From positions 1 through 64,000 of the IMG/VR virus record IMGVR_UViG_3300006484_000008: a stretch of 64,000 bases of DNA. One strand, written 5' to 3'. Position 1 is the stretch's first letter; each line of letters opens with the position of its first letter. The position numbers and the translations under genes are program-made. Origin of the DNA: a virus. Under the pieces are notes generated by a model. It did no database searches and was not told the DNA's origin. It worked only from the letters and a program-made list of their open reading frames with translations. Positions 1 to 64,000 of this stretch are shown here, in pieces.

Positions 1-894
1 AGAGGATCAAGCGGAAGTTCCGGTTCAACAGGTTCATCAGGTTCTACCGGTACATCTGGAAGCAGCGGTTCTTCTGGACAAAACGGTTCCTCCGGAACAT
101 CTGGCTCTAGTGGTCAAAACGGTAGTTCTGGTACTAGTGGGTCAAGTGGCCAGAACGGGTCTTCTGGAACTTCAGGTAGCTCAGGACAGAATGGTTCCTC
201 CGGAACATCTGGCTCTAGCGGTCAAAACGGTTCTTCAGGAACTTCAGGAAGTAGTGGATCATCAGGTAGCTCAGGACAGAACGGCTCTTCTGGTACTTCT
301 GGTAGCGCTGGATCAACAGGTACATCAGGAAGTGCAGGCAGCTCTGGATCATCTGGTCAAAATGGTTCTTCAGGAACTAGCGGATCAAGCGGTAGTTCAG
401 GTAGCAGAGGTTCTTCAGGCAGCTCAGGTTCAACAGGATCTTCAGGGTCTACCGGATCTACTGGATCATCTGGTTCCTCAGGATCTACAGGATCATCAGG
501 ATCTTCAGGTTCTACTATATCTTTGACAGTAGCTGACGGCGGTGTTATACAAGGCACAGGTATTACCTATCTAGAGTTTGCTACCAATATAACAGCTACT
601 GTAACCAATACAACAGCATCTATCAGTGCAACTGGTGGGTCTGGTGGAGGACTAGCCACAAAAGCAGGATCGGTAGCTAACAGTTCTTTCACTGGTAACC
701 CTAAGAAAGCCACAGTTACTTTCGCAGCAGCGTTTACAGATGCAAACTACTCAGTGGCTATAACAGGAGAGGATGCTAGATCATGGACTTTAGAAAGTAA
801 AATAGCAGGATCTTTCGTGATAAATGCAAATAGTAATACAGCATTAGCAGGAAGTACTAGTTGGGTGGCAGTTAAACATGGAGAAACAGCCTAA
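1..894 (+). CDS. collagen-like tail fibre protein (5' truncated)
   Basis: The reading frame is open from the first base, so the N-terminus lies outside the window. About 171 residues are uninterrupted Gly-X-Y triplets rich in Ser and Thr, with a recurring 12-residue unit GSSGTSGSSGQN, and no proline is seen in them. A C-terminal domain of about 120 residues follows from near base 515 (it begins TISLTVADGG). Phage Gly-X-Y proteins usually form trimeric tail or head fibres, so a fibre shaft with a C-terminal tip is inferred. The stop at 892-894 is 2 bases before the next fibre gene. An out-of-frame reading at 110-526 is a by-product of the repeat. Confidence 0.8.
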   Translation, partial: RGSSGSSGSTGSSGSTGTSGSSGSSGQNGSSGTSGSSGQNGSSGTSGSSGQNGSSGTSGSSGQNGSSGTSGSSGQNGSSGTSGSSGSSGSSGQNGSSGTSGSAGSTGTSGSAGSSGSSGQNGSSGTSGSSGSSGSRGSSGSSGSTGSSGSTGSTGSSGSSGSTGSSGSSGSTISLTVADGGVIQGTGITYLEFATNITATVTNTTASISATGGSGGGLATKAGSVANSSFTGNPKKATVTFAAAFTDANYSVAITGEDARSWTLESKIAGSFVINANSNTALAGSTSWVAVKHGETA

Positions 895-896
895 TT

Positions 897-1811
897 ATGG
901 CACTAAGATTTAATAATAGTTTTTTTAGAGTGCGCGATGGAGTGTTTAGATCCATTATAAGAGTATCGTATACAATACCGGCTCCATTAGACATATATAC
1001 AGGATCCTCAGCTGCGTTTAGCGTAAGGAAGCTTTCAGAATCTGCTACTTTCTGTATGAGAGTGAGAAGAGATAGCGATAACACCACTCAAGACATAGGA
1101 TTCCAAGCAGATGGATTGATTGATACTGGATCATTATTAACTTTTGTTGGAAGCGGTACCGGCTATGTAAACATATGGTATAATCAAGTAGATAATACAG
1201 ACAATGCTGAAGTTCCTGGGGGCACAACAATCCAAGAACCTTACATAGTATCTTCTGGAAGTTTAAGAGTTTTGAATGGTAGACCAGCAGTTTTTTATAA
1301 TGGTTTAGCCGGTCTATTTACATTAACATCAAAAATAACTGACGCTAGTGGACTCTGGTCAACTTATGCTGTTGGACAAGTAGCAGATACTACTACAAGA
1401 CTAATGGTAAGAACGACCTACACAGGACTTAACGTAAGCCAGAATATTAGAAGAAACTCTACAAATATAGAATCTATAGGATTTAACACAGTGGGAGGCA
1501 CTGGCACAGACTTGGGACCAACAAATCCAGGAACCTCTCAGTTCATTGCTTACGCGCAAAGAACATCTGCTAACGTAGAAGTTTATGTGAATAATGCAAC
1601 AAACGGAGCCACAGCTGTTGCAGGAACTGCAATTTCTGGAACAGGGGATTTAGGCACAGTCTTCTTAGGATTTTTTGGAGGTAGTGGCCCTCCATCGTTT
1701 CCTTGGAGTGGAAACATACAAGAGGTAATCCATTATCCTCAGAGTACTACTACATATGACTATAGAGCGGCGTTGACAGGTATAATAAATTCTTATTATG
1801 GAACTTTCTAA
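897..1811 (+). CDS. lectin/arabinofuranosidase-B-like tail fibre protein
   Basis: A 304-residue protein directly after the collagen-like fibre gene. Residues about 38-110 (AAFSVRKLSESATFCMRVRR, then DIGF, then WYNQ) match the pattern 'YSLRKL...IRVRRSSDN..QDIGF...WYDQSGN' seen in arabinofuranosidase-B-like and concanavalin-like beta-sandwich domains of phage and Bacteroidota surface proteins. A role in binding host surface glycan is inferred from family and position. No catalytic residues could be assigned. The ATG at 897 overlaps no other gene. Confidence 0.65.
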   Translation: MALRFNNSFFRVRDGVFRSIIRVSYTIPAPLDIYTGSSAAFSVRKLSESATFCMRVRRDSDNTTQDIGFQADGLIDTGSLLTFVGSGTGYVNIWYNQVDNTDNAEVPGGTTIQEPYIVSSGSLRVLNGRPAVFYNGLAGLFTLTSKITDASGLWSTYAVGQVADTTTRLMVRTTYTGLNVSQNIRRNSTNIESIGFNTVGGTGTDLGPTNPGTSQFIAYAQRTSANVEVYVNNATNGATAVAGTAISGTGDLGTVFLGFFGGSGPPSFPWSGNIQEVIHYPQSTTTYDYRAALTGIINSYYGTF

Positions 1812-1820
1812 TATAAAATA

Positions 1821-2021
1821 ATGAAACACACAATAACAATTAATAGTAAAAGTGTTATTCGTATATTTGTAGCAATGATAATATTGTACTTGTTGTATAC
1901 TATGTCATATGCACCAAGTACGTCTATAATGACAATGCCTATAGTAAGCGAAGACAGCCCCTATGTAACCCCAGAAGGGTGGCCATTGCCTTATCCATAC
2001 GTGGCACCGCCTAGTAATTAA
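1821..2021 (+). CDS. small single-pass membrane protein
   Basis: A 66-residue protein. Residues about 12-28 are strongly hydrophobic (IRIFVAMIILYLLYTM), followed by a proline-rich tail ending PYPYVAPPSN. It could be a signal-anchored inner-membrane protein. I do not recognise the family. It sits between two fibre genes, 9 bases after the first. Confidence 0.55.
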   Translation: MKHTITINSKSVIRIFVAMIILYLLYTMSYAPSTSIMTMPIVSEDSPYVTPEGWPLPYPYVAPPSN

Positions 2022-2027
2022 AAATAA

Positions 2028-2037
2028 GATATTTATA
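2028..2037 (+). promoter_or_regulatory. GATATTTATA motif upstream of fibre gene
   Basis: One copy of the recurrent ATATTTATA element; only 4 bases separate it from the ATG at 2042, so transcription from it would give a nearly leaderless mRNA. Confidence 0.4.
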
Positions 2038-2041
2038 GTAT

Positions 2042-3373
2042 ATGGCAATATTTTACACAGATACAGGCAGTTTAGGAAGATTAGAGGTTACCGGAAGCAC
2101 AGCAATGTCTGGATCTTCTAACGTGCTTCACGTTAAAGGAAGCGGATCTGCTATATTAGTAGTATCTGGAAGTACCGGAGGACTAATGGAAATATCTGAT
2201 GTAGGCGCTGCTAATCAAATATTCGTAATATCTTCTGGCAGTAAGGACGTATTATATATAGATAAAACACAGAACGTTGTTATATCTGGAAGTCTTACTG
2301 TTGATATAGATAATATAACAGATGTAAATAGCGCAGGCGGGTTTATAGGAAATAAAAATGGGTACGTAGAATTATATGTACAGAATTTAAATAGCGGAAT
2401 ATCTGCTTCCACGGATATCGTAGCCTATTCGGATATAGGAACCGAAGCTAGTAACTTTATAGATATGGGTATTAATGGCAGTAGTACCATTAAGGGGTTC
2501 AGCTATGGAACATCAAAAGACGCATATTTGTATAATACAGGCGGGGATTTATATATAGGGAATAATACAGCATATTATCAACCAGGAGTAGCCTCCCAAT
2601 CTCTTTATCTGTTTTCAAATGCTTCAGGGTCTCCAGATGTAAAGATATCTGGAAGCAGAATGGGTATAATGAAATCTGGATCTTTAAACGCTACGTTAGA
2701 TGTTAATGGAAGTGGTATTTTTTCAGGATCTTTAATCGTAAGTGAAAGTATATCAAGTCCTACTATAAACTTACTATCAAACGCAATCTCTGCAGTAAGT
2801 ACTACTGTTGCAACTGTTTCGGCATTAGCTCCTGGAGGCGCACCTCAAGTAGGATTGCAAAATGCTATTAATGCCTTATCTAATAGGATAAGTGCAATAC
2901 CAGGGGGGGCCAACTCAGTAAATCCAACTGTTTATGTCAGTACAGCAAACACTCTTAATACAGCTACTTTAGCAGGAATATCGGGTTTAACTACTTCTGT
3001 TAGTGCTGGTGTTATATATACATTTGAAGCACAACTAATGTATTCCGTATCTGCCGCTACTGGTAATTCTTTTGGACTGGTATGGCCTACAGCAAACAGG
3101 GTAGCAGGGCAGTGGATCGGGTCTTTATCTGTCAATCAAACAGGTGCTTCAACATTCTCTACACTGGTAGTAGGTGATTTCGATACAGGCGATTCAAACG
3201 TAGCAGTATGGTCATCTATTGTCGGTGCCACAGGTCTTCACTTTATAAGGGTTAATGGAATAATAGATGCACAAAATACAGGAGCTATATACCCTGTAGC
3301 TAGATCATCAGCTGCTGCTAATACTTTAGTTATTGCTAGAGGTTCTTTTTTTAGAGTTGCTAGAATCAACTAA
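2042..3373 (+). CDS. tail fibre / structural protein
   Basis: A 443-residue protein with an N-terminal half full of SGS-containing beta-repeat segments (ALVVSGSTGG, KISGSRMG, IFSGSLIVSESI style), typical of intertwined trimeric fibres. A short helical stretch with Ala, Val and Asn (about 235-295) is followed by a C-terminal globular domain of about 150 residues beginning SVNPTVYVSTANTLNT. A structural fibre with a receptor-binding tip is inferred from composition and from the two neighbouring fibre genes. No enzyme motif is visible. Confidence 0.6.
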   Translation: MAIFYTDTGSLGRLEVTGSTAMSGSSNVLHVKGSGSAILVVSGSTGGLMEISDVGAANQIFVISSGSKDVLYIDKTQNVVISGSLTVDIDNITDVNSAGGFIGNKNGYVELYVQNLNSGISASTDIVAYSDIGTEASNFIDMGINGSSTIKGFSYGTSKDAYLYNTGGDLYIGNNTAYYQPGVASQSLYLFSNASGSPDVKISGSRMGIMKSGSLNATLDVNGSGIFSGSLIVSESISSPTINLLSNAISAVSTTVATVSALAPGGAPQVGLQNAINALSNRISAIPGGANSVNPTVYVSTANTLNTATLAGISGLTTSVSAGVIYTFEAQLMYSVSAATGNSFGLVWPTANRVAGQWIGSLSVNQTGASTFSTLVVGDFDTGDSNVAVWSSIVGATGLHFIRVNGIIDAQNTGAIYPVARSSAAANTLVIARGSFFRVARIN

Positions 3374-3387
3374 AGATAATATCTTTG
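3357..3387 (+). promoter_or_regulatory. host-type promoter TTG-N20-TATCTTTG
   Basis: TTG at 3357-3359 and TATCTTTG at 3380-3387 fit the Bacteroidota -33/-7 consensus. The predicted transcript would start shortly before the ATG at 3404 and drive the Maf-methyltransferase and GT8 genes. Confidence 0.65.
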
Positions 3388-3403
3388 CGTATATAAAATT
3401 GTT

Positions 3404-4735
3404 ATGAAAAAGCTTGATATTAACGAAAAGCAAGATGTAAAATATGTTATCCCTATATGGAAAAGGGATGAACAAATAAGATATGCTATATCTAAAGTAA
3501 AAGATAGGGTAGAGTTTAATGAAGAAAGAATAGAAGAGCCTATTGCAATTGTAGGTTTTGGCCCCTCTTTAAATCACACATGGGAAGAGATTAAAAAGTT
3601 TAAAGTTGTGATGTCCTGTTCTGGGGCGCACAAATTCTTAATAGAAAGAGGCATAATTCCTAACTATCACGTAGAGGTAGATCCAAGATCACACAAAATA
3701 GAATTACTAGGACAGCCGCATAAAGATGTACAATATCTAATAGCAAGCGCATGTCATCCAAAATACTTTGAACATTTAGAAGGGTATAATGTAAAGCTCT
3801 GGCATGTATTTGATTCGACAGAAGAAGGGATAGCTATGATGCCCCCAGGAGAATGGGCAGTAACAGGAGGATGCGATGTTGGGTTAAGATGCATAACAAA
3901 TGCAGCTTTTTTAGGATATAGAAACCTACATATATTTGGACTAGACGGGAGTATAGAAAATGATAATAGACATGCTGGTGCTCATCCAAATGGTAATCAA
4001 AAACATTGTGAAGTAGAGTGTAACAATAAAACATTCATAACAACCCCAGGAATGCTAGAAGCATCTAAACAAGTGCTGCACGAGCTAGATCAATTACCTG
4101 CAGTTAAAGCTACGCTATATGGAGAAGGGCTAACACAAGAAATGTATAAGAACCATACTCCGGAAGAAAAGAAAGAGAAGTATAAAAATGTGATAGGTTT
4201 CCAAAAGCCACAAGTAATAACTCCAGAATACGCAGACTTAAATAAACAATTACATAAAGACAATGCTGTATATGGTATAGGTGGTGGCAAATATGCTGAT
4301 TTAGTAATTAAGTTAACTGAGGCGTTGAACACTAAATTAGTTTTAGATTATGGATGTGGTAAAGGGTACTTGGGAAAAGCATTACCTTTTCCTATATGGG
4401 AGTACGACCCAGGAGTAATCGGCAAAGAGGAGTCGGCACGTCCAGCAGATATAGTAATATGCACAGATGTGCTAGAACATATAGAACCGGAACTACTACC
4501 AGATGTATTAGGAGATTTGAGGCGGTGCATCAAACAAGTTGGGTATCTCGTCATTCATACAGGACCAGCTTCAAAAACATATGCTGATGGTAGAAATACT
4601 CATCTAATACAACAAGGTATGGATTGGTGGAACACAGTACTACAACACTATTTCACAGTAGGAAAAATATACATGACAGGACCAGAACTGCATGTGGTAG
4701 TAGGTCCTAAAACAATGAAAGAAAATGAAGAATAA
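3404..4735 (+). CDS. DUF115/Maf-like transferase fused to a SAM methyltransferase
   Basis: A 443-residue protein with two domains. Residues about 45-240 (AIVGFGPSLNHTWEEIKKF, HVEVDPRSHKIELLG, VTGGCDVGLRCITNAAFLGY, IFGLDGS) match the DUF115/6-hydroxymethylpterin pyrophosphokinase-like fold found in flagellin-modifying Maf proteins. Residues about 305-435 form a class I SAM methyltransferase: KLVLDYGCGKGYLGKAL is motif I and DIVICTDVLEHIEPE is the acidic motif. A role in transferring and methylating a sugar is inferred from the fusion and from the adjoining glycosyltransferase. The gene follows the fibre genes and overlaps the next gene by 11 bases. Confidence 0.75.
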   Translation: MKKLDINEKQDVKYVIPIWKRDEQIRYAISKVKDRVEFNEERIEEPIAIVGFGPSLNHTWEEIKKFKVVMSCSGAHKFLIERGIIPNYHVEVDPRSHKIELLGQPHKDVQYLIASACHPKYFEHLEGYNVKLWHVFDSTEEGIAMMPPGEWAVTGGCDVGLRCITNAAFLGYRNLHIFGLDGSIENDNRHAGAHPNGNQKHCEVECNNKTFITTPGMLEASKQVLHELDQLPAVKATLYGEGLTQEMYKNHTPEEKKEKYKNVIGFQKPQVITPEYADLNKQLHKDNAVYGIGGGKYADLVIKLTEALNTKLVLDYGCGKGYLGKALPFPIWEYDPGVIGKEESARPADIVICTDVLEHIEPELLPDVLGDLRRCIKQVGYLVIHTGPASKTYADGRNTHLIQQGMDWWNTVLQHYFTVGKIYMTGPELHVVVGPKTMKENEE

Positions 4736-5441
4736 AGTATATATAGGTTGGGACCCAAGAGAAGTATTAGCTTATGATGTAGCTGAACATTCAATTAATA
4801 GTAGATTAGCTGATCCTAATAAAATAGAAATACACTCTTTAAAGCTAGCTGAGATAAAAGATGTATTAGATAGACCTATAGAATGGAGAGGCAGTCAAAT
4901 GTACTGTCCCATATCTCAAGCCCCACAGACCACAGAGTTTTCTATATCTAGATTTGCTATTCCCTTTCTAACTAAAGGGTGGGCATTATTCTTAGATTGT
5001 GATATAGTTGCTTTAAAAGATATAAATGAGCTATTTGAACAGGCTGATCCGCAATACGCTGCAATGGTAGTCAAGCATCAACAAAAAGTAGGTCAATCAG
5101 AAGTAAAAATGGTAGACCAAGCATCTGTGTATTATAATAGAAAGAACTGGTCTTCTGTTATGTTGATAAACTGTGATCACCCAGCACACCAGAGTCTAAC
5201 AGTAGAGAATATAAACACTTGGCCAGGAAGAGATTTACATGCTTTTAAGTGGCTGAAAGATGAGGAGATTGGAGAATTGGATAATAAATGGAATCATTTA
5301 GTAGATGTTAACGAAGAATCCCTAAAAAAAGATGCTGGGATACTTCATTATACTTTAGGAGGCCCTTGGATATCTGGATGGGAGCCCAAAGAATCAGATA
5401 ACGAATGGAATAAGGCTTATGAAGAATTTACGATAGCCTAA
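4725..5441 (+). CDS. GT8-like glycosyltransferase
   Basis: A 238-residue GT-A type transferase. It starts KVYIGWDPRE and has the segment SRFAIPFLTKGWALFLDCDIVAL, where DCD is the metal-binding DxD. The C-terminal HYTLGGPWISGW resembles the H-x-x-G-x-x-KPW end of GT8 enzymes. It probably uses a nucleotide sugar to modify a phage or host target. The start overlaps the upstream gene by 11 bases, suggesting translational coupling. Confidence 0.8.
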   Translation: MKNKVYIGWDPREVLAYDVAEHSINSRLADPNKIEIHSLKLAEIKDVLDRPIEWRGSQMYCPISQAPQTTEFSISRFAIPFLTKGWALFLDCDIVALKDINELFEQADPQYAAMVVKHQQKVGQSEVKMVDQASVYYNRKNWSSVMLINCDHPAHQSLTVENINTWPGRDLHAFKWLKDEEIGELDNKWNHLVDVNEESLKKDAGILHYTLGGPWISGWEPKESDNEWNKAYEEFTIA

Positions 5442-5442
5442 G

Positions 5443-5452
5443 TATTTATATA
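5443..5452 (+). promoter_or_regulatory. TATTTATATA motif
   Basis: Copy of the recurrent element 12 bases before the ATG at 5465. Confidence 0.4.
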
Positions 5453-5464
5453 TAAAGACAAAAC

Positions 5465-5794
5465 ATGAGACAAATACAACCGTATACATTCCCCGTAAAA
5501 GGACAGAATAGGATTGCTAACTATTTTGATATGAATATATCGTATGATAACTTAAGGGATAAGGCCATATTCAAGTATTATTTAATATCTGTTACAGAGG
5601 TTCAAGAAGAGGTATCACTGCCTGATGAACAAACTGCAACAGTGACCAATACAATTACAGAGATATTATTGAAAGATACCTTAGAGGTAGCCGGTACCGA
5701 CTATGAAAATTGGGGAAATATGGGTAGTGATATAAATGACGCAGCTTTTATAGTTGTAACTGGTTTACTAAACCTGACTTTAATAACCCCATAA
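5465..5794 (+). CDS. hypothetical small virion-type protein
   Basis: A 109-residue protein beginning MRQIQPYTFPVKGQ, with mixed beta-strand-like sequence (FKYYLISVTEVQEEV, ITEILLKDTLEVAG) and no Cys. I do not recognise it. It has its own TATTTATATA element and sits between the fibre/glycosylation genes and the tail genes, so a minor structural role is possible. Confidence 0.6.
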   Translation: MRQIQPYTFPVKGQNRIANYFDMNISYDNLRDKAIFKYYLISVTEVQEEVSLPDEQTATVTNTITEILLKDTLEVAGTDYENWGNMGSDINDAAFIVVTGLLNLTLITP

Positions 5795-5821
5795 AAAATA
5801 TATATTATTAATATAAAATTG

Positions 5822-5842
5822 TATATTTGTATATATTTATTA
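5822..5842 (+). promoter_or_regulatory. TATATTTG -7 box followed by TATTTATTATA element
   Basis: The 67-base gap holds TATATTTG (5822-5829) overlapping into an ATATATTTATTATA run. No TTG is found at the expected spacing. Both signals could serve the ATG at 5862. Confidence 0.45.
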
Positions 5843-5861
5843 TAGAACAAAAAAATTATTT

Positions 5862-6125
5862 ATGAATTTAGTAATTATCGTATTAGTCGCCGCCTTAATC
5901 GTAGCAATGGCTATTATTTCTAACAGTTCTAAGAAAGCAGTAGAGGAAGTACCAGAACCTTTAGTTAATCCAAACTTCAACTCAGATCTAGAAAACCCCG
6001 CCGCTCCTGTAGAAGTAGTGGAGCCTAAGGTAAAAAAGGTTGCTAAAAAGGCAAAAGCTAAAGAACCAGCTAAACCAACAGCTAAGACCTCAGCTAATAG
6101 GAGTTCTTCTAAAAACATTAAATAA
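5862..6125 (+). CDS. single-pass membrane protein with Lys/Ala/Pro-rich tail
   Basis: An 87-residue protein. Residues 2-22 (NLVIIVLVAALIVAMAIIS) form an N-terminal membrane segment. The remainder is acidic and then Lys-, Ala- and Pro-rich (VKKVAKKAKAKEPAKPTAK), with no predicted fold. No family is recognised. The tail could bind nucleic acid or acidic partners at the membrane. Confidence 0.6.
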   Translation: MNLVIIVLVAALIVAMAIISNSSKKAVEEVPEPLVNPNFNSDLENPAAPVEVVEPKVKKVAKKAKAKEPAKPTAKTSANRSSSKNIK

Positions 6126-6128
6126 TAT

Positions 6129-6596
6129 ATGAAAAAAGTTACGTTAAAGATCTATGAGATCTTAGCTTTAGACGTAGAGCTAAATGGATATACTGATCCT
6201 CAAACAGGTAAATTATTAGCTGAAGGTATACTAAGCAAGGAACTTAAGCTCACTTTGAAGTATTGGATAAGCGATCTAGCCGATAAAGTAACAAAAGAAA
6301 AAGAAAAGATTGGGAAGTTCAGAGAAGAGTTAATAAAGACTCATGGCACTGCTGATGATAATGGCGGGATTTCTATACCGATGTATATTAATCAGGTATT
6401 GGATGAGGAAGGAAAGCTAGTATCCGCTGAAATAAACCCTGTATACGATAATTTCCAAAAAGAGTATCAAAATCTATTAGAGGAAACCGTAGACGTAGAA
6501 TACAGAGAGTTCAGTCTACCAGAATTGGAAGGTGTATTAACTAAAGACATACCTAAAGTATTTTTTAAACTAATATCTAAACCAGAAGGTGAATAA
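6129..6596 (+). CDS. hypothetical phage protein
   Basis: A 155-residue, mostly helical protein beginning MKKVTLKIYEILALDVELNG with a charged middle (KVTKEKEKIGKFREELIKTH) and a C-terminal segment EFSLPELEGVLTKDIPKVFFKLI. No catalytic motif is seen. It starts 3 bases after the membrane protein gene and overlaps the next gene by 8 bases, so the three are probably co-translated. Confidence 0.6.
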   Translation: MKKVTLKIYEILALDVELNGYTDPQTGKLLAEGILSKELKLTLKYWISDLADKVTKEKEKIGKFREELIKTHGTADDNGGISIPMYINQVLDEEGKLVSAEINPVYDNFQKEYQNLLEETVDVEYREFSLPELEGVLTKDIPKVFFKLISKPEGE

Positions 6597-6822
6597 ATTA
6601 CTAGAAATAGCTTCAGCTTGGATTATCGCTGCGAATCCAAACGAAGAAGATAAAAAAAAAGCTGAGAATAGAATCTCCATTTGTAATGGATGTGAGGAAA
6701 ATAAACTTAGTGAAATATTAGCTTACCACTACTGTGGTAAATGTGGATGTCCCCTTAAAAAGAAAATCTTTTCCCCTTTACCAGGTAGTGAGGCTTGTCC
6801 TTTAGGTAAATGGGAAATATAA
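6589..6822 (+). CDS. small zinc-ribbon protein (GTG start)
   Basis: A 77-residue protein with CNGC (about 32-35), CGKC and CGC (about 48-54) and a later Cys (about 70), a likely zinc-binding set. The start is GTG at 6589, which overlaps the preceding stop. No in-frame ATG exists upstream. The N-terminal helix may contact DNA or protein. Function unknown. Confidence 0.6.
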   Translation: MNKLLEIASAWIIAANPNEEDKKKAENRISICNGCEENKLSEILAYHYCGKCGCPLKKKIFSPLPGSEACPLGKWEI

Positions 6823-6832
6823 AATTAAAGTT

Positions 6833-7102
6833 ATGGCAGAAAAAACGCTTACGGCGCAAGAAATTAATAGTCTGAAAGATCTTAATAAAAAATTTGGAAG
6901 TACCCTAAACTCCATTGGGGACATAGAAATCAAGTTAAATCTACTAAAACAGAAAGAAGTAGAACTACTTAAAGACAAGGAAGGACTGCTTTCAGATTAC
7001 AATACTTTGAGAATGCAGGAGACAGAAATAACCAGCCAACTACTAGAAAAGTACGGAGAAGGTCAAATAGACATAGAATCGGGAAAAATAGAGTTATTAT
7101 AA
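6833..7102 (+). CDS. coiled-coil protein upstream of tail sheath
   Basis: An 89-residue protein that is heptad-like almost throughout (INSLKDLNKKFGSTLNSIGD, IEIKLNLLKQKEVELLKDKE). Similar short helical proteins often precede phage tail genes. No specific function is assigned. Start context is GTTATG. Confidence 0.6.
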   Translation: MAEKTLTAQEINSLKDLNKKFGSTLNSIGDIEIKLNLLKQKEVELLKDKEGLLSDYNTLRMQETEITSQLLEKYGEGQIDIESGKIELL

Positions 7103-7134
7103 AATAGGTTTCGTCATTTTTGCTGAAAAATAGT

Positions 7135-7145
7135 GATATTTATTA
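7135..7145 (+). promoter_or_regulatory. GATATTTATTA motif before tail sheath
   Basis: Copy of the recurrent element about 37 bases before the sheath ATG at 7183; a candidate late promoter for sheath and tube. Confidence 0.45.
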
Positions 7146-7182
7146 ACGTATCAACAATAATATTTTTCAAATTTTATAGAAA

Positions 7183-9429
7183 ATGACAGAACAAATTCTT
7201 TCTGCTGGAGTTTACTCCTACGAAAATGACCAGAGTTATTATACTCAAGGCACGAATGAGACGGGTTTAGCCCTTGTAGGACCTACTGAAAAAGGTGCTG
7301 CATTCGTTCCTACTGATGTGTCTAGCTACAGCCAGTACACAGCTTTATTTGGGTCAGATCCTAATGTATCATATCTACCACAAACTGCTTACAACTATTT
7401 GCAAGCAGGAAACACCGTTAAAGTAACTCGTGTACTTGGTAATGGTGGATTTGTATACAATTCTTCTAGGACTTTGGTGGCCATCACAAGTGGATCATAC
7501 ATCCTTTCAGTATTGTATCCTACAAAAAATGATACACCTACAGTAGGTATATCTGGATCTATCACAGGAACTTTTAGTGCTTTTGGTGCTAAAATGCATG
7601 CAAGTACTGGCAGCGGTGTATTAGGAACTGCTTCTTTTAGTGCATCACTTAATCCAACATCTGCTATCTTTATTTCAAAGGTGTTAGGATCAGATGAGAA
7701 CTATGCAACTAGTTCAGTATTCCCTTATTTACTTTTCAGTAACTTTATTACTGGAAGTGGCGCATTAGCTTCTGCAGATGACATTGGTGGAAAACTAGAA
7801 TACCTTGCAGGTAAATGTGAGTTCTCTAGTTCTAACTCAAGCGGCTACGACCATGCAATAACTCCATGGGTATATTCTGACAGCGGTGTTCCTTTATTTA
7901 GGTTCCACCACAGGTCTGATGGCTTCAAAACCAACAAAGACGTTAAAGTATGCGTAACTAATATAACAGCAGGAGCTACTTCAAAAGATTACTCTAGCTT
8001 TAGCATCATAGTTCGTGCATGGAATGACTCAGATAGAGTGCCTTCTATCATCGAACAGTACAACAATCTTTCATTAAACCCAGATGCTGCTAACTACATC
8101 TCTAAGATGATTGGTGATAAGTACCAGCAGTTTAATGAATTGTCTTTAAATGTATTAGAATTTGGAGATTTCGCTAACGTATCTAACTACATTCGTGTAG
8201 AGGTAGCTGGTGGAGTATCTGGAAAATCAATACATCCTCAGTTGTATCCAAACGGACACGCTGCTTTGTACGAAACTATAGCCGGCTTTACTGGAAGAAA
8301 CTTACCAGCAGCTGCAATGGTTCAAAGTACAGCATCTAGTGCAACCTTCTCAGGATTTAACTATGCAAACTCTGATAACTATAACTACTTAAACCCAATA
8401 CCAACTAACGCTGGTGCTGGTCTTAACGTGGCGTTTACTAAGCCAGCAGGCGATAACAAGTTTGTTCTTCCTTTCCAAGGTGGTACAGATGGTGTAAACT
8501 ACACAGTAATTAAGAAATCAGGAGCTGACATAACTCAAGGTAACTTGTTCGGATATGATTTGACTAACAGCACATCTCCTGGATCTGTTGCTTACATCAA
8601 AGCTTTGAACATCATAGCTAACAAAGAACTTTACAATTTCGATCTTATAGCGGTACCTGGTGTACTTGAAGAGTATCACTCATCAGTAACAGCAGTAGCT
8701 CAAAGCACAGCAGAAGAGCGCACAGATTGTGTATATCTTCGTGATCTAACTAGTCTTAATGCTTCTGTAGTAACAGCAATAACTACTGCAGCTGGTCTTG
8801 ATTCTAGCTATAGCGCTGCTTACTTCCCTTGGGTTAAGGTTCGTAGCATAGGAACTTCTAAAGACATATACGTTCCACCAACAGTTGTAGTTCCACAAGC
8901 CTACGCTTACAATGATAAGGTAGCTGCTGAATGGTTTGCACCTGCAGGTTTGAATCGTGGTGGTCTTGGTAATGCAATTGACACTCGTATCCGTCTAACA
9001 AAGGCTGATAGAGATGCTCTTTACAACGGTAGAGTTAACCCGATCGCTAAATTCCAGAACACTGGAGTAGTAATCTGGGGTCAGAAAACTCTACAAGTTA
9101 GAGACACAGCTCTTAACCGCATCAATGTACGTAGGTTGTTAATCAATCTTCGTGAATACATCAGTGGTGTAGCTCTTAACTACGTGTTCGAGAACAACAC
9201 TGCAGCTACTAGAAACAAGTTGATCTCTGCTATCACTCCATACATGGAGAACGTACAGTCTCGTCAAGGTCTGTATGCCTTCAGGATTGATCTAAGTGAT
9301 TCACTTAATACTAACGATGTAATTGATCGTAACCAGCTTGTAGGTAAAATCTACGTGTCTCCTGTTAAGTCTATCGAATTCATCTTGTTGGAATTCAACA
9401 TCACAGGTACTGGAGTAAGTTTTGAATAA
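7183..9429 (+). CDS. tail sheath protein (T4 gp18-like)
   Basis: A 748-residue protein starting with the usual sheath opening (GVYSYENDQSYYTQG... GLALVGPTEKGAAFVPT...YLPQTAYNYLQAGNTVKVTRVLG). Its conserved C-terminal domain (ALNRINVRRLLINLREYISG... VSPVKSIEFILLEFNITG) is the part that interlocks subunits. Sheath proteins form the contractile tube around the tail tube and drive injection. It is followed 33 bases later by the tube gene. Codons are shifted to CGT, AAC and ATC compared with neighbours, as expected for a very abundant protein. Confidence 0.95.
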   Translation: MTEQILSAGVYSYENDQSYYTQGTNETGLALVGPTEKGAAFVPTDVSSYSQYTALFGSDPNVSYLPQTAYNYLQAGNTVKVTRVLGNGGFVYNSSRTLVAITSGSYILSVLYPTKNDTPTVGISGSITGTFSAFGAKMHASTGSGVLGTASFSASLNPTSAIFISKVLGSDENYATSSVFPYLLFSNFITGSGALASADDIGGKLEYLAGKCEFSSSNSSGYDHAITPWVYSDSGVPLFRFHHRSDGFKTNKDVKVCVTNITAGATSKDYSSFSIIVRAWNDSDRVPSIIEQYNNLSLNPDAANYISKMIGDKYQQFNELSLNVLEFGDFANVSNYIRVEVAGGVSGKSIHPQLYPNGHAALYETIAGFTGRNLPAAAMVQSTASSATFSGFNYANSDNYNYLNPIPTNAGAGLNVAFTKPAGDNKFVLPFQGGTDGVNYTVIKKSGADITQGNLFGYDLTNSTSPGSVAYIKALNIIANKELYNFDLIAVPGVLEEYHSSVTAVAQSTAEERTDCVYLRDLTSLNASVVTAITTAAGLDSSYSAAYFPWVKVRSIGTSKDIYVPPTVVVPQAYAYNDKVAAEWFAPAGLNRGGLGNAIDTRIRLTKADRDALYNGRVNPIAKFQNTGVVIWGQKTLQVRDTALNRINVRRLLINLREYISGVALNYVFENNTAATRNKLISAITPYMENVQSRQGLYAFRIDLSDSLNTNDVIDRNQLVGKIYVSPVKSIEFILLEFNITGTGVSFE

Positions 9430-9433
9430 TCAA

Positions 9434-9443
9434 ATATTTATAA
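9434..9443 (+). promoter_or_regulatory. ATATTTATAA motif before tail tube
   Basis: Copy of the recurrent element in the 33-base sheath/tube gap, 19 bases before the ATG at 9463. Confidence 0.4.
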
Positions 9444-9462
9444 TAGAATAAAATAACATAAA

Positions 9463-9951
9463 ATGGCATTACTTAGTACAGATGAGATGTTGGGTACCTT
9501 GTTCGAGCCCATGCTGCAACACAGGTTTATCATGTATATCGATGGTATCCCTTCATACTTGATCAAAAAAGTAGGCGGTATAGGATACGATGACGGTGAG
9601 GTGATCATAGATCATATTAACTCTTATGTAAAATTCCGCGCTAAACGTAGGTGGAATGACGTTACCCTTAGTCTTTATAACCCAGTAACCCCTTCAGGTG
9701 CACAAGCCGTAATGGAATGGGCTCGTTTAGGATACGAAACCGTAACTGGTAGGGCTGGATATGGAGATTTCTACTGGAAGGATATTACTTTCAACGCAGT
9801 AGATCCTGTTGGTAACGTAGTTAATGAGTGGGTGATTAAGAAGGCCTTCATTAAGAATGTAAGTTCTTTTGGAGACTGGGATTGGTCAGCTGACGCTTAT
9901 ACAACTATCGAAATGACACTTGGAAACTCAGGAATGATCCTGAACTTCTAG
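9463..9951 (+). CDS. tail tube protein (T4 gp19-like)
   Basis: A 162-residue protein with the family pattern RFIMYIDGIPSYLIKKVGGIG near the N-terminus, then VTLSLYNPVTPSGAQAVMEW and a C-terminal NVSSFGDWDWSADAYTTIEM. The length agrees with gp19 (about 163 residues). It forms the inner tube through which DNA passes. A strong terminator follows directly. Confidence 0.93.
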   Translation: MALLSTDEMLGTLFEPMLQHRFIMYIDGIPSYLIKKVGGIGYDDGEVIIDHINSYVKFRAKRRWNDVTLSLYNPVTPSGAQAVMEWARLGYETVTGRAGYGDFYWKDITFNAVDPVGNVVNEWVIKKAFIKNVSSFGDWDWSADAYTTIEMTLGNSGMILNF

Positions 9952-9972
9952 TACTCAAAATCAATAAAGAAA

Positions 9973-10005
9973 AGCCCGTCATATTTATACATGGCGGGTT
10001 TTTTA
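9973..10005 (+). terminator. rho-independent terminator after tail tube
   Basis: CCCGTCAT pairs with ATGGCGGG (8 bp with one G-T wobble) and is followed by T6. The loop contains ATTTATA. Confidence 0.85.
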
Positions 10006-10015
10006 ATTATATAAC

Positions 10016-10609
10016 ATGAATATAAACACATCTAGATTTATAGCACACGTTAAATCTGAGTGTGAACATTATCATGTTAAGTGTGATTTGAGGAACACCA
10101 CGTACGTAAAGATATCAGATTCTATAAAAGCTTCAGGGTATTTTGACGAATCAGTGCCAACTCTGGTATGTTCCATGAAACGTAAGGATGCTGTAGAGAT
10201 ATTAGCGCATGAATACGGACATTTGACCCAATGGGTAGATAATATACCCCTATGGAAGTCTGTAAATTATAGTATGCCTGAGTTAGATGCTTGGTTAGGA
10301 GGTAAAGAAGTACCAGATATAGAAGAACATATAGCAAACTGTAGAGACTTAGAACTGGATAATGAAAAAAGAAGCGTAGATATCATAAAAAAGTTTGACC
10401 TACCAGTAGATATCCTAAGTTATAGAAAAAAAGCCAACAGTTATGTCATGTTTTATAACTATATGCTTATTTCTAGGCGTTGGTGTACTCCTAAAAACAG
10501 TCCATACAGCAATAAAAAGATTATAGCAGCTATGCCAGACAAGTTTAATATGAATTATACCAAGTTACCTAAGAGGTTAGAGAAGATATTTATAGAAGAA
10601 GGTTTTTAA
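10016..10609 (+). CDS. zincin-type metallopeptidase-like protein
   Basis: A 197-residue protein with HEYGH at residues 65-69, the HExxH zinc-binding motif, in a hydrophobic helix (VEILAHEYGHLTQW). A downstream acidic segment (DIEEHIANCRDLELDNEKRS) could give the third ligand. It may be a virion-maturation or host-targeted peptidase. The exact family is not recognised. It lies between the tube terminator and a late-type motif pair. Confidence 0.65.
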   Translation: MNINTSRFIAHVKSECEHYHVKCDLRNTTYVKISDSIKASGYFDESVPTLVCSMKRKDAVEILAHEYGHLTQWVDNIPLWKSVNYSMPELDAWLGGKEVPDIEEHIANCRDLELDNEKRSVDIIKKFDLPVDILSYRKKANSYVMFYNYMLISRRWCTPKNSPYSNKKIIAAMPDKFNMNYTKLPKRLEKIFIEEGF

Positions 10610-10633
10610 TTTATATATTTATACCGTATTTTT

Positions 10634-10645
10634 GATATTTATATA
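10634..10645 (+). promoter_or_regulatory. GATATTTATATA motif
   Basis: One of two copies in this gap (the other is TATATTTATA at 10613-10622). A -7-like TATTTTTG lies at 10627-10634. The ATG at 10663 is 17 bases downstream. Confidence 0.45.
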
Positions 10646-10662
10646 CACAAATTGTAATAAAA

Positions 10663-11328
10663 ATGAAGCAAACTCAAAAGCTTGACGCACTTATTAAGAA
10701 GATAATTAACGAAGAGTTAAACGAAAAGAAAACAATATATGTTTCTAGTACAGGAGAATACTCAGGTATTACAGACATTAAAGATAAAGAACAGGCTAGA
10801 CAAGAGTTAAAAAATAAGAAAGCAATACAAATAATAAAGCCAGAAGAAGTGTCGACACTTAAAGAAAAAGAAAACGAAGAAGAAATGGTACAACCAGATA
10901 TGGAACAACAACCAACCGGTACAGAAATAGCCGGACAAGTAGCAGAAATCGTAGAGAAATTAAAAGCAATGTCAGAAGGATCTAAAGATCCTAAGAAACA
11001 AAAGCTTGCTGCTAAGGCAATGAAGCAAATGGAATCTGCTAAGGCTGCATTAGAAGCCCTTACAGGACATGAAACCATGTTAGAAGAGAAAGACCAAGCT
11101 GCTAAAGAGAAAGACGCACAAGGCCATCTAAAAGCTATTGAGAAGCATCTTGGAAAGATAGTAAAGGATAAAGATGCTGTAGGTAAGATGATGAAGAAGA
11201 TGCCTATTGAAAAGGTAATTGCTATGAAACAGCAAATGCAAAGCAAAGAAAAAGAACTTGACGAGGAAAAACTTGCAAGAGTAATGCTAAAGCATTCTTT
11301 GAAAGAAGGCTGGGTAAAAAAAAAGTAG
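10663..11328 (+). CDS. charged coiled-coil protein, upstream part of a probable frameshifted gene
   Basis: A 221-residue, Lys/Glu-rich, mostly helical protein (KLDALIKKIINEELNEKK at the start, then long helices rich in Ala, Met and Lys). It ends GWVKKK at a TAG directly after a run of nine A. The sequence there is A AAA AAG in the reading phase, the classic -1 slippery heptamer. The -1 frame is open across this point and joins the next reading frame (see 11394-12086). Either ribosomes produce short and long forms, or a base is missing in the assembly. The function is unknown; a virion-assembly role is possible. Confidence 0.65.
   Translation: MKQTQKLDALIKKIINEELNEKKTIYVSSTGEYSGITDIKDKEQARQELKNKKAIQIIKPEEVSTLKEKENEEEMVQPDMEQQPTGTEIAGQVAEIVEKLKAMSEGSKDPKKQKLAAKAMKQMESAKAALEALTGHETMLEEKDQAAKEKDAQGHLKAIEKHLGKIVKDKDAVGKMMKKMPIEKVIAMKQQMQSKEKELDEEKLARVMLKHSLKEGWVKKK
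11316..11325 (+). other. candidate -1 frameshift site A AAA AAG
   Basis: A run of nine A followed by G ends the upstream frame as AAA AAA AAG TAG. A -1 slip reads AAA AAA GTA GAT and continues without a stop to 12086. No clear downstream stem was found by eye. Confidence 0.5.
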
Positions 11329-11393
11329 ATACTGAACAGTTAGACGAGGGATTTAAAGAGATTATAGCTACTGCTTTAATTACTTTAGCTTCT

Positions 11394-12086
11394 ATGGCAC
11401 CTGCAAAAGCACAACAAACCGCTAGCAGCCTAGCGAAATCTATCCCAACTAATATCTCAGCTGATAAAGCGAAGGCACTAGCACAAGATATTAAAGCTGC
11501 AGACAACACAGCAGAACTAGTTTCTGTTATAAAATCATATACTTCGGGTACAGAAGATATAAAGATAGATGCAAATATTCCAAAACCTTCTGGATATGTA
11601 CCCCTTACTGTTCAGCAAAAAAAGGATTGGAATGAGTATTTAAAATCCTTAGGTAAAGAAGCTGGCAGCCCTGAATTAGATAAAGGAGTTCCTACTTTAG
11701 GTAGACAAAAGTTAGATGCCTATTTAAAAGCCAATCCAAATAGTAGCCTGAATGATTTTAGTAGCCAAGATGCTTTAATAAAAAGCATTCAATATGAAAT
11801 GCAAGTTATAAGAAGGGGAGACGATGCTTCTGATCTTGGATTATCCCCTCTTGAATTAAAAGCCATGCAAAACTTCTTATTAAAGACTAGAGAGCCATTT
11901 ATGATGGTAAACAGATCAAAAATGGATGGTAACCCAGGACAATTTACTACACAGGAATATTATCCTATCTTTGGAGGCGCCGATACAGATTATAAAAAAG
12001 CAATTCCCGGCATATATAAAACTTTAGTTTTAAAACACGGTGTTAAAGATATAGATGGCACAGATATAACAAAACTGGTCAAGTAA
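11394..12086 (+). CDS. downstream part of frameshifted gene; contains signal-like hydrophobic segment
   Basis: A 230-residue reading from the first ATG. The frame is open further upstream and already reads VDTEQLDEGFKEIIATALITLASM before the ATG, a natural continuation of the 10663 product. The hydrophobic IIATALITLASMAPAKAQQ resembles a membrane or signal segment. The C-terminal part (QDALIKSIQYEMQVIRRGDD... YYPIFGGADTDYKKAIPGIY) is not recognised. If translated alone it would start at 11394, but no initiation context is evident. Confidence 0.6.
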   Translation: MAPAKAQQTASSLAKSIPTNISADKAKALAQDIKAADNTAELVSVIKSYTSGTEDIKIDANIPKPSGYVPLTVQQKKDWNEYLKSLGKEAGSPELDKGVPTLGRQKLDAYLKANPNSSLNDFSSQDALIKSIQYEMQVIRRGDDASDLGLSPLELKAMQNFLLKTREPFMMVNRSKMDGNPGQFTTQEYYPIFGGADTDYKKAIPGIYKTLVLKHGVKDIDGTDITKLVK

Positions 12087-12121
12087 ACTTCCTGCTACCT
12101 CAGGGCGCCTCACATAGAAAG

Positions 12122-12152
12122 CCACATCTCTTAGACCGGGTGTGGTTTTTCT
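12122..12152 (+). terminator. rho-independent terminator
   Basis: CCACATC (12122-12128) pairs with GGTGTGG (12139-12145) with one wobble, followed by TTTTTCTTTT. It ends the 10.6-12.1 kb unit. Confidence 0.8.
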
Positions 12153-12174
12153 TTTCATAAAAACCCAAATCAAT

Positions 12175-12186
12175 ATATTTATATAT
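12175..12186 (+). promoter_or_regulatory. ATATTTATATAT motif
   Basis: Copy of the recurrent element, 15 bases before the ATG at 12202. Confidence 0.45.
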
Positions 12187-12201
12187 ACAAAATATAGTTT
12201 T

Positions 12202-12966
12202 ATGTCAGAATTACTAAATGTTCCAACACAGCCTCTAGACCTTCCATCTAAAGGTCTACTCTATCCAGAATCAAGCCCACTCAGTTCAGGACAAATTGAT
12301 CTCTACCTCCCGACAGCAATGCATGAAGACATCCTAACCAATAGGAACTTCATTCAACAGGGTACGGTTATAGATAAGTTCCTACAGGCTATTATAGCCT
12401 CAAAGATCGACTATAATGAACTCCTAGTCGGAGATAAGAATGCCATCATGATAGGAGCTAGGATCCTCGCATATGGCAGCAAGTATGCATTCAAGTACAC
12501 AGACCCTACTTCAAATCAATCAGAAGAGGTAACTGTTGATCTTTCTGAGTTGAAAGAGAAAGAACTTGATTGGGATTCTATAAAGAAAGGACAGAATGAG
12601 TTTGATTATCAACTGCCTATGTCAAAGCAGCTAGTCACTTATAAGATCCTCACCCATAAAGATGAATCAGCTATTGAAGCCGAGATCAAAGGGTTGCAGA
12701 AGATAAACAAGAACATGTCTGCTGAGATTACTGTACGTTTAGCACATTCTATCGTGGCTATTAATGGAGATAGAGATAAGAAAGTAGTAAGAGACTTCAT
12801 CAAGGCAATGCCTATGAGAGACTCACAAGATCTAAGAAAGCATATGGTAACTTCCACACCAGACATCATAATGAAGTTTGATTTCACTAGGAAGAATGGA
12901 GAGGTAGTGGAGGGCCTAAGCATACCGATGACGGTTGACTTTTTTTGGCCTGAACTCGGCGTATAG
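12202..12966 (+). CDS. T4-type baseplate/tail-assembly chaperone-like protein
   Basis: The start is placed at ATG 12202 (MSELLNVPTQPLDLPSKGLLY), because the longer reading from 12142 runs through the terminator and the late-type motif. The 254-residue protein has the pattern of T4 baseplate-hub assembly proteins: a PSKG N-terminal strand, then ILTNRNFIQQGTVIDKFLQAII and a helical C-terminal half. It precedes the tape measure and overlaps the next reading frame by 32 bases, as in tail-assembly chaperone pairs. It is therefore likely to coat the tape measure during tail assembly. Assignment to gp26 is tentative. Confidence 0.65.
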   Translation: MSELLNVPTQPLDLPSKGLLYPESSPLSSGQIDLYLPTAMHEDILTNRNFIQQGTVIDKFLQAIIASKIDYNELLVGDKNAIMIGARILAYGSKYAFKYTDPTSNQSEEVTVDLSELKEKELDWDSIKKGQNEFDYQLPMSKQLVTYKILTHKDESAIEAEIKGLQKINKNMSAEITVRLAHSIVAINGDRDKKVVRDFIKAMPMRDSQDLRKHMVTSTPDIIMKFDFTRKNGEVVEGLSIPMTVDFFWPELGV

Positions 12967-13216
12967 GAATCAACTATTTGACGAACTATTGTGGCTATCT
13001 ATGAATAGCCAAGGTGCTATAAACTATGCAATGGCATATCATATGCCTATAGCATATAGATTAATTAACATAAAGAAGCTGTCTGACATTATTAAAAAGC
13101 ATAATGATGAGATGGAAAAGGCTAATAGTAAGGGAACTACCATGAGTATGGAAGATTTAGCCAAGAGAAAAGAACAAACCCCGGACTATAAGTCTCCGAG
13201 AGCCGCTAAAAAATAG
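12935..13216 (+). CDS. second tail-assembly chaperone frame (probable frameshift extension)
   Basis: A frame of 93 residues (MTFFGLNSAYRNQLFDELLW...MAYHMPIAYRLINIKKLSDII) with no ATG at its start; the nominal start is TTG at 12935, inside the upstream gene. Relative to the upstream frame it is +1. A run of seven T (12940-12946) and TTT TTT TGG lies in the overlap. Many phages make a G-GT type fusion by slippage just before the tape measure gene. Independent initiation, for example at ATG 13001, cannot be excluded. Confidence 0.6.
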   Translation: MTFFGLNSAYRNQLFDELLWLSMNSQGAINYAMAYHMPIAYRLINIKKLSDIIKKHNDEMEKANSKGTTMSMEDLAKRKEQTPDYKSPRAAKK

Positions 13217-13224
13217 CGGCTTTC
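13201..13224 (+). terminator. hairpin / weak terminator before tape measure
   Basis: AGCCGCTA (13201-13208) and TAGCGGCT (13214-13221) form a perfect 8-bp stem with a 5-base A-rich loop, followed by only a short T run. The stop codon of the upstream frame is in the 3' arm. Confidence 0.55.
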
Positions 13225-13235
13225 ATATTTATATA
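13225..13235 (+). promoter_or_regulatory. ATATTTATATA motif before tape measure
   Basis: Copy of the recurrent element directly after the hairpin, 12 bases before ATG 13248. Confidence 0.45.
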
Positions 13236-13247
13236 TAAAGCGTATAG

Positions 13248-15443
13248 ATGGCCCCTCAAGATCCGTTTGAACAGTTTAGAGAAGATGCAGCAAATAATAT
13301 AAGTGCTGTAAATAGAGAGTTGCTAATAACTACTGACATAAGCAGAGAACTTGATAAAGAGTTTAAAAAAGTAAATAGCAACTTAAGATCAGCATATAAC
13401 AATACTACAGATGTAAGAAATTCTTTAACTGATGCTTTAGATGTAGTATCTAAATTAGGTAGAGAATATTTGAGTGCGGATAAAATTACGGAAAGAATAT
13501 TAGAAAATAATACTAAAAACTTAAGTACTCAAAATAGCGCAAGTATTATATATGATAATATATTGCAGTCCTATACAAATCAACTAGGAAGTCAAACTCA
13601 AGCTTTAAGTTTATTAGGTACTCAAGAAGAATATTATAAAAGCATTTTAAAAGATATGGAAAGCAGTAGCGCTGCTATTAGAGCTACAGTAACTAACGAA
13701 GAAAAGGAGCTAGCAGTTTTAATGCAGCAGGTAGAAGCAAGAAATACAATAAACAATATATTAACAGGAGCGGCAGGTAAAGTAGATACATTTAATAAAA
13801 AAGTACAAGAAAGTAGTATAAAAGCTACTGCATTATCTAAGATATTTGGGTCTATGTCTGGAATACCATTCTTAAAAGACTTCATGGACTTTAAAGTGCT
13901 GTCCAAAGAATTCCAAAAAGGATTCGGGGCTGGTATGACTAATTTAGGAACTCAATTAAAAACAATAATAACAAATCCACTATTCTTAGCTGCCCTTGGA
14001 GTAGTAGCATTAGTAACAGCATTTAAAGCTTTAGTAAAACTAGCATTTGATTATGATAAGATAGTTACAGATATAGCTAATAATACAGCTTTATCTAAGA
14101 CCTCTGCTGTAGGAATGCTGGATGCCTTTAGAGAAACTTCTTACGAAGGAAATAAATTAGTAGGATCTTTAAGCTCGGCGTACCTATCAGTAAAGAATCA
14201 AGCTAATGCAATGCTTGAGTTACAAGAAACATTGGGAACAAACGCACTGTTCACCAATGAAAGGATTCAAAATGAAATCTTGTTAACAAAGCAGCTGAAG
14301 ATGTCCAAAGAAGAAGCTGCTGGCATACAGAAGCTATCTTTGATATCAGGACAGTCTGCAGAAAAGATACTTAATACGGCTATGAAGCAAAACACTACTG
14401 TAATATCATACAAGAAAGTGTTTGCAGAGATATCAAAACTAAACGCAGAGATATCAACAGCCTATAAAAACAATCCAGAACTAATAGCTAAAGCAGTAGT
14501 AGAAGCTAATAAACTTGGAATGTCTTTAGAACAAACTCAAAAGATATCTAAAAGCCTATTAGATTTTGAAACATCAATATCAGGAGAGCTTGAGGCAGAA
14601 CTTCTTTTGGGAAAAAGATTTAACTTTGAGAAAGCAAGAGCGTTGGCCCTTGATGGAAAGTCAGCAGAAGCAGCTACAGAATTGATAGGTCAGATGGGAG
14701 GCCTTAATGCTTTAACCAATATGAACGTTATACAACGTGAAAGATTGGCTGCATCTATAGGAATGTCCGCAGAAGAGTTAACTAAGTCTGCTCAAGAGCA
14801 AGCAGTGTTAAACGCTTTAGGCGTAGAGAATAAAAATGCTTTAGAAGAAAGATATGAGTTTTTAAGAAAATCTGGGGACTTAGCAGGATTAGAACAACTT
14901 AAAGCAGAAGCTGCTAGAAAAGAAGGAGGCCAAGCTTTACTTCAAGATATAGCTAGAGCTAATCTACAAGATAGATTTAATGAATCTATGGAAAGAATTA
15001 AGCAGGTATTTACAGAATTAGCTGCTGGACCTATGATTAAATTAGTAACTGGTTTTGCAAAATTATTAGAACATACTTTTTTATTGAAATCATTAATGTT
15101 TGGATTAGCAACATTAGCAGCAGCCGTAGCGTATTCTGTGATTGTGGCAACTGGAGGCACTGCTTTAGTGGGAGCTGCATTAGCAGTAGCAGCAACAGGA
15201 GCTGGTCTGGGATTAATTGGAGGATCAGAATCGGTAAAAGAGGATATGGCTGTGGCAAAACCAGCCCTACCTACAAGAAACTCCAACCTTCCTAATTATA
15301 ATAACAATCAACAAGGGGGAGGGTATAACAACAATCAAAACACAGGAACAAACCAAAATACTCAAACTACGGCTATATTTAATTTAGATAGCAAGCAGTT
15401 TGCTACAGCAATAGCAAGCTCTAACCATACTTCAGGATCATAA
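13248..15443 (+). CDS. tail tape measure protein
   Basis: A 731-residue protein, helical for most of its length, with two hydrophobic regions: about 240-262 (NPLFLAALGVVALVTAFKALVKLAF) and about 618-660 (MFGLATLAAAVAYSVIVATGGTALVGAALAVAATGAG). A flexible Asn/Gln/Gly tail follows (about 685-712). This layout, and its position after the chaperone pair and before baseplate genes, identify the tape measure, which sets tail length and is ejected with DNA. T4 gp29 is 590 residues, so this tail may be somewhat longer. Confidence 0.85.
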   Translation: MAPQDPFEQFREDAANNISAVNRELLITTDISRELDKEFKKVNSNLRSAYNNTTDVRNSLTDALDVVSKLGREYLSADKITERILENNTKNLSTQNSASIIYDNILQSYTNQLGSQTQALSLLGTQEEYYKSILKDMESSSAAIRATVTNEEKELAVLMQQVEARNTINNILTGAAGKVDTFNKKVQESSIKATALSKIFGSMSGIPFLKDFMDFKVLSKEFQKGFGAGMTNLGTQLKTIITNPLFLAALGVVALVTAFKALVKLAFDYDKIVTDIANNTALSKTSAVGMLDAFRETSYEGNKLVGSLSSAYLSVKNQANAMLELQETLGTNALFTNERIQNEILLTKQLKMSKEEAAGIQKLSLISGQSAEKILNTAMKQNTTVISYKKVFAEISKLNAEISTAYKNNPELIAKAVVEANKLGMSLEQTQKISKSLLDFETSISGELEAELLLGKRFNFEKARALALDGKSAEAATELIGQMGGLNALTNMNVIQRERLAASIGMSAEELTKSAQEQAVLNALGVENKNALEERYEFLRKSGDLAGLEQLKAEAARKEGGQALLQDIARANLQDRFNESMERIKQVFTELAAGPMIKLVTGFAKLLEHTFLLKSLMFGLATLAAAVAYSVIVATGGTALVGAALAVAATGAGLGLIGGSESVKEDMAVAKPALPTRNSNLPNYNNNQQGGGYNNNQNTGTNQNTQTTAIFNLDSKQFATAIASSNHTSGS

Positions 15444-15455
15444 AATAAGAAAAAC

Positions 15456-17342
15456 GTGCCATCATTACAAGATTTATCAACTAATTTAGCCAACTATAGA
15501 TACTATAGTGGAGTAGGTACGTTTAATTCAAATGAACTACCGTTTGGAAGAGATACTCCAGGTGGTGGGGATAGCAGACAGCCTTTTGTAGTAAGAAAGA
15601 TAGATCAGAGATGGTCTCCATCTAATTTTAATGACGGGCTAACTCAATTTGGAGCAGTCACAACAATAACTAGAACTGTAGCAGATGTAGAAAGAATATC
15701 TAAATTCTTGTATACAACTATAGAGGGGCCTATATTTCTTTTGAAGCAGACGGGATTACAAAGAATGAACCCGAATACCTCAGCAGATGCTTATAATTTT
15801 GATAAAAAAGTCATAGATACTCAAACTTATAATCCTCTAGGGTTAAACACTTTGGCTCAAGTAGGAGTATCGGGCGCTGGTTTGCACTTTAAAAAACATG
15901 GATTACTTCCTGGGTTTAGCAAACAAGATAGTTATGAAAAAATGATTATTGCTAAAGAAAAAGCAGGGCAAAATAGAATGAGATCTCTTGTGGTTCAGCT
16001 TGCCAAAGAAGATGTAAATCATATTTTAAAATATGCTGGAGGTACAGACTCTTTTTTTGGTATAGGTAACACAACTATTAATAGGTACTCTCAAATAATG
16101 AAGACTAGTTATATTAGAGATAATGAAGTGAGATCAAGTACCCAAGTTAATCAAGGGTTTATATATCTTCCAATGGAAACATTGAGAAGTATAGGAGGAA
16201 CGGCAGGAGAAAATGAAAGTAGAGTATATACTTTTAAGCCGTCCTCAACTGATTTAACTGCAACTGCCGACATACCGCAGGTACCTAGTGAAAATGTAGA
16301 GTTTGATTTAAGAAAGGATGACTTTAGGGAGTTTAAGAATATAGCTGTAAGGGATGTAGATTTTTCTGGTAATGCTAATAAGTATTACACGCTACCCAGT
16401 TCAAATTATAGAAAATTAAATCTAGAAACTAGAATAGGTGTGCCTAGAGTTAGAAAACCTCAAGATAGAGTAGATTACACATCTGAAGCAAGCACACCCA
16501 CAGCCGATAGAATAAATGCTATCAGTTTATACTACGCAGCAGGGCCAGCAGCAACTACTACAGACATAAACGGTAAGCCAGTAAATACTGACGGCAGTCC
16601 TGAAAGTTTCATTAGGGATATTATAAAATTTCGTATAAAAATATTGGACAATGATGTTAGGCCAGAAGCCAAAGGCAATAGTCTTGGAGTGTATATTGTA
16701 TTTAGAGCTTATATATCAAACATTAGAAGAAACGTTGTATCTAAGTGGGATGCCTACAAGTATGTAGGAAGGGGTGAGTCATTCTACGCTTATGATGGGT
16801 TCACAGAAACCATAACATACTCCTTTGTTATAGCTGCATCTTCTCGTGCAGAAATGAAACCACTATATCAAAAGCTAAACTATTTGATATCATCAATGAC
16901 TCCTGACTATAAGGATAATTTGATGAGAGGAAACATTGCAGAATTAACTATAGGAGACTTTGTATTGTATCAACCAGGTATCATTACTAACTTCGATATG
17001 AACATAGACGAAGACTCTAACTGGGAGATAGCACTGCAAGAACCGGAAGCTGATGCTACAGGAGTAGATGCAGATATGCATGAATTGCCACAGCTTATAA
17101 AATGTAATATGACCTTTATACCTATTTACAACTTTTTACCAAGAAAGTCTTCAGAAGCTCCGTTCATAGGAATAGACGGGATGTCAGAACCAAAGAAAAT
17201 AAATAAGCAATGGTTAAAAGGAACTAGTGATAAACTAAAGGAAGGTAAGGAAGCTGCAATAGCCGCTTTAAAATCTAGCAAAAAGAAAGGAACTGTAATT
17301 GTAGAACCAGTAGATAAATCATATAAAATAGGAGATGAGTAG
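15456..17342 (+). CDS. large baseplate / tail structural protein (GTG start)
   Basis: A 628-residue protein starting at GTG 15456 (MPSLQDLSTNLANYRYYSG). It follows the tape measure by 12 bases. The middle has SFIRDIIKFRIKILDND, AYISNIRRNVVSKWDAYKYVGRGE and TETITYSFVIAASSRAEMKPLYQKLNYL, a pattern seen in baseplate-associated proteins of Bacteroidota and marine myophages. A hub or tail-terminal role is inferred from position; no T4 counterpart is assigned. The C-terminus overlaps the next gene by 8 bases. Confidence 0.65.
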   Translation: MPSLQDLSTNLANYRYYSGVGTFNSNELPFGRDTPGGGDSRQPFVVRKIDQRWSPSNFNDGLTQFGAVTTITRTVADVERISKFLYTTIEGPIFLLKQTGLQRMNPNTSADAYNFDKKVIDTQTYNPLGLNTLAQVGVSGAGLHFKKHGLLPGFSKQDSYEKMIIAKEKAGQNRMRSLVVQLAKEDVNHILKYAGGTDSFFGIGNTTINRYSQIMKTSYIRDNEVRSSTQVNQGFIYLPMETLRSIGGTAGENESRVYTFKPSSTDLTATADIPQVPSENVEFDLRKDDFREFKNIAVRDVDFSGNANKYYTLPSSNYRKLNLETRIGVPRVRKPQDRVDYTSEASTPTADRINAISLYYAAGPAATTTDINGKPVNTDGSPESFIRDIIKFRIKILDNDVRPEAKGNSLGVYIVFRAYISNIRRNVVSKWDAYKYVGRGESFYAYDGFTETITYSFVIAASSRAEMKPLYQKLNYLISSMTPDYKDNLMRGNIAELTIGDFVLYQPGIITNFDMNIDEDSNWEIALQEPEADATGVDADMHELPQLIKCNMTFIPIYNFLPRKSSEAPFIGIDGMSEPKKINKQWLKGTSDKLKEGKEAAIAALKSSKKKGTVIVEPVDKSYKIGDE

Positions 17343-17637
17343 ATATTCAAACACAAAAGTATTAAAGGACAGTGAGAATAGCAGAAGATATTATAGAGCT
17401 TCTAAATATCCTGATATAGCTTTCTCTGACACCGACACTTATATAGAGGCAGCGTATGGAGACAGACTAGATATAATATCCTATGATTACTATAAGTCCA
17501 CAGAATATTATTGGGTAATATTAGTAGCAAATAATCTCCCAGGAGATAGTATCTTTGTACCTCCCGGAACTCAAATAAGAATACCAGCAAATCTAGATCA
17601 AGTATTGGCAGATTACGATTCTTTAAACAGTATATAA
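17335..17637 (+). CDS. LysM-like baseplate wedge protein (gp53-type)
   Basis: A 100-residue protein with RYYRASKYPDIAFSDTDTYI, then GDRLDIISYDYYKSTEYYWVILVANNL and PPGTQIRIP, the pattern of small LysM-like baseplate proteins. These connect the hub with wedges. It overlaps the upstream gene by 8 bases and is followed by the largest baseplate gene after 5 bases. Confidence 0.75.
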   Translation: MSRYSNTKVLKDSENSRRYYRASKYPDIAFSDTDTYIEAAYGDRLDIISYDYYKSTEYYWVILVANNLPGDSIFVPPGTQIRIPANLDQVLADYDSLNSI

Positions 17638-17642
17638 AAGTT

Positions 17643-20600
17643 ATGTCTATATTCAAAAGTACTTTTAAGCCATATGTAATACGTCAGATTAATACTAGGC
17701 AGAATCTTCTATCTGAAGTAAATCGGCCTGTAGACTTTGCACATTATGTATCCAGCAAAGCTCCTTGGATAAGGATGACTTCTTTAGTAGATTATGGTCC
17801 TGTAGGTAACGAAAGTCCTGATCTGGCGAAAAAGTATGTGCTAATGGGAGGTACTTTATATAATAGAGCTGGTACCGATACCTACTTTACTAGAGGAGGG
17901 GTGGGAGGAAAAGGCGCTTCTTATGGAGGAGATTTAGGAACTAATCAATATGGCATCAGACCTATGCCAGGGATAACAAGTATGAAAACTAGGTCACTAG
18001 GAGCTTACGGATCTTTAACAGAGGCTACTATTAAATTCCAAGCATGGGATGTAAAACAGTTAGAAGATCTGACTGTATTATTTATGAGACCTGGATATAA
18101 AGTAGTTTTAGAATGGGGCTGGTCAATGTATTTAGATAGCTCTGTTACAGGAGAGGACTATAAAGCAAAAGCAACTACAAATGCTTTGAATTATACATCT
18201 ACTAAATACAATACAAAGACTATGGTTTTTAATACCATAGATTGCTTTAATACAGGAATAACTCAGGATATCATATACAATCAGCTAGATATTTTGAGAC
18301 ATAGATATTCTGGTAACTATGATGGAGTTTTAGGATCTATAAAGAATTTTGACTATACGTTGATGCCCAATGGATCTTATGAATGTACGACTGTACTGAT
18401 TAGTATAGGAGACGTTATAGATACTATAAGAATGAATGATACTATAGGCGTTAGTATAGGACCTGCAGATATTGCTAAAAGCCAAGATCAAAATATAGAT
18501 CCAGAATCTTTAAACAACATAGATTATAGCGAAATAAAAAGCCAATTTGAATTGTTGATGGATGAATATTGCACTTTGAGTGATAGTAATCCTAGATCAA
18601 ATTCTCAAAACATAACTGCCATAGATGGTGTTATTAAAGATTCTGATAAGCCTTATATAGACAATTTTATATATAAGTATAAATCTGGATTTTCTACAAC
18701 TGCTGCTAATGCAAATCTTACTACAGATCAGGCAGCAAGAGGAGGTTTACAAAAAGCAATGACTTCATGGGAAAGCCCAGACAGGTATAATAAAAATTCA
18801 AATACTAATGATGGGTCTTTATTAGGATCCGGAGTTTCTGATGTAACTAAAGACGAAGAGCAAGCAGTACCGGTATCTCAAGATAACCCAGGAGATAAAA
18901 GATCTTATTATTATATTCAATTTGCATACTTGCTGCACATATTAAATGTGTTTAAAAATGTATTTGCTTCAAAAGATCAAACTCTAGTTGATATAGAAAT
19001 ACCTGCAAACCCATTAAAAAGTGATTCTATATCTAACGGACTATGTCAAGCATCCTATAATTCAATAACCATAGATCCAAATGTAGCTGTAATAAGAAAT
19101 AGTAGAGCAAATTTATTTACAGACATAGAGGGGAACAAAGCATTTAGACCGGAGATATTTAAAACAGAAACAAAATCTGTTACTGGTCCAGTTACAGCAG
19201 ACTATAATCTAAGAGAATACTTATATGAAAATACTAATTTTGGTCAGATAGGAAATATCTACATTAACATAAAAGAGATAGTATCTATATATAAACAAGA
19301 AGCAGTATCAAATAAAGGGTATGTATATTTAGGAAGAGTCATAAGTGAATTATTATCTAGAGTTGCGTTTTCTTTGGGTACTATAAATGACTTTGATAAG
19401 TTTGTAAAGGACAATAAGATAGTTATCATAGATAAGCACTACACTGAATTACCTGCCGATTCTTTATATAGTTCTAAATTTAAGATAAATGTATCAGGAA
19501 ATAACAGCATTGTTAGAAATCATAAGATACAATCTAAGATATTTCCTTCACAAGCTACTATGATAGCCATAGCTGCACAAGATAGAGAGAACGTATCTGC
19601 TATACAGACATCAACATACAATTACTTAAACGAAGGGTTAAAAGATAGGTTGTTTGAGCGTACTAATAATACAAAGACAGATGTTGATAATAAGAATATT
19701 TCTGAAATAGTAGCAAAAAGAAGAAAACTAAGTTCTATATTATTACTTATTCAATATGTAAATAAGTATGTGATGGTAAATAAATCCATAGGGGTTTATT
19801 ATAATTCTAACATAGTAGCTATGAATGGGTATTTGAACACACTTTTAGTAGAAATGGAGGGAGGAACAGACTACAAAGCTGTGGTTCCCATATCTGTTGA
19901 TTTAACTACTGACGGTCTTTCTGGATTGACTATAGGTGAAATATTTACTGTAGATAAAAAAGTATTACCTAAAGACTACGAAGCAAAGCACATTGGTTTT
20001 ATAGTAACTGGTATATCCAATGAAGTAGTTACAAATGGGTGGACTACTAATCTAGTATCTCAAATGTGCATCTTAGATCAGGAAGATAAACAAATAAAGT
20101 CTAAGATAAAAGGAGAAGAAGTATTAAAAGAATTACTTAATGAAGCAGAAAGTAAAAAAATAGAAAACACTACTTCTATTATATACTTTAATATATTGGC
20201 TGCTTTGGTAATAGACTGTTTGTTAAATAGATACCAGATCGATACTACTAGTGGGGCTATAAAAGTAAGAAACATCTCAGAGCCTTTGTATACTAAAACG
20301 GCAATTACAGAATTTTCTAATGGTTTAGTTGATTTTGATTATGTGCTGAAGGACCTTAACAGAGCTTATTTAAAAGCATTCCCCGTAGCTCAGTATGACG
20401 AAAATAAAAAAGTAAGTTTTAGATTAGATAATCTAAATAGCCCTATAGTTCTAACTAAAGTTTTATCTGAACTGTCTTTATATTTTGCCATGTCTACAGC
20501 TAATCAAGAAGTTGGAATTACTTTTAATAATGAGTTCTATAATAAAGTCGGCGCAATTGCAAAAGTAAAAAGAGAGAATGATCCTACAACCTATGAAGCC

Positions 20601-20819
20601 TGGAAGGCTCAGTTTCTTGAATTATTTCGTACTGACGATAAGATTGTTACTACAAAAGAAGAATTAGAGGCCGTAAGATTAGATACACAAAGCAGTAGAT
20701 ATAAAAAAATAACTACTTTTTCTAAAATAGATATAAGCAGAGCCATAGATTTAAATACAGGATTATTTAACGGTCCTGTAGCTAGTTTCTTTATTACAGG
20801 ATATCCATATTACCAATAA
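17643..20819 (+). CDS. large baseplate hub-region protein
   Basis: At 1058 residues this is the largest protein in the window. The N-terminal region has RPMPGITSMKTRSLGAYGSL, TEATIKFQAWDVKQLEDLTVLF and MRPGYKVVLEWGWSMYLD, a block shared by baseplate proteins of T4-like phages outside enterobacteria. The later parts are beta-rich with no visible enzymatic motif. It probably forms the hub or the tube-initiation platform. It lies between the gp53-type gene and a small virion gene, with 2-5 base gaps. Confidence 0.7.
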   Translation: MSIFKSTFKPYVIRQINTRQNLLSEVNRPVDFAHYVSSKAPWIRMTSLVDYGPVGNESPDLAKKYVLMGGTLYNRAGTDTYFTRGGVGGKGASYGGDLGTNQYGIRPMPGITSMKTRSLGAYGSLTEATIKFQAWDVKQLEDLTVLFMRPGYKVVLEWGWSMYLDSSVTGEDYKAKATTNALNYTSTKYNTKTMVFNTIDCFNTGITQDIIYNQLDILRHRYSGNYDGVLGSIKNFDYTLMPNGSYECTTVLISIGDVIDTIRMNDTIGVSIGPADIAKSQDQNIDPESLNNIDYSEIKSQFELLMDEYCTLSDSNPRSNSQNITAIDGVIKDSDKPYIDNFIYKYKSGFSTTAANANLTTDQAARGGLQKAMTSWESPDRYNKNSNTNDGSLLGSGVSDVTKDEEQAVPVSQDNPGDKRSYYYIQFAYLLHILNVFKNVFASKDQTLVDIEIPANPLKSDSISNGLCQASYNSITIDPNVAVIRNSRANLFTDIEGNKAFRPEIFKTETKSVTGPVTADYNLREYLYENTNFGQIGNIYINIKEIVSIYKQEAVSNKGYVYLGRVISELLSRVAFSLGTINDFDKFVKDNKIVIIDKHYTELPADSLYSSKFKINVSGNNSIVRNHKIQSKIFPSQATMIAIAAQDRENVSAIQTSTYNYLNEGLKDRLFERTNNTKTDVDNKNISEIVAKRRKLSSILLLIQYVNKYVMVNKSIGVYYNSNIVAMNGYLNTLLVEMEGGTDYKAVVPISVDLTTDGLSGLTIGEIFTVDKKVLPKDYEAKHIGFIVTGISNEVVTNGWTTNLVSQMCILDQEDKQIKSKIKGEEVLKELLNEAESKKIENTTSIIYFNILAALVIDCLLNRYQIDTTSGAIKVRNISEPLYTKTAITEFSNGLVDFDYVLKDLNRAYLKAFPVAQYDENKKVSFRLDNLNSPIVLTKVLSELSLYFAMSTANQEVGITFNNEFYNKVGAIAKVKRENDPTTYEAWKAQFLELFRTDDKIVTTKEELEAVRLDTQSSRYKKITTFSKIDISRAIDLNTGLFNGPVASFFITGYPYYQ

Positions 20820-20821
20820 AA

Positions 20822-21337
20822 ATGTACTACCCTAAATCAGAAATATCATTAGTATCAAATACCGCAGGCACACAACTACTTGTTAAAAAGACTAGAAAGC
20901 CTTATATAGGAGATTACTATTTGACTAATGATGGAAAGTTCTTTTCTGGAAAAGAGTATACATCTACTACTCAGGAACTAGTCCCTATAATACAAAAAGG
21001 TATTGTACAAAACGAAGCTGTAGCATATGGATTTCACTATGCAATGCCTTCTGATAAAGACTATGAAAAAGGATCCTTCACCAGGTATACAATAAAAAGA
21101 GTAAACAGTGGATTTGAAACCATATTAGAAGTAGATCAAACTGAATATGAAAGAGCCTCTAAAGATCCATTGTACACAGCAGTAAAGTTCTCTTGGAAAC
21201 TAACAGGACCTCTATACACCACTCCAGAAGGAATGCCTGGAATAGTAAATACTAATCAGAAAACCTTAGAAGGTTTGGAGAAAACCATACCAGGCATATC
21301 AGATTATTTTACAAATTTGGCGCAGTACGCAAAATAA
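20822..21337 (+). CDS. baseplate-associated hypothetical protein
   Basis: A 171-residue protein beginning MYYPKSEISLVSNTAGTQLL, then PYIGDYYLTNDGKFFSGKEY, a pattern I associate with small virion proteins next to baseplate genes. It begins 2 bases after the hub gene. Exact role unknown. Confidence 0.6.
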   Translation: MYYPKSEISLVSNTAGTQLLVKKTRKPYIGDYYLTNDGKFFSGKEYTSTTQELVPIIQKGIVQNEAVAYGFHYAMPSDKDYEKGSFTRYTIKRVNSGFETILEVDQTEYERASKDPLYTAVKFSWKLTGPLYTTPEGMPGIVNTNQKTLEGLEKTIPGISDYFTNLAQYAK

Positions 21338-21360
21338 CCTTATCTTTGTACAAAGGTTAT
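21317..21360 (+). promoter_or_regulatory. host-type promoter with overlapping inverted repeat
   Basis: TTG (21317-21319) and TATCTTTG (21341-21348) are spaced by 21 bases. ATAACCTT (21334-21341) and AAGGTTAT (21353-21360) are perfect inverted 8-mers that overlap the -7 box and the expected start, so this may be an operator or a weak terminator stem. Confidence 0.6.
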
Positions 21361-21364
21361 AAAA

Positions 21365-22699
21365 GTGTATTACATAATAGAGACAGAAGAACAACTTCAA
21401 AAGTTTTCTGCATACGATTTTACTAATTGTTTTGTTGATGTAATTCCATCAAACGACAACTGCCATCCTAAACTGGCAGACATCTCCTTAATTTATATAA
21501 AGCCTTTTAGATCCCGTATGGGATTTATGCTATGTTTAGACCATACAGAAGCCTTCTCCTTGTCTAAAGAGTCTGTAGAGGCCTTCATAATCAATAAGCT
21601 TGGCAATATCTACGCTATTGATGGAAAGAGGATGAGATACTTCACTAAAAGAGATAGTGCCTTATATTGTCTTAAAATGGCTAATTACTTAGCTACCGGA
21701 GATATAATAGACGAATCAAAGTTTAACACAACGGCGCACAACTTCTTTTGCCAGAAGTATGAATACCGTTCTGATATAAATAAAATCATCCCTATAGCCA
21801 AACATTTTGAGAAGTATGAGAAGTTGATAGCTTCTATCAAGATAGATTATGCTTGGTTTAAAACAAAGTACTATAAACTGTATGGAGACTTAGCTCCTAG
21901 ACTGTTTAATTCCATCGAATCTAATGGAATTAGTATAGATAATGACGTATTTTTCAGTCATTATACCCCAAAAGAGGCCTTAATGTCGGTTAAATCATAC
22001 AAAACATATAGCCAATATAACTTATATACCGCCACCGGAAGGCCCTCAAATGCCTTTAATGGTATAAATTATGCTGCTATGAACAAGAATGATGGCAGTA
22101 GAAAGTCATTTATAGCAGAGAATGATAGATTAATAGAGTTTGATTATCAATCGTATCATATTCGGATATTAGCGTATCATATCGGATATGTCTTTGACAG
22201 TGACATACACAGCCACTTAGCTAAATACTATTTTGGGACAGATGAAATAACCAGATCACAGTACGAAGAGAGTAAGAGTTTGACCTTTAAACTTCTATAT
22301 ACAGACTCTATATCGGAAGAAGTAGCAGATATCCCATTCTTTGCAAAAGTTAAAGAATATAAAGAATCTTTATGGAATATCTATAGAAAACAAGGATATA
22401 TTGAAAGTATTATATCAAAAAGGCCTATAAGGGGGATAACTTCTAAAACACAAATACTACCATATATACTACAAAACTACGAAACAGAAAGAAATATTCT
22501 TGTTTTGAATGATATTTTTAAGTATCTTGCATGCAAAAGAACGAAGCTTGTATTATATAACTACGACTCCTTTCTTTTTGACTACAGCAAAGAAGACGGT
22601 AAGCAGACTCTTTGCGACATACAGATGATATTAGAACAAGATGATTACAAAACATCATGTAAGCATGGTTCGAACTATCAGGAAATGAAGAATTTATAA
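21365..22699 (+). CDS. divergent family-A DNA polymerase-like protein (GTG start)
   Basis: A 444-residue protein. Residues 220-270 (LYTATGRPSNAFNGINYAAM, then IEFDYQSYHIR) match motif A and the preceding segment of family-A polymerases. EESKSLTFKLLYT (about 305-317) could be motif B and LVLYNYDSFLFDY (about 395-407) motif C. The N-terminal 60 residues resemble a degraded 3'-5' exonuclease domain. It is much shorter than the full polymerase at 30.6 kb and may be a specialised or accessory polymerase. It heads the replication module and starts with GTG at 21365. Confidence 0.65.
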   Translation: MYYIIETEEQLQKFSAYDFTNCFVDVIPSNDNCHPKLADISLIYIKPFRSRMGFMLCLDHTEAFSLSKESVEAFIINKLGNIYAIDGKRMRYFTKRDSALYCLKMANYLATGDIIDESKFNTTAHNFFCQKYEYRSDINKIIPIAKHFEKYEKLIASIKIDYAWFKTKYYKLYGDLAPRLFNSIESNGISIDNDVFFSHYTPKEALMSVKSYKTYSQYNLYTATGRPSNAFNGINYAAMNKNDGSRKSFIAENDRLIEFDYQSYHIRILAYHIGYVFDSDIHSHLAKYYFGTDEITRSQYEESKSLTFKLLYTDSISEEVADIPFFAKVKEYKESLWNIYRKQGYIESIISKRPIRGITSKTQILPYILQNYETERNILVLNDIFKYLACKRTKLVLYNYDSFLFDYSKEDGKQTLCDIQMILEQDDYKTSCKHGSNYQEMKNL

Positions 22700-22718
22700 A
22701 TTTTTGACGCTTTTATTA

Positions 22719-22729
22719 GATATTTATAT
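22719..22729 (+). promoter_or_regulatory. GATATTTATAT motif directly at start codon
   Basis: The element ends at the base before ATG 22730, the shortest spacing in the window. Confidence 0.4.
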
Positions 22730-23164
22730 ATGAATAATAATATTATTGATCTAACTTACGATTACTTGAACAAGCTATTTTGCACGTTTACGAAAAAAGA
22801 AGACTTACAAGTCACCATATCTGACATAAAAAGCAGGTATGAAGTAATCTATTCTAAGATATTCATATTAGAGACAGATAATGACAATGAGTATGTGTGC
22901 ACATATAACATTGATAGCGATAATATTAACAAGGATAACGTTCTCCCCAATACTATCCTAATGCATCGCCGTAAAGAGTGCAATGTTCTTTACACGATCA
23001 ATTCCCTTAACAAGCTTATAGAATCTCTTAACGGAGGTGTTAGAGATAACAACTACCGTGTTAACTGGAAAGACTATGAAAATAGCATCCTCCTTACCCA
23101 AAAGGACCAGTTCGTACAACTTAAGACTAAGATCCACGATATCGTTAATGTGGATAAAAAATAA
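22730..23164 (+). CDS. hypothetical protein upstream of SSB
   Basis: A 144-residue protein with YTINSLNKLIESLNGGVRDNNYRVNWKDYENSILL in the C-terminal half. No family is recognised. The position just before the SSB/RecA genes suggests a replication or regulatory role. More GC-containing codons appear towards the 3' end. Confidence 0.6.
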   Translation: MNNNIIDLTYDYLNKLFCTFTKKEDLQVTISDIKSRYEVIYSKIFILETDNDNEYVCTYNIDSDNINKDNVLPNTILMHRRKECNVLYTINSLNKLIESLNGGVRDNNYRVNWKDYENSILLTQKDQFVQLKTKIHDIVNVDKK

Positions 23165-23165
23165 T

Positions 23166-23195
23166 TTGGAATAGTTAAAATATTCCTTACTTTTG
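23166..23195 (+). promoter_or_regulatory. host-type promoter TTG-N19-TACTTTTG with spacer inverted repeat
   Basis: TTG at 23166-23168 and TACTTTTG at 23188-23195. The spacer holds GGAATA (23168-23173) and TATTCC (23181-23186), a perfect inverted repeat that may be an operator. It drives the SSB gene (ATG 23222). Confidence 0.7.
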
Positions 23196-23221
23196 TTCTT
23201 CACTTTTTAAAAAAACAAGTT

Positions 23222-24082
23222 ATGTCCAAGATTGATTTGATCAAAGAAAGACTGAATAAGCTACAGTCTAAAAACTCAGGCTCCGCATTCGAAAAGATTG
23301 ACTTCACAACCATTTTCTGGAAACCAAAGTTGGGTAAGCAAGTAGTAAGGATCCTCCCTAGGAAAACCAACAAAGACTTCCCATTTGCAGAAGTTAGCTT
23401 CCACCAGTACAACATCTTTAAAAAGAACGTTTACAGTCTTGAAAACTTCGGTGAGAAAGATCCGGTAGTTCAACTTATGCGTGAACTATATGATGAGAAC
23501 ACAGAAGAGAGCAAAGACTTGGCTCGTAAGCTTAGGCCTCGTACTAAATTCTTTGCACAAGTACTAGTTCGTGGTGAAGAAGGTATGGGTGCTAGACTTT
23601 GGGAGTTTAACAAAACTACCTATGAGAAGTTGCTTAGCATCATGGCCGATGATGATTTCGGTGATGTATCTGATGTAACAGAAGGTACTGACCTTACTGT
23701 AGAAGGATACAACGATGTAATTAAGATTGGTAAGCGTGATGTCAACTATGTTGCAGTTAACGTAACTCCAAAGAGAAACATTTCTGCTATCTCCGAAGAC
23801 GCTGCTCTGGTACAGAAAGTATTGGAGACTCAAAAAGAGATCACTGAAATCTATAAGAAGTATTCTTATGATGAAATTAAGAAGATGCTTCATGATTACA
23901 TCAATCCACAAGAAGCACAATCTGAAGAAGTATCAACTCCTACAGTAGAAGAAGTTGCACCAGCTGCAACAAATGAGGCTGCTCCACCTTTTGAAGGGCC
24001 ATACGAGCCTGCTTCAAAATACGAAGAAAAGAAAACAACAGTAGCATCAAAGTTTGATGATCTATTCGGAGAAGACAATTAA
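23222..24082 (+). CDS. single-stranded DNA-binding protein (T4 gp32-like)
   Basis: A 286-residue protein. The N-terminal basic segment (MSKIDLIKERLNKLQ) is followed by FWKPKLGKQVVRILPRK and a central OB-like region. The C-terminus is Pro/Glu-rich and ends acidic (KFDDLFGEDN), as in gp32 where the tail binds replication partners. It coats ssDNA at forks and in recombination. It is followed by recA, a FEN nuclease and the helicase, and uses CGT-biased codons like other abundant proteins. Confidence 0.85.
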   Translation: MSKIDLIKERLNKLQSKNSGSAFEKIDFTTIFWKPKLGKQVVRILPRKTNKDFPFAEVSFHQYNIFKKNVYSLENFGEKDPVVQLMRELYDENTEESKDLARKLRPRTKFFAQVLVRGEEGMGARLWEFNKTTYEKLLSIMADDDFGDVSDVTEGTDLTVEGYNDVIKIGKRDVNYVAVNVTPKRNISAISEDAALVQKVLETQKEITEIYKKYSYDEIKKMLHDYINPQEAQSEEVSTPTVEEVAPAATNEAAPPFEGPYEPASKYEEKKTTVASKFDDLFGEDN

Positions 24083-24092
24083 AAAATAACAT

Positions 24093-25211
24093 ATGGCAGA
24101 ATCAAAAAACATCAAAGGTGCTGTAGCCAGCGCCTTAGGTAAGAGTACGTCCTTTAATTTAGAAAACTTTAAGAAATCAAAGAACCTATCTGAGAACGGA
24201 TCCTTCAAGAAACAAGAGTGGATCCCATTATCAGAAGCGTTTCAACAAGCAATCAGTTTACCAGGTCTTCCTCATGGGCACGTTATTAATCTTCGTGGCC
24301 ATAGCGATACTGGAAAAACCACAGCATTGATTGAAGCAGCGGTTAGTGTACAGAAAATGGGAAAACTACCAGTCTTTATCATCACTGAGATGAAGTGGGA
24401 TTGGAGTCATGCTAAGATTATGGGGTTTGAAGTAGAAACAAAAGTTAAAGATGTTGTAGATAAAGTTACAGGAGAGGTAACCCAAACAATATCTTATGAA
24501 GGTAATTTTATCTATATTGATAAGAGTAGTATAACTACCGTAGAAGATGTGGCTGCATTTATTTTGGATTTGTTGGATGAACAAACAAAAGGAGTGCTTC
24601 CTATTGATTTAGTATTCCTTTGGGATTCCGTAGGATCCTTACCATGTAAGCTATCCGTAGAATCTAATAAGAACAATAATGAGTGGAATGCAGGAGCAAT
24701 GTCTCAACAGTTTGGCAACTTTATAAACCAAAGAATTGTCGGCTCTAGAAAAGATAGCTCTCAGTATACAAACACCCTTATTGCTGTAAACAAAGTTTGG
24801 GTGGAGAAACCCTCTTCATATGGTGAAATGCCAAAGATAAAGAACAAGGGAGGAAATACAATGTTCTTTGACTCTACAATAGTAGTAACCTTTGGCAACT
24901 CTACTGGAGCAGGAACAAACAAGATCAAAGCCACTAAGAATGGTAAGGATGTTGAGTTTGCAAAGAGGACTAAGATTTCAGTAGACAAGAATCACATCAA
25001 CGGTGTAACGACCACTGGTAAGATTATTGCAACTCCCCATGGATTTATCATAGATGATAAGAAATACATTGATGCTTATAAGAAACAACATTCATCAGAA
25101 TGGTTAAAGATTCTTGGAAGCGAAGACTTCGACATAATAGAAGAAGTAGATAATGGAGATATGATAGATAATCATGGAGATGCTACCATTAACAGCTTAG
25201 GTAATGAATAA
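24093..25211 (+). CDS. uvsX: RecA/UvsX recombinase
   Basis: A 372-residue protein with Walker A GHSDTGKT at 69-76, a Walker B-like strand IDLVFLWDSVGSLP at about 171-184, and a serine/lysine-rich DNA-binding region around residues 240-260. UvsX-type proteins perform strand exchange for recombination-dependent replication. It overlaps the FEN-type nuclease gene by 8 bases. The highly acidic C-terminus is typical. Confidence 0.9.
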   Translation: MAESKNIKGAVASALGKSTSFNLENFKKSKNLSENGSFKKQEWIPLSEAFQQAISLPGLPHGHVINLRGHSDTGKTTALIEAAVSVQKMGKLPVFIITEMKWDWSHAKIMGFEVETKVKDVVDKVTGEVTQTISYEGNFIYIDKSSITTVEDVAAFILDLLDEQTKGVLPIDLVFLWDSVGSLPCKLSVESNKNNNEWNAGAMSQQFGNFINQRIVGSRKDSSQYTNTLIAVNKVWVEKPSSYGEMPKIKNKGGNTMFFDSTIVVTFGNSTGAGTNKIKATKNGKDVEFAKRTKISVDKNHINGVTTTGKIIATPHGFIIDDKKYIDAYKKQHSSEWLKILGSEDFDIIEEVDNGDMIDNHGDATINSLGNE

Positions 25212-26241
25212 GGAGAGACTCCTTAATATATTCTCTAAACTTAAAAATGATGAGAAGCCTACTAATCTACACTACAATAGTAGAGTATTGATTATAGATG
25301 GAATGAATACATTCCTAAGAAGCTTCGCAGTAGTTAACCGAGTTAACCTATCTGGTAATGATGTAGGCGGACTCATTGGATTTTTGAAATCACTTGGACA
25401 TGCAATAAAACTGTTATCCCCGACTCGTGTAGTAATCGTCTTTGATGGTGAAGGCGGGTCGGGCAACAGAAAATATCTCTATAACCAATACAAAGGAAAT
25501 AGGGATACTGGAAGGATTATGAATTATAAATCCTTTCAAACAAAAACTTCCGAGGATGATTCCAAGTACAATCAGATCACTAGGTTAATAGACTACTTAC
25601 AATTTCTACCCGTGTCTTTAATGTCTTATGACAAGCTTGAGGCAGATGACGTGATGGGATATTTAGCAGGGAGTATATACAAAGAGTATAATGATTCCCA
25701 TGTTTATCTCATGTCCTCAGACAATGATTTTATGCAGCTTGTAAATGATAGAATCAGCGTATACAGTCCAACTAAGAAGAAGATATACGGAGTAGAAAAT
25801 GTATTAGAAGATTTCGGAATACACCCAGATAATTTCTTATTATACAAATCTTTAGTAGGGGACACTTCAGATAATATACCTGGAGTGAACGGATTAGGAG
25901 AAAAGAATGTAGTAAAGCTTTTTGAGTTTGTATCAAAGCCTGAAAGGAAAACATTGCAGGACATTTATCACATCTGCGAAAATCCTCCTAAAAAGTCTGT
26001 CTTATATGAAAGGATACTAAATGTTCGTAAACAAGTAGAGATCTTCTACAAGATTATGAATATTATGGAGCCAAACATTTCTGAGGAGACAGTTGTAGAA
26101 CTTATGGACAAGTACCATACAAAGGCACCGACCTTAAAGAAGTACGACTTCATAAAACTATACAACTATGATAAGATGGGAAATGCTATATCAAATTTGG
26201 ATCTTTGGATAAATCTATTTTCCACATTGAATAATTATTAA
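25204..26241 (+). CDS. 5'-3' exonuclease / RNase H (FEN-like)
   Basis: A 345-residue protein with LIIDGMNTFLRSFAVVN near residue 30, VVIVFDGEGGSGNRKYLYNQYKGNR near 80, and the later acidic motifs LEADDVMGYL, MSSDNDFMQL and VGDTSDNIPGVNGLGEK (helix-hairpin-helix entry). T4 RNase H removes RNA primers and flaps. It is coupled to recA by an 8-base overlap. Confidence 0.9.
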   Translation: MNKERLLNIFSKLKNDEKPTNLHYNSRVLIIDGMNTFLRSFAVVNRVNLSGNDVGGLIGFLKSLGHAIKLLSPTRVVIVFDGEGGSGNRKYLYNQYKGNRDTGRIMNYKSFQTKTSEDDSKYNQITRLIDYLQFLPVSLMSYDKLEADDVMGYLAGSIYKEYNDSHVYLMSSDNDFMQLVNDRISVYSPTKKKIYGVENVLEDFGIHPDNFLLYKSLVGDTSDNIPGVNGLGEKNVVKLFEFVSKPERKTLQDIYHICENPPKKSVLYERILNVRKQVEIFYKIMNIMEPNISEETVVELMDKYHTKAPTLKKYDFIKLYNYDKMGNAISNLDLWINLFSTLNNY

Positions 26242-26248
26242 ATAAGTT

Positions 26249-27601
26249 ATGACACAACAAAGATTAACCAGTTACGGACACCAGTTCCAAATAAAAGTAC
26301 TTTACTCCTTACTAAACGACAAACAGTTCCTTCAAAACATAGCAGATGTAATCACAGCTGAGTATTTTGAATCTCCTGCACACAAATGGATCATTGGAAC
26401 TATTCTAGAGTACTATAGCAAATACCACACCTATCCTACAATGGAAGTTCTTAAGATAGAACTTAAAAAGGAAAAGAACGAAGTGTTACAAGTATCCATT
26501 AAAGAGGAATTAAAACAAGCCTACACCGCTACACAAGATGATATTGATTATGTAAAGGAAGAGTTTTTTAACTTCTGTAAGAATCAGAAACTAAAAGATG
26601 CTTTACTAGCTTCAGTAGATCTTCTCACAGGCGGAGAGTTTGAAGGAATCAGAAAGATTATTGATGAAGCGTTAAGGGCTGGAAGCACAAAAGAAATAGG
26701 ACACGAATACGACAAAGACATCGAGTCCAGATTCAGAGAAGAGGAAGATAAAAAGATCCCATTCCCTTGGAAAGTATTCAATGACATTACAGATGGAGGA
26801 ATAGGCGGAAGCAACCTTATGCTTTTATTTGCACCTCCCGGCATAGGAAAGTCTACAGTGGTTTGTAATATTGCATCCCATTGTCTTAAGATGGGATTTA
26901 ATGTAATCTACTATACTTTAGAGTTGGATGAGAGGTATGTAGGTAAAAAGATTGATTCTATCCTTACTGGAGTAGAAGTCAAGATGCTTAAGTTCCACCG
27001 CAAAGAAGTAGAAGCCGCAGTTAAAAATCTTAAAGGTAAGATTGTGATTAAGGAATATTCTCCTGGTAGGGCCTCACTAAGTACCATAGAATCTCATATA
27101 AAGCAATTAGAAGCCAATAACGACTTTATTCCAGACCTAATCATCATAGACTACCCGGATCTTTTAAAGCCTCGTAAATCAAGGAAAGAAAGCAAAGAAG
27201 AACTAGATGATATCTATACCGATCTAAAAGGAATGGCTAAAGATCTTAAAATTCCATTCGTTTGTCCTTCCCAGATTAATCGTATGGGAGCCAAGGATGA
27301 GATCATCGAAGGGGATAAGGTAGCCGGAAGTTTTCAAAAGATGATGATAGCGGATCTGAGTGTATCTCTATCCAGACGCAGGAAGGATAAGATAAACAAT
27401 ACAGGAAGATTCCATATCATGAAGTCTAGATTAGGACCAGATGGGATGACATATTCCGCTAAAATAGATCTAGGTAGAGGCTTTATAGAGATTTCTGAGG
27501 ACCTATTTGATGAAGAGACTGATAGTCAAGACACTGGGTCAAAAGGAGATTTTAGTTCGGATGATATGTCTATGCTAAAGAAAAAGTTTCTCAAGGCATA
27601 A
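26249..27601 (+). CDS. replicative DNA helicase (DnaB/gp41-like)
   Basis: A 450-residue protein with an N-terminal helical domain and a RecA-type motor: Walker A APPGIGKS at 195-202, then VIYYTLELDERYVGKKIDS, DLIIIDYPDLLKP (Walker B) and PFVCPSQINRMG. The C-terminal RRRKDKINNTGRFHIMKSR is the arginine-finger region. It probably unwinds DNA 5'-3' with a primase not in this window. Confidence 0.9.
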   Translation: MTQQRLTSYGHQFQIKVLYSLLNDKQFLQNIADVITAEYFESPAHKWIIGTILEYYSKYHTYPTMEVLKIELKKEKNEVLQVSIKEELKQAYTATQDDIDYVKEEFFNFCKNQKLKDALLASVDLLTGGEFEGIRKIIDEALRAGSTKEIGHEYDKDIESRFREEEDKKIPFPWKVFNDITDGGIGGSNLMLLFAPPGIGKSTVVCNIASHCLKMGFNVIYYTLELDERYVGKKIDSILTGVEVKMLKFHRKEVEAAVKNLKGKIVIKEYSPGRASLSTIESHIKQLEANNDFIPDLIIIDYPDLLKPRKSRKESKEELDDIYTDLKGMAKDLKIPFVCPSQINRMGAKDEIIEGDKVAGSFQKMMIADLSVSLSRRRKDKINNTGRFHIMKSRLGPDGMTYSAKIDLGRGFIEISEDLFDEETDSQDTGSKGDFSSDDMSMLKKKFLKA

Positions 27602-27710
27602 TCTCATAAGCATCAAAAAAGTGGCAAAAAAAAAGCTGAGCAATTGAACTTTTTTTCCATTTTCAATGGGTATTTATTTTTACCGTTACAAAAATTTAAA
27701 ACAAAAAAAC

Positions 27711-29564
27711 ATGGAATTAGGATCAGAGATACTAAGTCAGATAACTATTTTTTCTAAGTACGCCAAGTACATTCCCGAAGTAAAAAGAAGGGAAACATGG
27801 GAAGAAATAGTATCTAGATATGAGGTTATGTTAATGCAAAAGTTCCCAAATTTAAAAAAAGAGATATTGGGTAACGCTAGTTATATAGTAGATAAAAAAG
27901 TACTTCCTTCAATGAGGGCCTTACAGTTCTCAGGCATAGCAGCTGAAGTAAATAATGCACGTATATACAACTGCTGCTACCTCCCAATGGATAGCGTACA
28001 CTGTTTTTCAGAGTCCATGTTTCTATTGCTTGGGGGTACTGGGGTAGGATATTCTGTTCAGTTCCAGCACGTAGAGAAGTTACCAGAAATCATAAAGCCA
28101 GTAAAACAAAAAAGATACTTAGTACAAGATAGTATTATTGGATGGGCTGACGCTGTGAAAGTATTGATGAAATCATACTTTGGTAAGGGTGCTAAGCCTA
28201 CATTTGACTACAGAGATGTACGTCCTAAAGGATCTAGGCTTATTACTGCAGGTGGAAAAGCGCCTGGACCAGAGCCTCTTAAGATCTGTCTTACACATAT
28301 AGAAGCTATATTGGATCGTAAACAAAACGGTGAGAAGCTATCTACCTTGGAAGTGCATGATATCATGTGCCACATTGCTAACAGCGTATTGTCTGGAGGT
28401 ATTAGAAGGGCTGCTATGATCGCATTGTTTAGCTATGATGATGAAGAAATGCTTACTTGTAAGTACGGTAATTGGTGGGAACTTAATGAACAAAGGGGAA
28501 GGTCTAATAACTCTGCAGTATTGGAAAGAGGCCAGATTACAGAAGAACAATTTAAAGGTTTATGGAAGAAGATAGAGTTGAGTAACTCTGGAGAGCCTGG
28601 GTTCTATTGGACAAAGAATGCTGAGTGGGGAACTAACCCATGTTGCGAAATAGCACTACGTCCATATCAATTCTGCAACCTTTGTGAAGTGAATGTATCT
28701 GATATCAAAGATGAAGAGGATCTATTTGACAGAGTGCGTATAGCTGCATTCTTTGGAACTTTACAAGCGTCATTCACTGATTTTCATTATCTCCGTCCTA
28801 TATGGCAGAAGACTACTGAGAAGGATGCTTTGCTTGGAATAGGTATGACAGGTATCGGAAGTGGAGAGATCTTGAAGTATGATCTTGAAAAAGCTGCTGA
28901 GATTGCAAAAGAAGTAAATGCAAAATACGCAGATCTTATAGGAATCAACAGAGCCGCTCGTGTAACTTGTATAAAGCCTTCAGGAACAACATCTTGTGTA
29001 TTGGGTACAGCTTCTGGAATACACGCATGGCACAATGATTATTATCTCAGAACAGTAAGATTTAATAAGAGTGAAGACATTGCTAAGTATCTGATTGCAA
29101 ACCATCCTGAGATGTGTGAAGATGATGTGTTAAGATCTCACGATACCTTGTGTGCAAGGATCCCTATCAAAGCACCAGAAGGATCAATAATGAGAAGCGA
29201 GACCCCAATAGAGTTACTAGAAAGGGTAAAGCATTTCTCAGTTAATTGGATTAAGAGTGGCCATAGGAATGGATACAATACCCACAACGTATCAGCTACG
29301 GTATCTCTTAAAGAAGACGAGTGGCTTCCAGTAGGAGAGTGGATGTGGAAAAACAGAGAGTATTATAACGGCCTATCAGTATTGCCTTATTGGGGAGGTA
29401 CTTACCAACAGGCTCCTTTTGAAGATATTACTAAAGAACAGTATGAAGAAAGATCAAAGCACCTTACTTCTATGGACTTGACTAGTGTTATGGAGGAAGA
29501 TGATACTGTAAACTTTGGCCAAATAGCTGCCTGTGCCGGGGCCAACTGTAGTGTCGAACAATAA
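27711..29564 (+). CDS. nrdJ: adenosylcobalamin-dependent ribonucleotide reductase (class II)
   Basis: The start is set at ATG 27711 (MELGSEILSQ), not the longer reading at 27666, because the extension covers a TATTTATT-containing intergenic region. At 617 residues it has NARIYNCCYLPMDS, LLLGGTGVGYSVQF, the catalytic NPCCEIALRPYQFCNLCEVN, CIKPSGTTSCVLG and the redox pair CAGANC close to the C-terminus. Class II enzymes need no second subunit and use vitamin B12, so the phage would rely on host cobalamin. It raises dNTP supply. Confidence 0.88.
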   Translation: MELGSEILSQITIFSKYAKYIPEVKRRETWEEIVSRYEVMLMQKFPNLKKEILGNASYIVDKKVLPSMRALQFSGIAAEVNNARIYNCCYLPMDSVHCFSESMFLLLGGTGVGYSVQFQHVEKLPEIIKPVKQKRYLVQDSIIGWADAVKVLMKSYFGKGAKPTFDYRDVRPKGSRLITAGGKAPGPEPLKICLTHIEAILDRKQNGEKLSTLEVHDIMCHIANSVLSGGIRRAAMIALFSYDDEEMLTCKYGNWWELNEQRGRSNNSAVLERGQITEEQFKGLWKKIELSNSGEPGFYWTKNAEWGTNPCCEIALRPYQFCNLCEVNVSDIKDEEDLFDRVRIAAFFGTLQASFTDFHYLRPIWQKTTEKDALLGIGMTGIGSGEILKYDLEKAAEIAKEVNAKYADLIGINRAARVTCIKPSGTTSCVLGTASGIHAWHNDYYLRTVRFNKSEDIAKYLIANHPEMCEDDVLRSHDTLCARIPIKAPEGSIMRSETPIELLERVKHFSVNWIKSGHRNGYNTHNVSATVSLKEDEWLPVGEWMWKNREYYNGLSVLPYWGGTYQQAPFEDITKEQYEERSKHLTSMDLTSVMEEDDTVNFGQIAACAGANCSVEQ

Positions 29565-29730
29565 ATTACAAGAAGGGATTGATTATTATATAGATGAGCA
29601 GACTGGATACTTTGTATTCACTGCTCTCTATCTTTCCCAAAGAGGCAAGTGCTGCGGTAATAAATGTAAAGAGTGCCCTTACGAAGAGAAGTGGTTAAAA
29701 GGAAATAAAAATTTGGCAAAAGAAGAATAG
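29551..29730 (+). CDS. DUF5522-like small Cys-rich protein
   Basis: The protein has EGIDYYIDEQTGYFVFTALY, then LSQRGKCCGNKCKECPY. The C-C-G-N-x-C-x-x-C-P-Y pattern is the DUF5522 family found in Bacteroidota. The start is placed at GTG 29551 (MSNNKLQEG) inside the reductase 3' end; GTG 29533 is also possible. It may bind a metal. Function unknown. Confidence 0.7.
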   Translation: MSNNKLQEGIDYYIDEQTGYFVFTALYLSQRGKCCGNKCKECPYEEKWLKGNKNLAKEE

Positions 29731-29742
29731 TTATTATATTTG
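29713..29742 (+). promoter_or_regulatory. host-type promoter TTG-N19-TATATTTG
   Basis: TTG at 29713-29715 and TATATTTG at 29735-29742 with the ideal 19-base spacer, close to the ATG at 29757. This is the clearest Bacteroidota-type promoter in the window. Confidence 0.75.
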
Positions 29743-29756
29743 TTAAAATTAATGTT

Positions 29757-29954
29757 ATGATTATATACACAATCTTGATATCTTTAAACTTACTTGGAAT
29801 GGGATTCCTGTTTTATGTTTATGAAAGACAGAAAGAAGTAAACACAGAGTTTTTAAAAAATGCAATTCTTAATAATGCAATATTAGAAGTGCTAAAAGAA
29901 ACCGTAGAAGAGCTAGAAAATCAGATTACAAAATTAAGTACAGAAAAAAAATAA
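29757..29954 (+). CDS. single-pass membrane protein with coiled coil
   Basis: A 65-residue protein. Residues 2-22 (IIYTILISLNLLGMGFLFYVY) form a membrane segment and the rest is a coiled coil (LKETVEELENQITKLSTEKK). No family is recognised. Confidence 0.6.
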   Translation: MIIYTILISLNLLGMGFLFYVYERQKEVNTEFLKNAILNNAILEVLKETVEELENQITKLSTEKK

Positions 29955-29959
29955 GGGTT

Positions 29960-30190
29960 ATGAAAGTAAATTCATTAGTATGCTGTGTCTTAGGACACCC
30001 AGGAGTATTAGAACAAGATCAGATCTACACAGTAAGAGAGGTGACTTCCCAAGGAAACATCAATGTTTTTGAAGCAGAACCTCCCCATCCGCACAGTTCA
30101 TTTTTCAGAGAAAGATTCGTAGAGGTTCAATCTCCGGATGAGATCCCAGAGATATTAGCAGAAGTGATGCTTGATGAAATTGAAAATTAG
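29960..30190 (+). CDS. hypothetical small protein
   Basis: A 76-residue protein with a short beta-barrel-like pattern (SLVCCVLGHPGVLEQDQIYTV, FFRERFVEVQ) like small phage proteins preceding dUTPase. Its start is GTTATG, 5 bases after the previous stop. Function unknown. Confidence 0.55.
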   Translation: MKVNSLVCCVLGHPGVLEQDQIYTVREVTSQGNINVFEAEPPHPHSSFFRERFVEVQSPDEIPEILAEVMLDEIEN

Positions 30191-30193
30191 ATT

Positions 30194-30619
30194 ATGATAG
30201 TAAAGATAGAAAAGCTAAATCCAGAAGCTGTAATACCAACTTATGCAAAAGATGGGGATGCTGGAATGGATCTAGTGGCTATAAAAAAAGAAGACGTATC
30301 TCCTACTCAAGTAAAATATTATACAGGCCTTGCGATGGAAATTCCTTATGGATATGTAGGATTGATCTTTCCAAGATCCTCTGTCTTCAAATCCGGACTA
30401 TCGTTAAGCAATGCAGTTGGAGTTATTGATAGTGGGTATAGAGGTGAGATTATGGCGGTGTTCAATAAAAAGTTTGGTATGAACCTAACCAACTATGAAG
30501 TAGGAGATCGAGTAGCACAGATAATGATACTGCCATATCCACAGGTTGAGTTTGTTGAATCAGATAAACTGTCGGAAACAGAAAGAGGGTCCGGCGGATT
30601 TGGCAGCACAGGAAAATAA
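30194..30619 (+). CDS. dut: dUTP pyrophosphatase
   Basis: A 141-residue trimeric-type dUTPase with all five motifs: DAGMDL (22-27), RSS (61-63), GVIDSGYRGEI (76-86), RVAQIMI (106-112) and RGSGGFGSTG (131-140). It cleaves dUTP to dUMP, which keeps uracil out of DNA and feeds thymidylate synthesis. It lies 15 bases before the DNA polymerase. Confidence 0.95.
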   Translation: MIVKIEKLNPEAVIPTYAKDGDAGMDLVAIKKEDVSPTQVKYYTGLAMEIPYGYVGLIFPRSSVFKSGLSLSNAVGVIDSGYRGEIMAVFNKKFGMNLTNYEVGDRVAQIMILPYPQVEFVESDKLSETERGSGGFGSTGK

Positions 30620-30634
30620 AATAAAATAAAGGTT

Positions 30635-32941
30635 ATGAGTGAAAAGAAGTACGTCACGGTGGACACACCGCAGACATTGAGGGATATGGTTCAACATATA
30701 AAAGCATTTGATATAATTGCTTTTGATACGGAAACTACAAGTTTAAATCCAAGGAAAGGAAAGATAATAGGACTATCAGTATCAGGGGAAGTAGGAGTAG
30801 GGTATTACATGCCAACCATGGTATTTAAAAATGGTGAACTAACAGACGATCTTATATACGGAGAAAGTTGTCATGATCTTGCTAAGAAAGTATTAACGCT
30901 ACTTTGCACCAAAAAACTTATAGGACATAACCTTTCATTTGATTCTAGATTCGTAAAAGAATTTTACGGGATTGATATAATACCTGCTATATACGCAGAC
31001 ACGATGCTATTAGTACATACAGTAGCAGAGGAAGGTGCAGGAGAAGGCGCAGGCAGTTCTTTTGGTCTCAAAAATATTGCAAAGGTTATACAAGTGCATA
31101 TTGGTCTTGACATGGAGAAAGAGGCTAATGAAGAGCAGGTGGAACTTAAAGAGTCCATAAAATCTAATGGAGGCACGACGACAAAAGATAATTATGAGAT
31201 CTGGAAAGCAGACCTCCCTATACTATCTAAATATGCTTGTGCTGATACTGACTTAACTCTTAGGGTATTCAATTACTACTTAGAAAAACTAAAATCAGAA
31301 GGACTAGAGAAATTCTTTTTCGAGGATGAAGTGATGCCTCTATACAAGGAAGTTACAATCCCCATGGAAAGCAACGGCATGTTGTTAGATATGGATCTTA
31401 TAGTCCAATCTAGAGAAGAGATTATAAAAGATCTTGAGGAATACAAAGCTATCGTAATCAAGACTCTTTTGAAAGATCCTAGAGTAAAAGAGTGGGTTAT
31501 AGATAAGGCTCTAGAAAAATTCCCTCCTACACATAAAGGAAGCTATGCACAACAGCTTATAACAGAATCAGGTTACTCCTTACCTAAATCTGAGAAGACT
31601 GGTAAGTATACAATGAATGCTGCGACACTAAAGACTCTTGAAGAAGGTCCTATCAAAGAGTATTTAACAACTGGCAACATGGATGTCCTAGACGCTGATC
31701 TAGCTGTAAAAGTCAGTATGAGGCTATGGAAAGATAGTCAGGACGGGGATTTCTTTAATATTCAATCTAAAGATCACTTAGGTAGTATCGCATTCACAGC
31801 TTTAGGGATGGAACCAATATCTGCTACAGACAAAGGCAAGGATAAATTTGATGATGATTTCATACAGTCCATTGCCGATAAACATGAGTGGGCTAAGAAT
31901 CTTCGCATTTATAATAAACTTCTTAAGATAAAATCTACCTATATGGATAGGTTTTTAGATAAGGAAGAAGAAGGCATGTACTACTTCTACTATAAGCAAC
32001 ACGCTACAGTATCAGGTAGATACGGATCTGATGCACAGCAGTTGCCAAGACCTAAAGAAGAAGGAGAAGAGGATCCAATTGTTCTTAAATATAATAACAT
32101 GATCCGTGCGTTCTTTGTTTGCAAACCGGGAACAGTATTCATAGATTGTGACTATGAATCACTTGAGCCTAAAGTATTCTCTCACGTAGCTGATGACGAA
32201 GGGTTGAAAGATATCTTCCGTAATGGGTGGGATTTTTATTCTACAATCGCCATTAAAACAGAAAAGCTTGATCAGTACTCCCCAGATAAGAAAGCTCCGA
32301 ACTATCTAAAGAAGCATGCAAATAATATTAGACAGAAAGCAAAAGCATACTCCCTGGGCATACCTTACGGAATGTCAGCTTACGCCTTAGGTAAGAGTAT
32401 TGATCTAAGTACTAAAGAAGCACAGAAGCTAGTGGACGGGTATCTTAATGGGTTCCCTAACTTGAAAAAGTGGATGACTGATTCTAAAGTGTTTGTAAAA
32501 AAAGAAGGGTATGTAAAAACACAAGTAGGAAGAGTTCGTCATTTACCAAAAGTTTCGTACCTTCACCAGAAGTTCGGTGACTCTTTATTAGAGTGGGACT
32601 TCCAAAATAAACTAGAAGGACAGTTGGGAAAAGAAATGGTTATGAATATGTCAAGGGATTATAAGAACGGTCTTAACAATAGTATGAACTTCCAGATACA
32701 AAGTTTGGCCGCATCTATAGTAAACCGTGCTGCCATTGAAATAAACAGAGAATTTAAAAAAGCTGGTATAAAAGGACAGGTAGTAGCACAAATACATGAC
32801 CAGTTGGTTATGGAAGTTGATGAGACTATGTCAGATGAAGCTTGCAGAATAGTACAAGATAGAATGGAAAATACTACAAAACTATCTTTAGATTTAGTTG
32901 CAGTGCCATCTCTGGCACATAACCTAAAAGAAGGCCATTAA
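30635..32941 (+). CDS. family-A DNA polymerase with 3'-5' exonuclease
   Basis: A 768-residue enzyme. The exonuclease domain starts at about residue 25 with FDTETTSLNP (D31, E33) and continues with LIGHNLSFDSRFV. The polymerase domain has motif A FIDCDYESLEPKVF (about 500), motif B IRQKAKAYSLGIPYGMS (about 566) and motif C VAQIHDQLVMEVDE (about 714). It lacks the 5' nuclease domain, which is encoded separately at 25.2 kb. It is probably the main replicative polymerase. Confidence 0.93.
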   Translation: MSEKKYVTVDTPQTLRDMVQHIKAFDIIAFDTETTSLNPRKGKIIGLSVSGEVGVGYYMPTMVFKNGELTDDLIYGESCHDLAKKVLTLLCTKKLIGHNLSFDSRFVKEFYGIDIIPAIYADTMLLVHTVAEEGAGEGAGSSFGLKNIAKVIQVHIGLDMEKEANEEQVELKESIKSNGGTTTKDNYEIWKADLPILSKYACADTDLTLRVFNYYLEKLKSEGLEKFFFEDEVMPLYKEVTIPMESNGMLLDMDLIVQSREEIIKDLEEYKAIVIKTLLKDPRVKEWVIDKALEKFPPTHKGSYAQQLITESGYSLPKSEKTGKYTMNAATLKTLEEGPIKEYLTTGNMDVLDADLAVKVSMRLWKDSQDGDFFNIQSKDHLGSIAFTALGMEPISATDKGKDKFDDDFIQSIADKHEWAKNLRIYNKLLKIKSTYMDRFLDKEEEGMYYFYYKQHATVSGRYGSDAQQLPRPKEEGEEDPIVLKYNNMIRAFFVCKPGTVFIDCDYESLEPKVFSHVADDEGLKDIFRNGWDFYSTIAIKTEKLDQYSPDKKAPNYLKKHANNIRQKAKAYSLGIPYGMSAYALGKSIDLSTKEAQKLVDGYLNGFPNLKKWMTDSKVFVKKEGYVKTQVGRVRHLPKVSYLHQKFGDSLLEWDFQNKLEGQLGKEMVMNMSRDYKNGLNNSMNFQIQSLAASIVNRAAIEINREFKKAGIKGQVVAQIHDQLVMEVDETMSDEACRIVQDRMENTTKLSLDLVAVPSLAHNLKEGH

Positions 32942-32961
32942 GAAACATAAAAAATAAAACA

Positions 32962-33258
32962 ATGAGTAAATTAGTTGCATTACACGACAAAGTCATTCTA
33001 AAGAAGATTGACTCAGAAGACAAAACGGTAGGTGGTATTATTGTACCAGACATGGGAGCTGAAAAATCAAACTACTTTGAAGTAGTTAGCGCAGGTCTAG
33101 GTATGTACGATACCAACAACGGTAAGTACTTTCCTATGCACGTACAAACCGGGGACACGGTTATTGTGCCAAAAGCAGTAGTAACGCAAATCATTGTAGA
33201 CGGTGATGAGTATTATGTATGCCGTGAAGTAGAAATCCTTTCAATTATTAAAGATTAA
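32962..33258 (+). CDS. groES: GroES co-chaperonin
   Basis: A 98-residue protein with LVALHDKVILKKIDSEDKTVGGIIVPD, the hydrophobic mobile-loop IIVP, and the later VQTGDTVIVPKAV. It caps GroEL and, as in T4 gp31, may adapt the chaperonin for large phage proteins. It is followed by GroEL after 10 bases. Confidence 0.88.
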   Translation: MSKLVALHDKVILKKIDSEDKTVGGIIVPDMGAEKSNYFEVVSAGLGMYDTNNGKYFPMHVQTGDTVIVPKAVVTQIIVDGDEYYVCREVEILSIIKD

Positions 33259-33268
33259 ATAAACAGTT

Positions 33269-34924
33269 ATGATTAAGACAGAATTTGGAACAGACCTCAA
33301 AAAGAAACTCCTAGAGGGAGTTAACAAGATTAATGCAAGTGTGTCCTCTACACTAGGTCCTGCAGGTAGGAATGTAATCATTAGAGGTGCTGATGGTACT
33401 ATTAAGATTACAAAAGATGGTGTTACGGTAGCACAATCATTTACAAAGCTTGAAGATCCTATTGAGGATATCGGAGCTCAAATGATTAAAAGCGTATCAG
33501 TAAGATCAGCAGATAAAGCTGGAGATGGTACAACAACTTCCACACTATTGGCATCTGTAATGGTGAACGAAGGTATTAAAGCCATTACACAAGGATCTAA
33601 CGCGGTAGAAGTAAAGAAAGGTATTGATAAAGCAGTATCAGCAGTAGTGGCTGGTTTAAAGTCTATATCTAAAGACATCTCTTCAGAAGATCAGATTAAG
33701 CAAGTAGCAACTATCTCTGCTAATAATGATTCTGAGATTGGGACATTGATCGCTACTGCTTTGGATAAAGTGGGTACTGATGGTGTAGTGGCTATAGAAG
33801 AGTCAAAGTCTGGTGAGACCTCTTTGGAAGTAGTAGAAGGTATGATGTTTGACAGAGGTTTTAAATCTCCATACTTCGTTACAGACAACTCAACAATGCA
33901 AGCTGTGTTTGATAAGCCGTTGATATTCTTATATGATGGCAGACTTACCAGCACTGCACAGGTATTACCTTTGTTGCAAGCAGCACATGCAGAAAGTCTT
34001 CCTCTACTTATCGTTGCTGAAGACATTGAGCATGAGGCATTGGCTATCTTGGTAGTTAACAAAGCAAACGCTACTATTAAAGTATGTGCTGTGAAGGCTC
34101 CTGACTTTGGTGATCGTAGGACTGCTATCTTAGAAGACATTGCAATCCTTACTGGCGGTACTGTAGTATCTCCTACTAAAGGTAATAAGATTGAAAAGAT
34201 GAAGCCTGATGAGTTCAAGCCATTGTTCGGTAAGGCTCGTATGGTAAATGTATCATCTAAAGATACCACTATCATTGATGGTAAAGGATCAGTAGAAGGT
34301 ATTGAACAGAGGTTAAATGATATTAAAAAACAAATCGAGATTGCCAAATCTAACTTTGAAATTGAAAAACTACAAGAGAGGTTGTCAAAACTTACTGGCG
34401 GTGTTGCTATTATCAATGTTGGCGGTATGAGTGAGATTGAAATGAGAGAGAAGAAAGATCGTGTAGACGATGCATTACACGCTACTAAAGCTGCCTTAGA
34501 TCAAGGTATCGTTCCTGGTGGTGGTATGGCCTTGATTAACTGTATAGAGTTGCTTAAAGAGTCTGTATTGGATTGTGATAACGATGATCAAGAACTGGGT
34601 GTACGTATTGTCACTAAAGCTTTGTACGCACCGTTTAAAACCATTCTTACCAATGCTGGTATTGAGAATGCATATGAGATTCTAAGTAGTGTAAAGAGTT
34701 ATGCTATTGACGAAGATGATAGCATATGGTACGGATACAACGCCAAGACTGGGGAGATTCAAAACTTTTTCACAGCAGGTATCTTAGATCCTACTAAAGT
34801 AACAAGGACTGCTATTGAAAATGCTGCTAGTGTAGCTGGTACCATCCTTACTACAGAATCAGTAGTATACTTTACAGGAGACGAGAAGAAAGATAATATC
34901 GATTATAGTCAATTCATGCAATAA
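33269..34924 (+). CDS. groEL: GroEL chaperonin
   Basis: A 551-residue, full-length chaperonin. It shows ASVSSTLGPAGRNVII, ITKDGVTVAQSF, the ATP site AGDGTTTSTLLAS (about 83-95), KAPDFGDRRTAILEDIAILTGG, and VDDALHATKAALDQGIVPGGG. The C-terminus lacks the GGM repeat of bacterial GroEL. Phage-encoded GroEL is uncommon. It presumably folds the phage's abundant proteins together with its own GroES. Confidence 0.93.
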   Translation: MIKTEFGTDLKKKLLEGVNKINASVSSTLGPAGRNVIIRGADGTIKITKDGVTVAQSFTKLEDPIEDIGAQMIKSVSVRSADKAGDGTTTSTLLASVMVNEGIKAITQGSNAVEVKKGIDKAVSAVVAGLKSISKDISSEDQIKQVATISANNDSEIGTLIATALDKVGTDGVVAIEESKSGETSLEVVEGMMFDRGFKSPYFVTDNSTMQAVFDKPLIFLYDGRLTSTAQVLPLLQAAHAESLPLLIVAEDIEHEALAILVVNKANATIKVCAVKAPDFGDRRTAILEDIAILTGGTVVSPTKGNKIEKMKPDEFKPLFGKARMVNVSSKDTTIIDGKGSVEGIEQRLNDIKKQIEIAKSNFEIEKLQERLSKLTGGVAIINVGGMSEIEMREKKDRVDDALHATKAALDQGIVPGGGMALINCIELLKESVLDCDNDDQELGVRIVTKALYAPFKTILTNAGIENAYEILSSVKSYAIDEDDSIWYGYNAKTGEIQNFFTAGILDPTKVTRTAIENAASVAGTILTTESVVYFTGDEKKDNIDYSQFMQ

Positions 34925-34935
34925 AAACAAATAAT

Positions 34936-35196
34936 ATGCAACAACAGAATCCATTAGCAAATGTAAGATTTGATCAGACTACAGGAGTAGTATGTGAGAA
35001 CTGCGGAAGTAATATTTTTACAGAAGGTTTGTATCTTCGTAAGGTTTCTAAATTCCTAGTAGCTGCATCTAGCGATAAGGATCAAGTGATACCAGTACCA
35101 ACATTCTATTGTATCAAGTGTCAACACGTAAACAAAGAATTCTCTCCATTAGGTATGGAAGAGGAAGTAGAAAAAGATGATAGTAACATTTTTTAA
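34936..35196 (+). CDS. zinc-ribbon protein
   Basis: An 86-residue protein with CENC (residues 20-23) and CIKC (about 60-63), a two-half zinc ribbon, and an acidic tail. It follows GroEL. A role in transcription or DNA binding is possible; no family name is given. Confidence 0.6.
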   Translation: MQQQNPLANVRFDQTTGVVCENCGSNIFTEGLYLRKVSKFLVAASSDKDQVIPVPTFYCIKCQHVNKEFSPLGMEEEVEKDDSNIF

Positions 35197-35207
35197 AAAT
35201 AAAGGTT

Positions 35208-35402
35208 ATGACATTAGAAGAGATAAATGAAGGTATAGAAAATTGTAATAAAAGATTAGACGATTACAATATTCAAATAGAAGCTTTATCAAATAAAGAA
35301 GATTTAATGTCAGAAGAAGTGCAGGCGCAATTTCATTATTTAATAACAGAGATTGAAAAGACAACAGAAGATCTAGAAGATTTGATAAAACAGATAGAAT
35401 GA
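35208..35402 (+). CDS. small coiled-coil protein
   Basis: A 64-residue, highly charged helical protein (ITEIEKTTEDLEDLIKQIE). The next gene's ATG overlaps its stop (ATGA). Confidence 0.55.
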   Translation: MTLEEINEGIENCNKRLDDYNIQIEALSNKEDLMSEEVQAQFHYLITEIEKTTEDLEDLIKQIE

Positions 35403-36343
35403 AACAAGCAATAGCTTTATCAGAAAGTATATCTCCAAAAATAAGAACAGAGAAGAGAGAAGGACAGAAACATATATCCTTCTCTCAATACTCTGTATAC
35501 GAGGCCTGTCCATATCGTTGGTATCTTACTTACGCTAAGGGTCATTACTTATTTACAGCAAGTATTAATACTGTATTTGGTACAGCTATACATGAAGCCC
35601 TACAACAATACTTAGCTATACTATTTAATGATTCTGTAAAAGCATCCGATGCTTTCGATATGGTAGAACACTTTGAGAAAGTATTTAGAGAAGAATACGT
35701 CAAAGAGGTTACTAACAATGGAGGAGCTCACTTCTCCACAAAGCAAGAGATGGCAGAGTTCTATCAGGACGGAGTAGAGATACTAAACTACTTTAGAAAG
35801 AAAAGATTGGCATACTTTTCAACTAAAGATATGGAGATGCTAGGTATGGAAATACCAATCCTCACAGAAATTAGAGACATAGAAGATACATTTTTATTCC
35901 ATGGGTATATAGATCTAGTGCTTAGAGATAAGACTGACGGGACTATATACATTGAAGATTTTAAAACTTCTACTAAAGGCTGGAGAGATTACGAAAAGAA
36001 AGATGAGACTAAGCAAGCTCAAATTCTTTTATACAAGAAATACTTTGCAAAACAGTTTGGAGTAGAAGAGGCCAAGATTATTCCTAGGTTCCGTATACTT
36101 AAAAGAAAGCTGTATGAAAATGCGGACTTCCCTCAATCTAGAATACAAATACACGAGCCTGCTAATGGAAAATCTAAAGTACACCAAGCCGGACAGCGTC
36201 TTATTAATTTTATAAATGAGTGTTTTAATGATGACGGAACTGCAAAAGAAAAAGTACATACTAAAGTAGCCTCTGGAAATAACTGTAGGTTCTGCGCATT
36301 TAAAGATAGACCTGATCTTTGTGATAAAAAAAATATGGGTTAA
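35399..36343 (+). CDS. PD-(D/E)XK nuclease (RecB/Cas4-like)
   Basis: A 314-residue protein with the RecB-family start ISFSQYSVYEACPYRWYLTY, FGTAIHEALQQYL (motif I His), YIDLVLRDKTDGTIYIEDFKTS (Asp, then E-x-K-like IEDFKTS) and a KQAQILLYKKYF motif. The C-terminus has NCRFCAFKDRPDLC; with the N-terminal Cys this may bind a 4Fe-4S cluster, as in Cas4 and AddB. It probably processes DNA ends during recombination-dependent replication. Confidence 0.82.
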   Translation: MKQAIALSESISPKIRTEKREGQKHISFSQYSVYEACPYRWYLTYAKGHYLFTASINTVFGTAIHEALQQYLAILFNDSVKASDAFDMVEHFEKVFREEYVKEVTNNGGAHFSTKQEMAEFYQDGVEILNYFRKKRLAYFSTKDMEMLGMEIPILTEIRDIEDTFLFHGYIDLVLRDKTDGTIYIEDFKTSTKGWRDYEKKDETKQAQILLYKKYFAKQFGVEEAKIIPRFRILKRKLYENADFPQSRIQIHEPANGKSKVHQAGQRLINFINECFNDDGTAKEKVHTKVASGNNCRFCAFKDRPDLCDKKNMG

Positions 36344-36365
36344 GTATAATTTTAATGTACTTTTT

Positions 36366-36377
36366 ATATATTTATTA
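36366..36377 (+). promoter_or_regulatory. ATATATTTATTATA-type motif
   Basis: Variant of the recurrent element in the 48-base gap before ATG 36392. Confidence 0.35.
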
Positions 36378-36391
36378 TATATAATTACATT

Positions 36392-36586
36392 ATGAAAGAT
36401 AAATTAAAATTAACAAGTGTTAAAATACACAAAGATCTATCTGAAAATTTCAAGGTAGAAAGCGCAAGGACAGGGTTATCATTACAAAAATTTGTAAACA
36501 GGACTATCCATTTGTACCTCACTGACCCGGAGTTTCAAGTTAAAATGTTGACTTATAACAACTTAGCAACCAGTGGAAGTCTATAA
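36392..36586 (+). CDS. ribbon-helix-helix-like small protein
   Basis: A 64-residue protein with a beta-strand (KLTSVKIHKDL) and two helices (SENFKVESARTGLSLQKFVNRTIHLYL), the pattern of CopG/Arc DNA-binding proteins. It may regulate the glycan island that follows 16 bases later. Confidence 0.6.
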   Translation: MKDKLKLTSVKIHKDLSENFKVESARTGLSLQKFVNRTIHLYLTDPEFQVKMLTYNNLATSGSL

Positions 36587-36602
36587 CAAATAAAAACAAA
36601 TA

Positions 36603-38042
36603 ATGAAAGCAGGTTATATTAAAAAAGAAGACAGGAAAAAAATCCTCTTCATAGGGGATGATATTAGGTTTTTTTCAGGCATCGCAACTATCTCCAGGGA
36701 ATTAGTACTAGGTACTTCTCACACTTTTAACTACGCATGTATAGGTGGAGCTATAGATCATCCAGATAAGAATAAAAGGATGGATCTATCTCAATCCACA
36801 AATGAGATAGCCGGTATACCAGACTCCTCAGTTATATTATATCCTACAAATGGATACGGAACTCAAGACTTCATAAGACAGTTAATAGCTGTAGAAAAGC
36901 CTGACTTACTAGTATTCATTACTGACCCTAGATATTACGAGTGGCTATTCAGAATAGAACAGGAGATTAGGAAAACTATTCCTATGGTATATATAAACAT
37001 CTGGGATTGTGAGCCAGCCCCTCTATACAACAAGAATTACTACAGATCATGCGATACGTTGTTAGCTATATCAAAGCAGACAAAAATATTAAATGAGATA
37101 GTATTAGGAGAGTATGCTAAAGATAAAATCATTAAATACTTCCCACATGGTATTAATGAGAACAACTTCTTCCCAATAAGGAAAGAACACGACCAGTACT
37201 CAAAACTACAGGCCTTTAAAAATAATCTACTTAAAGATAAGCCATACGAATTCGTATTACTATTCAACAGTAGAAACATTAGAAGAAAGTCTATACCAGA
37301 TACAATACTAGCGTTTAGACACTTCCTAGACCAACTACCATCAGAAAAAGCAGATAAGTGCTGTTTAGTACTACATACCCACAAAGTGGATGACAATGGT
37401 ACAGATTTACCGGTAGTTATTGATCTGTTCATGGGAGATAGGAGAGACCAAGTAATATTCTCAGATCCTGGAGCAGGAGTAGATTATATGAATATGTTAT
37501 ATAACTCTTCAGATGCTACCATACTACTGTCATCTAATGAAGGTTGGGGGCTATCGCTTACCGAGTCTATGATGTGTGGAAGAATGATTATTGCAAACGT
37601 AACTGGAGGCATGCAAGATCAAATGAGGTTTGAAGATGAGAAAGGAAACTGGATTGAGTTTGATGAATCTTTCTGCACTAACCATCTAGGAAAGTATAAG
37701 AAGTGCGGAGAGTGGGCTATACCAGTATTCCCTTCCGGTATTAGCATACAAGGATCTCCTCCAACTCCATACATCTCAGATGATAGAGCAGATTTTAGAG
37801 ATGCATCTAAGGCTATCATGGAAATATATAGTATGGGGACAGAGGAGAGAGATAGGAAAGGATTACTAGCAAGAGAGTGGGTAACTTCTCCTGAGTCTAT
37901 GATGAGTGCTAGGGCTATGGGTGAGAACTTCACAGCTGCTATATATCACACTTTAGAAAACTGGAAACCTAGAGAAAGGTTTCATATTAAAAAAATAGAG
38001 GATAGACCATTGAAAACTCTAAAACATTATATATCTTTGTAA
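36603..38042 (+). CDS. GT4-type glycosyltransferase
   Basis: A 479-residue GT-B enzyme. The C-terminal half has YEFVLLFNSRNIRRKSIPDT, VIFSDPGAGVDYMNMLYNSSDATILLSSNEGWGLSLTESMMCGRM, with the E-G-W-G-L-S-x-T-E-x-M pattern that binds nucleotide sugar. It is the first of the glycan island. Acceptor unknown. Confidence 0.85.
   Translation: MKAGYIKKEDRKKILFIGDDIRFFSGIATISRELVLGTSHTFNYACIGGAIDHPDKNKRMDLSQSTNEIAGIPDSSVILYPTNGYGTQDFIRQLIAVEKPDLLVFITDPRYYEWLFRIEQEIRKTIPMVYINIWDCEPAPLYNKNYYRSCDTLLAISKQTKILNEIVLGEYAKDKIIKYFPHGINENNFFPIRKEHDQYSKLQAFKNNLLKDKPYEFVLLFNSRNIRRKSIPDTILAFRHFLDQLPSEKADKCCLVLHTHKVDDNGTDLPVVIDLFMGDRRDQVIFSDPGAGVDYMNMLYNSSDATILLSSNEGWGLSLTESMMCGRMIIANVTGGMQDQMRFEDEKGNWIEFDESFCTNHLGKYKKCGEWAIPVFPSGISIQGSPPTPYISDDRADFRDASKAIMEIYSMGTEERDRKGLLAREWVTSPESMMSARAMGENFTAAIYHTLENWKPRERFHIKKIEDRPLKTLKHYISL
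38010..38039 (+). promoter_or_regulatory. host-type promoter TTG-N19-TATCTTTG
   Basis: TTG 38010-38012 and TATCTTTG 38032-38039 with a 19-base spacer, inside the end of the upstream gene and 12 bases before ATG 38052. Confidence 0.7.
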
Positions 38043-38051
38043 TCAATTGTT

Positions 38052-39317
38052 ATGAATAAACTTACATGTGTTGTTTCTTGTCCGATAGATGTTATCTCAG
38101 GTTATGGATCCCGTAGTCGTGATTTTGTTAAAGCTCTTATTAAAGCTAAGGGTGATGAGTGGGATATTAATATTCTATCTCAGAGATGGGGTGAATGTCC
38201 TTATGGAGCTTTGAGTGAGGCTATACCAGAAGAGATGGACTTAATTAACAGGGTGATATCCCAGATGGAAAAACAACCTGACATCTGGTTTCAGATTACT
38301 GTAGCTAATGAGTTTCAATCTGTAGGGAAAGTTAGTATTGGCGTATCTGCTTTAGTAGAGACTACAGTATTACCTGCTGAGTTATTGGAAGGGTTAAATA
38401 GAATGGACTTCAACATAGTATCTTCTAACTTTGTAAAAGACGTAGCTAAAAATACTAGCTTTGATAAGTTAGATCAAAACACTAAACAAAAACAGGAAAC
38501 TGTTAAATTAGTAAAACCTATTGAAGTTTTATTTGAGGGTGTTGATACAAACAAATATAAGAGATTAGAAAAATCTAATTTAGATTTATCTGAAATAAAA
38601 GAAGAGTTCTGCTTCTTGTCTGTAGGACATTGGCTGGCTGGTGATATAGGCGAGGATAGAAAGCAGCTGACTACACTTATCAAAGCATTCTTAAACGCCT
38701 TCAGGGACAAGAAGAAACGCCCTGCTTTAATCCTAAAGACAAGCTTAGCAGGCTTCAGTATTATAGAAGAAGAAAAGATTCTAGATAATATAGATGTTAT
38801 AAGAAAGACTGTTGGCGGTGATATGCCTAATATCTATATTTTATATGGAGAATTGACTGAGGAAGAGATGAATCATCTGTACAACCATGAAAAGGTAAAA
38901 GCATTTGCTCTAGTAGGTAACGAAGGATTCGGTAGACCTTACTTAGAATTTTCAGCAGCATCCAGTAAACCAATAATAGCATCTCCTTTCAGTGGACATG
39001 TTGACTTTCTTAATGAAGAATATAATATCTTTGTGCAAGGAAAAGTGGATCAGGTACATCCATCAGCAGCTAATCAATTTCTTATAAAGGAATCTAGTTG
39101 GTTTAAAGCAGATCCTAAATCAGTAGAGGATTCTTTAAAGGCTGTGTATGAAAACTATAGCAAGTATGTAGACAATGCAAAGCGTCAAGGCCATCAATCC
39201 AGAACCCAGTTCAGCTATGATAAAATGGTAGAAAGATTGGCTGAGATCCTTGAGAAGAATGTCCCTAAGTTAAGCGTTCCTCAAATGATAAAACTTCCAA
39301 AGCTTAAAACTTTATAA
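38052..39317 (+). CDS. GT4-type glycosyltransferase
   Basis: A 421-residue GT-B enzyme: N-terminal DVISGYGSRSRDFVKALI (acceptor-side loop), C-terminal LSVGHWLAGDIGEDRKQLTT, NIYILYGELTEEEMNHLYNHEKVKAFALVGNEGFGRPYLEFSAASSKPII. It has its own promoter. It forms a pair with the previous enzyme. Confidence 0.82.
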   Translation: MNKLTCVVSCPIDVISGYGSRSRDFVKALIKAKGDEWDINILSQRWGECPYGALSEAIPEEMDLINRVISQMEKQPDIWFQITVANEFQSVGKVSIGVSALVETTVLPAELLEGLNRMDFNIVSSNFVKDVAKNTSFDKLDQNTKQKQETVKLVKPIEVLFEGVDTNKYKRLEKSNLDLSEIKEEFCFLSVGHWLAGDIGEDRKQLTTLIKAFLNAFRDKKKRPALILKTSLAGFSIIEEEKILDNIDVIRKTVGGDMPNIYILYGELTEEEMNHLYNHEKVKAFALVGNEGFGRPYLEFSAASSKPIIASPFSGHVDFLNEEYNIFVQGKVDQVHPSAANQFLIKESSWFKADPKSVEDSLKAVYENYSKYVDNAKRQGHQSRTQFSYDKMVERLAEILEKNVPKLSVPQMIKLPKLKTL

Positions 39318-39318
39318 T

Positions 39319-39699
39319 ATGACAAGTTATGAATTTGTAATATGGCTAAAAGGATTCTCAGAAGCATGTAATGATTTCACTACAACACCAAAGCAGTGGG
39401 ATCGTATCAAAGAAGTTTTGAATGAAGTAGAAGATTATGAAGAGAGCGTTGGGCTAGATTTTGAAATAGATGATTTTGAATCTGAAACTCCACCATATAA
39501 TCCTTTTTCAGGAACAATCCAAACATCAGGTAGTACTGGATTTCTTAACACAGGAGGTGGTAACACAACAACAACTGTATGGAACGATAAAATGGGTTGT
39601 TGGCACTATACAAACTATCCTGAAGGATTTGGATACTACACAAATAGCACACTGGGTAAAACAACTCCAGAAGAAACAAAAAAACAATTATTAGATTAA
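39319..39699 (+). CDS. hypothetical phage protein
   Basis: A 126-residue protein. The N-terminal helix block YEFVIWLKGFSEACNDFTTTPKQWDRIKEVL is a segment seen in small proteins of large phages. A Gly/Thr-rich middle follows. No function is assigned. It ends 1 base before the next gene. Confidence 0.55.
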   Translation: MTSYEFVIWLKGFSEACNDFTTTPKQWDRIKEVLNEVEDYEESVGLDFEIDDFESETPPYNPFSGTIQTSGSTGFLNTGGGNTTTTVWNDKMGCWHYTNYPEGFGYYTNSTLGKTTPEETKKQLLD

Positions 39700-39700
39700 T

Positions 39701-40144
39701 ATGCAAGATCAATTAACAACCTGCCGAAAATGTAAGAGTCCGTTGTGTTACGAACGTCATAACGATGGAGTGGTGAGCTGGGACTGTCTACAGTGTGGAT
39801 TCACTACAAATACTCTACTGTTGAATAATACAGAGACTGTAATATCATATGAGTCTATGATTCCAAATCTATTTAGGGACATTAAGTATCTAGATGAGGA
39901 TGGGTTTATGTGGTATCCAACAACAATTACTAAAGAAGGGGTGGGTATTGTATTCGCTGATGGTTCGTCCAAAGATAATTGGAAGTGGGCATTCGCACCT
40001 CACATACCTGTAGTAGAGGAAGAGAAGGAGAGATTCAAAAAGTCAGATGGAACCTACCATCAATATAAGACTGATATGAAACATGTGTTACATTTCGATC
40101 AAGAATATTTTTCAAGGGCTTTAGAAGCCGCAGGATTAATTTAA
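39701..40144 (+). CDS. zinc-ribbon hypothetical protein
   Basis: A 147-residue protein with CRKC (8-11) and CLQC (about 29-32), a zinc ribbon, then YLDEDGFMWYPTTITKEGVGIVF and GSSKDNWKWAFAPHI. It may be a regulator. Unknown. Confidence 0.55.
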   Translation: MQDQLTTCRKCKSPLCYERHNDGVVSWDCLQCGFTTNTLLLNNTETVISYESMIPNLFRDIKYLDEDGFMWYPTTITKEGVGIVFADGSSKDNWKWAFAPHIPVVEEEKERFKKSDGTYHQYKTDMKHVLHFDQEYFSRALEAAGLI

Positions 40145-40148
40145 TTTT

Positions 40149-40772
40149 ATGGTACCTATATCATATTGTATAACTACACATAACGAAGGGGAAAATTATA
40201 TAAAACCTTTACTAGACAGACTACTAAAACATTTACAACCAGAGGATGAAATTGTAATAGTAGATGATTTTTCTACAGAAAAATCTACAGTAAATACATT
40301 AGATGAATATAAAGATAGAGTTAATCTATACTTTAATTCCTTGGGTAAAGATTTTGCTGCACATAAGAATTTTGCTAAGTCAATGTGTAAAAAAGATTAC
40401 ATATTCTTTATAGATGCAGATGAGAATGTTCATGAGAATCTTCTATTGACTATCAAAGAAATACTACTAAACAACATAAACATAGACATGTTTTTAGTCC
40501 CTAGGATAAACGTAGTACCAGGATTAACTCAAGAACATATTCAGAAATGGGGATGGAATGTTAATGATAAAGGGTATATTAATTATCCGGATCCTCAAAC
40601 TAGAATAGTATTAAACAAGCCAGAGATAGCATGGGAAGGAAAAGTGCATGAAAGATTAGTAGGGCATGACACACATGCTATGCTTCCATTTGAAACTGAG
40701 GATTACTGCCTGCTACATATAAAGGATATTAAAAGGCAAGAAGCTCAAAATAATTTCTACAATACTCTGTAA
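40149..40772 (+). CDS. GT2 glycosyltransferase
   Basis: A 207-residue GT-A protein: ISYCITTHNEGENYIKPLLDRL, EIVIVDDFSTEKSTV and FIDADENVHENLL (DAD metal site). C-terminal IAWEGKVHERLVG is typical of GT2 members near lipopolysaccharide-type clusters. Overlaps the next start by one base. Confidence 0.85.
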   Translation: MVPISYCITTHNEGENYIKPLLDRLLKHLQPEDEIVIVDDFSTEKSTVNTLDEYKDRVNLYFNSLGKDFAAHKNFAKSMCKKDYIFFIDADENVHENLLLTIKEILLNNINIDMFLVPRINVVPGLTQEHIQKWGWNVNDKGYINYPDPQTRIVLNKPEIAWEGKVHERLVGHDTHAMLPFETEDYCLLHIKDIKRQEAQNNFYNTL

Positions 40773-41695
40773 TGAATATACTATTCCACTCTAATCAATT
40801 AGGAATTAGAGGAACTGAAGTAGCTTTATATGACTATGCCCACTATAATGAAACTATATTAGGTAATGTATCTTATATAGCAGCTCCTGCTAATTCTGAT
40901 ATGTCTTCTTTAGAAAAGTTTAAAAGTAGATTTGGAGATAGAGTTATATTGTATAATACTTTTGGAGAGTTAGGACTATCTTCTTCTTATAAAATAGATG
41001 TTGCTTATTTTATAAAGGCTGGATTTAATGATGGTATATTATTTCCTGGTGCTAAAAACATTGTACATGCAGTGTTTGATGCCTCTGACAGACATGGAGA
41101 TGTGTATGTAGCAGTGAGTGAGTGGCTGGGTAAAAAGCACAATGTAGACTATCTTCCTCACATCGTATCTCTACCTGATATAAAAGAAGACTTTAGAGAT
41201 TTCATTGGAGCATCTCATAGTGATATTATATTTGGAAGATACGGAGGTCTTGATCAATTTGATATCCCATATTTAGGAGAAGTTATCAAAGCCTCTGCGG
41301 ATAAGGGAATTAAATTCTTGTTAATGAATACAAAGCAACTTAATTTTCAGCACCCTAATGTTATGTATTCAGAAGCTAATACAGACGTTAATACTAAGGC
41401 AGCATTCATCAATACATGCGATGCTATGATACATGGAAGAAGCGATGGAGAGTCTTTTGGTTTAGCGGTAGCAGAGTTCCTACATCAAAACAAACCAGTA
41501 GTCACTAACATACAATGTAGAGATAGAAATCATATACATGTTCTTGGTGACAAAGGTTTATACTATAGCAATGGCAATGAGCTGTATGCAATACTTACTT
41601 CTTTTGAAAAGAAGGATTACAATATTAAGCCTCTGGTAGATCAATTTAAACCTGAGGTCATTATGCAAAAATTTAAAATACTAATAAATGGCTGA
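40772..41695 (+). CDS. GT-B glycosyltransferase-like protein
   Basis: A 307-residue protein. The start is NILFHSNQLGIRGTEVALYDYAHY and the end has FINTCDAMIHGRSDGESFGLAVAEFLHQNKPVVT, the GT-B sugar-nucleotide site. Overlaps the FkbM gene by 8 bases. Confidence 0.78.
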   Translation: MNILFHSNQLGIRGTEVALYDYAHYNETILGNVSYIAAPANSDMSSLEKFKSRFGDRVILYNTFGELGLSSSYKIDVAYFIKAGFNDGILFPGAKNIVHAVFDASDRHGDVYVAVSEWLGKKHNVDYLPHIVSLPDIKEDFRDFIGASHSDIIFGRYGGLDQFDIPYLGEVIKASADKGIKFLLMNTKQLNFQHPNVMYSEANTDVNTKAAFINTCDAMIHGRSDGESFGLAVAEFLHQNKPVVTNIQCRDRNHIHVLGDKGLYYSNGNELYAILTSFEKKDYNIKPLVDQFKPEVIMQKFKILING

Positions 41696-42323
41696 TTATA
41701 GTGGCTGGGATGCCGTATTAAAATCCACACTAGATAAAGAAGTTCAAGAGGCAGTTGACAGTTTAGAACCTAATGGGGTGTTATATGACGTAGGTGGGAA
41801 TGTAGGATCCTTTACAGACTTAGTTTTACAAAAACTTCCTGATGTAGAGGTGTATATATTTGAGCCTATTAAAGATTATTATAATTACATTGTGGAACGG
41901 TTTCAAAATAAACCTAATGTAAAACCATTTAACTACGCTCTTATAGAATCCAATAGAGAAGTAGCTATATCTAGATCAGGAGACAATCTTGGATGGAATA
42001 CTCTTTCCGAAATAGTTTCTTATGGACAACAAGAACTAGTATCAGGGAGATCTCTATCAGATTTAATCAATACAGATAAGCTACCTCTACCACAAGTTAT
42101 AAAAGTAGATATAGAACAATCAGAACATTTATTTATAGAAGGGTGTAAAGAGTTGTTCAAAAAACATATACCAAGTAAAATAGTTATGGAGATTGGTTTT
42201 ATACCTGGTCAACCTATGTGGCATAAAGAGAAGGATATGATAGAATATTTATTTAGCTTAGGGTATAAAAGATACGAGTACGAAAATAGAACTGGAACTT
42301 ATGATGCAGTCTTTAGTAAATAA
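41688..42323 (+). CDS. FkbM-family methyltransferase
   Basis: A 211-residue SAM-dependent methyltransferase: GVLYDVGGNVGSFTDLVL (motif I), VEVYIFEPIKDYYNYI and VIKVDIEQSEHLFIEG. FkbM enzymes methylate hydroxyls, often on sugars. Its 3' end overlaps the next gene by 23 bases. Confidence 0.85.
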   Translation: MADYSGWDAVLKSTLDKEVQEAVDSLEPNGVLYDVGGNVGSFTDLVLQKLPDVEVYIFEPIKDYYNYIVERFQNKPNVKPFNYALIESNREVAISRSGDNLGWNTLSEIVSYGQQELVSGRSLSDLINTDKLPLPQVIKVDIEQSEHLFIEGCKELFKKHIPSKIVMEIGFIPGQPMWHKEKDMIEYLFSLGYKRYEYENRTGTYDAVFSK

Positions 42324-43227
42324 AATAGCTTTTATATTCGCACACCGTCCTACGGACGTATGGAACACGCCTTTGAGCGTGGTTAAAGAGTTTGAGTCTA
42401 GAGGATGGGAAACAAAAATATACTCTATATTTGATGTGTATGACAATTATATAGACACTAACATACAAAAGCTTATTGATGATAGCACATCAAAAGAATT
42501 CAACCCAGACATTATAATGTACATGGATTGGGGTAGATTTGATTCTCCTTTACTAGATAGTAAAAATATACCCGGAGCTTTCTGGGTAATGGAATCAGGA
42601 GACGATCCCCAGAACTTTGAACGTAATTCTAGCAAAGCCTCTAAGTTCCATCTTACTTTAACTCCAGCCCACGACTCTTACTTAGAATATAAGAGGAGGC
42701 ACATAAACGCAGAATGGTGGACGCACTTCGCAGACAGCAATATACATAAGCCATACTCAGGGTTTACCCCGTTTGATGAACTTCCAAAGGTTAGATCTAC
42801 TAGAGGCCCTGGAGGTTCTAATTTGATGGACTACCTTAGTCAAATAATGCCTGATAAGTTTATAAATAGAAATGGGTTATCTGGAATGGAGTATGGTGAT
42901 TTCCTTAATAGCGGAATCATAGTGTTCCAACAAAGCAGATGGCATGAGATAACTAGAAGATTGTTTGAAGGCATGGCTTGTGGAAAGCTAGTTATTACAG
43001 ATAGACTTCCTATTCAAAGTAATATAGACGAACTCTTTGTAGAAAACGAAGATATAGTTTACTACGATAGTTTGGGAGAGTGTGTCTCTAAAATAAACTA
43101 CTATCTTAGTGAAGAGGCTAAAGAAGATAGACAAAGAATATCTTTGAACGGACACAATAAAGTTATGAAGAATCATACCCAAGTACAAAGAGTTGATACT
43201 ATTTTAAGAAAGTTTAAAGAATATTAA
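42301..43227 (+). CDS. CgeB-like glycosyltransferase
   Basis: A 308-residue protein. Its C-terminus IVFQQSRWHEITRRLFEGMACGKLVITDRLP matches the glycosyltransferase family-1 C-terminal domain of CgeB-like proteins, and the N-terminus (VVKEFESRGWETKIYSIFD) forms the first Rossmann fold. It abuts the next gene with a one-base overlap. Confidence 0.75.
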   Translation: MMQSLVNKIAFIFAHRPTDVWNTPLSVVKEFESRGWETKIYSIFDVYDNYIDTNIQKLIDDSTSKEFNPDIIMYMDWGRFDSPLLDSKNIPGAFWVMESGDDPQNFERNSSKASKFHLTLTPAHDSYLEYKRRHINAEWWTHFADSNIHKPYSGFTPFDELPKVRSTRGPGGSNLMDYLSQIMPDKFINRNGLSGMEYGDFLNSGIIVFQQSRWHEITRRLFEGMACGKLVITDRLPIQSNIDELFVENEDIVYYDSLGECVSKINYYLSEEAKEDRQRISLNGHNKVMKNHTQVQRVDTILRKFKEY

Positions 43228-43886
43228 TGGAAAAAAAATTCTCTGTTATAGTACCTACAATGTTCAGATGTATTGATATTACAAATGAACTATTAGCTAA
43301 TTTATATGAAGATCCTTTTGTATCTGAAGTTATATTAATAGATAATACTGAAAACGATAGTAATGTTTCAAAGATATTATTTAATGATAAGTTGCAAATA
43401 CACTCCCAAAATAAAAACATATATGTAAACCCTGCTTGGAATTTAGGAGTGTCTATAGCAAAAGAAGATTATATAGCCATAATAAATGATGATGTAACAG
43501 TACCAGAACAAATATTTACTGGGCTATCTCAAGCTAATATGGAAACTATGGGAGTAATTGGAGCTTGTCATCCATCAATACAACAGGTAGAGAGTCCTAA
43601 AAGATTTATAATAAATGAATTTAATTTAGTTGACATTCCTGAAAGAACGTGGGGATTTGGTATATTCATGGTTATGCATAAAAATCATTATGTAACCATA
43701 CCAGAAGAAATGAAAGTATGGTGTGGGGATGACTACCTATACCACCAAAACAGAATAGCTGGTAGATTAAATTACTTAATGACATTCCCTATACAAACTA
43801 AAATGAGTACAACATCGGATGATCCAGCATTCGATGAAATAAAAAACAAAGACGTAGAGATATATAATACAAAGTACAAAGTATGA
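43227..43886 (+). CDS. GT2-like glycosyltransferase
   Basis: A 219-residue protein: KFSVIVPTMFRCIDITNELL, EVILIDNTENDSN, NPAWNLGVSIAKEDYIAIINDDVTVP. NDD is the likely DxD. Overlaps the following methyltransferase gene by 4 bases. Confidence 0.82.
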   Translation: MEKKFSVIVPTMFRCIDITNELLANLYEDPFVSEVILIDNTENDSNVSKILFNDKLQIHSQNKNIYVNPAWNLGVSIAKEDYIAIINDDVTVPEQIFTGLSQANMETMGVIGACHPSIQQVESPKRFIINEFNLVDIPERTWGFGIFMVMHKNHYVTIPEEMKVWCGDDYLYHQNRIAGRLNYLMTFPIQTKMSTTSDDPAFDEIKNKDVEIYNTKYKV

Positions 43887-44494
43887 AAAGATACGAAATT
43901 ATAAACAAGTTCATAAAAGAACGGGGTTATAAAGATTATTTAGAGATAGGCGTGTACACCGGACAATGTATGAGAGAAGTCATTGCAGAAAATAGAACCG
44001 GAGTAGATCCAGGATCCGAAGGTCATATAGCTGAAGAAGTAACTCATCCAATGACATCAGATGATTTCTTTAAGAGCATTAAAGGATCTGATAAGATGTA
44101 CGATATTATCTTCATAGATGGGTTACATCATTCCTATCAAGTAGATGTTGATATAGAAAATGCATTATTACATCTTAGAGACAATGGGGTTATTGTAATG
44201 CACGACTGTAACCCAGAACAAGAAGTGTATACTTTAGTGCCGAGAGTAAGTCCTATATGGCATGGAGATGTGTATAAGTCTGTTTTAAGATTTAGATCTA
44301 AAGGTAATCATAGTTTCTTTACTGTAGATACAGATTGCGGCTGTGGGGTTATCTCTAAAGATTCTAAAGGAGATACACAAAATGATATAGAAGATTATAA
44401 AAAAGCACTATCATCTTGGAATTATTTCTTTGATAATAAATCAAGACTGTTAAATTTGATAAGCGTAGAAGATTTTATTAAAACTAGCCTGTAA
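43883..44494 (+). CDS. class I SAM methyltransferase
   Basis: A 203-residue protein: KDYLEIGVYTGQCMREV (motif I), YDIIFIDGLHHSYQVDVDIENAL, NGVIVMHDCNP, the Methyltransf_24 pattern. Co-translated with both neighbours. Confidence 0.8.
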   Translation: MKRYEIINKFIKERGYKDYLEIGVYTGQCMREVIAENRTGVDPGSEGHIAEEVTHPMTSDDFFKSIKGSDKMYDIIFIDGLHHSYQVDVDIENALLHLRDNGVIVMHDCNPEQEVYTLVPRVSPIWHGDVYKSVLRFRSKGNHSFFTVDTDCGCGVISKDSKGDTQNDIEDYKKALSSWNYFFDNKSRLLNLISVEDFIKTSL

Positions 44495-45036
44495 TGACAC
44501 TAGAAGAACTTTACGTTAAACAAGGAGCCAAGAGCGATAAAGGATCAACCCACGATTATATATCAGGATATTACTCTAAAGAATTTTTAGGTAAGAGAGA
44601 TGAGAAAATAAAACTTATGGAGATAGGAGTTCATAGAGGCCCTTCCATAGTTTTGTGGAAATCTTGGTTTACAAACTCTGAGATAGTAGGAGTGGACAAC
44701 GAAGATCTATACGAATCTGATCGTATATACGATAAATTAATAATAGACGATGCATATACAGATGAGTTCATAGATAAGTTTCCTGACGGGTACTTTGATT
44801 ACATTATAGATGATGGTCCCCATACTTTAGAATCTCAAATAATATCTACTACTAAATGGATACATAAGATAAAATCAGGAGGAAAACTTATAATAGAGGA
44901 TTTGCAAAAAATAGATTGGGTAGACCCATTAAAAAATAGCTTAGATAAATCAATAGTAAGTGATTGCAAAGTATTTGATTTAAGAAGTAATAAAAATAGA
45001 TACGATGATATTATTTTTGAAGTAAATAAAAAATAA
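44494..45036 (+). CDS. class I SAM methyltransferase-like protein
   Basis: A 180-residue protein: KLMEIGVHRGPSIVLWKSWF, EIVGVDNED, YFDYIIDDGPHTLESQI and GGKLIIEDLQ. This pattern occurs in methyltransferases of polysaccharide clusters. Starts at the last base of the previous gene. Confidence 0.78.
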   Translation: MTLEELYVKQGAKSDKGSTHDYISGYYSKEFLGKRDEKIKLMEIGVHRGPSIVLWKSWFTNSEIVGVDNEDLYESDRIYDKLIIDDAYTDEFIDKFPDGYFDYIIDDGPHTLESQIISTTKWIHKIKSGGKLIIEDLQKIDWVDPLKNSLDKSIVSDCKVFDLRSNKNRYDDIIFEVNKK

Positions 45037-45039
45037 CAC

Positions 45040-45762
45040 ATGAATAAACTTAATCTGTCTATAGGCATTCTTACATGGAATGCGCACAGTACTTTGCATA
45101 ATACAATGGAAAGCTACAAAAGATCTGGGTTGTTGGACATGGTAAACGATGTCTGTATTTTTGCACAGGAAGGTAGCGACATCGATTATAAAATAGCAGC
45201 CAAATATAATACGGATGTAATACTCAGCCCTACTAACGTAGGTATAGGGAAGGGGCTAAGTACTCTAGCACACGCAGCAGAGACGGATAACATACTACTT
45301 CTAGAGAACGACTGGATTATCCTTCCTGATTTCTTTCCTATAGTATATAGTGAGTTATCAAAAGGTATGGATATGATTGAGAAAAGTAAGGCTGATGTAG
45401 TTAAGTTTAGAAGCAGAAGAGCTCCAGGAGAGCCTCTATATACTTTGCAATTTGCGAATCGAGAATTTGATAGTCCTAAACATTTATTTGAGTGTGTACA
45501 TTGGAGAGAAAACCCTGATACTGATTTCCCTGATTACATAAGCAAAGATCTAGAAACAGGATTGTATTACGCTAAATCAAAGTATGCCAATCAAACAAAC
45601 AATCCTTGTATTTATAATAAAGAGTTCTATATCAAAAGCATAGCACCGTTTTCCGGAGAAGGCAATGAACTAGAAGGAAAGATAGATGGGTGGTGGCAAG
45701 AACAAGATTTCACAGTTGCACACGGAGAAGGACTATTCACACATTACAGACTTGATCGATGA
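45040..45762 (+). CDS. GT2-like glycosyltransferase
   Basis: A 240-residue GT-A protein: LSIGILTWNAHSTLHNTMESY, PTNVGIGKGLSTLAHAAETD, NILLLENDWIIL. The N-D-W replaces a standard DxD. Overlaps the nuclease gene by 4 bases. Confidence 0.72.
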   Translation: MNKLNLSIGILTWNAHSTLHNTMESYKRSGLLDMVNDVCIFAQEGSDIDYKIAAKYNTDVILSPTNVGIGKGLSTLAHAAETDNILLLENDWIILPDFFPIVYSELSKGMDMIEKSKADVVKFRSRRAPGEPLYTLQFANREFDSPKHLFECVHWRENPDTDFPDYISKDLETGLYYAKSKYANQTNNPCIYNKEFYIKSIAPFSGEGNELEGKIDGWWQEQDFTVAHGEGLFTHYRLDR

Positions 45763-46391
45763 AACAAATAACGCTTGCTATTCTATTAGTATTTTTAGCT
45801 ATTACTGCATTTACACAGCATACAGTATTTATTAAACATAAACAATATCAAACAAGCTTTGATACATCTTTAAAGTATCCTAAAAAAGTTTATTGGGTAG
45901 TAACTAAGAAATCATTAACTTGCATCACTAAATACCCCAGAACTAATAAATTTATACCAGATCCTCTACTTCCTAAACAGACTGATCTATATAAGGATTA
46001 TAATAAGTCTGGATATGATAGAGGTCATAATTTTACAGCAGCTGATGCTGCTTGTGATTCTACATCTATGAGAGAGTCTTTTTTCTTTTCTAACATGACG
46101 CCTCAACACCCGACAGTAAATAGAGGGGATTGGAAACAACTAGAAGAGTTTACGAGGGAGTTATCTCTAAAGTATGATTCAGTAAAAGTATGGTCTGGAT
46201 CTTGGGGATCCCAAAGTAAGATAGGAAGGGTTACAGTACCGACAGATTGTTGGAAAGTTATATACATTGTTAAAAATAAAGAGTGGATGGCATTTCATTT
46301 CTTTAATGTGAGATCAAATGTTTTAGGATTAAAAGCACATGAAGTAAGTATAAAGTTTATAGAAAAACAAACAGGTTATAAATTTAAATAA
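45759..46391 (+). CDS. secreted DNA/RNA non-specific endonuclease
   Basis: A 210-residue protein. Residues 1-20 (MKQITLAILLVFLAITAFTQ) are a signal peptide. DRGHN at 87-91 holds the catalytic His, and SNMTPQHPTVNRGDWKQLE the metal-binding Asn. This is the NucA/Serratia-type nuclease fold. Export suggests it acts in the periplasm or outside, for example on competing phage DNA, or stays with the envelope. It is an outlier between glycosyltransferase genes. Confidence 0.85.
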   Translation: MKQITLAILLVFLAITAFTQHTVFIKHKQYQTSFDTSLKYPKKVYWVVTKKSLTCITKYPRTNKFIPDPLLPKQTDLYKDYNKSGYDRGHNFTAADAACDSTSMRESFFFSNMTPQHPTVNRGDWKQLEEFTRELSLKYDSVKVWSGSWGSQSKIGRVTVPTDCWKVIYIVKNKEWMAFHFFNVRSNVLGLKAHEVSIKFIEKQTGYKFK

Positions 46392-46395
46392 TGTT

Positions 46396-47244
46396 ATGAA
46401 AGTTGTAGATTGCTTTACGTTCTTTAATGAGCTAGATTTACTAGAACTTAGGCTTCGATTATTATCAGATGTGGTAGACAAGTTCGTCATTTGTGAATCT
46501 AATATGACACACAGTGGTAAAGTAAAGCCTTACTACTACGAAGAGAATATAGACAGGTTTAAAAAATGGCAAGATAAAATATTATATCTTCCTATAGAAC
46601 AGTCTACTGCGGGTTTAAATTTTGACAATGTAAGTAGATATACTCCTAATAATGGATCATGGATATTGGAGAATCAACAAAGGATGGCTATCCAATATGC
46701 AGAAGAAATAATAGATGACGAGGATCTAGTACTTATAGGAGACCTAGATGAGATCCCAGACCCAAGGGCCATCACTGCTTTAGTACAAAACGATATAATA
46801 GTAAACGGTGTAAATAATGCAATATCATTCTCTATGTTATTCCATTACTACTATATGAACTGTCAGATGGAAGGGTATGATAGATATTGGAATGGAACGG
46901 TAGCTTGTTTGGGAGACTATTATAAAAAAGAAGGACCTCAAAAACTTAGAGACAACAGAAACCATTATACTAGAATACCTAATTCTGGATGGCATTTCTC
47001 CTATCTAGGAGGGCCCTCTAAAGTAAGAACTAAGATAGAATCTTTTGCACATACTGAATTTAATAGACCAGAGATAATATCAGAAGAGAATCTTACAGAT
47101 GCTATAGAAAACGGTAAGGATATATTTAAAAGGAGTGGGATATCTTATACAGTAGTTCCTGTTAGCCAATATCCAGAACCTATTAGATCCCTAATGATTG
47201 AGTACCCACAATTCATTAAAGATGAAACTACAATCAATAGTTGA
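46396..47244 (+). CDS. GT17-family glycosyltransferase
   Basis: A 282-residue protein: VVDCFTFFNELDLLELRLRLL, VICESNMTHSGKVKP and LVLIGDLDEIPDPRAI (DLDE metal site), then GWHFSYLGGPSKVRTKIESFAH. This is the MGAT3-like GT17 pattern, a family best known from eukaryotes but also found in phages and giant viruses. Confidence 0.82.
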   Translation: MKVVDCFTFFNELDLLELRLRLLSDVVDKFVICESNMTHSGKVKPYYYEENIDRFKKWQDKILYLPIEQSTAGLNFDNVSRYTPNNGSWILENQQRMAIQYAEEIIDDEDLVLIGDLDEIPDPRAITALVQNDIIVNGVNNAISFSMLFHYYYMNCQMEGYDRYWNGTVACLGDYYKKEGPQKLRDNRNHYTRIPNSGWHFSYLGGPSKVRTKIESFAHTEFNRPEIISEENLTDAIENGKDIFKRSGISYTVVPVSQYPEPIRSLMIEYPQFIKDETTINS

Positions 47245-48052
47245 TCAATCATGCTATGCAACGATAGCTACAATCACCAAAGATAGTTTTGAAAAGCTTA
47301 ACTTGTTTTTTCAATACAACGGTGAGTTCATAAAACGGTTCCCACAGGTCATTATCTCCACAAATAGATTGGATGACACCCCAATACATACAATCAACCA
47401 ATATCACAATACATGGCGTAGATTGGTCCCTAATTGCATTATACTGAACTCTACTGTAAATAGAGGGCATATGTTCGGCACCATAGACTTAGAAGAGACT
47501 ATATTAGAGTATATAAAGAGAGAACTGCCGGAAGTTCAATATTTATGGAAGAGTATGGATGATGTAATAACTACTACAGACCTACTTGAACTGGAAGTGG
47601 AGGAGGCAGAATTCTATTACTTACCCGGATTTAGCTATGAATCCATAATAAAAGCAGGTGGAAAAAAGAATCTACGTAAAGTTTATGAAACGTTTGACAC
47701 AGGGTTTTACACTCCTCAAACTCCTTTTTTTATTCTTGATGTCACTAATATTGATACTCTTTACGGGAGTGATATCAATACTAAAATTACTATTTATGAG
47801 GAAGCTAAGGCACAAAACCAAGCTGTAAAGCCTTGGGATATGCCATTTGATATTAAGTTTGATTGCGAGACTCACTTAGGAAGGACTACCAAAGATCTAA
47901 AAAAATACTGTTTACTTAAAGATCAGTTCGAGGATCTCCTTGATATGGTCGAAATAAATAAAATAGGAGACCCATCCCATAAAAATATATATTTTGAGAA
48001 GCTGGGAGTCTGCCACTATCATTTTTATAAAGATTTGATATATAATGTATAA
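47222..48052 (+). CDS. hypothetical protein, possible glycosyltransferase
   Basis: The start is placed at ATG 47222 (MKLQSIVDQSCYATIATITK), inside the previous gene. The longer reading begins with TTG at 47198. N-terminal ATIATITKDSFEKLNLFFQY and TTYPQVIISTNR-like strands resemble a GT-A fold, with YLWKSMDDVITT as a possible DD site. No family is recognised. Last gene of the glycan island. Confidence 0.6.
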   Translation: MKLQSIVDQSCYATIATITKDSFEKLNLFFQYNGEFIKRFPQVIISTNRLDDTPIHTINQYHNTWRRLVPNCIILNSTVNRGHMFGTIDLEETILEYIKRELPEVQYLWKSMDDVITTTDLLELEVEEAEFYYLPGFSYESIIKAGGKKNLRKVYETFDTGFYTPQTPFFILDVTNIDTLYGSDINTKITIYEEAKAQNQAVKPWDMPFDIKFDCETHLGRTTKDLKKYCLLKDQFEDLLDMVEINKIGDPSHKNIYFEKLGVCHYHFYKDLIYNV

Positions 48053-48064
48053 TAACTATCTTTG
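48035..48064 (+). promoter_or_regulatory. host-type promoter TTG-N19-TATCTTTG followed by GATATTTATATA
   Basis: TTG 48035-48037 and TATCTTTG 48057-48064, 19-base spacer. The recurrent GATATTTATATA element (48070-48081) lies between this and GTG 48083, so the two signals overlap in one leader. Confidence 0.7.
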
Positions 48065-48082
48065 CTATAGATATTTATATAC

Positions 48083-48883
48083 GTGAGAAATTTACTTAAT
48101 TTATTATTAGAAGCCCCCATGGACGATGCTACAGCACAGAAGATGCTATCTTCTGGTAAGCAAGTGTCCATATATTATCAAGGAGATAACGATTCCAACA
48201 AAGGCTGGAAAAAGATAGAACCTATTCGTATAGAAGGAGAGGGTGATGATAAGGTAATGGTAGCCTATGAGATAGAAGGGCTAGGCAAGAAGCCTGTTCT
48301 TAAGAAGTATGTACAGAAGAAGATAACTAACTGGAATGTACTAAGCACAATCCCAGCTACTACCGCTGCTAAAGAGAAAGAGAAACTGTCTAAGGAAAAA
48401 CCTAAGAAGGCTCCTGTTAGTAGAGTTGTTGTTAAACAAAGAAAGTTTACTGGGGTTAATGATAAAATATGTGAGGCTATTACTAATAAGAGATTAGTTA
48501 AGATGGAATATATGGGAGATGAGGAAGAGGCTCCTGGATGGCGTACCGAAGTACAGCCAGTATGTTTTGGGTCTAGAAAAGGAGTTAACTATGTTAGGGC
48601 TTGGGTAGGATCCGGTAAATCTGTTAGCGGTGAAAAAAGCCCAGAGAAAAAAGCCCTTCCTGGATGGAGATTTTTTAGAGTAGACCGAATTAAGAATTGG
48701 GATGTAGACTCCACAAAAACTTTCACAGCACCACCTAAAGCAGACTTTAATCCAAAAGGAGACAAACTGATGGACACTATATTCTGTATATCAGACTTTG
48801 CACCAGACACTCCTTCTGGGGATGGACAGCTCCAAGAAGCCAGTATGCTATCAGCAATAAAGGAGGCAATAAATATTTTCTAA
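48083..48883 (+). CDS. protein with two WYL-like domains (GTG start)
   Basis: A 266-residue protein. Two repeats, about 20-90 (KQVSIYYQGDNDSNKGWKKIEPIRI, ending KKITNWNVL) and about 130-215 (KRLVKMEYMGDEEEAPGWRTEVQPVCFG, ending FFRVDRIKNWDV), resemble the Sm-like WYL fold that binds nucleic acid or ligands. A Lys-rich linker joins them. Start GTG 48083 directly follows the promoter signals. A regulatory role is inferred from the fold only. Confidence 0.6.
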   Translation: MRNLLNLLLEAPMDDATAQKMLSSGKQVSIYYQGDNDSNKGWKKIEPIRIEGEGDDKVMVAYEIEGLGKKPVLKKYVQKKITNWNVLSTIPATTAAKEKEKLSKEKPKKAPVSRVVVKQRKFTGVNDKICEAITNKRLVKMEYMGDEEEAPGWRTEVQPVCFGSRKGVNYVRAWVGSGKSVSGEKSPEKKALPGWRFFRVDRIKNWDVDSTKTFTAPPKADFNPKGDKLMDTIFCISDFAPDTPSGDGQLQEASMLSAIKEAINIF

Positions 48884-48887
48884 AACT

Positions 48888-49250
48888 ATGAATATGAACC
48901 AGAAAAGAAATAAGGAGGTAAAGAAAAAGAGAACAGTGCCTTTTCTGAATTATACAGTTAGAGACTTCTCTGATTACAGTGAGATATCTATGATGTCAGA
49001 GACTCAAAAAATAGTATTTGATAATCTTATAGATGCAATAAACTTTAGCATACAAAAGAAAAAAGAGTATGCTGAAATTTTCAAACTAAGTGAAGATAGT
49101 TCCGTATCTTTGAGTAAAGATAATTGGACTTCTGCTATAGAAAAAGCAATAGATTTCTATGCAGAGTTAGAAGATTATGAGAAATGTAAACAGTGTAAAG
49201 ATATTATCCAATCGATAAGTTATGAAAAAAGAATTCGATCCGCAGAATAG
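48888..49250 (+). CDS. hypothetical protein
   Basis: A 120-residue protein with a basic N-terminus (NQKRNKEVKKKRTVPF) and helical rest. The last part DYEKCKQCKDIIQS has CKQC. Not recognised. Overlaps the next gene by 29 bases. Confidence 0.5.
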   Translation: MNMNQKRNKEVKKKRTVPFLNYTVRDFSDYSEISMMSETQKIVFDNLIDAINFSIQKKKEYAEIFKLSEDSSVSLSKDNWTSAIEKAIDFYAELEDYEKCKQCKDIIQSISYEKRIRSAE

Positions 49251-49635
49251 CCACGATCAAAATGTTAAGGTAGCTATAGATAAAATTATAGGACAGGAGA
49301 CTTCTTTTAGAAAAATAAAAAAGACTCAAGAAGACCACAAGAGAATATTATTCATTAGAATAATGGAGTCTATTATAACAGTTGAGGAAAGAGCAGTCGT
49401 TTTAGATGAGGTTCATAGTATGGACATGACTAAATATAATCAAGTATTCTTTGATGTAATAACAGATTTCCTCACATTCAGCTTCAATAAACAACAGATA
49501 AACCTAATTAATTTTTTCCTATACGATAGGTACTGCTCAGACGGATCTGTCCTAGATCTAGTTGATGAAGACAGTAATGTAGTTCCATTAAACACACCAA
49601 ATGATTTGTGGTACTTATTAAATAAAAATGCATAG
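49222..49635 (+). CDS. hypothetical helical protein
   Basis: A 137-residue protein, helical and acidic, with no recognised motif (AIDKIIGQETSFRKIKKTQE, RILFIRIMESIITVEERAVV). GTTATG start. Confidence 0.5.
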   Translation: MKKEFDPQNSHDQNVKVAIDKIIGQETSFRKIKKTQEDHKRILFIRIMESIITVEERAVVLDEVHSMDMTKYNQVFFDVITDFLTFSFNKQQINLINFFLYDRYCSDGSVLDLVDEDSNVVPLNTPNDLWYLLNKNA

Positions 49636-49637
49636 TT

Positions 49638-50336
49638 ATGCAAATAAAATCATTTAAAAAGCAAAAATCAAACAGAGGCCAAGACTTGAATATAGAAAGA
49701 CAAGAGATTGAAAGGGCCATGCGTGATACAATGTCTAACAAGGCAGCTGCTAAATTTCTTGGAGTATCCTTCACAACCTATAGAAAGTATGCAAGGATGT
49801 ACAGGAATGGAGAAGGCGTAACTCTTTACGACTTGCATAAGAATCAAGCAGCTAAAGGCATACCTAAGTTTAGTAAAAGGAGACATGACAAAGCTTCTAT
49901 TGTAGATATAATGGAAGGTAGAGTGTCAAAGACTTTCGTATCTATTAAGATATTAAAACATCAAATGCTCCAGCATGGCATTATAAAAGAGGAGTGTTGT
50001 AGATGTGGATTTAAAGAACAAAGGATACTGGACTACAAAGTTCCTTTAATTATGAACTTTAGGGATGGGGATAAAAAGAACTGGAAGATAGATAATGTAG
50101 AATTTCTTTGTTATAATTGTTTTTTCTTGTGTGTAGGAGAAGTATTCACGAACAAACAGCTATCTGTTATGGAAGATTACACCGACCTTAGATCTGTAAG
50201 TATTGATCTAGATTTACCAGTAAAGCATGAAGAAGCCATTAAGGAATCAGTTAACTTAGAAAATAAGTATATTTATAAAGAGGAAGAAAGACCTGATAAC
50301 TTTGGTGATGATTTAATATCTACATATAGAAAGTGA
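49638..50336 (+). CDS. HTH plus HNH-like zinc protein
   Basis: A 232-residue protein. Residues about 32-55 (SNKAAAKFLGVSFTTYRKYARMY) form a helix-turn-helix. Residues about 119-175 (CCRCGFKEQRILDYKVPLIM, then NFRDGDKKNWKIDNVEFLCYNC) have the two Cys pairs and N-rich middle of HNH domains, but lack clear catalytic His. It may be a DNA-binding regulator rather than a nuclease. Confidence 0.6.
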   Translation: MQIKSFKKQKSNRGQDLNIERQEIERAMRDTMSNKAAAKFLGVSFTTYRKYARMYRNGEGVTLYDLHKNQAAKGIPKFSKRRHDKASIVDIMEGRVSKTFVSIKILKHQMLQHGIIKEECCRCGFKEQRILDYKVPLIMNFRDGDKKNWKIDNVEFLCYNCFFLCVGEVFTNKQLSVMEDYTDLRSVSIDLDLPVKHEEAIKESVNLENKYIYKEEERPDNFGDDLISTYRK

Positions 50337-50701
50337 TGGCTAGAAAAGACTATGTTAATAAAACAGCTGACGATCTTATAAAAAAGAAAGATGCGTCTGA
50401 AAAACTATTAGCATTTGCAGGAAGAGCTTCAGGACTTACTGCATTCTTAGTTAACAAGTCCAAGGGAGAGATACTAAGGAAAGAAGCTGATAAAAAACTA
50501 CCAGCTATAAAAGAAAAGTTAATAGAGCATAGAGGGTTTTACGAAAGAAAAACAATAAAAAGCGATCACATTAGAAACTTAAACAATGAGATCACCAAGT
50601 GTGAAAAGTTTATTGAAGGGTTGGGAGAAAAAACTACTCTTGAAGATCTCAAACTTATTTTGGACTGGTACTATAAAACCTCGGAGAAGTATGGATTTTG
50701 A
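50333..50701 (+). CDS. hypothetical helical protein
   Basis: A 122-residue, Lys/Glu-rich, mostly helical protein (LLAFAGRASGLTAFLVNKSK). Overlaps the upstream gene by 4 bases and the next by 11. Confidence 0.5.
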   Translation: MMARKDYVNKTADDLIKKKDASEKLLAFAGRASGLTAFLVNKSKGEILRKEADKKLPAIKEKLIEHRGFYERKTIKSDHIRNLNNEITKCEKFIEGLGEKTTLEDLKLILDWYYKTSEKYGF

Positions 50702-51029
50702 TGCCGAAGACTTGTACATTATAGAAGTCATAAATAAAGATATGACTATTAAAGAAGTTCTCGTAGAACATGAAAGGGAATTGTCTATGGCTATAGTTGA
50801 GAAGATATGCTATGCAATGGATAATAATCTTAAAAAAATTAACATAGCTAGGATAATAACTGATTCAATAGCGATAACACTGCACACATCATTACCCAGC
50901 TTCCAGGAAACCCTGGAAACAAATCTTCAAAACCTAATCAAGCATGAAGAGTATGAGATGTGTGTGATAGGTAAAAAGCACCTAGACATGCTAAAAGAAA
51001 AGCCTAATAGGAAATATTTGAATATATAG
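50691..51029 (+). CDS. hypothetical protein
   Basis: The start is set at ATG 50691 (MDFDAEDLYIIEVINKD). The longer reading from 50586 overlaps the upstream gene by more than 100 bases. 112 residues, no motif recognised. Confidence 0.5.
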   Translation: MDFDAEDLYIIEVINKDMTIKEVLVEHERELSMAIVEKICYAMDNNLKKINIARIITDSIAITLHTSLPSFQETLETNLQNLIKHEEYEMCVIGKKHLDMLKEKPNRKYLNI

Positions 51030-51038
51030 ATATTTATA
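51029..51038 (+). promoter_or_regulatory. GATATTTATA motif
   Basis: Copy of the recurrent element, 26 bases before ATG 51065. Confidence 0.4.
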
Positions 51039-51064
51039 AGTAACTTTACAAAAATAAAATAAAA

Positions 51065-51292
51065 ATGAAAAAAGCACTTAGTATTATTTTAATAGCCTTG
51101 TTTGCAATCTCTTGTGGTGGATCAAGTGAACCATCAATCGATACCAATGTATCAGGTACAGACGGTAGTGTAGATACTTTACAACCAATACTAGATTCTG
51201 CAGCACATGTTCTGGATTCAACTCAAGCCGCAGAAGACAGCGCATACGCTGCTGATCATCCTTATCAACAAAAACGCAGCATTAAATTATAA
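51065..51292 (+). CDS. small lipoprotein
   Basis: A 75-residue protein. MKKALSIILIALFAISCGGS is a lipoprotein signal with the lipobox Cys at residue 17. The rest is Ser/Asp/Ala-rich and disordered. Phage lipoproteins often block superinfection; this is inferred only. Confidence 0.72.
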   Translation: MKKALSIILIALFAISCGGSSEPSIDTNVSGTDGSVDTLQPILDSAAHVLDSTQAAEDSAYAADHPYQQKRSIKL

Positions 51293-51390
51293 ATAACTGG
51301 GCCTAACCGGTATCGATTCGTAATCGGAGGGTAGTACCACACGCAGAGACACCGTACTAGTTCTCTTTAAATCTGTACGAAAGAATAAAT

Positions 51391-51462
51391 GACGAGATGT
51401 CAACTATGACCTTCGATGACCTTATGGCCTTCGTTGGTGCCGATGAAGCAACATTTGCTTAA
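51391..51462 (+). other. tmRNA tag reading frame
   Basis: The frame that ends at TAA (51460-51462) reads from GAC at 51391 as 23 codons, starting DEMSTM and ending DEATFA. Typical tags end in AA, such as ALAA; this one ends TFA. The exact resume codon cannot be fixed by eye. Confidence 0.45.
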
Positions 51463-51843
51463 TCCGCCGAGGTGTCTACAACCTCGCTTCAAACAAAGTG
51501 GAATATAGAGTTTCCCCGATCGACTCTTTAAATAAGGACTGGGGTGGTGGTTAGCTGTCTCCGGACATCCCCTTACTGATCAGCTTGCAGATCAAAACTA
51601 CGGTGCAAATGACGGGGGATCTCCCTCTTGATTGTTAGTACTAAGCGTGTGAGATGCTGGTATTATTGTTCATTGCGAAGACGTGGGTTTGTGGAATCGG
51701 ACCCATCTAGTAGGAATACTAGATTAAAAACTGGATGAATTGCTGGAACTCCTATAACATAGGACAATCAGCAGCCAAGCCTAAAGTACACTTTAGGAAG
51801 GTTCAACGACTAGCGGAGAGATAAAGGTCTCTTAATAACCGCA

Positions 51844-52440
51844 CTAGCGTCCAGCACCCAGATCGGGTGATGATATAGTCTGATCCTCTTGGTAACAAGA
51901 GTTGTAGTTCTTTACGAGGTTGTCTATGAAATCTAAAGTTTCATAATGAGATAGGTTTGATTTCATAAAATTTATTAAAGTAGATACAAATTGTATATTT
52001 CCTTTAATATATCCTTTTGATGAATCAACTCTATCTAAAGAAGCTCTAATAGATGGATGGGTTTTTTTATTATAGACAGGAAGTTCTAGTAGCATTTTGC
52101 TATAAGGACAAGTGCCTTTTTGTAATTCCCATTGATTTTTTAGATCTTCAATTGTTATAGAAAATTCTTTAAATCTCCTTTTACAAGTATTAAAAGTGTA
52201 TTTGTAAGGAGTAAACAAGTCTTCTCTATTTCCAGAATGTTTTGATATGTCATATCTATTTGATCTAGATATATTAGGTCTAACAAGATGTCCATATTTT
52301 AAACTACAAACTTTAGAACAAAAGTTTTTTCTGTTAAGTTTATAGTTCCTGGTCAACTCTGTTGTAGGCTTAGTGGCTATAGATTTGCAAAAATCACAGA
52401 CAAACTCCGTTAGCTTTCTATTTTGTTTATATTTTAACAT
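51844..52440 (-). CDS. HNH homing endonuclease, antisense in group I intron
   Basis: A 198-residue protein read opposite to the tmRNA. N-terminal Cys pairs (CDFCKS and CSKVCS) look like a zinc finger. The C-terminal part has GTCPYSKMLLELP, ASLDRVDSSKGYIKGNIQFVSTLINFMKSNLS, the common pattern of intron-encoded HNH endonucleases. Its end overlaps the S region of the intron core. An ATATTTATATA motif on the minus strand (52451-52461) precedes the start, so it is probably expressed from its own promoter. Confidence 0.82.
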   Translation of the reverse strand: MLKYKQNRKLTEFVCDFCKSIATKPTTELTRNYKLNRKNFCSKVCSLKYGHLVRPNISRSNRYDISKHSGNREDLFTPYKYTFNTCKRRFKEFSITIEDLKNQWELQKGTCPYSKMLLELPVYNKKTHPSIRASLDRVDSSKGYIKGNIQFVSTLINFMKSNLSHYETLDFIDNLVKNYNSCYQEDQTISSPDLGAGR

Positions 52441-52450
52441 TTTTATGTTT

Positions 52451-52461
52451 TATATAAATAT
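52451..52461 (-). promoter_or_regulatory. ATATTTATATA motif on minus strand
   Basis: Reads ATATTTATATA towards the endonuclease gene, 10 bases before its ATG; supports orientation-linked use. Confidence 0.5.
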
Positions 52462-52530
52462 GTGGATCTAACAAAAGAATACAAATGCGAATCCCACTAG
52501 GTCCACTTAGTTAGTGTAGGTTTAATTACG

Positions 52531-52560
52531 AAGGGGGGTTTTTACCCCCTTTCTCTTTTT
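52531..52560 (+). terminator. rho-independent terminator after tmRNA
   Basis: AAGGGGG (52531-52537) pairs with CCCCCTT (52545-52551), 7-base loop, then TCTCTTTTT. Confidence 0.85.
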
Positions 52561-52570
52561 ATATATGCAG

Positions 52571-52580
52571 CATATTTATA
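52571..52580 (+). promoter_or_regulatory. CATATTTATA motif
   Basis: Copy of the element 53 bases before ATG 52634. Confidence 0.35.
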
Positions 52581-52633
52581 ATAGATTTAAGCAGGTTTCA
52601 TAATATTGGGTTACAATTTTTAAAATTAATATT

Positions 52634-52903
52634 ATGAAAAAGTTTATTATATCACTATTCAAAGACAGTAACGACATTAATGAAAAATCTGTCATAGGCT
52701 TCCTTTCCTTTGCCATGATGGTAGTATTTGCTGCAGCAGATATCATTAGCGGATATATGGGTAAAGAGCTTGTAATTCAAGAGTTTATATTCAATTCCTT
52801 TCTTTGGATGACTTTAGGATCCTTCGGTATTGCATCTGTAGATAAGTACATCAATAAAAAATCTGCAGATAAGCAACAGGAAGAAGAGGGAGTTGTACAG
52901 TAA
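52634..52903 (+). CDS. two-helix membrane protein, possible holin
   Basis: An 89-residue protein with two membrane segments (about 22-42 and 50-68) and a charged C-terminus. Overlaps the next gene by one base. A lysis role is inferred from size, topology and the pairing with the following coiled-coil membrane protein. Confidence 0.5.
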   Translation: MKKFIISLFKDSNDINEKSVIGFLSFAMMVVFAAADIISGYMGKELVIQEFIFNSFLWMTLGSFGIASVDKYINKKSADKQQEEEGVVQ

Positions 52904-53172
52904 TGGAAGCTTCTAAAACAACTACATTCATATCTAATAACTGGAGTATAATAGCCGGCATACTTACAGTAGCTTTTGCAGCCGGAGGAATATTCAGCGA
53001 GTTCAGGTTAATGAGATCTGAGATGGAAGAGTTAAAAAAAGATACTGATATAAAAATACAGCAAATTATAGACGAACGTGCACGTAAAGGCGACTGGCTA
53101 GAAGAACAGGAACAGCGCATTGATGATCTAGAAGAATGGAAAGCGTATGAAGAAGGGAGACAATCCAAGTAA
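52903..53172 (+). CDS. membrane-anchored coiled-coil protein, possible spanin/holin partner
   Basis: An 89-residue protein. NNWSIIAGILTVAFAAGGIF forms one N-terminal membrane segment, followed by a long periplasm-type coiled coil (LMRSEMEELKKDTDIKIQQI). This is the layout of inner-membrane spanins, but other roles are possible. Confidence 0.5.
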   Translation: MEASKTTTFISNNWSIIAGILTVAFAAGGIFSEFRLMRSEMEELKKDTDIKIQQIIDERARKGDWLEEQEQRIDDLEEWKAYEEGRQSK

Positions 53173-53176
53173 TTTC

Positions 53177-53344
53177 TTAATTATAATAAAAAGATATAGT
53201 ACTTAAAGCATTGGTAGCTTTTAATTCTATATCTTTTTTATTTAAAAAATGGCTAGATATTATAACTATATCCAAAAGTAAAAAGGCTGTGACTACAGTA
53301 AGAACCGCAGATAGTATTATTCTATCTAATATTGTATTTTTCAT
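53177..53344 (-). CDS. minus-strand small membrane protein
   Basis: The start is set at the minus-strand ATG 53344 (MKNTILDRIILSAVLTVVTA). 55 residues, one strong membrane helix and a basic C-terminus. An ATATTTATATA motif at 53358-53368 reads in the same direction 13 bases before the start. Convergent with the upstream gene, gap 4 bases. Confidence 0.5.
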   Translation of the reverse strand: MKNTILDRIILSAVLTVVTAFLLLDIVIISSHFLNKKDIELKATNALSTISFYYN

Positions 53345-53357
53345 AAGTAATGGTGTG

Positions 53358-53368
53358 TATATAAATAT
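53358..53368 (-). promoter_or_regulatory. ATATTTATATA motif on minus strand
   Basis: Precedes the small membrane gene on the same strand with a 13-base gap. Confidence 0.4.
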
Positions 53369-53413
53369 ATGGATCAATATATAAAATAAATTTTTTTATA
53401 TATATTTTATATT

Positions 53414-53421
53414 TATCTTTG
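53414..53421 (+). promoter_or_regulatory. TATCTTTG -7 box
   Basis: Matches TAnnTTTG; no clear TTG at -33. It lies 15 bases before ATG 53437 and explains why the TTG at 53419 is not the start. Confidence 0.5.
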
Positions 53422-53436
53422 GTAAAATTAACAGTT

Positions 53437-53607
53437 ATGAACAATACAAACATCACTCCAGAACAGCAGATGATTATAGAAAAGGTTGAGTATCAACTAT
53501 CTAACATCAAAGATCAGGATCTTCTTTACTCATCTATCAGGGATCTCCTATATAATATCCCAAACAATTACGATCTCGGAGTAACAATCAGACAATTATT
53601 TAGTTAA
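53437..53607 (+). CDS. hypothetical small helical protein
   Basis: A 56-residue protein from ATG 53437 (MNNTNITPEQQMIIEKVEYQ), in GTTATG context. Helical, no family recognised. Confidence 0.5.
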   Translation: MNNTNITPEQQMIIEKVEYQLSNIKDQDLLYSSIRDLLYNIPNNYDLGVTIRQLFS

Positions 53608-53621
53608 AAACCTATAACAAT

Positions 53622-53897
53622 ATGGCAGAGTTTTCAAAACAATGGTGCGAGATTTGGGACCCATCTATGACTCATGACTTTGATATTGAGGCAATTGCAA
53701 AAGACATGTATAGAGATAGATACTATCCCATAATATGTGAAGGTATGGGGTTTAGATCTATATATAAAGATCACCACGGTAGAGTTTGGCTAGGTTATAA
53801 TGTAGAAGGCGGTAACAATCCAGTATGGAAACCTTACAAGTCAGTAATTGCAGAACAAGTACAAAAAGCAGCCAAGAATGAAAGTAGCAGTATTTAG
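53622..53897 (+). CDS. hypothetical protein
   Basis: A 91-residue protein beginning MAEFSKQWCEIWDPSMTHDFDIEAIA. No family recognised. The 3' end overlaps the phosphoesterase gene by 20 bases. Confidence 0.5.
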   Translation: MAEFSKQWCEIWDPSMTHDFDIEAIAKDMYRDRYYPIICEGMGFRSIYKDHHGRVWLGYNVEGGNNPVWKPYKSVIAEQVQKAAKNESSSI

Positions 53898-54615
53898 TGA
53901 CACTCATACCAAACACAAGCAGATAGAACTGCCTGAGTGTGACATTGCTATATTTGCAGGGGATTTAACTTCTGTAGGACATAAACACGAAGTAGAAAGC
54001 TTTCTTAATTGGTATGGTAAACAGAATCAGTGTAAACAAAAAGTATTCATTGCTGGTAACCATGATAAATCATTTGATAGAAAGTTCTTCCATAGCTTTG
54101 AAGATCACGATCTATTCAAAGAAAATGAAGATATTGGCAAGCCTGGGTGGCTGATAGATATGCTAGATCGTGCTAGGGTTATGTTTAATATATATTATCT
54201 TGAAAACGAATCTATTATGTTAGAGGGTTTAAAGATATGGGGGAGTCCTATGACCCCAAGCTTCTACAGGCAGTATTGGGCTTTTAATGCAGATAGGAAC
54301 GAAGAAATAAAATCCTATTGGGATAAGATACCTAAAGATGCTAACATCATCGTGACTCATGGACCAGTCCGAGGTAAGCTAGATTATATACCAGAGAGTA
54401 GTGAATATGTAGGTTGTGTAGATCTTAAAGATAAGATAGAAGAAATTAATCCTATCATGTTTATTTGTGGTCACATTCATTCAGGAAGAGGCATATATAA
54501 TACAGATAAAACGTTGTATGTCAATGCTTCTATAATGGATAACTCTTATAATAAACAAGGTGATCCTATGCTGTTCAATATAAATGTGGATAACTTAAGA
54601 GTTGATTTCTCATAA
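53878..54615 (+). CDS. calcineurin-like metallophosphoesterase
   Basis: The start is set at ATG 53878 (MKVAVFSDTHTKHKQIELPE), not the longer 53848 reading. 245 residues with metal ligands: SDTH, FAGDLTS, AGNHDKSF, VTHGP and CGHIHSGRG. Members act on phosphodiesters or nucleotides. The substrate is not predictable. Confidence 0.87.
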   Translation: MKVAVFSDTHTKHKQIELPECDIAIFAGDLTSVGHKHEVESFLNWYGKQNQCKQKVFIAGNHDKSFDRKFFHSFEDHDLFKENEDIGKPGWLIDMLDRARVMFNIYYLENESIMLEGLKIWGSPMTPSFYRQYWAFNADRNEEIKSYWDKIPKDANIIVTHGPVRGKLDYIPESSEYVGCVDLKDKIEEINPIMFICGHIHSGRGIYNTDKTLYVNASIMDNSYNKQGDPMLFNINVDNLRVDFS

Positions 54616-54667
54616 TAAATTAGGAACTGCTCAAAAAACATTCTTATATTTACATAAGTTCTTTGAA

Positions 54668-54697
54668 ATAAAAAAGGGCCGATAAAAATCGACCCTA
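54668..54697 (-). terminator. terminator for minus-strand holin gene
   Basis: On the minus strand GGGTCGAT and ATCGGCCC pair (8 bp, one wobble) and are followed by TTTTTT. Confidence 0.75.
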
Positions 54698-54722
54698 CTA
54701 TTTAAAAAAACTATTGGTTATA

Positions 54723-54884
54723 CTACTTCTGTTTAGAAGCAATAGACCAACCAGCACCGACAAGTGTCATAATGCCGCCGATAACTTCTTGAAAAAGAAC
54801 GTCATCTACTAATCCTTTAGCTACTACGATTCCGCCAACAAATGTTAAGGCGTGTCTAATAAGTCCGAGTACTTGATCTTTCAT
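54723..54884 (-). CDS. minus-strand small holin-like protein
   Basis: A 53-residue protein, MKDQVLGLIRHALTFVGGIV then VGAGWSIASKQK at the end, with a hydrophobic helix and a hydrophobic segment (EVIGGIMTLVGAGWSIAS). The pattern is that of small Pam3-gp28-type phage holins. GATATTTATAT on the minus strand at 54928-54938 precedes it and a terminator follows. It is too short for a standard ORF cutoff. Confidence 0.65.
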   Translation of the reverse strand: MKDQVLGLIRHALTFVGGIVVAKGLVDDVLFQEVIGGIMTLVGAGWSIASKQK

Positions 54885-54927
54885 TTTATTTGTTTTAAAT
54901 TAAAAAAGATTCATAACATTTGATCAC

Positions 54928-54938
54928 ATATAAATATC
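54928..54938 (-). promoter_or_regulatory. GATATTTATAT motif on minus strand
   Basis: Same direction as the holin-like gene, 43 bases before its ATG. Confidence 0.4.
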
Positions 54939-54954
54939 TAAAAAAAGTAAAATT

Positions 54955-55563
54955 AACTAGCCACTAGGCCGGTGGATCGAAAACCCAGGAATGCCTCTTA
55001 ACAATGCACAAATGTCCTCTAGATCGTTAGCTAGCGGTGAACGCAACTCCACTGGGGAATAGAGTTGCAAAAAGGTTGATTGGAAACTAGGTTAGAAATG
55101 CCAATCGTAAAAGCAGATGTCCACGCACCCATCTTCTGCTTTCCTAAAATGTACTAAGAGAAGCGGTTGAAGCTGTAGTTATTAACTAGGTGGATGAAGG
55201 TTGAAAAAGGGTTTGTAGTAAACAGTGCACCCACCTCCACATTTAACGTTAATAACCAGAAACCCTGAAAGACCCACAGCTTCTCTTACATAGTCAGGTG
55301 GCGGAATTGGTAGACGCTTAAGGCAGGGCAGTATCTCAGTTATACATAAGTCCTATCCATACAGGTTCGAATCCTGTCCTGACTACGCAAAAACAAATGG
55401 CCTAGTTCCTTACCTCGTAAGAGATGGGTTTGAAAGCTTTGACACGCACGACAACTTGGAATGGTGCACGCTGAACAAGCTCTGTGAACGACCACGAAGA
55501 ATACCTCACTGTGCGTAGGTAAGTTTCAAGTTCTTCTGACCGTGGGGAAAGGCCCACTCTTAT
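54955..55563 (+). ncRNA. large structured noncoding RNA enclosing a tRNA-like element
   Basis: No protein gene is found in this stretch, but many perfect inverted repeats are. ACTAGGCC (54963-54970) pairs with GGCCTAGT (55399-55406) and encloses GCAACTC/GAGTTGC (55043/55062), GATTGG/CCAATC (55078/55101), AGCAGA/TCTGCT (55112/55135), TAAGAGAAGC/GCTTCTCTTA (55155/55279), GTTATTAAC/GTTAATAAC (55178/55248), GGTGG/CCACC (55189/55231) and the tRNA-like 55292-55385. GGGTTT (55209) with AAACCC (55260) would form a pseudoknot. A second domain has CTTACC/GGTAAG (55409/55518) and ACGCAC/GTGCGT (55444/55511). The size and association with tRNA resemble phage ornate RNAs such as GOLLD and ROOL, but identity is unproven. 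Confidence 0.65.
55292..55385 (+). tRNA. class II tRNA-like element (Leu-type)
   Basis: AGTCAGG (55292-55298) pairs with CCTGACT (55378-55384). The D arm GCGGAATTGGTAGACGC is Leu-like, and the T arm is ACAGG-TTCGAAT-CCTGT. A 4-bp stem GTAT/ATAC with loop CTCAGTT would give anticodon CAG (Leu), but the region between D arm and T arm is about 8 bases too long and the stem is weak. It may be a real tRNA-Leu or a tRNA-mimic used for RNA processing. Confidence 0.55.
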
Positions 55564-55641
55564 AGTCAGGTGGCGGAACGTTTTTGTACATAATTTTCAT
55601 TCCGTGGTGGTACGTCACAGGTTCGAATCCTGTCCTGACTA
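55564..55641 (+). ncRNA. second tRNA-like element with same acceptor and T arms
   Basis: AGTCAGGTGGCGGAA and ACAGGTTCGAATCCTGT-CCTGACT are the same as in the 55292 element, but the middle (TTTTTGTACATAATTTTCATTC) does not form a standard D and anticodon arm. CGGAA/TTCCG can pair. It looks like a degenerate copy or a processing signal. Confidence 0.5.
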
Positions 55642-55643
55642 CA

Positions 55644-55942
55644 GCTGTTGTTCTTTGACATATAAGGAGAAATAAATTATGGAAACATTATCATTCATTT
55701 TAGGGATAGCGTTTGTGGTAGTTATTGTAATTGCAATAGTTGCTGTTTATGCTTTCGTTAAGGTAAATCAAGTAAAGAAAGAAATTGATGATACTCAAAG
55801 AGACGTATCTCATAACATAGAAGAAGTCTACAGGCACCTAGGAGATCGTGCTGATGAGATTATTCGTATGGTAGATTCACGTTGCGACAAATTAGAAAAC
55901 AAATTAATTAACAAAAAGTAAAATAAGTTAAAGAACAACAGC
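55644..55942 (+). repeat. 13-bp inverted repeat flanking the 80-residue gene
   Basis: GCTGTTGTTCTTT (55644-55656) and AAAGAACAACAGC (55930-55942) are perfect reverse complements, bracketing the 55679-55921 gene and abutting the tRNAs on either side. A long stem of this type could direct RNase III cleavage. Confidence 0.6.
55679..55921 (+). CDS. membrane-anchored coiled-coil protein with a Shine-Dalgarno-like leader
   Basis: An 80-residue protein. Residues 4-28 form a membrane segment (LSFILGIAFVVVIVIAIVAV), followed by a coiled coil (QVKKEIDDTQRDVSHNIEEV). The leader has AAGGAG about 12 bases before ATG, unlike most genes in this window. Confidence 0.6.
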   Translation: METLSFILGIAFVVVIVIAIVAVYAFVKVNQVKKEIDDTQRDVSHNIEEVYRHLGDRADEIIRMVDSRCDKLENKLINKK

Positions 55943-55945
55943 ATT

Positions 55946-56019
55946 GGACCTATAGCTCAGTCGGTTAGAGCATCTGACTCATAATCAGAGGGTCCCTGGT
56001 TCAAGTCCAGGTGGGTCCA
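55946..56019 (+). tRNA. tRNA with anticodon CAT (Met or Ile2)
   Basis: Acceptor GGACCTA pairs with TGGGTCC, D arm AGCTCAGTCGGTTAGAGC, anticodon loop CTCATAA, T arm CCTGG-TTCAAGT-CCAGG, discriminator A at 56019, no encoded CCA. The CAT anticodon may be elongator Met or, after lysidine modification, Ile. Confidence 0.9.
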
Positions 56020-56051
56020 CTAAACATTTAAAAATTTTCAATTATTAAATA

Positions 56052-56615
56052 ATGGCAATACAAATACCAGCACCTAGAGACAGAAATTTATATCTATCAA
56101 AGCAAGTAGATCAATTCAGTATGAATGAGATTGGCAAAGCTATTTTAGAAATAAATAATGACGATGCTTATTTAATAAAGCTGTACGATGTACATAATAT
56201 ATCATATACTCCATCTCCGATAAATCTATATATAGATTCTTACGGAGGTCTTGTGTATCAATGCTTAGGACTTCTCAGCATCATGGAGAAATCAGTGGTA
56301 CCTATTCATACGATAGTTACCGGATGCGCCATGAGCTGCGGGTTCTTAATATCTATATCAGGACATAGAAGATATTCATATGATAAATCTACTTTTTTAT
56401 ATCATCAAGTGGGCGGAGGAGCCGGAGGAAAAGTTCAGGATATGGAAGAAGAGATTATCGAAATGAAAAGACTTCAGACTATCATAGAGACCCATACTAT
56501 TAAGAATACTAAGTTGACTAAAAAAATGCTTAGTGAAAACAAATCTAAGAAGATTGACTGGGTGTTCAATTCTAAGGAAGCTTTGAAGAACGGTATTGTA
56601 GATGAAATAATTTAA
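56052..56615 (+). CDS. ClpP-like serine protease
   Basis: A 187-residue protein. LYIDSYGGLVYQCLGLLSIM, the nucleophile in VTGCAMSCGFLIS (Ser95), the His in FLYHQV (His118), and a likely Asp in KKIDWVF (Asp168) match the ClpP triad. The N-terminal processing region is reduced. Phage ClpP-type proteases can serve head maturation or protein turnover. The nearby tmRNA suggests turnover as another possibility. Confidence 0.85.
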   Translation: MAIQIPAPRDRNLYLSKQVDQFSMNEIGKAILEINNDDAYLIKLYDVHNISYTPSPINLYIDSYGGLVYQCLGLLSIMEKSVVPIHTIVTGCAMSCGFLISISGHRRYSYDKSTFLYHQVGGGAGGKVQDMEEEIIEMKRLQTIIETHTIKNTKLTKKMLSENKSKKIDWVFNSKEALKNGIVDEII

Positions 56616-56648
56616 CATATAAATTAAAAATAACAAAACATTAATAGT

Positions 56649-56873
56649 ATGAAAGCAACACTAGAGTTTAACCTACCAGAAGATCAGGATGAGTTTAATT
56701 TTTCAACCAGGGGTTCAAATTATTATATAATCCTTTGGGACATAGATCAATGGCTTAGATCTAAAATGAAGTATGATGATACTTTAACTGATGGCCAGTA
56801 TGAAGCATATGAAAAAACTAGAGAAGAACTAAGAGACATGATGACAAGCAGAGGTATAACATTTGACGATTAA
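56649..56873 (+). CDS. small phage protein
   Basis: A 74-residue protein (MKATLEFNLPEDQDEFNFST, then ILWDIDQWLRSKMKYDD). This pattern recurs in large phages, function unknown. Confidence 0.6.
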   Translation: MKATLEFNLPEDQDEFNFSTRGSNYYIILWDIDQWLRSKMKYDDTLTDGQYEAYEKTREELRDMMTSRGITFDD

Positions 56874-56882
56874 AATATAAAA

Positions 56883-57506
56883 ATGAAAAACAGTAAATTC
56901 TATGTAAAAACTCCTTTCAAAGAAAGACTGATTGATTTTATGAAAGGGTTATTGTTTTGGAAAGGTAGGAAGAAAGGCATGATCCATACTAGAGATATTA
57001 AGTGGGATGACATCCGTGCTGTGTTCTTTCCTAATAGCTTCTACGAGAAGTACAAATACTTAGGATCTGTACCATGGAAAGAATCAGGAGATATCTTTAA
57101 AGCAATGGAGCCACTAGTTATATTCATGGATAATAAAGCAAAACCATGGTGGTGTCCAAGATGGTTCTTAAGATTCTTACATTTGTTTGGTTCTGATAAT
57201 TCTATTGTAAGAGTTAGGAATAGAGTCTTATCTAACTTACTACAAAGAATAACTAAAGGCTATTTAATCTTTGATTATAAAACAAAGTGGCAGAGCTACG
57301 ATCTTAGAATTAGTGTATATGGCAATAGACAAATGCAGGACCTGTCTGATGCAATAGAGAGTAAGTTCTATGATGATGGAGTTAGGGTACATTTGTATGA
57401 ACAAATCCTAGAACTAGACCCAGATACAAAGTACAGCTCAGGACATCTACCATCAGATCTAAGAAACGAACTTGATAGGTTAGAAGATTTAAATGAAAAA
57501 AAATAA
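56883..57506 (+). CDS. hypothetical protein
   Basis: A 207-residue, basic, aromatic-rich protein (KAKPWWCPRWFLRFLHLFG). Not recognised. Starts 9 bases after the previous gene. Confidence 0.55.
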   Translation: MKNSKFYVKTPFKERLIDFMKGLLFWKGRKKGMIHTRDIKWDDIRAVFFPNSFYEKYKYLGSVPWKESGDIFKAMEPLVIFMDNKAKPWWCPRWFLRFLHLFGSDNSIVRVRNRVLSNLLQRITKGYLIFDYKTKWQSYDLRISVYGNRQMQDLSDAIESKFYDDGVRVHLYEQILELDPDTKYSSGHLPSDLRNELDRLEDLNEKK

Positions 57507-57512
57507 AACAAT

Positions 57513-57782
57513 ATGGAAAACAATCGTAGATCATTTTTTAAAGGACTAGCAGCATTCGCTAGTGGAGTAGTAGCAGCTAAAGTAGCTACTTATGTACCAA
57601 AGAAAGAAGAACCAAAAGAAGAAATACTCGTACCTAGTACCATTACTATTACTCATGAAGGAGAACTATATCATCCGCTTGTTGTAAAGAAGACTGATGC
57701 TGATAAAATGGAACGTATACAATCCAATGAATCACTCAGTATAAATCAATACAAAGGAACAATCAGAAAAGCAAACGTATGA
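57513..57782 (+). CDS. protein with twin-arginine (Tat) signal
   Basis: An 89-residue protein. NNRRSFFKGLAAFASGVVAA has RRSFFK followed by a hydrophobic stretch, matching a Tat signal. The remaining 60 residues are a small unknown domain. Overlaps the next gene by 4 bases. Confidence 0.6.
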   Translation: MENNRRSFFKGLAAFASGVVAAKVATYVPKKEEPKEEILVPSTITITHEGELYHPLVVKKTDADKMERIQSNESLSINQYKGTIRKANV

Positions 57783-58207
57783 GCCTAGAGCCTATCCATA
57801 AGTTTAACGGAGGTAGAGGGGCAACCCTCTGCCACTCCTGTAGCGTAATCATATCAGAAGGCCATACAGGCTATCTATACTGCAAAGAGTGTGATCCTGT
57901 ATACTACAAAGCAAAGCAGGAAGAAGAGATAGAGATTGATTATAAAGACGAATCAAAGTATAGATTGTATAGATCAGATGGAGTACAGAAGAGAGGCGAC
58001 AGTATTATGTGGATAGAATGGAACGAAGACGGCACATTCAAAGATAATCACGATGAACCTGCTGTTGGAAGGAGTCTTATTTTAGATGGGAATAGATTTA
58101 GTTATACCTGGTTGACAACTCCTATAAAAGAAATTTTGGAGCAGAAGGAAAAGTTCATTAACTTTACAACTAAGAACAGCCAGTATAAACTATACACGTA
58201 TGAGTAA
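57779..58207 (+). CDS. zinc-ribbon protein
   Basis: A 142-residue protein with CHSC (18-21) and CKEC (about 35-38), then a beta-rich part (IMWIEWNEDGTF). Function unknown. Overlaps the next gene by 8 bases. Confidence 0.55.
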   Translation: MSLEPIHKFNGGRGATLCHSCSVIISEGHTGYLYCKECDPVYYKAKQEEEIEIDYKDESKYRLYRSDGVQKRGDSIMWIEWNEDGTFKDNHDEPAVGRSLILDGNRFSYTWLTTPIKEILEQKEKFINFTTKNSQYKLYTYE

Positions 58208-58427
58208 AGCTTGTTATACCTGTGGTATAAGGTGGCCGTTATTTATGTTCCGTACAGACAGAAGAAAGTTTAAACTTAAAGTAGCTTTAGGTAAAGTAAG
58301 GAACTGTAGAATATGTTGTCATAAAGCATCCAGGGAACCAGTGGTCAGATATAACTTTACTACAAATAAATTCGAGATAGTAAAGTTAAGATTAGTTGAA
58401 CGTTTAAAAGAGCTACTATCAAATTAA
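58200..58427 (+). CDS. small CxxC zinc protein
   Basis: A 75-residue basic protein with CYTC (5-8) and CRIC (about 36-39). May bind nucleic acid. Confidence 0.55.
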   Translation: MSKACYTCGIRWPLFMFRTDRRKFKLKVALGKVRNCRICCHKASREPVVRYNFTTNKFEIVKLRLVERLKELLSN

Positions 58428-58433
58428 AAAATA

Positions 58434-59576
58434 ATGAGGTATAAAATGAGACCGAAAGGAGTAGGGAAAGTGATAGTGGAAGAAGGTACTAGATACTACG
58501 ATACTGAGTATCCGCATGATTTTCCTATAGGTAATTATTTTGTAGATAAGTTTAAATGCCTCCCATCTTTTTTCGATAGTGGAAAAAATCGTTACAGGAT
58601 GGACGTGCATAAATGTTTTGAAACTAAAGACTTCTCTTTAATATGGACATATAACAAACCTGCAAAAGATGGAATTGATACAATAATGCAAGTATTCGAA
58701 GGAGACGCTATCTTGATAGTTATTAAATATAAAGGCACTCCAAAGACATCAGCGGGCTTAAATTATTTTGAGATAGAAGAGGAAGAGACATCTCCAGACT
58801 ACGCTTTATTATCAATATATCATAGCAATGTAGATTTACTATATACTATAAATAAAAAGATAAGTAAGTACATACAAGATTCAAAAGTAAAATCTAGGAT
58901 ATCACTAGTAACAACTACTCGTGCTGGTTTAGGTACAGTGGAACAAAACATAAAATCTACCAACATAGATATTCCTCTAAACTACGGTGAAGGATTTGTA
59001 AAGATACATGATAAGATTGTAGATAAGTTAAATGAAGATAAGGGTAAAGGCTTAGTACTTCTACATGGAGTCCCAGGAACAGGTAAGACCAACTACATAA
59101 GACATCTGTGCGGACAGTTGAAGAAGGAGATTATATTCCTCCCTCCCTTCATGGCAGATAGCATAGCCAGTCCAGACTTCATAACATTTCTTCTGGAGCA
59201 TACCAATTCCATATTGGTAATAGAGGATGCGGAAAAGGTAGTACTGGATAGAGAAGGAGATGGCAGCAGTAGACAAGGAGTGTCTAATCTGTTAAACATT
59301 ACAGATGGATTGCTTAGCGACTGTCTGTCAATACAGATCATCGCCACCTTTAATACTAGCAGAGATAGAATAGATAAGGCATTATTGAGGAAAGGGAGGT
59401 TGATTGCAGAATGGAAGTTCGATGCACTCAGTGTAGAAGATACTAACAAACTATTGAAGAGTATAGGAAGAGAAGACAAGGCAGATAAGCCTCTGACACT
59501 AACAGAGATCTATAACATGGACGAAGAGGTTAACGTAGTGCAGGAAGAAAGGAGAGCTATAGGTTTTGGAAGATAG
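58434..59576 (+). CDS. BCS1-like AAA+ ATPase
   Basis: A 380-residue protein. Walker A is HGVPGTGKT (211-219), Walker B-like SILVIEDAEKV (about 255), the sensor-type IIATFNTSRDRIDKALLRKGR holds arginine residues, as in BCS1 and other AAA+ proteins. The N-terminal 180 residues may sense the substrate. Its role in the phage is unknown. Confidence 0.82.
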   Translation: MRYKMRPKGVGKVIVEEGTRYYDTEYPHDFPIGNYFVDKFKCLPSFFDSGKNRYRMDVHKCFETKDFSLIWTYNKPAKDGIDTIMQVFEGDAILIVIKYKGTPKTSAGLNYFEIEEEETSPDYALLSIYHSNVDLLYTINKKISKYIQDSKVKSRISLVTTTRAGLGTVEQNIKSTNIDIPLNYGEGFVKIHDKIVDKLNEDKGKGLVLLHGVPGTGKTNYIRHLCGQLKKEIIFLPPFMADSIASPDFITFLLEHTNSILVIEDAEKVVLDREGDGSSRQGVSNLLNITDGLLSDCLSIQIIATFNTSRDRIDKALLRKGRLIAEWKFDALSVEDTNKLLKSIGREDKADKPLTLTEIYNMDEEVNVVQEERRAIGFGR

Positions 59577-59586
59577 TATTTATTAA
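59576..59586 (+). promoter_or_regulatory. GTATTTATTAA motif
   Basis: Variant of the recurrent element, 18 bases before ATG 59605. Confidence 0.35.
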
Positions 59587-59604
59587 CAATCAAAATAGAC
59601 AGTT

Positions 59605-59814
59605 ATGGCAAACACAAAGAGTCAGCAGCAGAAGTTGTTTAACTACCTTCGCAGGACAGGTAAGATCACAGCTAAACAAGCAGAGAAGATGTTCGGTACA
59701 AAGAATCTTCGTGCTAGGATCACTAATTTGCGTGAGCAAGGATGGGAAATCGAATCAGTTCGTAATCCAAAGAATCCACGCACTGTTACCTACATGGTAA
59801 AGACTGTTGCTTAA
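59605..59814 (+). CDS. winged-helix-like small protein
   Basis: A 69-residue protein. SQQQKLFNYLRRTGKITAKQAEKMFGTKNLRARITNLREQGWEIES is a helix-turn-helix/wing pattern as in small DNA-binding proteins. Uses CGT-type codons. A terminator follows. Confidence 0.65.
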   Translation: MANTKSQQQKLFNYLRRTGKITAKQAEKMFGTKNLRARITNLREQGWEIESVRNPKNPRTVTYMVKTVA

Positions 59815-59823
59815 TTCACAAAG

Positions 59824-59849
59824 CCGGAGGGAGAAATCTCTCCGGTTTT
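59824..59849 (+). terminator. rho-independent terminator with GAAA tetraloop
   Basis: CCGGAGGGA and TCTCTCCGG form a 9-bp stem (one wobble) closed by GAAA, followed by TTTTAATT. Confidence 0.87.
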
Positions 59850-59865
59850 AATTAAAAAGAACAAC

Positions 59866-60600
59866 ATGGCAATAATTGGAGTTTTTGGATACGCTGGCTC
59901 AGGGAAAGACACCGTAGGAAATCTTATACAGTATACTTTATCTAAAGGATCTAACACCTCCTTTGAAGAAGTTATAAAAGATTACAACATACATGAGTGG
60001 TGGCTAGAAGAAATGTCCAGCTGGGAGATTAAAAAGTGGGCTGGTAAATTGAAGACTGTTGCATCCCTGATCACTGGGATAGATGTGGAGAAGTTTGAGG
60101 ACCAGGAGTTCAAGAAAACTAACTTGGGTCCTGAATGGAACATACCTAAAAAATATGAGAGTGACGCTCTGTGGATAGCTGAAGATGGCGAATCATATGA
60201 AGAGTCTATGACTGTCCGTGACCTGCTACAGAGATTAGGGACTGAAGCTATGAGGGACGGTTTACATAAGAATGTTTGGGTCAATGCCTTGATGGCTGAT
60301 TATGTACCTACTCAAGTACAATGGTCACAAGGTCCAATTGGTGGATATGAAGACGGACCATTACCTAACTGGATCATTACCGATACCAGGTTTCCTAATG
60401 AAGCTAAGGCTATCAAGGATGCTGGAGGTGTTGTAATAAAAATAGAAAGGCCTGGAGTAGTCCCTATAAATGACCACCCAAGTGAGACAGCTTTGAAAGA
60501 CTACGATTTTGACTATGTGATACATAACAATGGCAATATAGACGACTTAGTAAATAATGTTAAAAAGTTTACTAATAGCTCTGTTTTTACCTCACTTTAA
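59866..60600 (+). CDS. deoxynucleoside monophosphate kinase (T4 gp1-like)
   Basis: A 244-residue kinase. The P-loop is GYAGSGKDT (8-16). WIITDTRFPNEAKAI and IKIERPG are typical of phage dNMP kinases. It phosphorylates dNMPs to dNDPs, complementing the reductase and dUTPase. Confidence 0.88.
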   Translation: MAIIGVFGYAGSGKDTVGNLIQYTLSKGSNTSFEEVIKDYNIHEWWLEEMSSWEIKKWAGKLKTVASLITGIDVEKFEDQEFKKTNLGPEWNIPKKYESDALWIAEDGESYEESMTVRDLLQRLGTEAMRDGLHKNVWVNALMADYVPTQVQWSQGPIGGYEDGPLPNWIITDTRFPNEAKAIKDAGGVVIKIERPGVVPINDHPSETALKDYDFDYVIHNNGNIDDLVNNVKKFTNSSVFTSL

Positions 60601-60609
60601 TATATTTAT
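60601..60609 (+). promoter_or_regulatory. TATATTTAT motif
   Basis: Element between dNMP kinase and next ATG (60615), 5-base gap. Confidence 0.35.
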
Positions 60610-60614
60610 TATAT

Positions 60615-60815
60615 ATGGCAATACCAAAGAACATACCATTATTCGGATTTGAAATATTCAAAGAAGTAGAGATGAATCTCGAACAGATGAAGAATATATA
60701 CCCGTATTCAAATAACAATGATTCTTACAACGCTGTTGTGGATTTATGTATAGAGAGAATACGGGAAATGTCCGAAAAGAAAAGGGCAGATATGGAAGAT
60801 AAGATTTGGGATTAA
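60615..60815 (+). CDS. hypothetical small protein
   Basis: A 66-residue protein (MAIPKNIPLFGFEIFKEVEM). Not recognised. Confidence 0.5.
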   Translation: MAIPKNIPLFGFEIFKEVEMNLEQMKNIYPYSNNNDSYNAVVDLCIERIREMSEKKRADMEDKIWD

Positions 60816-60836
60816 TCCTGTTTTAAAAAAAAATTT

Positions 60837-62021
60837 ATGGCAAAAAAATCAGTTATCAAAAAAGCGGCTAGTAAACCAGCCCCTTCTAAAACAGTTAAAA
60901 GCCTTGCTGAAAAGAAACGTGTACAGAAAGAAGCTGGAAGAAAAGCGGCTGAAACAAAAAGGAGGAATAAAGAACTCCTAGAAGGAGCTAAGTTCACCAC
61001 AGAGGAGCCCTTCAAGATCACTGATCAGATAGTGCTAAGGAGAGAAAATGCAGAGATAAAATCACTGAAGAGACAAGTAGAAGAAGCTGTTAAGGATTAC
61101 GAGCAGCTGTCAGATCTTTACGACATTGCTTTAGCTCTAAAGACTCAGGACATAGCAAAGATAAAGTCTCCTGAAGTAAAGCCAAACAACTCTATAAAGA
61201 ATGAGGCCACCGCCATAGTGCAGTTGTCTGATACTCACTTCGGTAAGATTATCCTACCTTCAACAGTTAATGGCCTTAATGAGCATAACCCAGACATCGC
61301 TAAGAAGCGTATGGATAAGTTAGCTGAGAATCTAATATCCCTAGTAAATAAGGAGAGAGCAGAGGTTAAGATAGAAAACTTGGTACTTGGGTTGGGGGGA
61401 GATTTCATGGAGAATTCCATGTTGCATGATCACAGCCAGATGGCCACAGCCTTCTCTCAGATGGAAGAGCTGTTATTTTGTAGAGAACTTCTACATAAAT
61501 TCATAAAGACAATAGCAGAGAATGGAAAGTTTAAGAAGATAGTACTTCCATGTGTAAGGGGTAATCATAGTAGGACTACTAAGAAGATGAACTCTACTAT
61601 AGATTATAGAACTAACTTTGAATCAGTACTATATAATTTATTGAAGCAAGACTTCAACGATAGTATGTTTGAGTGGTATGCTCCAGATAGTGACATCTGT
61701 GAGTTCCAGGTATACAATAAAAGAATCCGTAGTCTACATGGATGGCAGGTAAAGAGTGGAGGAGGTATAGGAGGTCTTACTATCCCATTGAATAAGTATA
61801 TTCTAAGGCTAGATCAGATCAGCAAGTGTGATTACAATTTAATGCATCACTATCACAGTCTGTCCTATCCTACCGCGAACTGTACTCTTAACGGTAGCGT
61901 ATGTGGATATGATACTTTTGCAATGCAGATAGGAGCCAGCTTCCAGAAGCCGATGCAATCATTCCAACTGTTAGATAAGAACAGAGGATTTACAATTAAA
62001 GCACCTATTTTTTGCGATTAA
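60837..62021 (+). CDS. metallophosphoesterase-like protein with coiled-coil N-terminus
   Basis: A 394-residue protein. The first 110 residues are Lys-rich and coiled-coil. The catalytic part has VQLSDTHFGK, LGLGGDFMEN, VRGNHSR and MHHYHSL, matching the two-metal site of the calcineurin family. The combination recurs in large phages; nucleic acid is a possible substrate. Confidence 0.78.
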   Translation: MAKKSVIKKAASKPAPSKTVKSLAEKKRVQKEAGRKAAETKRRNKELLEGAKFTTEEPFKITDQIVLRRENAEIKSLKRQVEEAVKDYEQLSDLYDIALALKTQDIAKIKSPEVKPNNSIKNEATAIVQLSDTHFGKIILPSTVNGLNEHNPDIAKKRMDKLAENLISLVNKERAEVKIENLVLGLGGDFMENSMLHDHSQMATAFSQMEELLFCRELLHKFIKTIAENGKFKKIVLPCVRGNHSRTTKKMNSTIDYRTNFESVLYNLLKQDFNDSMFEWYAPDSDICEFQVYNKRIRSLHGWQVKSGGGIGGLTIPLNKYILRLDQISKCDYNLMHHYHSLSYPTANCTLNGSVCGYDTFAMQIGASFQKPMQSFQLLDKNRGFTIKAPIFCD

Positions 62022-62031
62022 AATAAAGTAT

Positions 62032-62724
62032 ATGAATCAAGAGTTATTTGATTTCAACGCACAGATGTATTTGCACTTGCTGAAAAGACACGTATCAGAT
62101 AAAATAAGTTTTACTGGTATAACGAAGTGGCACTCCTCACATCCGTATTACAGACTTAATATCTACGATGACATTCAGATATCCCAGGTATTAGGAATAT
62201 ACATGGCTTTCAATAAAGATTGGCTAAGCAAGTTTGATAACATAGTGGAGATAGGATCTTACAATGGAGGACTGTCTAGTTATTTGTATGATAGTAGAAA
62301 GGACGGAGCATTCTTCGTATCGTATGACATAGCTCCAGAGATAAACCAAGCAAAGCTAGAAAAGAAAAGAGAAGAGATAGATTTTAGGATCGGAGATTGT
62401 TTTGATCCAAAGGTGTATGCTGATATTAAATCATACATAGAAAGACCGGGTAGGACTCTTATGATATGTGACGGAGGTAATAAGACTCAAGAGTTCATAG
62501 AGTTCTCAAAATACCTTAAGTCTGGAGATGTTATAATACTCCACGACTATAAAGATGAGAGTTATGAAGAGCTATTCTTTGAAGCTAAAGACTATTGGCA
62601 ATGGCCCTATATGTTTGAATGTTCTTACGACTCTATCAAACAAGCAGTAACAGATAACGGATTAGAAAAACTTGAATACGAAAAGTTCCTATTCTATATG
62701 TGGGGAGTTTTCATAAAACCATAA
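62032..62724 (+). CDS. class I SAM methyltransferase-like protein
   Basis: A 230-residue protein: NIVEIGSYNGGLSSYLYDS (motif I), AFFVSYDIAPE, DFRIGDCFD and TLMICDGGNKTQEFIEF, GDVIILHDYKDE. It resembles cephalosporin hydroxylase/CmcI-type methyltransferases found in phage sugar clusters, here away from the glycan island. Confidence 0.75.
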   Translation: MNQELFDFNAQMYLHLLKRHVSDKISFTGITKWHSSHPYYRLNIYDDIQISQVLGIYMAFNKDWLSKFDNIVEIGSYNGGLSSYLYDSRKDGAFFVSYDIAPEINQAKLEKKREEIDFRIGDCFDPKVYADIKSYIERPGRTLMICDGGNKTQEFIEFSKYLKSGDVIILHDYKDESYEELFFEAKDYWQWPYMFECSYDSIKQAVTDNGLEKLEYEKFLFYMWGVFIKP

Positions 62725-62727
62725 TAT

Positions 62728-62988
62728 ATGACAATGTTAGAAGCCTTGATAGAAGCACACCCAGACACTGAATTTCTAATAGCAGATGGGTTCGATGATG
62801 CCATTATAGGATATCATCCAGGATCAGAAAGACTTATATATTCCATATCAAAGTCTATACAGATATTAATAGAAGAAGGCATGAGTGAAGAAGATGCTAT
62901 GGAACATTTTTACTATAACGTAGAAGGGTCATATATGGGAGAGAAGACTCCTATATGGTCTGATGATACAAACCTAGTAGGATGGTAG
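62728..62988 (+). CDS. small conserved phage protein
   Basis: An 86-residue acidic protein (MLEALIEAHPDTEFLIADGF, EEGMSEEDAMEHFYYNVEGS, YMGEKTPIW), a pattern found in many phages, function unknown. Confidence 0.65.
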   Translation: MTMLEALIEAHPDTEFLIADGFDDAIIGYHPGSERLIYSISKSIQILIEEGMSEEDAMEHFYYNVEGSYMGEKTPIWSDDTNLVGW

Positions 62989-63080
62989 GGATTATTATAA
63001 TGGGCATATCAATCCTATGTAGCTTAGCATGGTTGGTATTTGGAGGAATAGATTACATAAAGAAGAGGGGGGATAATTAA
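62982..63080 (+). CDS. short membrane peptide
   Basis: A 32-residue reading (MVGIIIMGISILCSLAWLVF, then GGIDYIKKRGDN) overlapping the previous stop. One membrane helix. It is below usual length cutoffs. The stop is inside a terminator stem loop. Confidence 0.45.
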   Translation: MVGIIIMGISILCSLAWLVFGGIDYIKKRGDN

Positions 63081-63096
63081 CCCCTCTTTCTCTTTT
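63063..63096 (+). terminator. rho-independent terminator
   Basis: AAGAGGGG (63063-63070) pairs with CCCCTCTT (63081-63088), then TCTCTTTT. Confidence 0.85.
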
Positions 63097-63187
63097 ATAC
63101 CTTTTGCCCTCAAAAGCAAAAAACCCAACTCACAAATGCAGACATATTTTTACAGGGACTTTGATTTTTTAGGAAACACACAGGATT

Positions 63188-63583
63188 ATGAAAACATATC
63201 AACTGGGGAATTACATTCAAGATTGGCAGAAAAAAATAGCCAGGGTAATAGAAATAAACCAGAAAGGAATACTGGCAGAGTACGCTGATAGTCAAACGTA
63301 CTTTCTTGAATGGCACGACATGAAGCCGTTAGAAATAACTGTACAACTAATGAAGGAGATGGGATTTACCGTAGCTAGAGAAAAAGACAACCCATACCAT
63401 AAAGAGATAGGGATGTCTATATTACTCGGAGGTAAGTTCTACAACTCAAGAGGTATCATATACAACGACAATAGCATATGGACATTTAGCAATACTACTG
63501 TTCTATATGTGCATCAGATACAGAACATTATATCTATAGTAAGCCCTACCACATATCTTCAGGTCCAGTGTAGTTCCCTATAA
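63188..63583 (+). CDS. hypothetical phage protein
   Basis: A 131-residue protein (QLGNYIQDWQKKIARVIEIN, then YVHQIQNIISIVSP). This C-terminal pattern occurs in small Bacteroidota phage proteins. Function unknown. Its end overlaps the minus-strand gene. Confidence 0.6.
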   Translation: MKTYQLGNYIQDWQKKIARVIEINQKGILAEYADSQTYFLEWHDMKPLEITVQLMKEMGFTVAREKDNPYHKEIGMSILLGGKFYNSRGIIYNDNSIWTFSNTTVLYVHQIQNIISIVSPTTYLQVQCSSL

Positions 63584-63713
63584 TATGATTACGCCACCAC
63601 TTTTTAAACATGGAGTCAGTGGATAACTTGGGGATAATGTATTCCTCAATCAAACACATCAATATAAATAAAACGAATAAGGAAAGAAAGGTAATAAGTA
63701 ATGTATATACCAT
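63546..63713 (-). CDS. minus-strand small membrane protein
   Basis: A 55-residue protein: MVYTLLITFLSLFVLFILMC membrane helix, then KKWWRNHIIGNYTGPEDMW. Such short helix-plus-KWW tails occur in phages of this type. It overlaps the convergent gene by 38 bases. Confidence 0.5.
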   Translation of the reverse strand: MVYTLLITFLSLFVLFILMCLIEEYIIPKLSTDSMFKKWWRNHIIGNYTGPEDMW

Positions 63714-63723
63714 AATTGTAAGT

Positions 63724-63993
63724 TTAAATGTTATGCCAGTAATCTATATCAAACATATTAGAAGTGTACTCTTCAGGATCCTCATGTCCTATAATCCTAA
63801 ACTTGTTATTCATTATAAGACCTAGTCTTATCAGAAAAGGTATGACCCTATCATAGTATGGCCTCTGTCCAAAGCTACCGTGATTCTTACATATGATCCA
63901 TGACCAGTCCTCCGCAGAGTGATTACCTTCTTTTATAATACTCATGCACTTCAAACAGAGCGCATCGTAATAAGACATAGGTTGTTCTATCAT
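63724..63993 (-). CDS. minus-strand hypothetical protein (may continue beyond window)
   Basis: An 89-residue reading (YYDALCLKCMSIIKEGNHSA, RLGLIMNNKFRII, EEYTSNMFDIDYWHNI). The frame stays open to the window edge, so the true start may lie outside. Function unknown. Confidence 0.5.
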   Translation of the reverse strand: MIEQPMSYYDALCLKCMSIIKEGNHSAEDWSWIICKNHGSFGQRPYYDRVIPFLIRLGLIMNNKFRIIGHEDPEEYTSNMFDIDYWHNI

Positions 63994-64000
63994 CTCTATA

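Follow-up and report, generated by a model that had tools for sequence, protein, structure and literature searches.

Locus and genomic setting

A gene-free stretch of about 600 bases (54955-55563) in the 64,000-nucleotide viral DNA analysed here, hereafter the window, was described in an earlier note as a single nested noncoding RNA, closed by an outermost 8-bp helix around a class II tRNA-like element and resembling the GOLLD and ROOL RNAs in size and tRNA association. The question is whether this locus is indeed one large RNA and, if not, what its parts are and what they might do. The window belongs to a virus record (G000, 78,363 bases) encoding tail sheath, family A polymerase and GroEL, and thus to a large tailed phage. 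Judged by GroEL (55%), the isolated phages closest to it are Flavobacterium phages vB_FspM_immuto. Gene prediction gives short frames only between about 54,615 and 55,679. The stretch 54955-55563 holds eight perfect inverted repeats of at least 8 bases, whereas 300 dinucleotide shuffles average 2.25 and never reach eight. The view of the stretch as gene-free and helix-rich, noncoding, structured and tRNA-associated is borne out: there is no gene of note, helices are conserved and tRNA models match. The minimum free energy of the stretch is not better than that of shuffles (z = +0.57 and +2.06), and the case for structured RNA therefore rests on comparison.

The outermost helix, ACTAGGCC/GGCCTAGT, does exist in the window at 54963/55399, but it is not conserved. 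Homologue L073 has the 3' strand GGCCTAGT and GCAGGCC on the 5' side, and L046 has neither strand in full. The 5' strand is instead part of a local covarying hairpin. Neither GOLLD nor ROOL matched, at the gathering score in the window or down to E = 5 in a search of 54600-56100. The locus thus lies outside both families, in line with the earlier remark that membership could not be confirmed and that the RNA may be new. Other Rfam families yielded nothing for the region beyond tRNA (the second tRNA-like element, T2, just over threshold) and a sub-threshold abiF match. In blastn against isolated phages the whole region returned tRNA-Pro only.

A mosaic of structured RNA modules

Homologue comparison divides the locus into the following parts, all on the plus strand.

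54956-55070, plus strand: module A, a structured RNA (15 aligned homologues, covarying stems)
55070-55149, plus strand: module D (about 20 other loci)
55153-55290, plus strand: module M, with an H-type pseudoknot (67 viral stretches, about 90 isolated-phage records)
55291-55385, plus strand: T1, a tRNA-like element (8-bp acceptor TAGTCAGG/CCTGACTA, tRNA-Leu-like D arm, T arm)
55386-55440, plus strand: linker between T1 and module B (96-98% identity in three other contigs, L073, L263 and L304)
55441-55560, plus strand: module B (45-sequence alignment; match to model R1 of 101 bits at 55441-55542)
55563-55641, plus strand: T2, a second tRNA-like element (tRNA model 31.0 bits, over the gathering score of 29)

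The locus is almost certainly a mosaic of discrete modules of this kind, and the modules real conserved RNAs. They recur in other phages in other orders or singly. Among stretches with an abiF core (see below), four are true homologues of the window RNA (L073, L046, L052 and L023), and their alignment already reveals the shuffling: T1 is absent from L046, a real tRNA-Leu stands in L052 in place of 500 other bases of the window, and module A of L023 runs directly into a different tRNA-like element. Further scans found 94 stretches with module B, 14 with module A and 67 with module M, while D, M, T2 and the linker each have a separate set of other loci. The covariation check in homologues that the earlier note had proposed is passed by the local helices, whereas the single nested RNA gives way to at least five independently distributed modules. 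That reading had recognised neither the abiF core nor T2 nor the modular build, and had ended the feature at 55563, whereas it runs on to 55641.

Two further observations concern the homologues. An extra module, GAGGGGAAAGTAACTTAAAGAGAG...GTGCGACCGCCGGTAA...GTGGGGAGAGACCC, absent from the window, is common to L023, L046 and L073, where it lies 3' of the tRNA-like element. L023, L046 and L052 each encode a tmRNA, whose tag ends in FVGADYAVAA in the first and last of these; the 78 kb of G000 yielded none.

Module A contains an abiF core

54961-54964/54972-54975, 54987-54990/55015-55018, 55019-55022/55031-55034 and 55043-55049/55062-55068, plus strand: stems of module A (alignment)
54987-55018, plus strand: abiF-like hairpin with core GCCUCUUAACAAUGCACAAAU (cmscan, abiF RF03085, 28.8 bits, E 0.011)

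Across 15 sequences, the 22-pair structure of module A has 97.2% of its cells paired and two-sided changes in nine of 22 pairs. Its covariation score is reached in 0 of 500 shuffles, and slid controls are at most 40% paired. The abiF-like hairpin shares with RF03085 the exact 21-nt core GCCUCU-Y-AAC-R-AUGC-N-CAAAU (54993-55013), the AGGA/UCCU outer stem, a covarying closing pair and a bulge between outer and inner stems, with two nucleotides on the 5' side and six on the 3' side. Unlike typical abiF RNAs, it has no adjoining AbiF gene, is set inside a larger conserved RNA scaffold and scores 28.8 bits versus a gathering score of 37 (relatives, 28.0-30.5 bits). The core can also be given as GCCUCU/AUGCNCAAAU. 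In module A as a whole, the abiF-type slot reads GCCUCU...AWGC-NCA, and its closing pair is in most cases U-A or C-G. A short loop closed by U-A is present in seven sequences, and other relatives have longer helices in the slot, such as CTAATTGCCTT..AAGGATTACG. The window is among the module A sequences with the full core including CAAAU; several relatives have longer stems and lack CAAAU, suggesting that not every module A need target AbiF.

The pattern GCCTCTNAACNATGCNCAAAT, which was derived from the abiF match and has 18 fixed positions, was scanned over IMG/VR and found in 90 viral stretches, by estimate far above chance for 18 fixed bases. An Abi_2 domain (PF07751) was found in only two of the roughly 90 viral records with the core, a count from records that are fragments and with a Pfam model that may miss divergent AbiF proteins. 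In both records the gene follows the motif by 23-32 nt, which is the arrangement of a normal AbiF locus. Among the 39 downstream neighbours tested, Abi_2 likewise occurs in two. No Abi_2 was found in the 78 kb of G000; the hairpin does not lie just upstream of a toxin gene, as abiF RNAs do, and is not part of a complete AbiF system. In nearly all of these records the abiF core is a solitary defence-system RNA without its effector gene, as in the case of Racrs. Two records, L059 and L068, contain tandem abiF cores, 38 nt apart and with no Abi_2 in the record, which resemble the two-hairpin antitoxin RCd22.

The simplest reading of an antitoxin RNA that a lytic phage carries without the toxin gene is a decoy, comparable to Racrs in the case of CRISPR. 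By analogy with known abiF RNAs, module A would most likely act in trans, binding and silencing the AbiF (Abi_2, HEPN) RNase toxin of the host. The sub-threshold Rfam score of the window argues against this reading, and we consider the chances about even that module A is an AbiF decoy and that the cluster serves counter-defence. A solved AbiF-RNA complex comes from a Prevotellaceae bacterium, of the phylum to which Flavobacterium also belongs. In Clostridioides difficile, RCd22, an abiF RNA with two hairpins, binds the AbiF toxin directly and so neutralises it in trans, an effect lost when mutations break its stems (PMC12373285). Racrs, phage RNA mimics of defence RNAs, provide the precedent for a solitary phage copy of a defence-system element acting as a decoy (PMC10651486); they mimic CRISPR repeats and have been demonstrated experimentally, whereas for module A we infer such a role. 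The lytic cyanophage S-CREM1 also has an orphan abiF RNA, annotated without an anti-AbiF interpretation (PMC9964418); unlike module A, it is a plain RF03085 match (51.6 bits) outside any modular cluster. A DNA region of Lactococcus phage sk1 is reported, as cited in PMC12737573, to protect phage 712 from AbiF. An abiF-like RNA was not found in sk1, which was set aside as an independent anti-AbiF example.

tRNA-like elements with exchangeable inserts

T1 and T2 have the acceptor, D and T arms of a class II tRNA. The tRNA model matches T1 with 39.6 bits in a local search but leaves it unreported in the whole-window search, where T2 is reported. The class II-like element noted earlier is thus present at 55291-55385, though not enclosed by a conserved outer helix. 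The first 17 nt and last 26 nt of T1 and T2 are identical and their middles differ (repeat families D1 and D2); the T2 insert has 98% identity in L215. ARAGORN calls neither element, and the anticodon stem is absent from both, which rules them out as real tRNAs, whether intron-containing or functional.

A relaxed search of sampled loci yielded at least 256 distinct elements of this family (294 elements in 169 loci), whose uniformity is partly built in, as the search was seeded with T-arm and acceptor sequence. Two or more elements occur in 65 loci, always on the same strand within a locus. The elements are intergenic: eight of 294 fall in open frames of at least 150 aa, versus 141 of 294 random positions. 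A canonical anticodon arm (5-bp stem, 7-nt loop) is found in 17 of 184 elements and in 20 of 184 shuffles. The inserts form 190 clusters, including 153 singletons. In an independent sample, 20 loci carry module B inside the tRNA-like scaffold, with covarying acceptor stems that differ and yet pair (TGGTTGGG/CCCAACCA, TAGCCATG/CATGGCTA, TTGTCAGA/TCTGACAA). Pairing acceptors, the lack of an anticodon arm above chance and 190 insert clusters together mark the elements as tRNA-shaped holders with exchangeable inserts. Module B is one of these inserts.

Module B has a pseudoknot and a self-complementary loop

55444-55449 (ACGCAC)/55511-55516 (GTGCGT), plus strand: pseudoknot of module B (covariation)
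55502-55506 (TACCT)/55517-55521 (AGGTA), plus strand: hairpin (alignment)
55496-55501/55531-55536, plus strand: P3 (alignment)
55464-55469 (GTGCAC), plus strand: palindromic loop (alignment)
55542-55546/55553-55557, plus strand: 3' hairpin (alignment)

In the alignment of 45 sequences, the 24-pair structure of module B has 94.6% of cells paired and two-sided changes in 15 of 24 pairs; none of 500 shuffles reaches its covariation, and slid structures are at most 45% paired. The pseudoknot is nearly invariant, with a compensated change (ACGAGC/GCTCGT) in a Porphyromonas gingivalis phage. The apical loop contains a palindrome of at least 6 nt in 37 of the 45 sequences, versus 10.8 on average and at most 19 in 1000 shuffles. 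The palindromes themselves vary (GTGCAC, AGCGCT, AGTACT, ATCGAT, ACGCGT, ACATGT, ACCGGT, ACTAGT, TCTAGA, GTCGAC, TTGCAA). A loop that is variable yet self-complementary suggests a kissing-loop homodimer.

The exact-core pattern of module B matched once among 84,980 bacterial and archaeal species genomes, and its model matched in two of 190 alphaproteobacterial genomes, a rarity pointing to a mainly viral family. The two alphaproteobacterial copies (L306 428-526 and L313 1501-1603) are diverged and intergenic. No defence gene was recognised beside them, and they gave no clue to function. More generally, the neighbourhoods of B and M yielded no bacterial toxin or defence gene.

Modules D and M

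55078-55083 (GATTGG)/55101-55106 (CCAATC), plus strand: stem of module D
55110-55117/55135-55142, plus strand: stem of module D (AAAGCAGA..TCTGCTTT), a covarying hairpin
55155-55164/55279-55288, plus strand: closing stem of module M (comparison)
55178-55186/55248-55256 and 55188-55193/55231-55236, plus strand: S1 of module M (permutation test)
55209-55214 (GGGTTT)/55260-55265 (AAACCC), plus strand: S2 of module M, which crosses S1

In the covarying hairpin of module D, AAAGCAGA/TCTGCTTT, both sides are kept in the variants AAAGTAGA/TCTACTTT and AAAACAGA/TCTGTTTT. Module M exists in two topologies, and type 2 is a circular permutation, with the CUGUUAGG-S1 strand 3' of the rest. In a permutation test on 19 type 1 and 21 type 2 sequences, S1 strands pair far better within their own sequence than with partner strands taken from other sequences (0 of 1000 permutations for each topology). 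One likely pseudoknot had been noted at the locus; a pseudoknot does exist, and the conserved number is two, one in M and one in B. Module M, which has no Rfam family match, is often directly 3' of a tRNA. It is unannotated in Vibrio phage KVP40 and relatives, Pectobacterium PM2, Rhizobium, Bacillus Eldridge and Listeria P100-type phages. KVP40 was rejected as an exact match; S2 there is GCATT/AATGC, a compensated change.

The tRNA region of vB_FspM_immuto (NC_055915.1, 20115-20331) resembles the window in having module M and a tRNA-like element. M lies there just upstream of a homologue of the membrane-protein gene that follows the window's locus, with the tRNA-like element in between. In contrast to the window, the region has no A, D or B, all three being absent from the 149 kb searched, and its annotation lists a hypothetical protein and an 86-nt tRNA-Cys. 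The annotated tRNA-Cys (20246-20331, L315) has the appearance of a tRNA-like element that carries an insert; the hypothetical gene (20131-20232) overlaps module M.

Possible functions of the cluster

We give an even chance to the following account, in which tRNA-like elements punctuate and hold small RNAs, module A is an orphan anti-AbiF decoy and the cluster is made of recombining modules. T1 and T2, having lost the anticodon arm, retain the tRNA parts recognised by RNase P, RNase Z and the CCA-adding enzyme. They could then serve both as processing punctuation and as a stabilising holder, the central insert being swapped for RNA cargos such as B. On this view, RNase P and RNase Z would process a transcript of the cluster at the borders of the tRNA-like elements and thereby free small RNAs as well as cargos in a tRNA scaffold. 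Modules A, D, M and B would be compact RNAs acting by partner binding: released module A would bind host AbiF, B and M may be analogous inhibitors of other targets and D would likewise bind another partner. Module B may work as a homodimer via its self-complementary loop. A counter-defence role of B, M and D is proposed by functional analogy. A more tentative extension is that large phages carry a modular, recombining RNA arsenal of tRNA-shaped scaffolds, in which exchangeable cargos take the place of the anticodon arm, and free pseudoknotted, dimerising or circularly permuted RNAs, each decoying a different RNA-binding immune effector, with AbiF as the first recognisable target.

Alternatively, the cluster could serve translation or tRNA metabolism, in which case its modules would be RNAs of tRNA arrays with ribosomes, processing enzymes or charged-tRNA factors as binding partners. 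The position of modules A, B and M and of the tRNA-like elements, often within or next to tRNA arrays, fits this idea. In addition, ARAGORN calls a tRNA in 106 of the 170 tRNA-like loci (some of these calls being tRNA-like elements themselves), and T4 rnaC, in a tRNA cluster, has a T-arm-like 3' end (GGGTTCGAATCCC). However, the exact abiF core of A is left unexplained, as are the hypervariable inserts, which look like arms-race turnover, and we regard this alternative as rather unlikely. Improbable, in our view, is that the tRNA-like ends are recombination sites, that is, degenerate tRNA genes in which the conserved acceptor and T arms favour exchange among phages, with cargos that hitchhike or are selfish. 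Identical 17-nt and 26-nt ends around unrelated middles, the mosaic arrangement and the 153 singletons among 190 insert clusters would fit such a role, but the acceptor stems covary (TGGTTGGG/CCCAACCA, TAGCCATG/CATGGCTA), indicating that the tRNA fold itself is selected, and strong selection acts on the structures of insert B and of modules A and M.

Circularly permuted topologies are known for hammerhead and twister ribozymes. The two permuted topologies, together with an invariant core and a pseudoknot, could mean that module M or B is a ribozyme or a ligand-binding RNA that controls or processes the transcript; we hold this to be quite improbable, given that no Rfam ribozyme or riboswitch matches and that there is no consistent position upstream of one gene. 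That the locus is a single large ornate RNA of GOLLD/ROOL type around a tRNA-like element, forming an RNA-only particle, is very improbable. The locus does resemble GOLLD and ROOL (PMC12286853) as a large phage noncoding region by a tRNA island, in its size and pseudoknots and in the B loop, which is suited to intermolecular contact. It differs from them in consisting of separable modules, which match neither family by sequence or by model, even at E = 5; conservation of the outer helix is lacking, and modules that occur singly or reordered contradict the idea.

The T4 species 1 and 2 RNAs (rnaC and rnaD) are stable RNAs that also come from a phage tRNA cluster. The 5' end of rnaC differs from the tRNA-like family, and neither RNA has a match to the motif of module M, nor were the B and abiF motifs found in them. 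The tRNA-like end of rnaC (L381 1409-1547), with T-arm-like CCGGGTTCGAATCCCGG, may make it a distant analogue of the tRNA-like elements.

Novelty and neighbouring elements

Neither RNA decoys nor noncoding phage RNAs next to tRNAs are new as kinds of element. Within Rfam 15, where none of the modules A, D, B and M reaches the threshold of any family, and the open literature, which covers few subscription papers and preprints, the families A, D, B and M appear to be new, as do the tRNA-like scaffold with swapped inserts, a family mostly overlooked by tRNA finders, and abiF cores without Abi_2 across many phages. The presence of unannotated M in the much-studied phages KVP40, P100 and PM2 makes an experimental start available now. 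If A silences AbiF, the orphan abiF RNAs (about 90 viral records) would be a testable class of RNA anti-defence factors, and the swapped tRNA-like inserts a route to further ones. If the modules work as they look, phages would carry interchangeable RNA inhibitors against bacterial immunity. The account, if true, would also help to frame a long-standing question, namely the role of stable noncoding RNAs in phage tRNA clusters.

The surroundings of the locus contain other elements of note. A group I intron lies at 51679-51902 of the window (97 bits), and a homing-endonuclease-like protein is encoded at 49638-50336. The small membrane-protein gene downstream of the locus (55679-55921) has a perfect 13-nt inverted repeat on both sides, at 55644-55656 and 55931-55943 (GCTGTTGTTCTTT/AAAGAACAACAGC). 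In immuto and L052, the homologous gene has different flanking repeats, which are still complementary.
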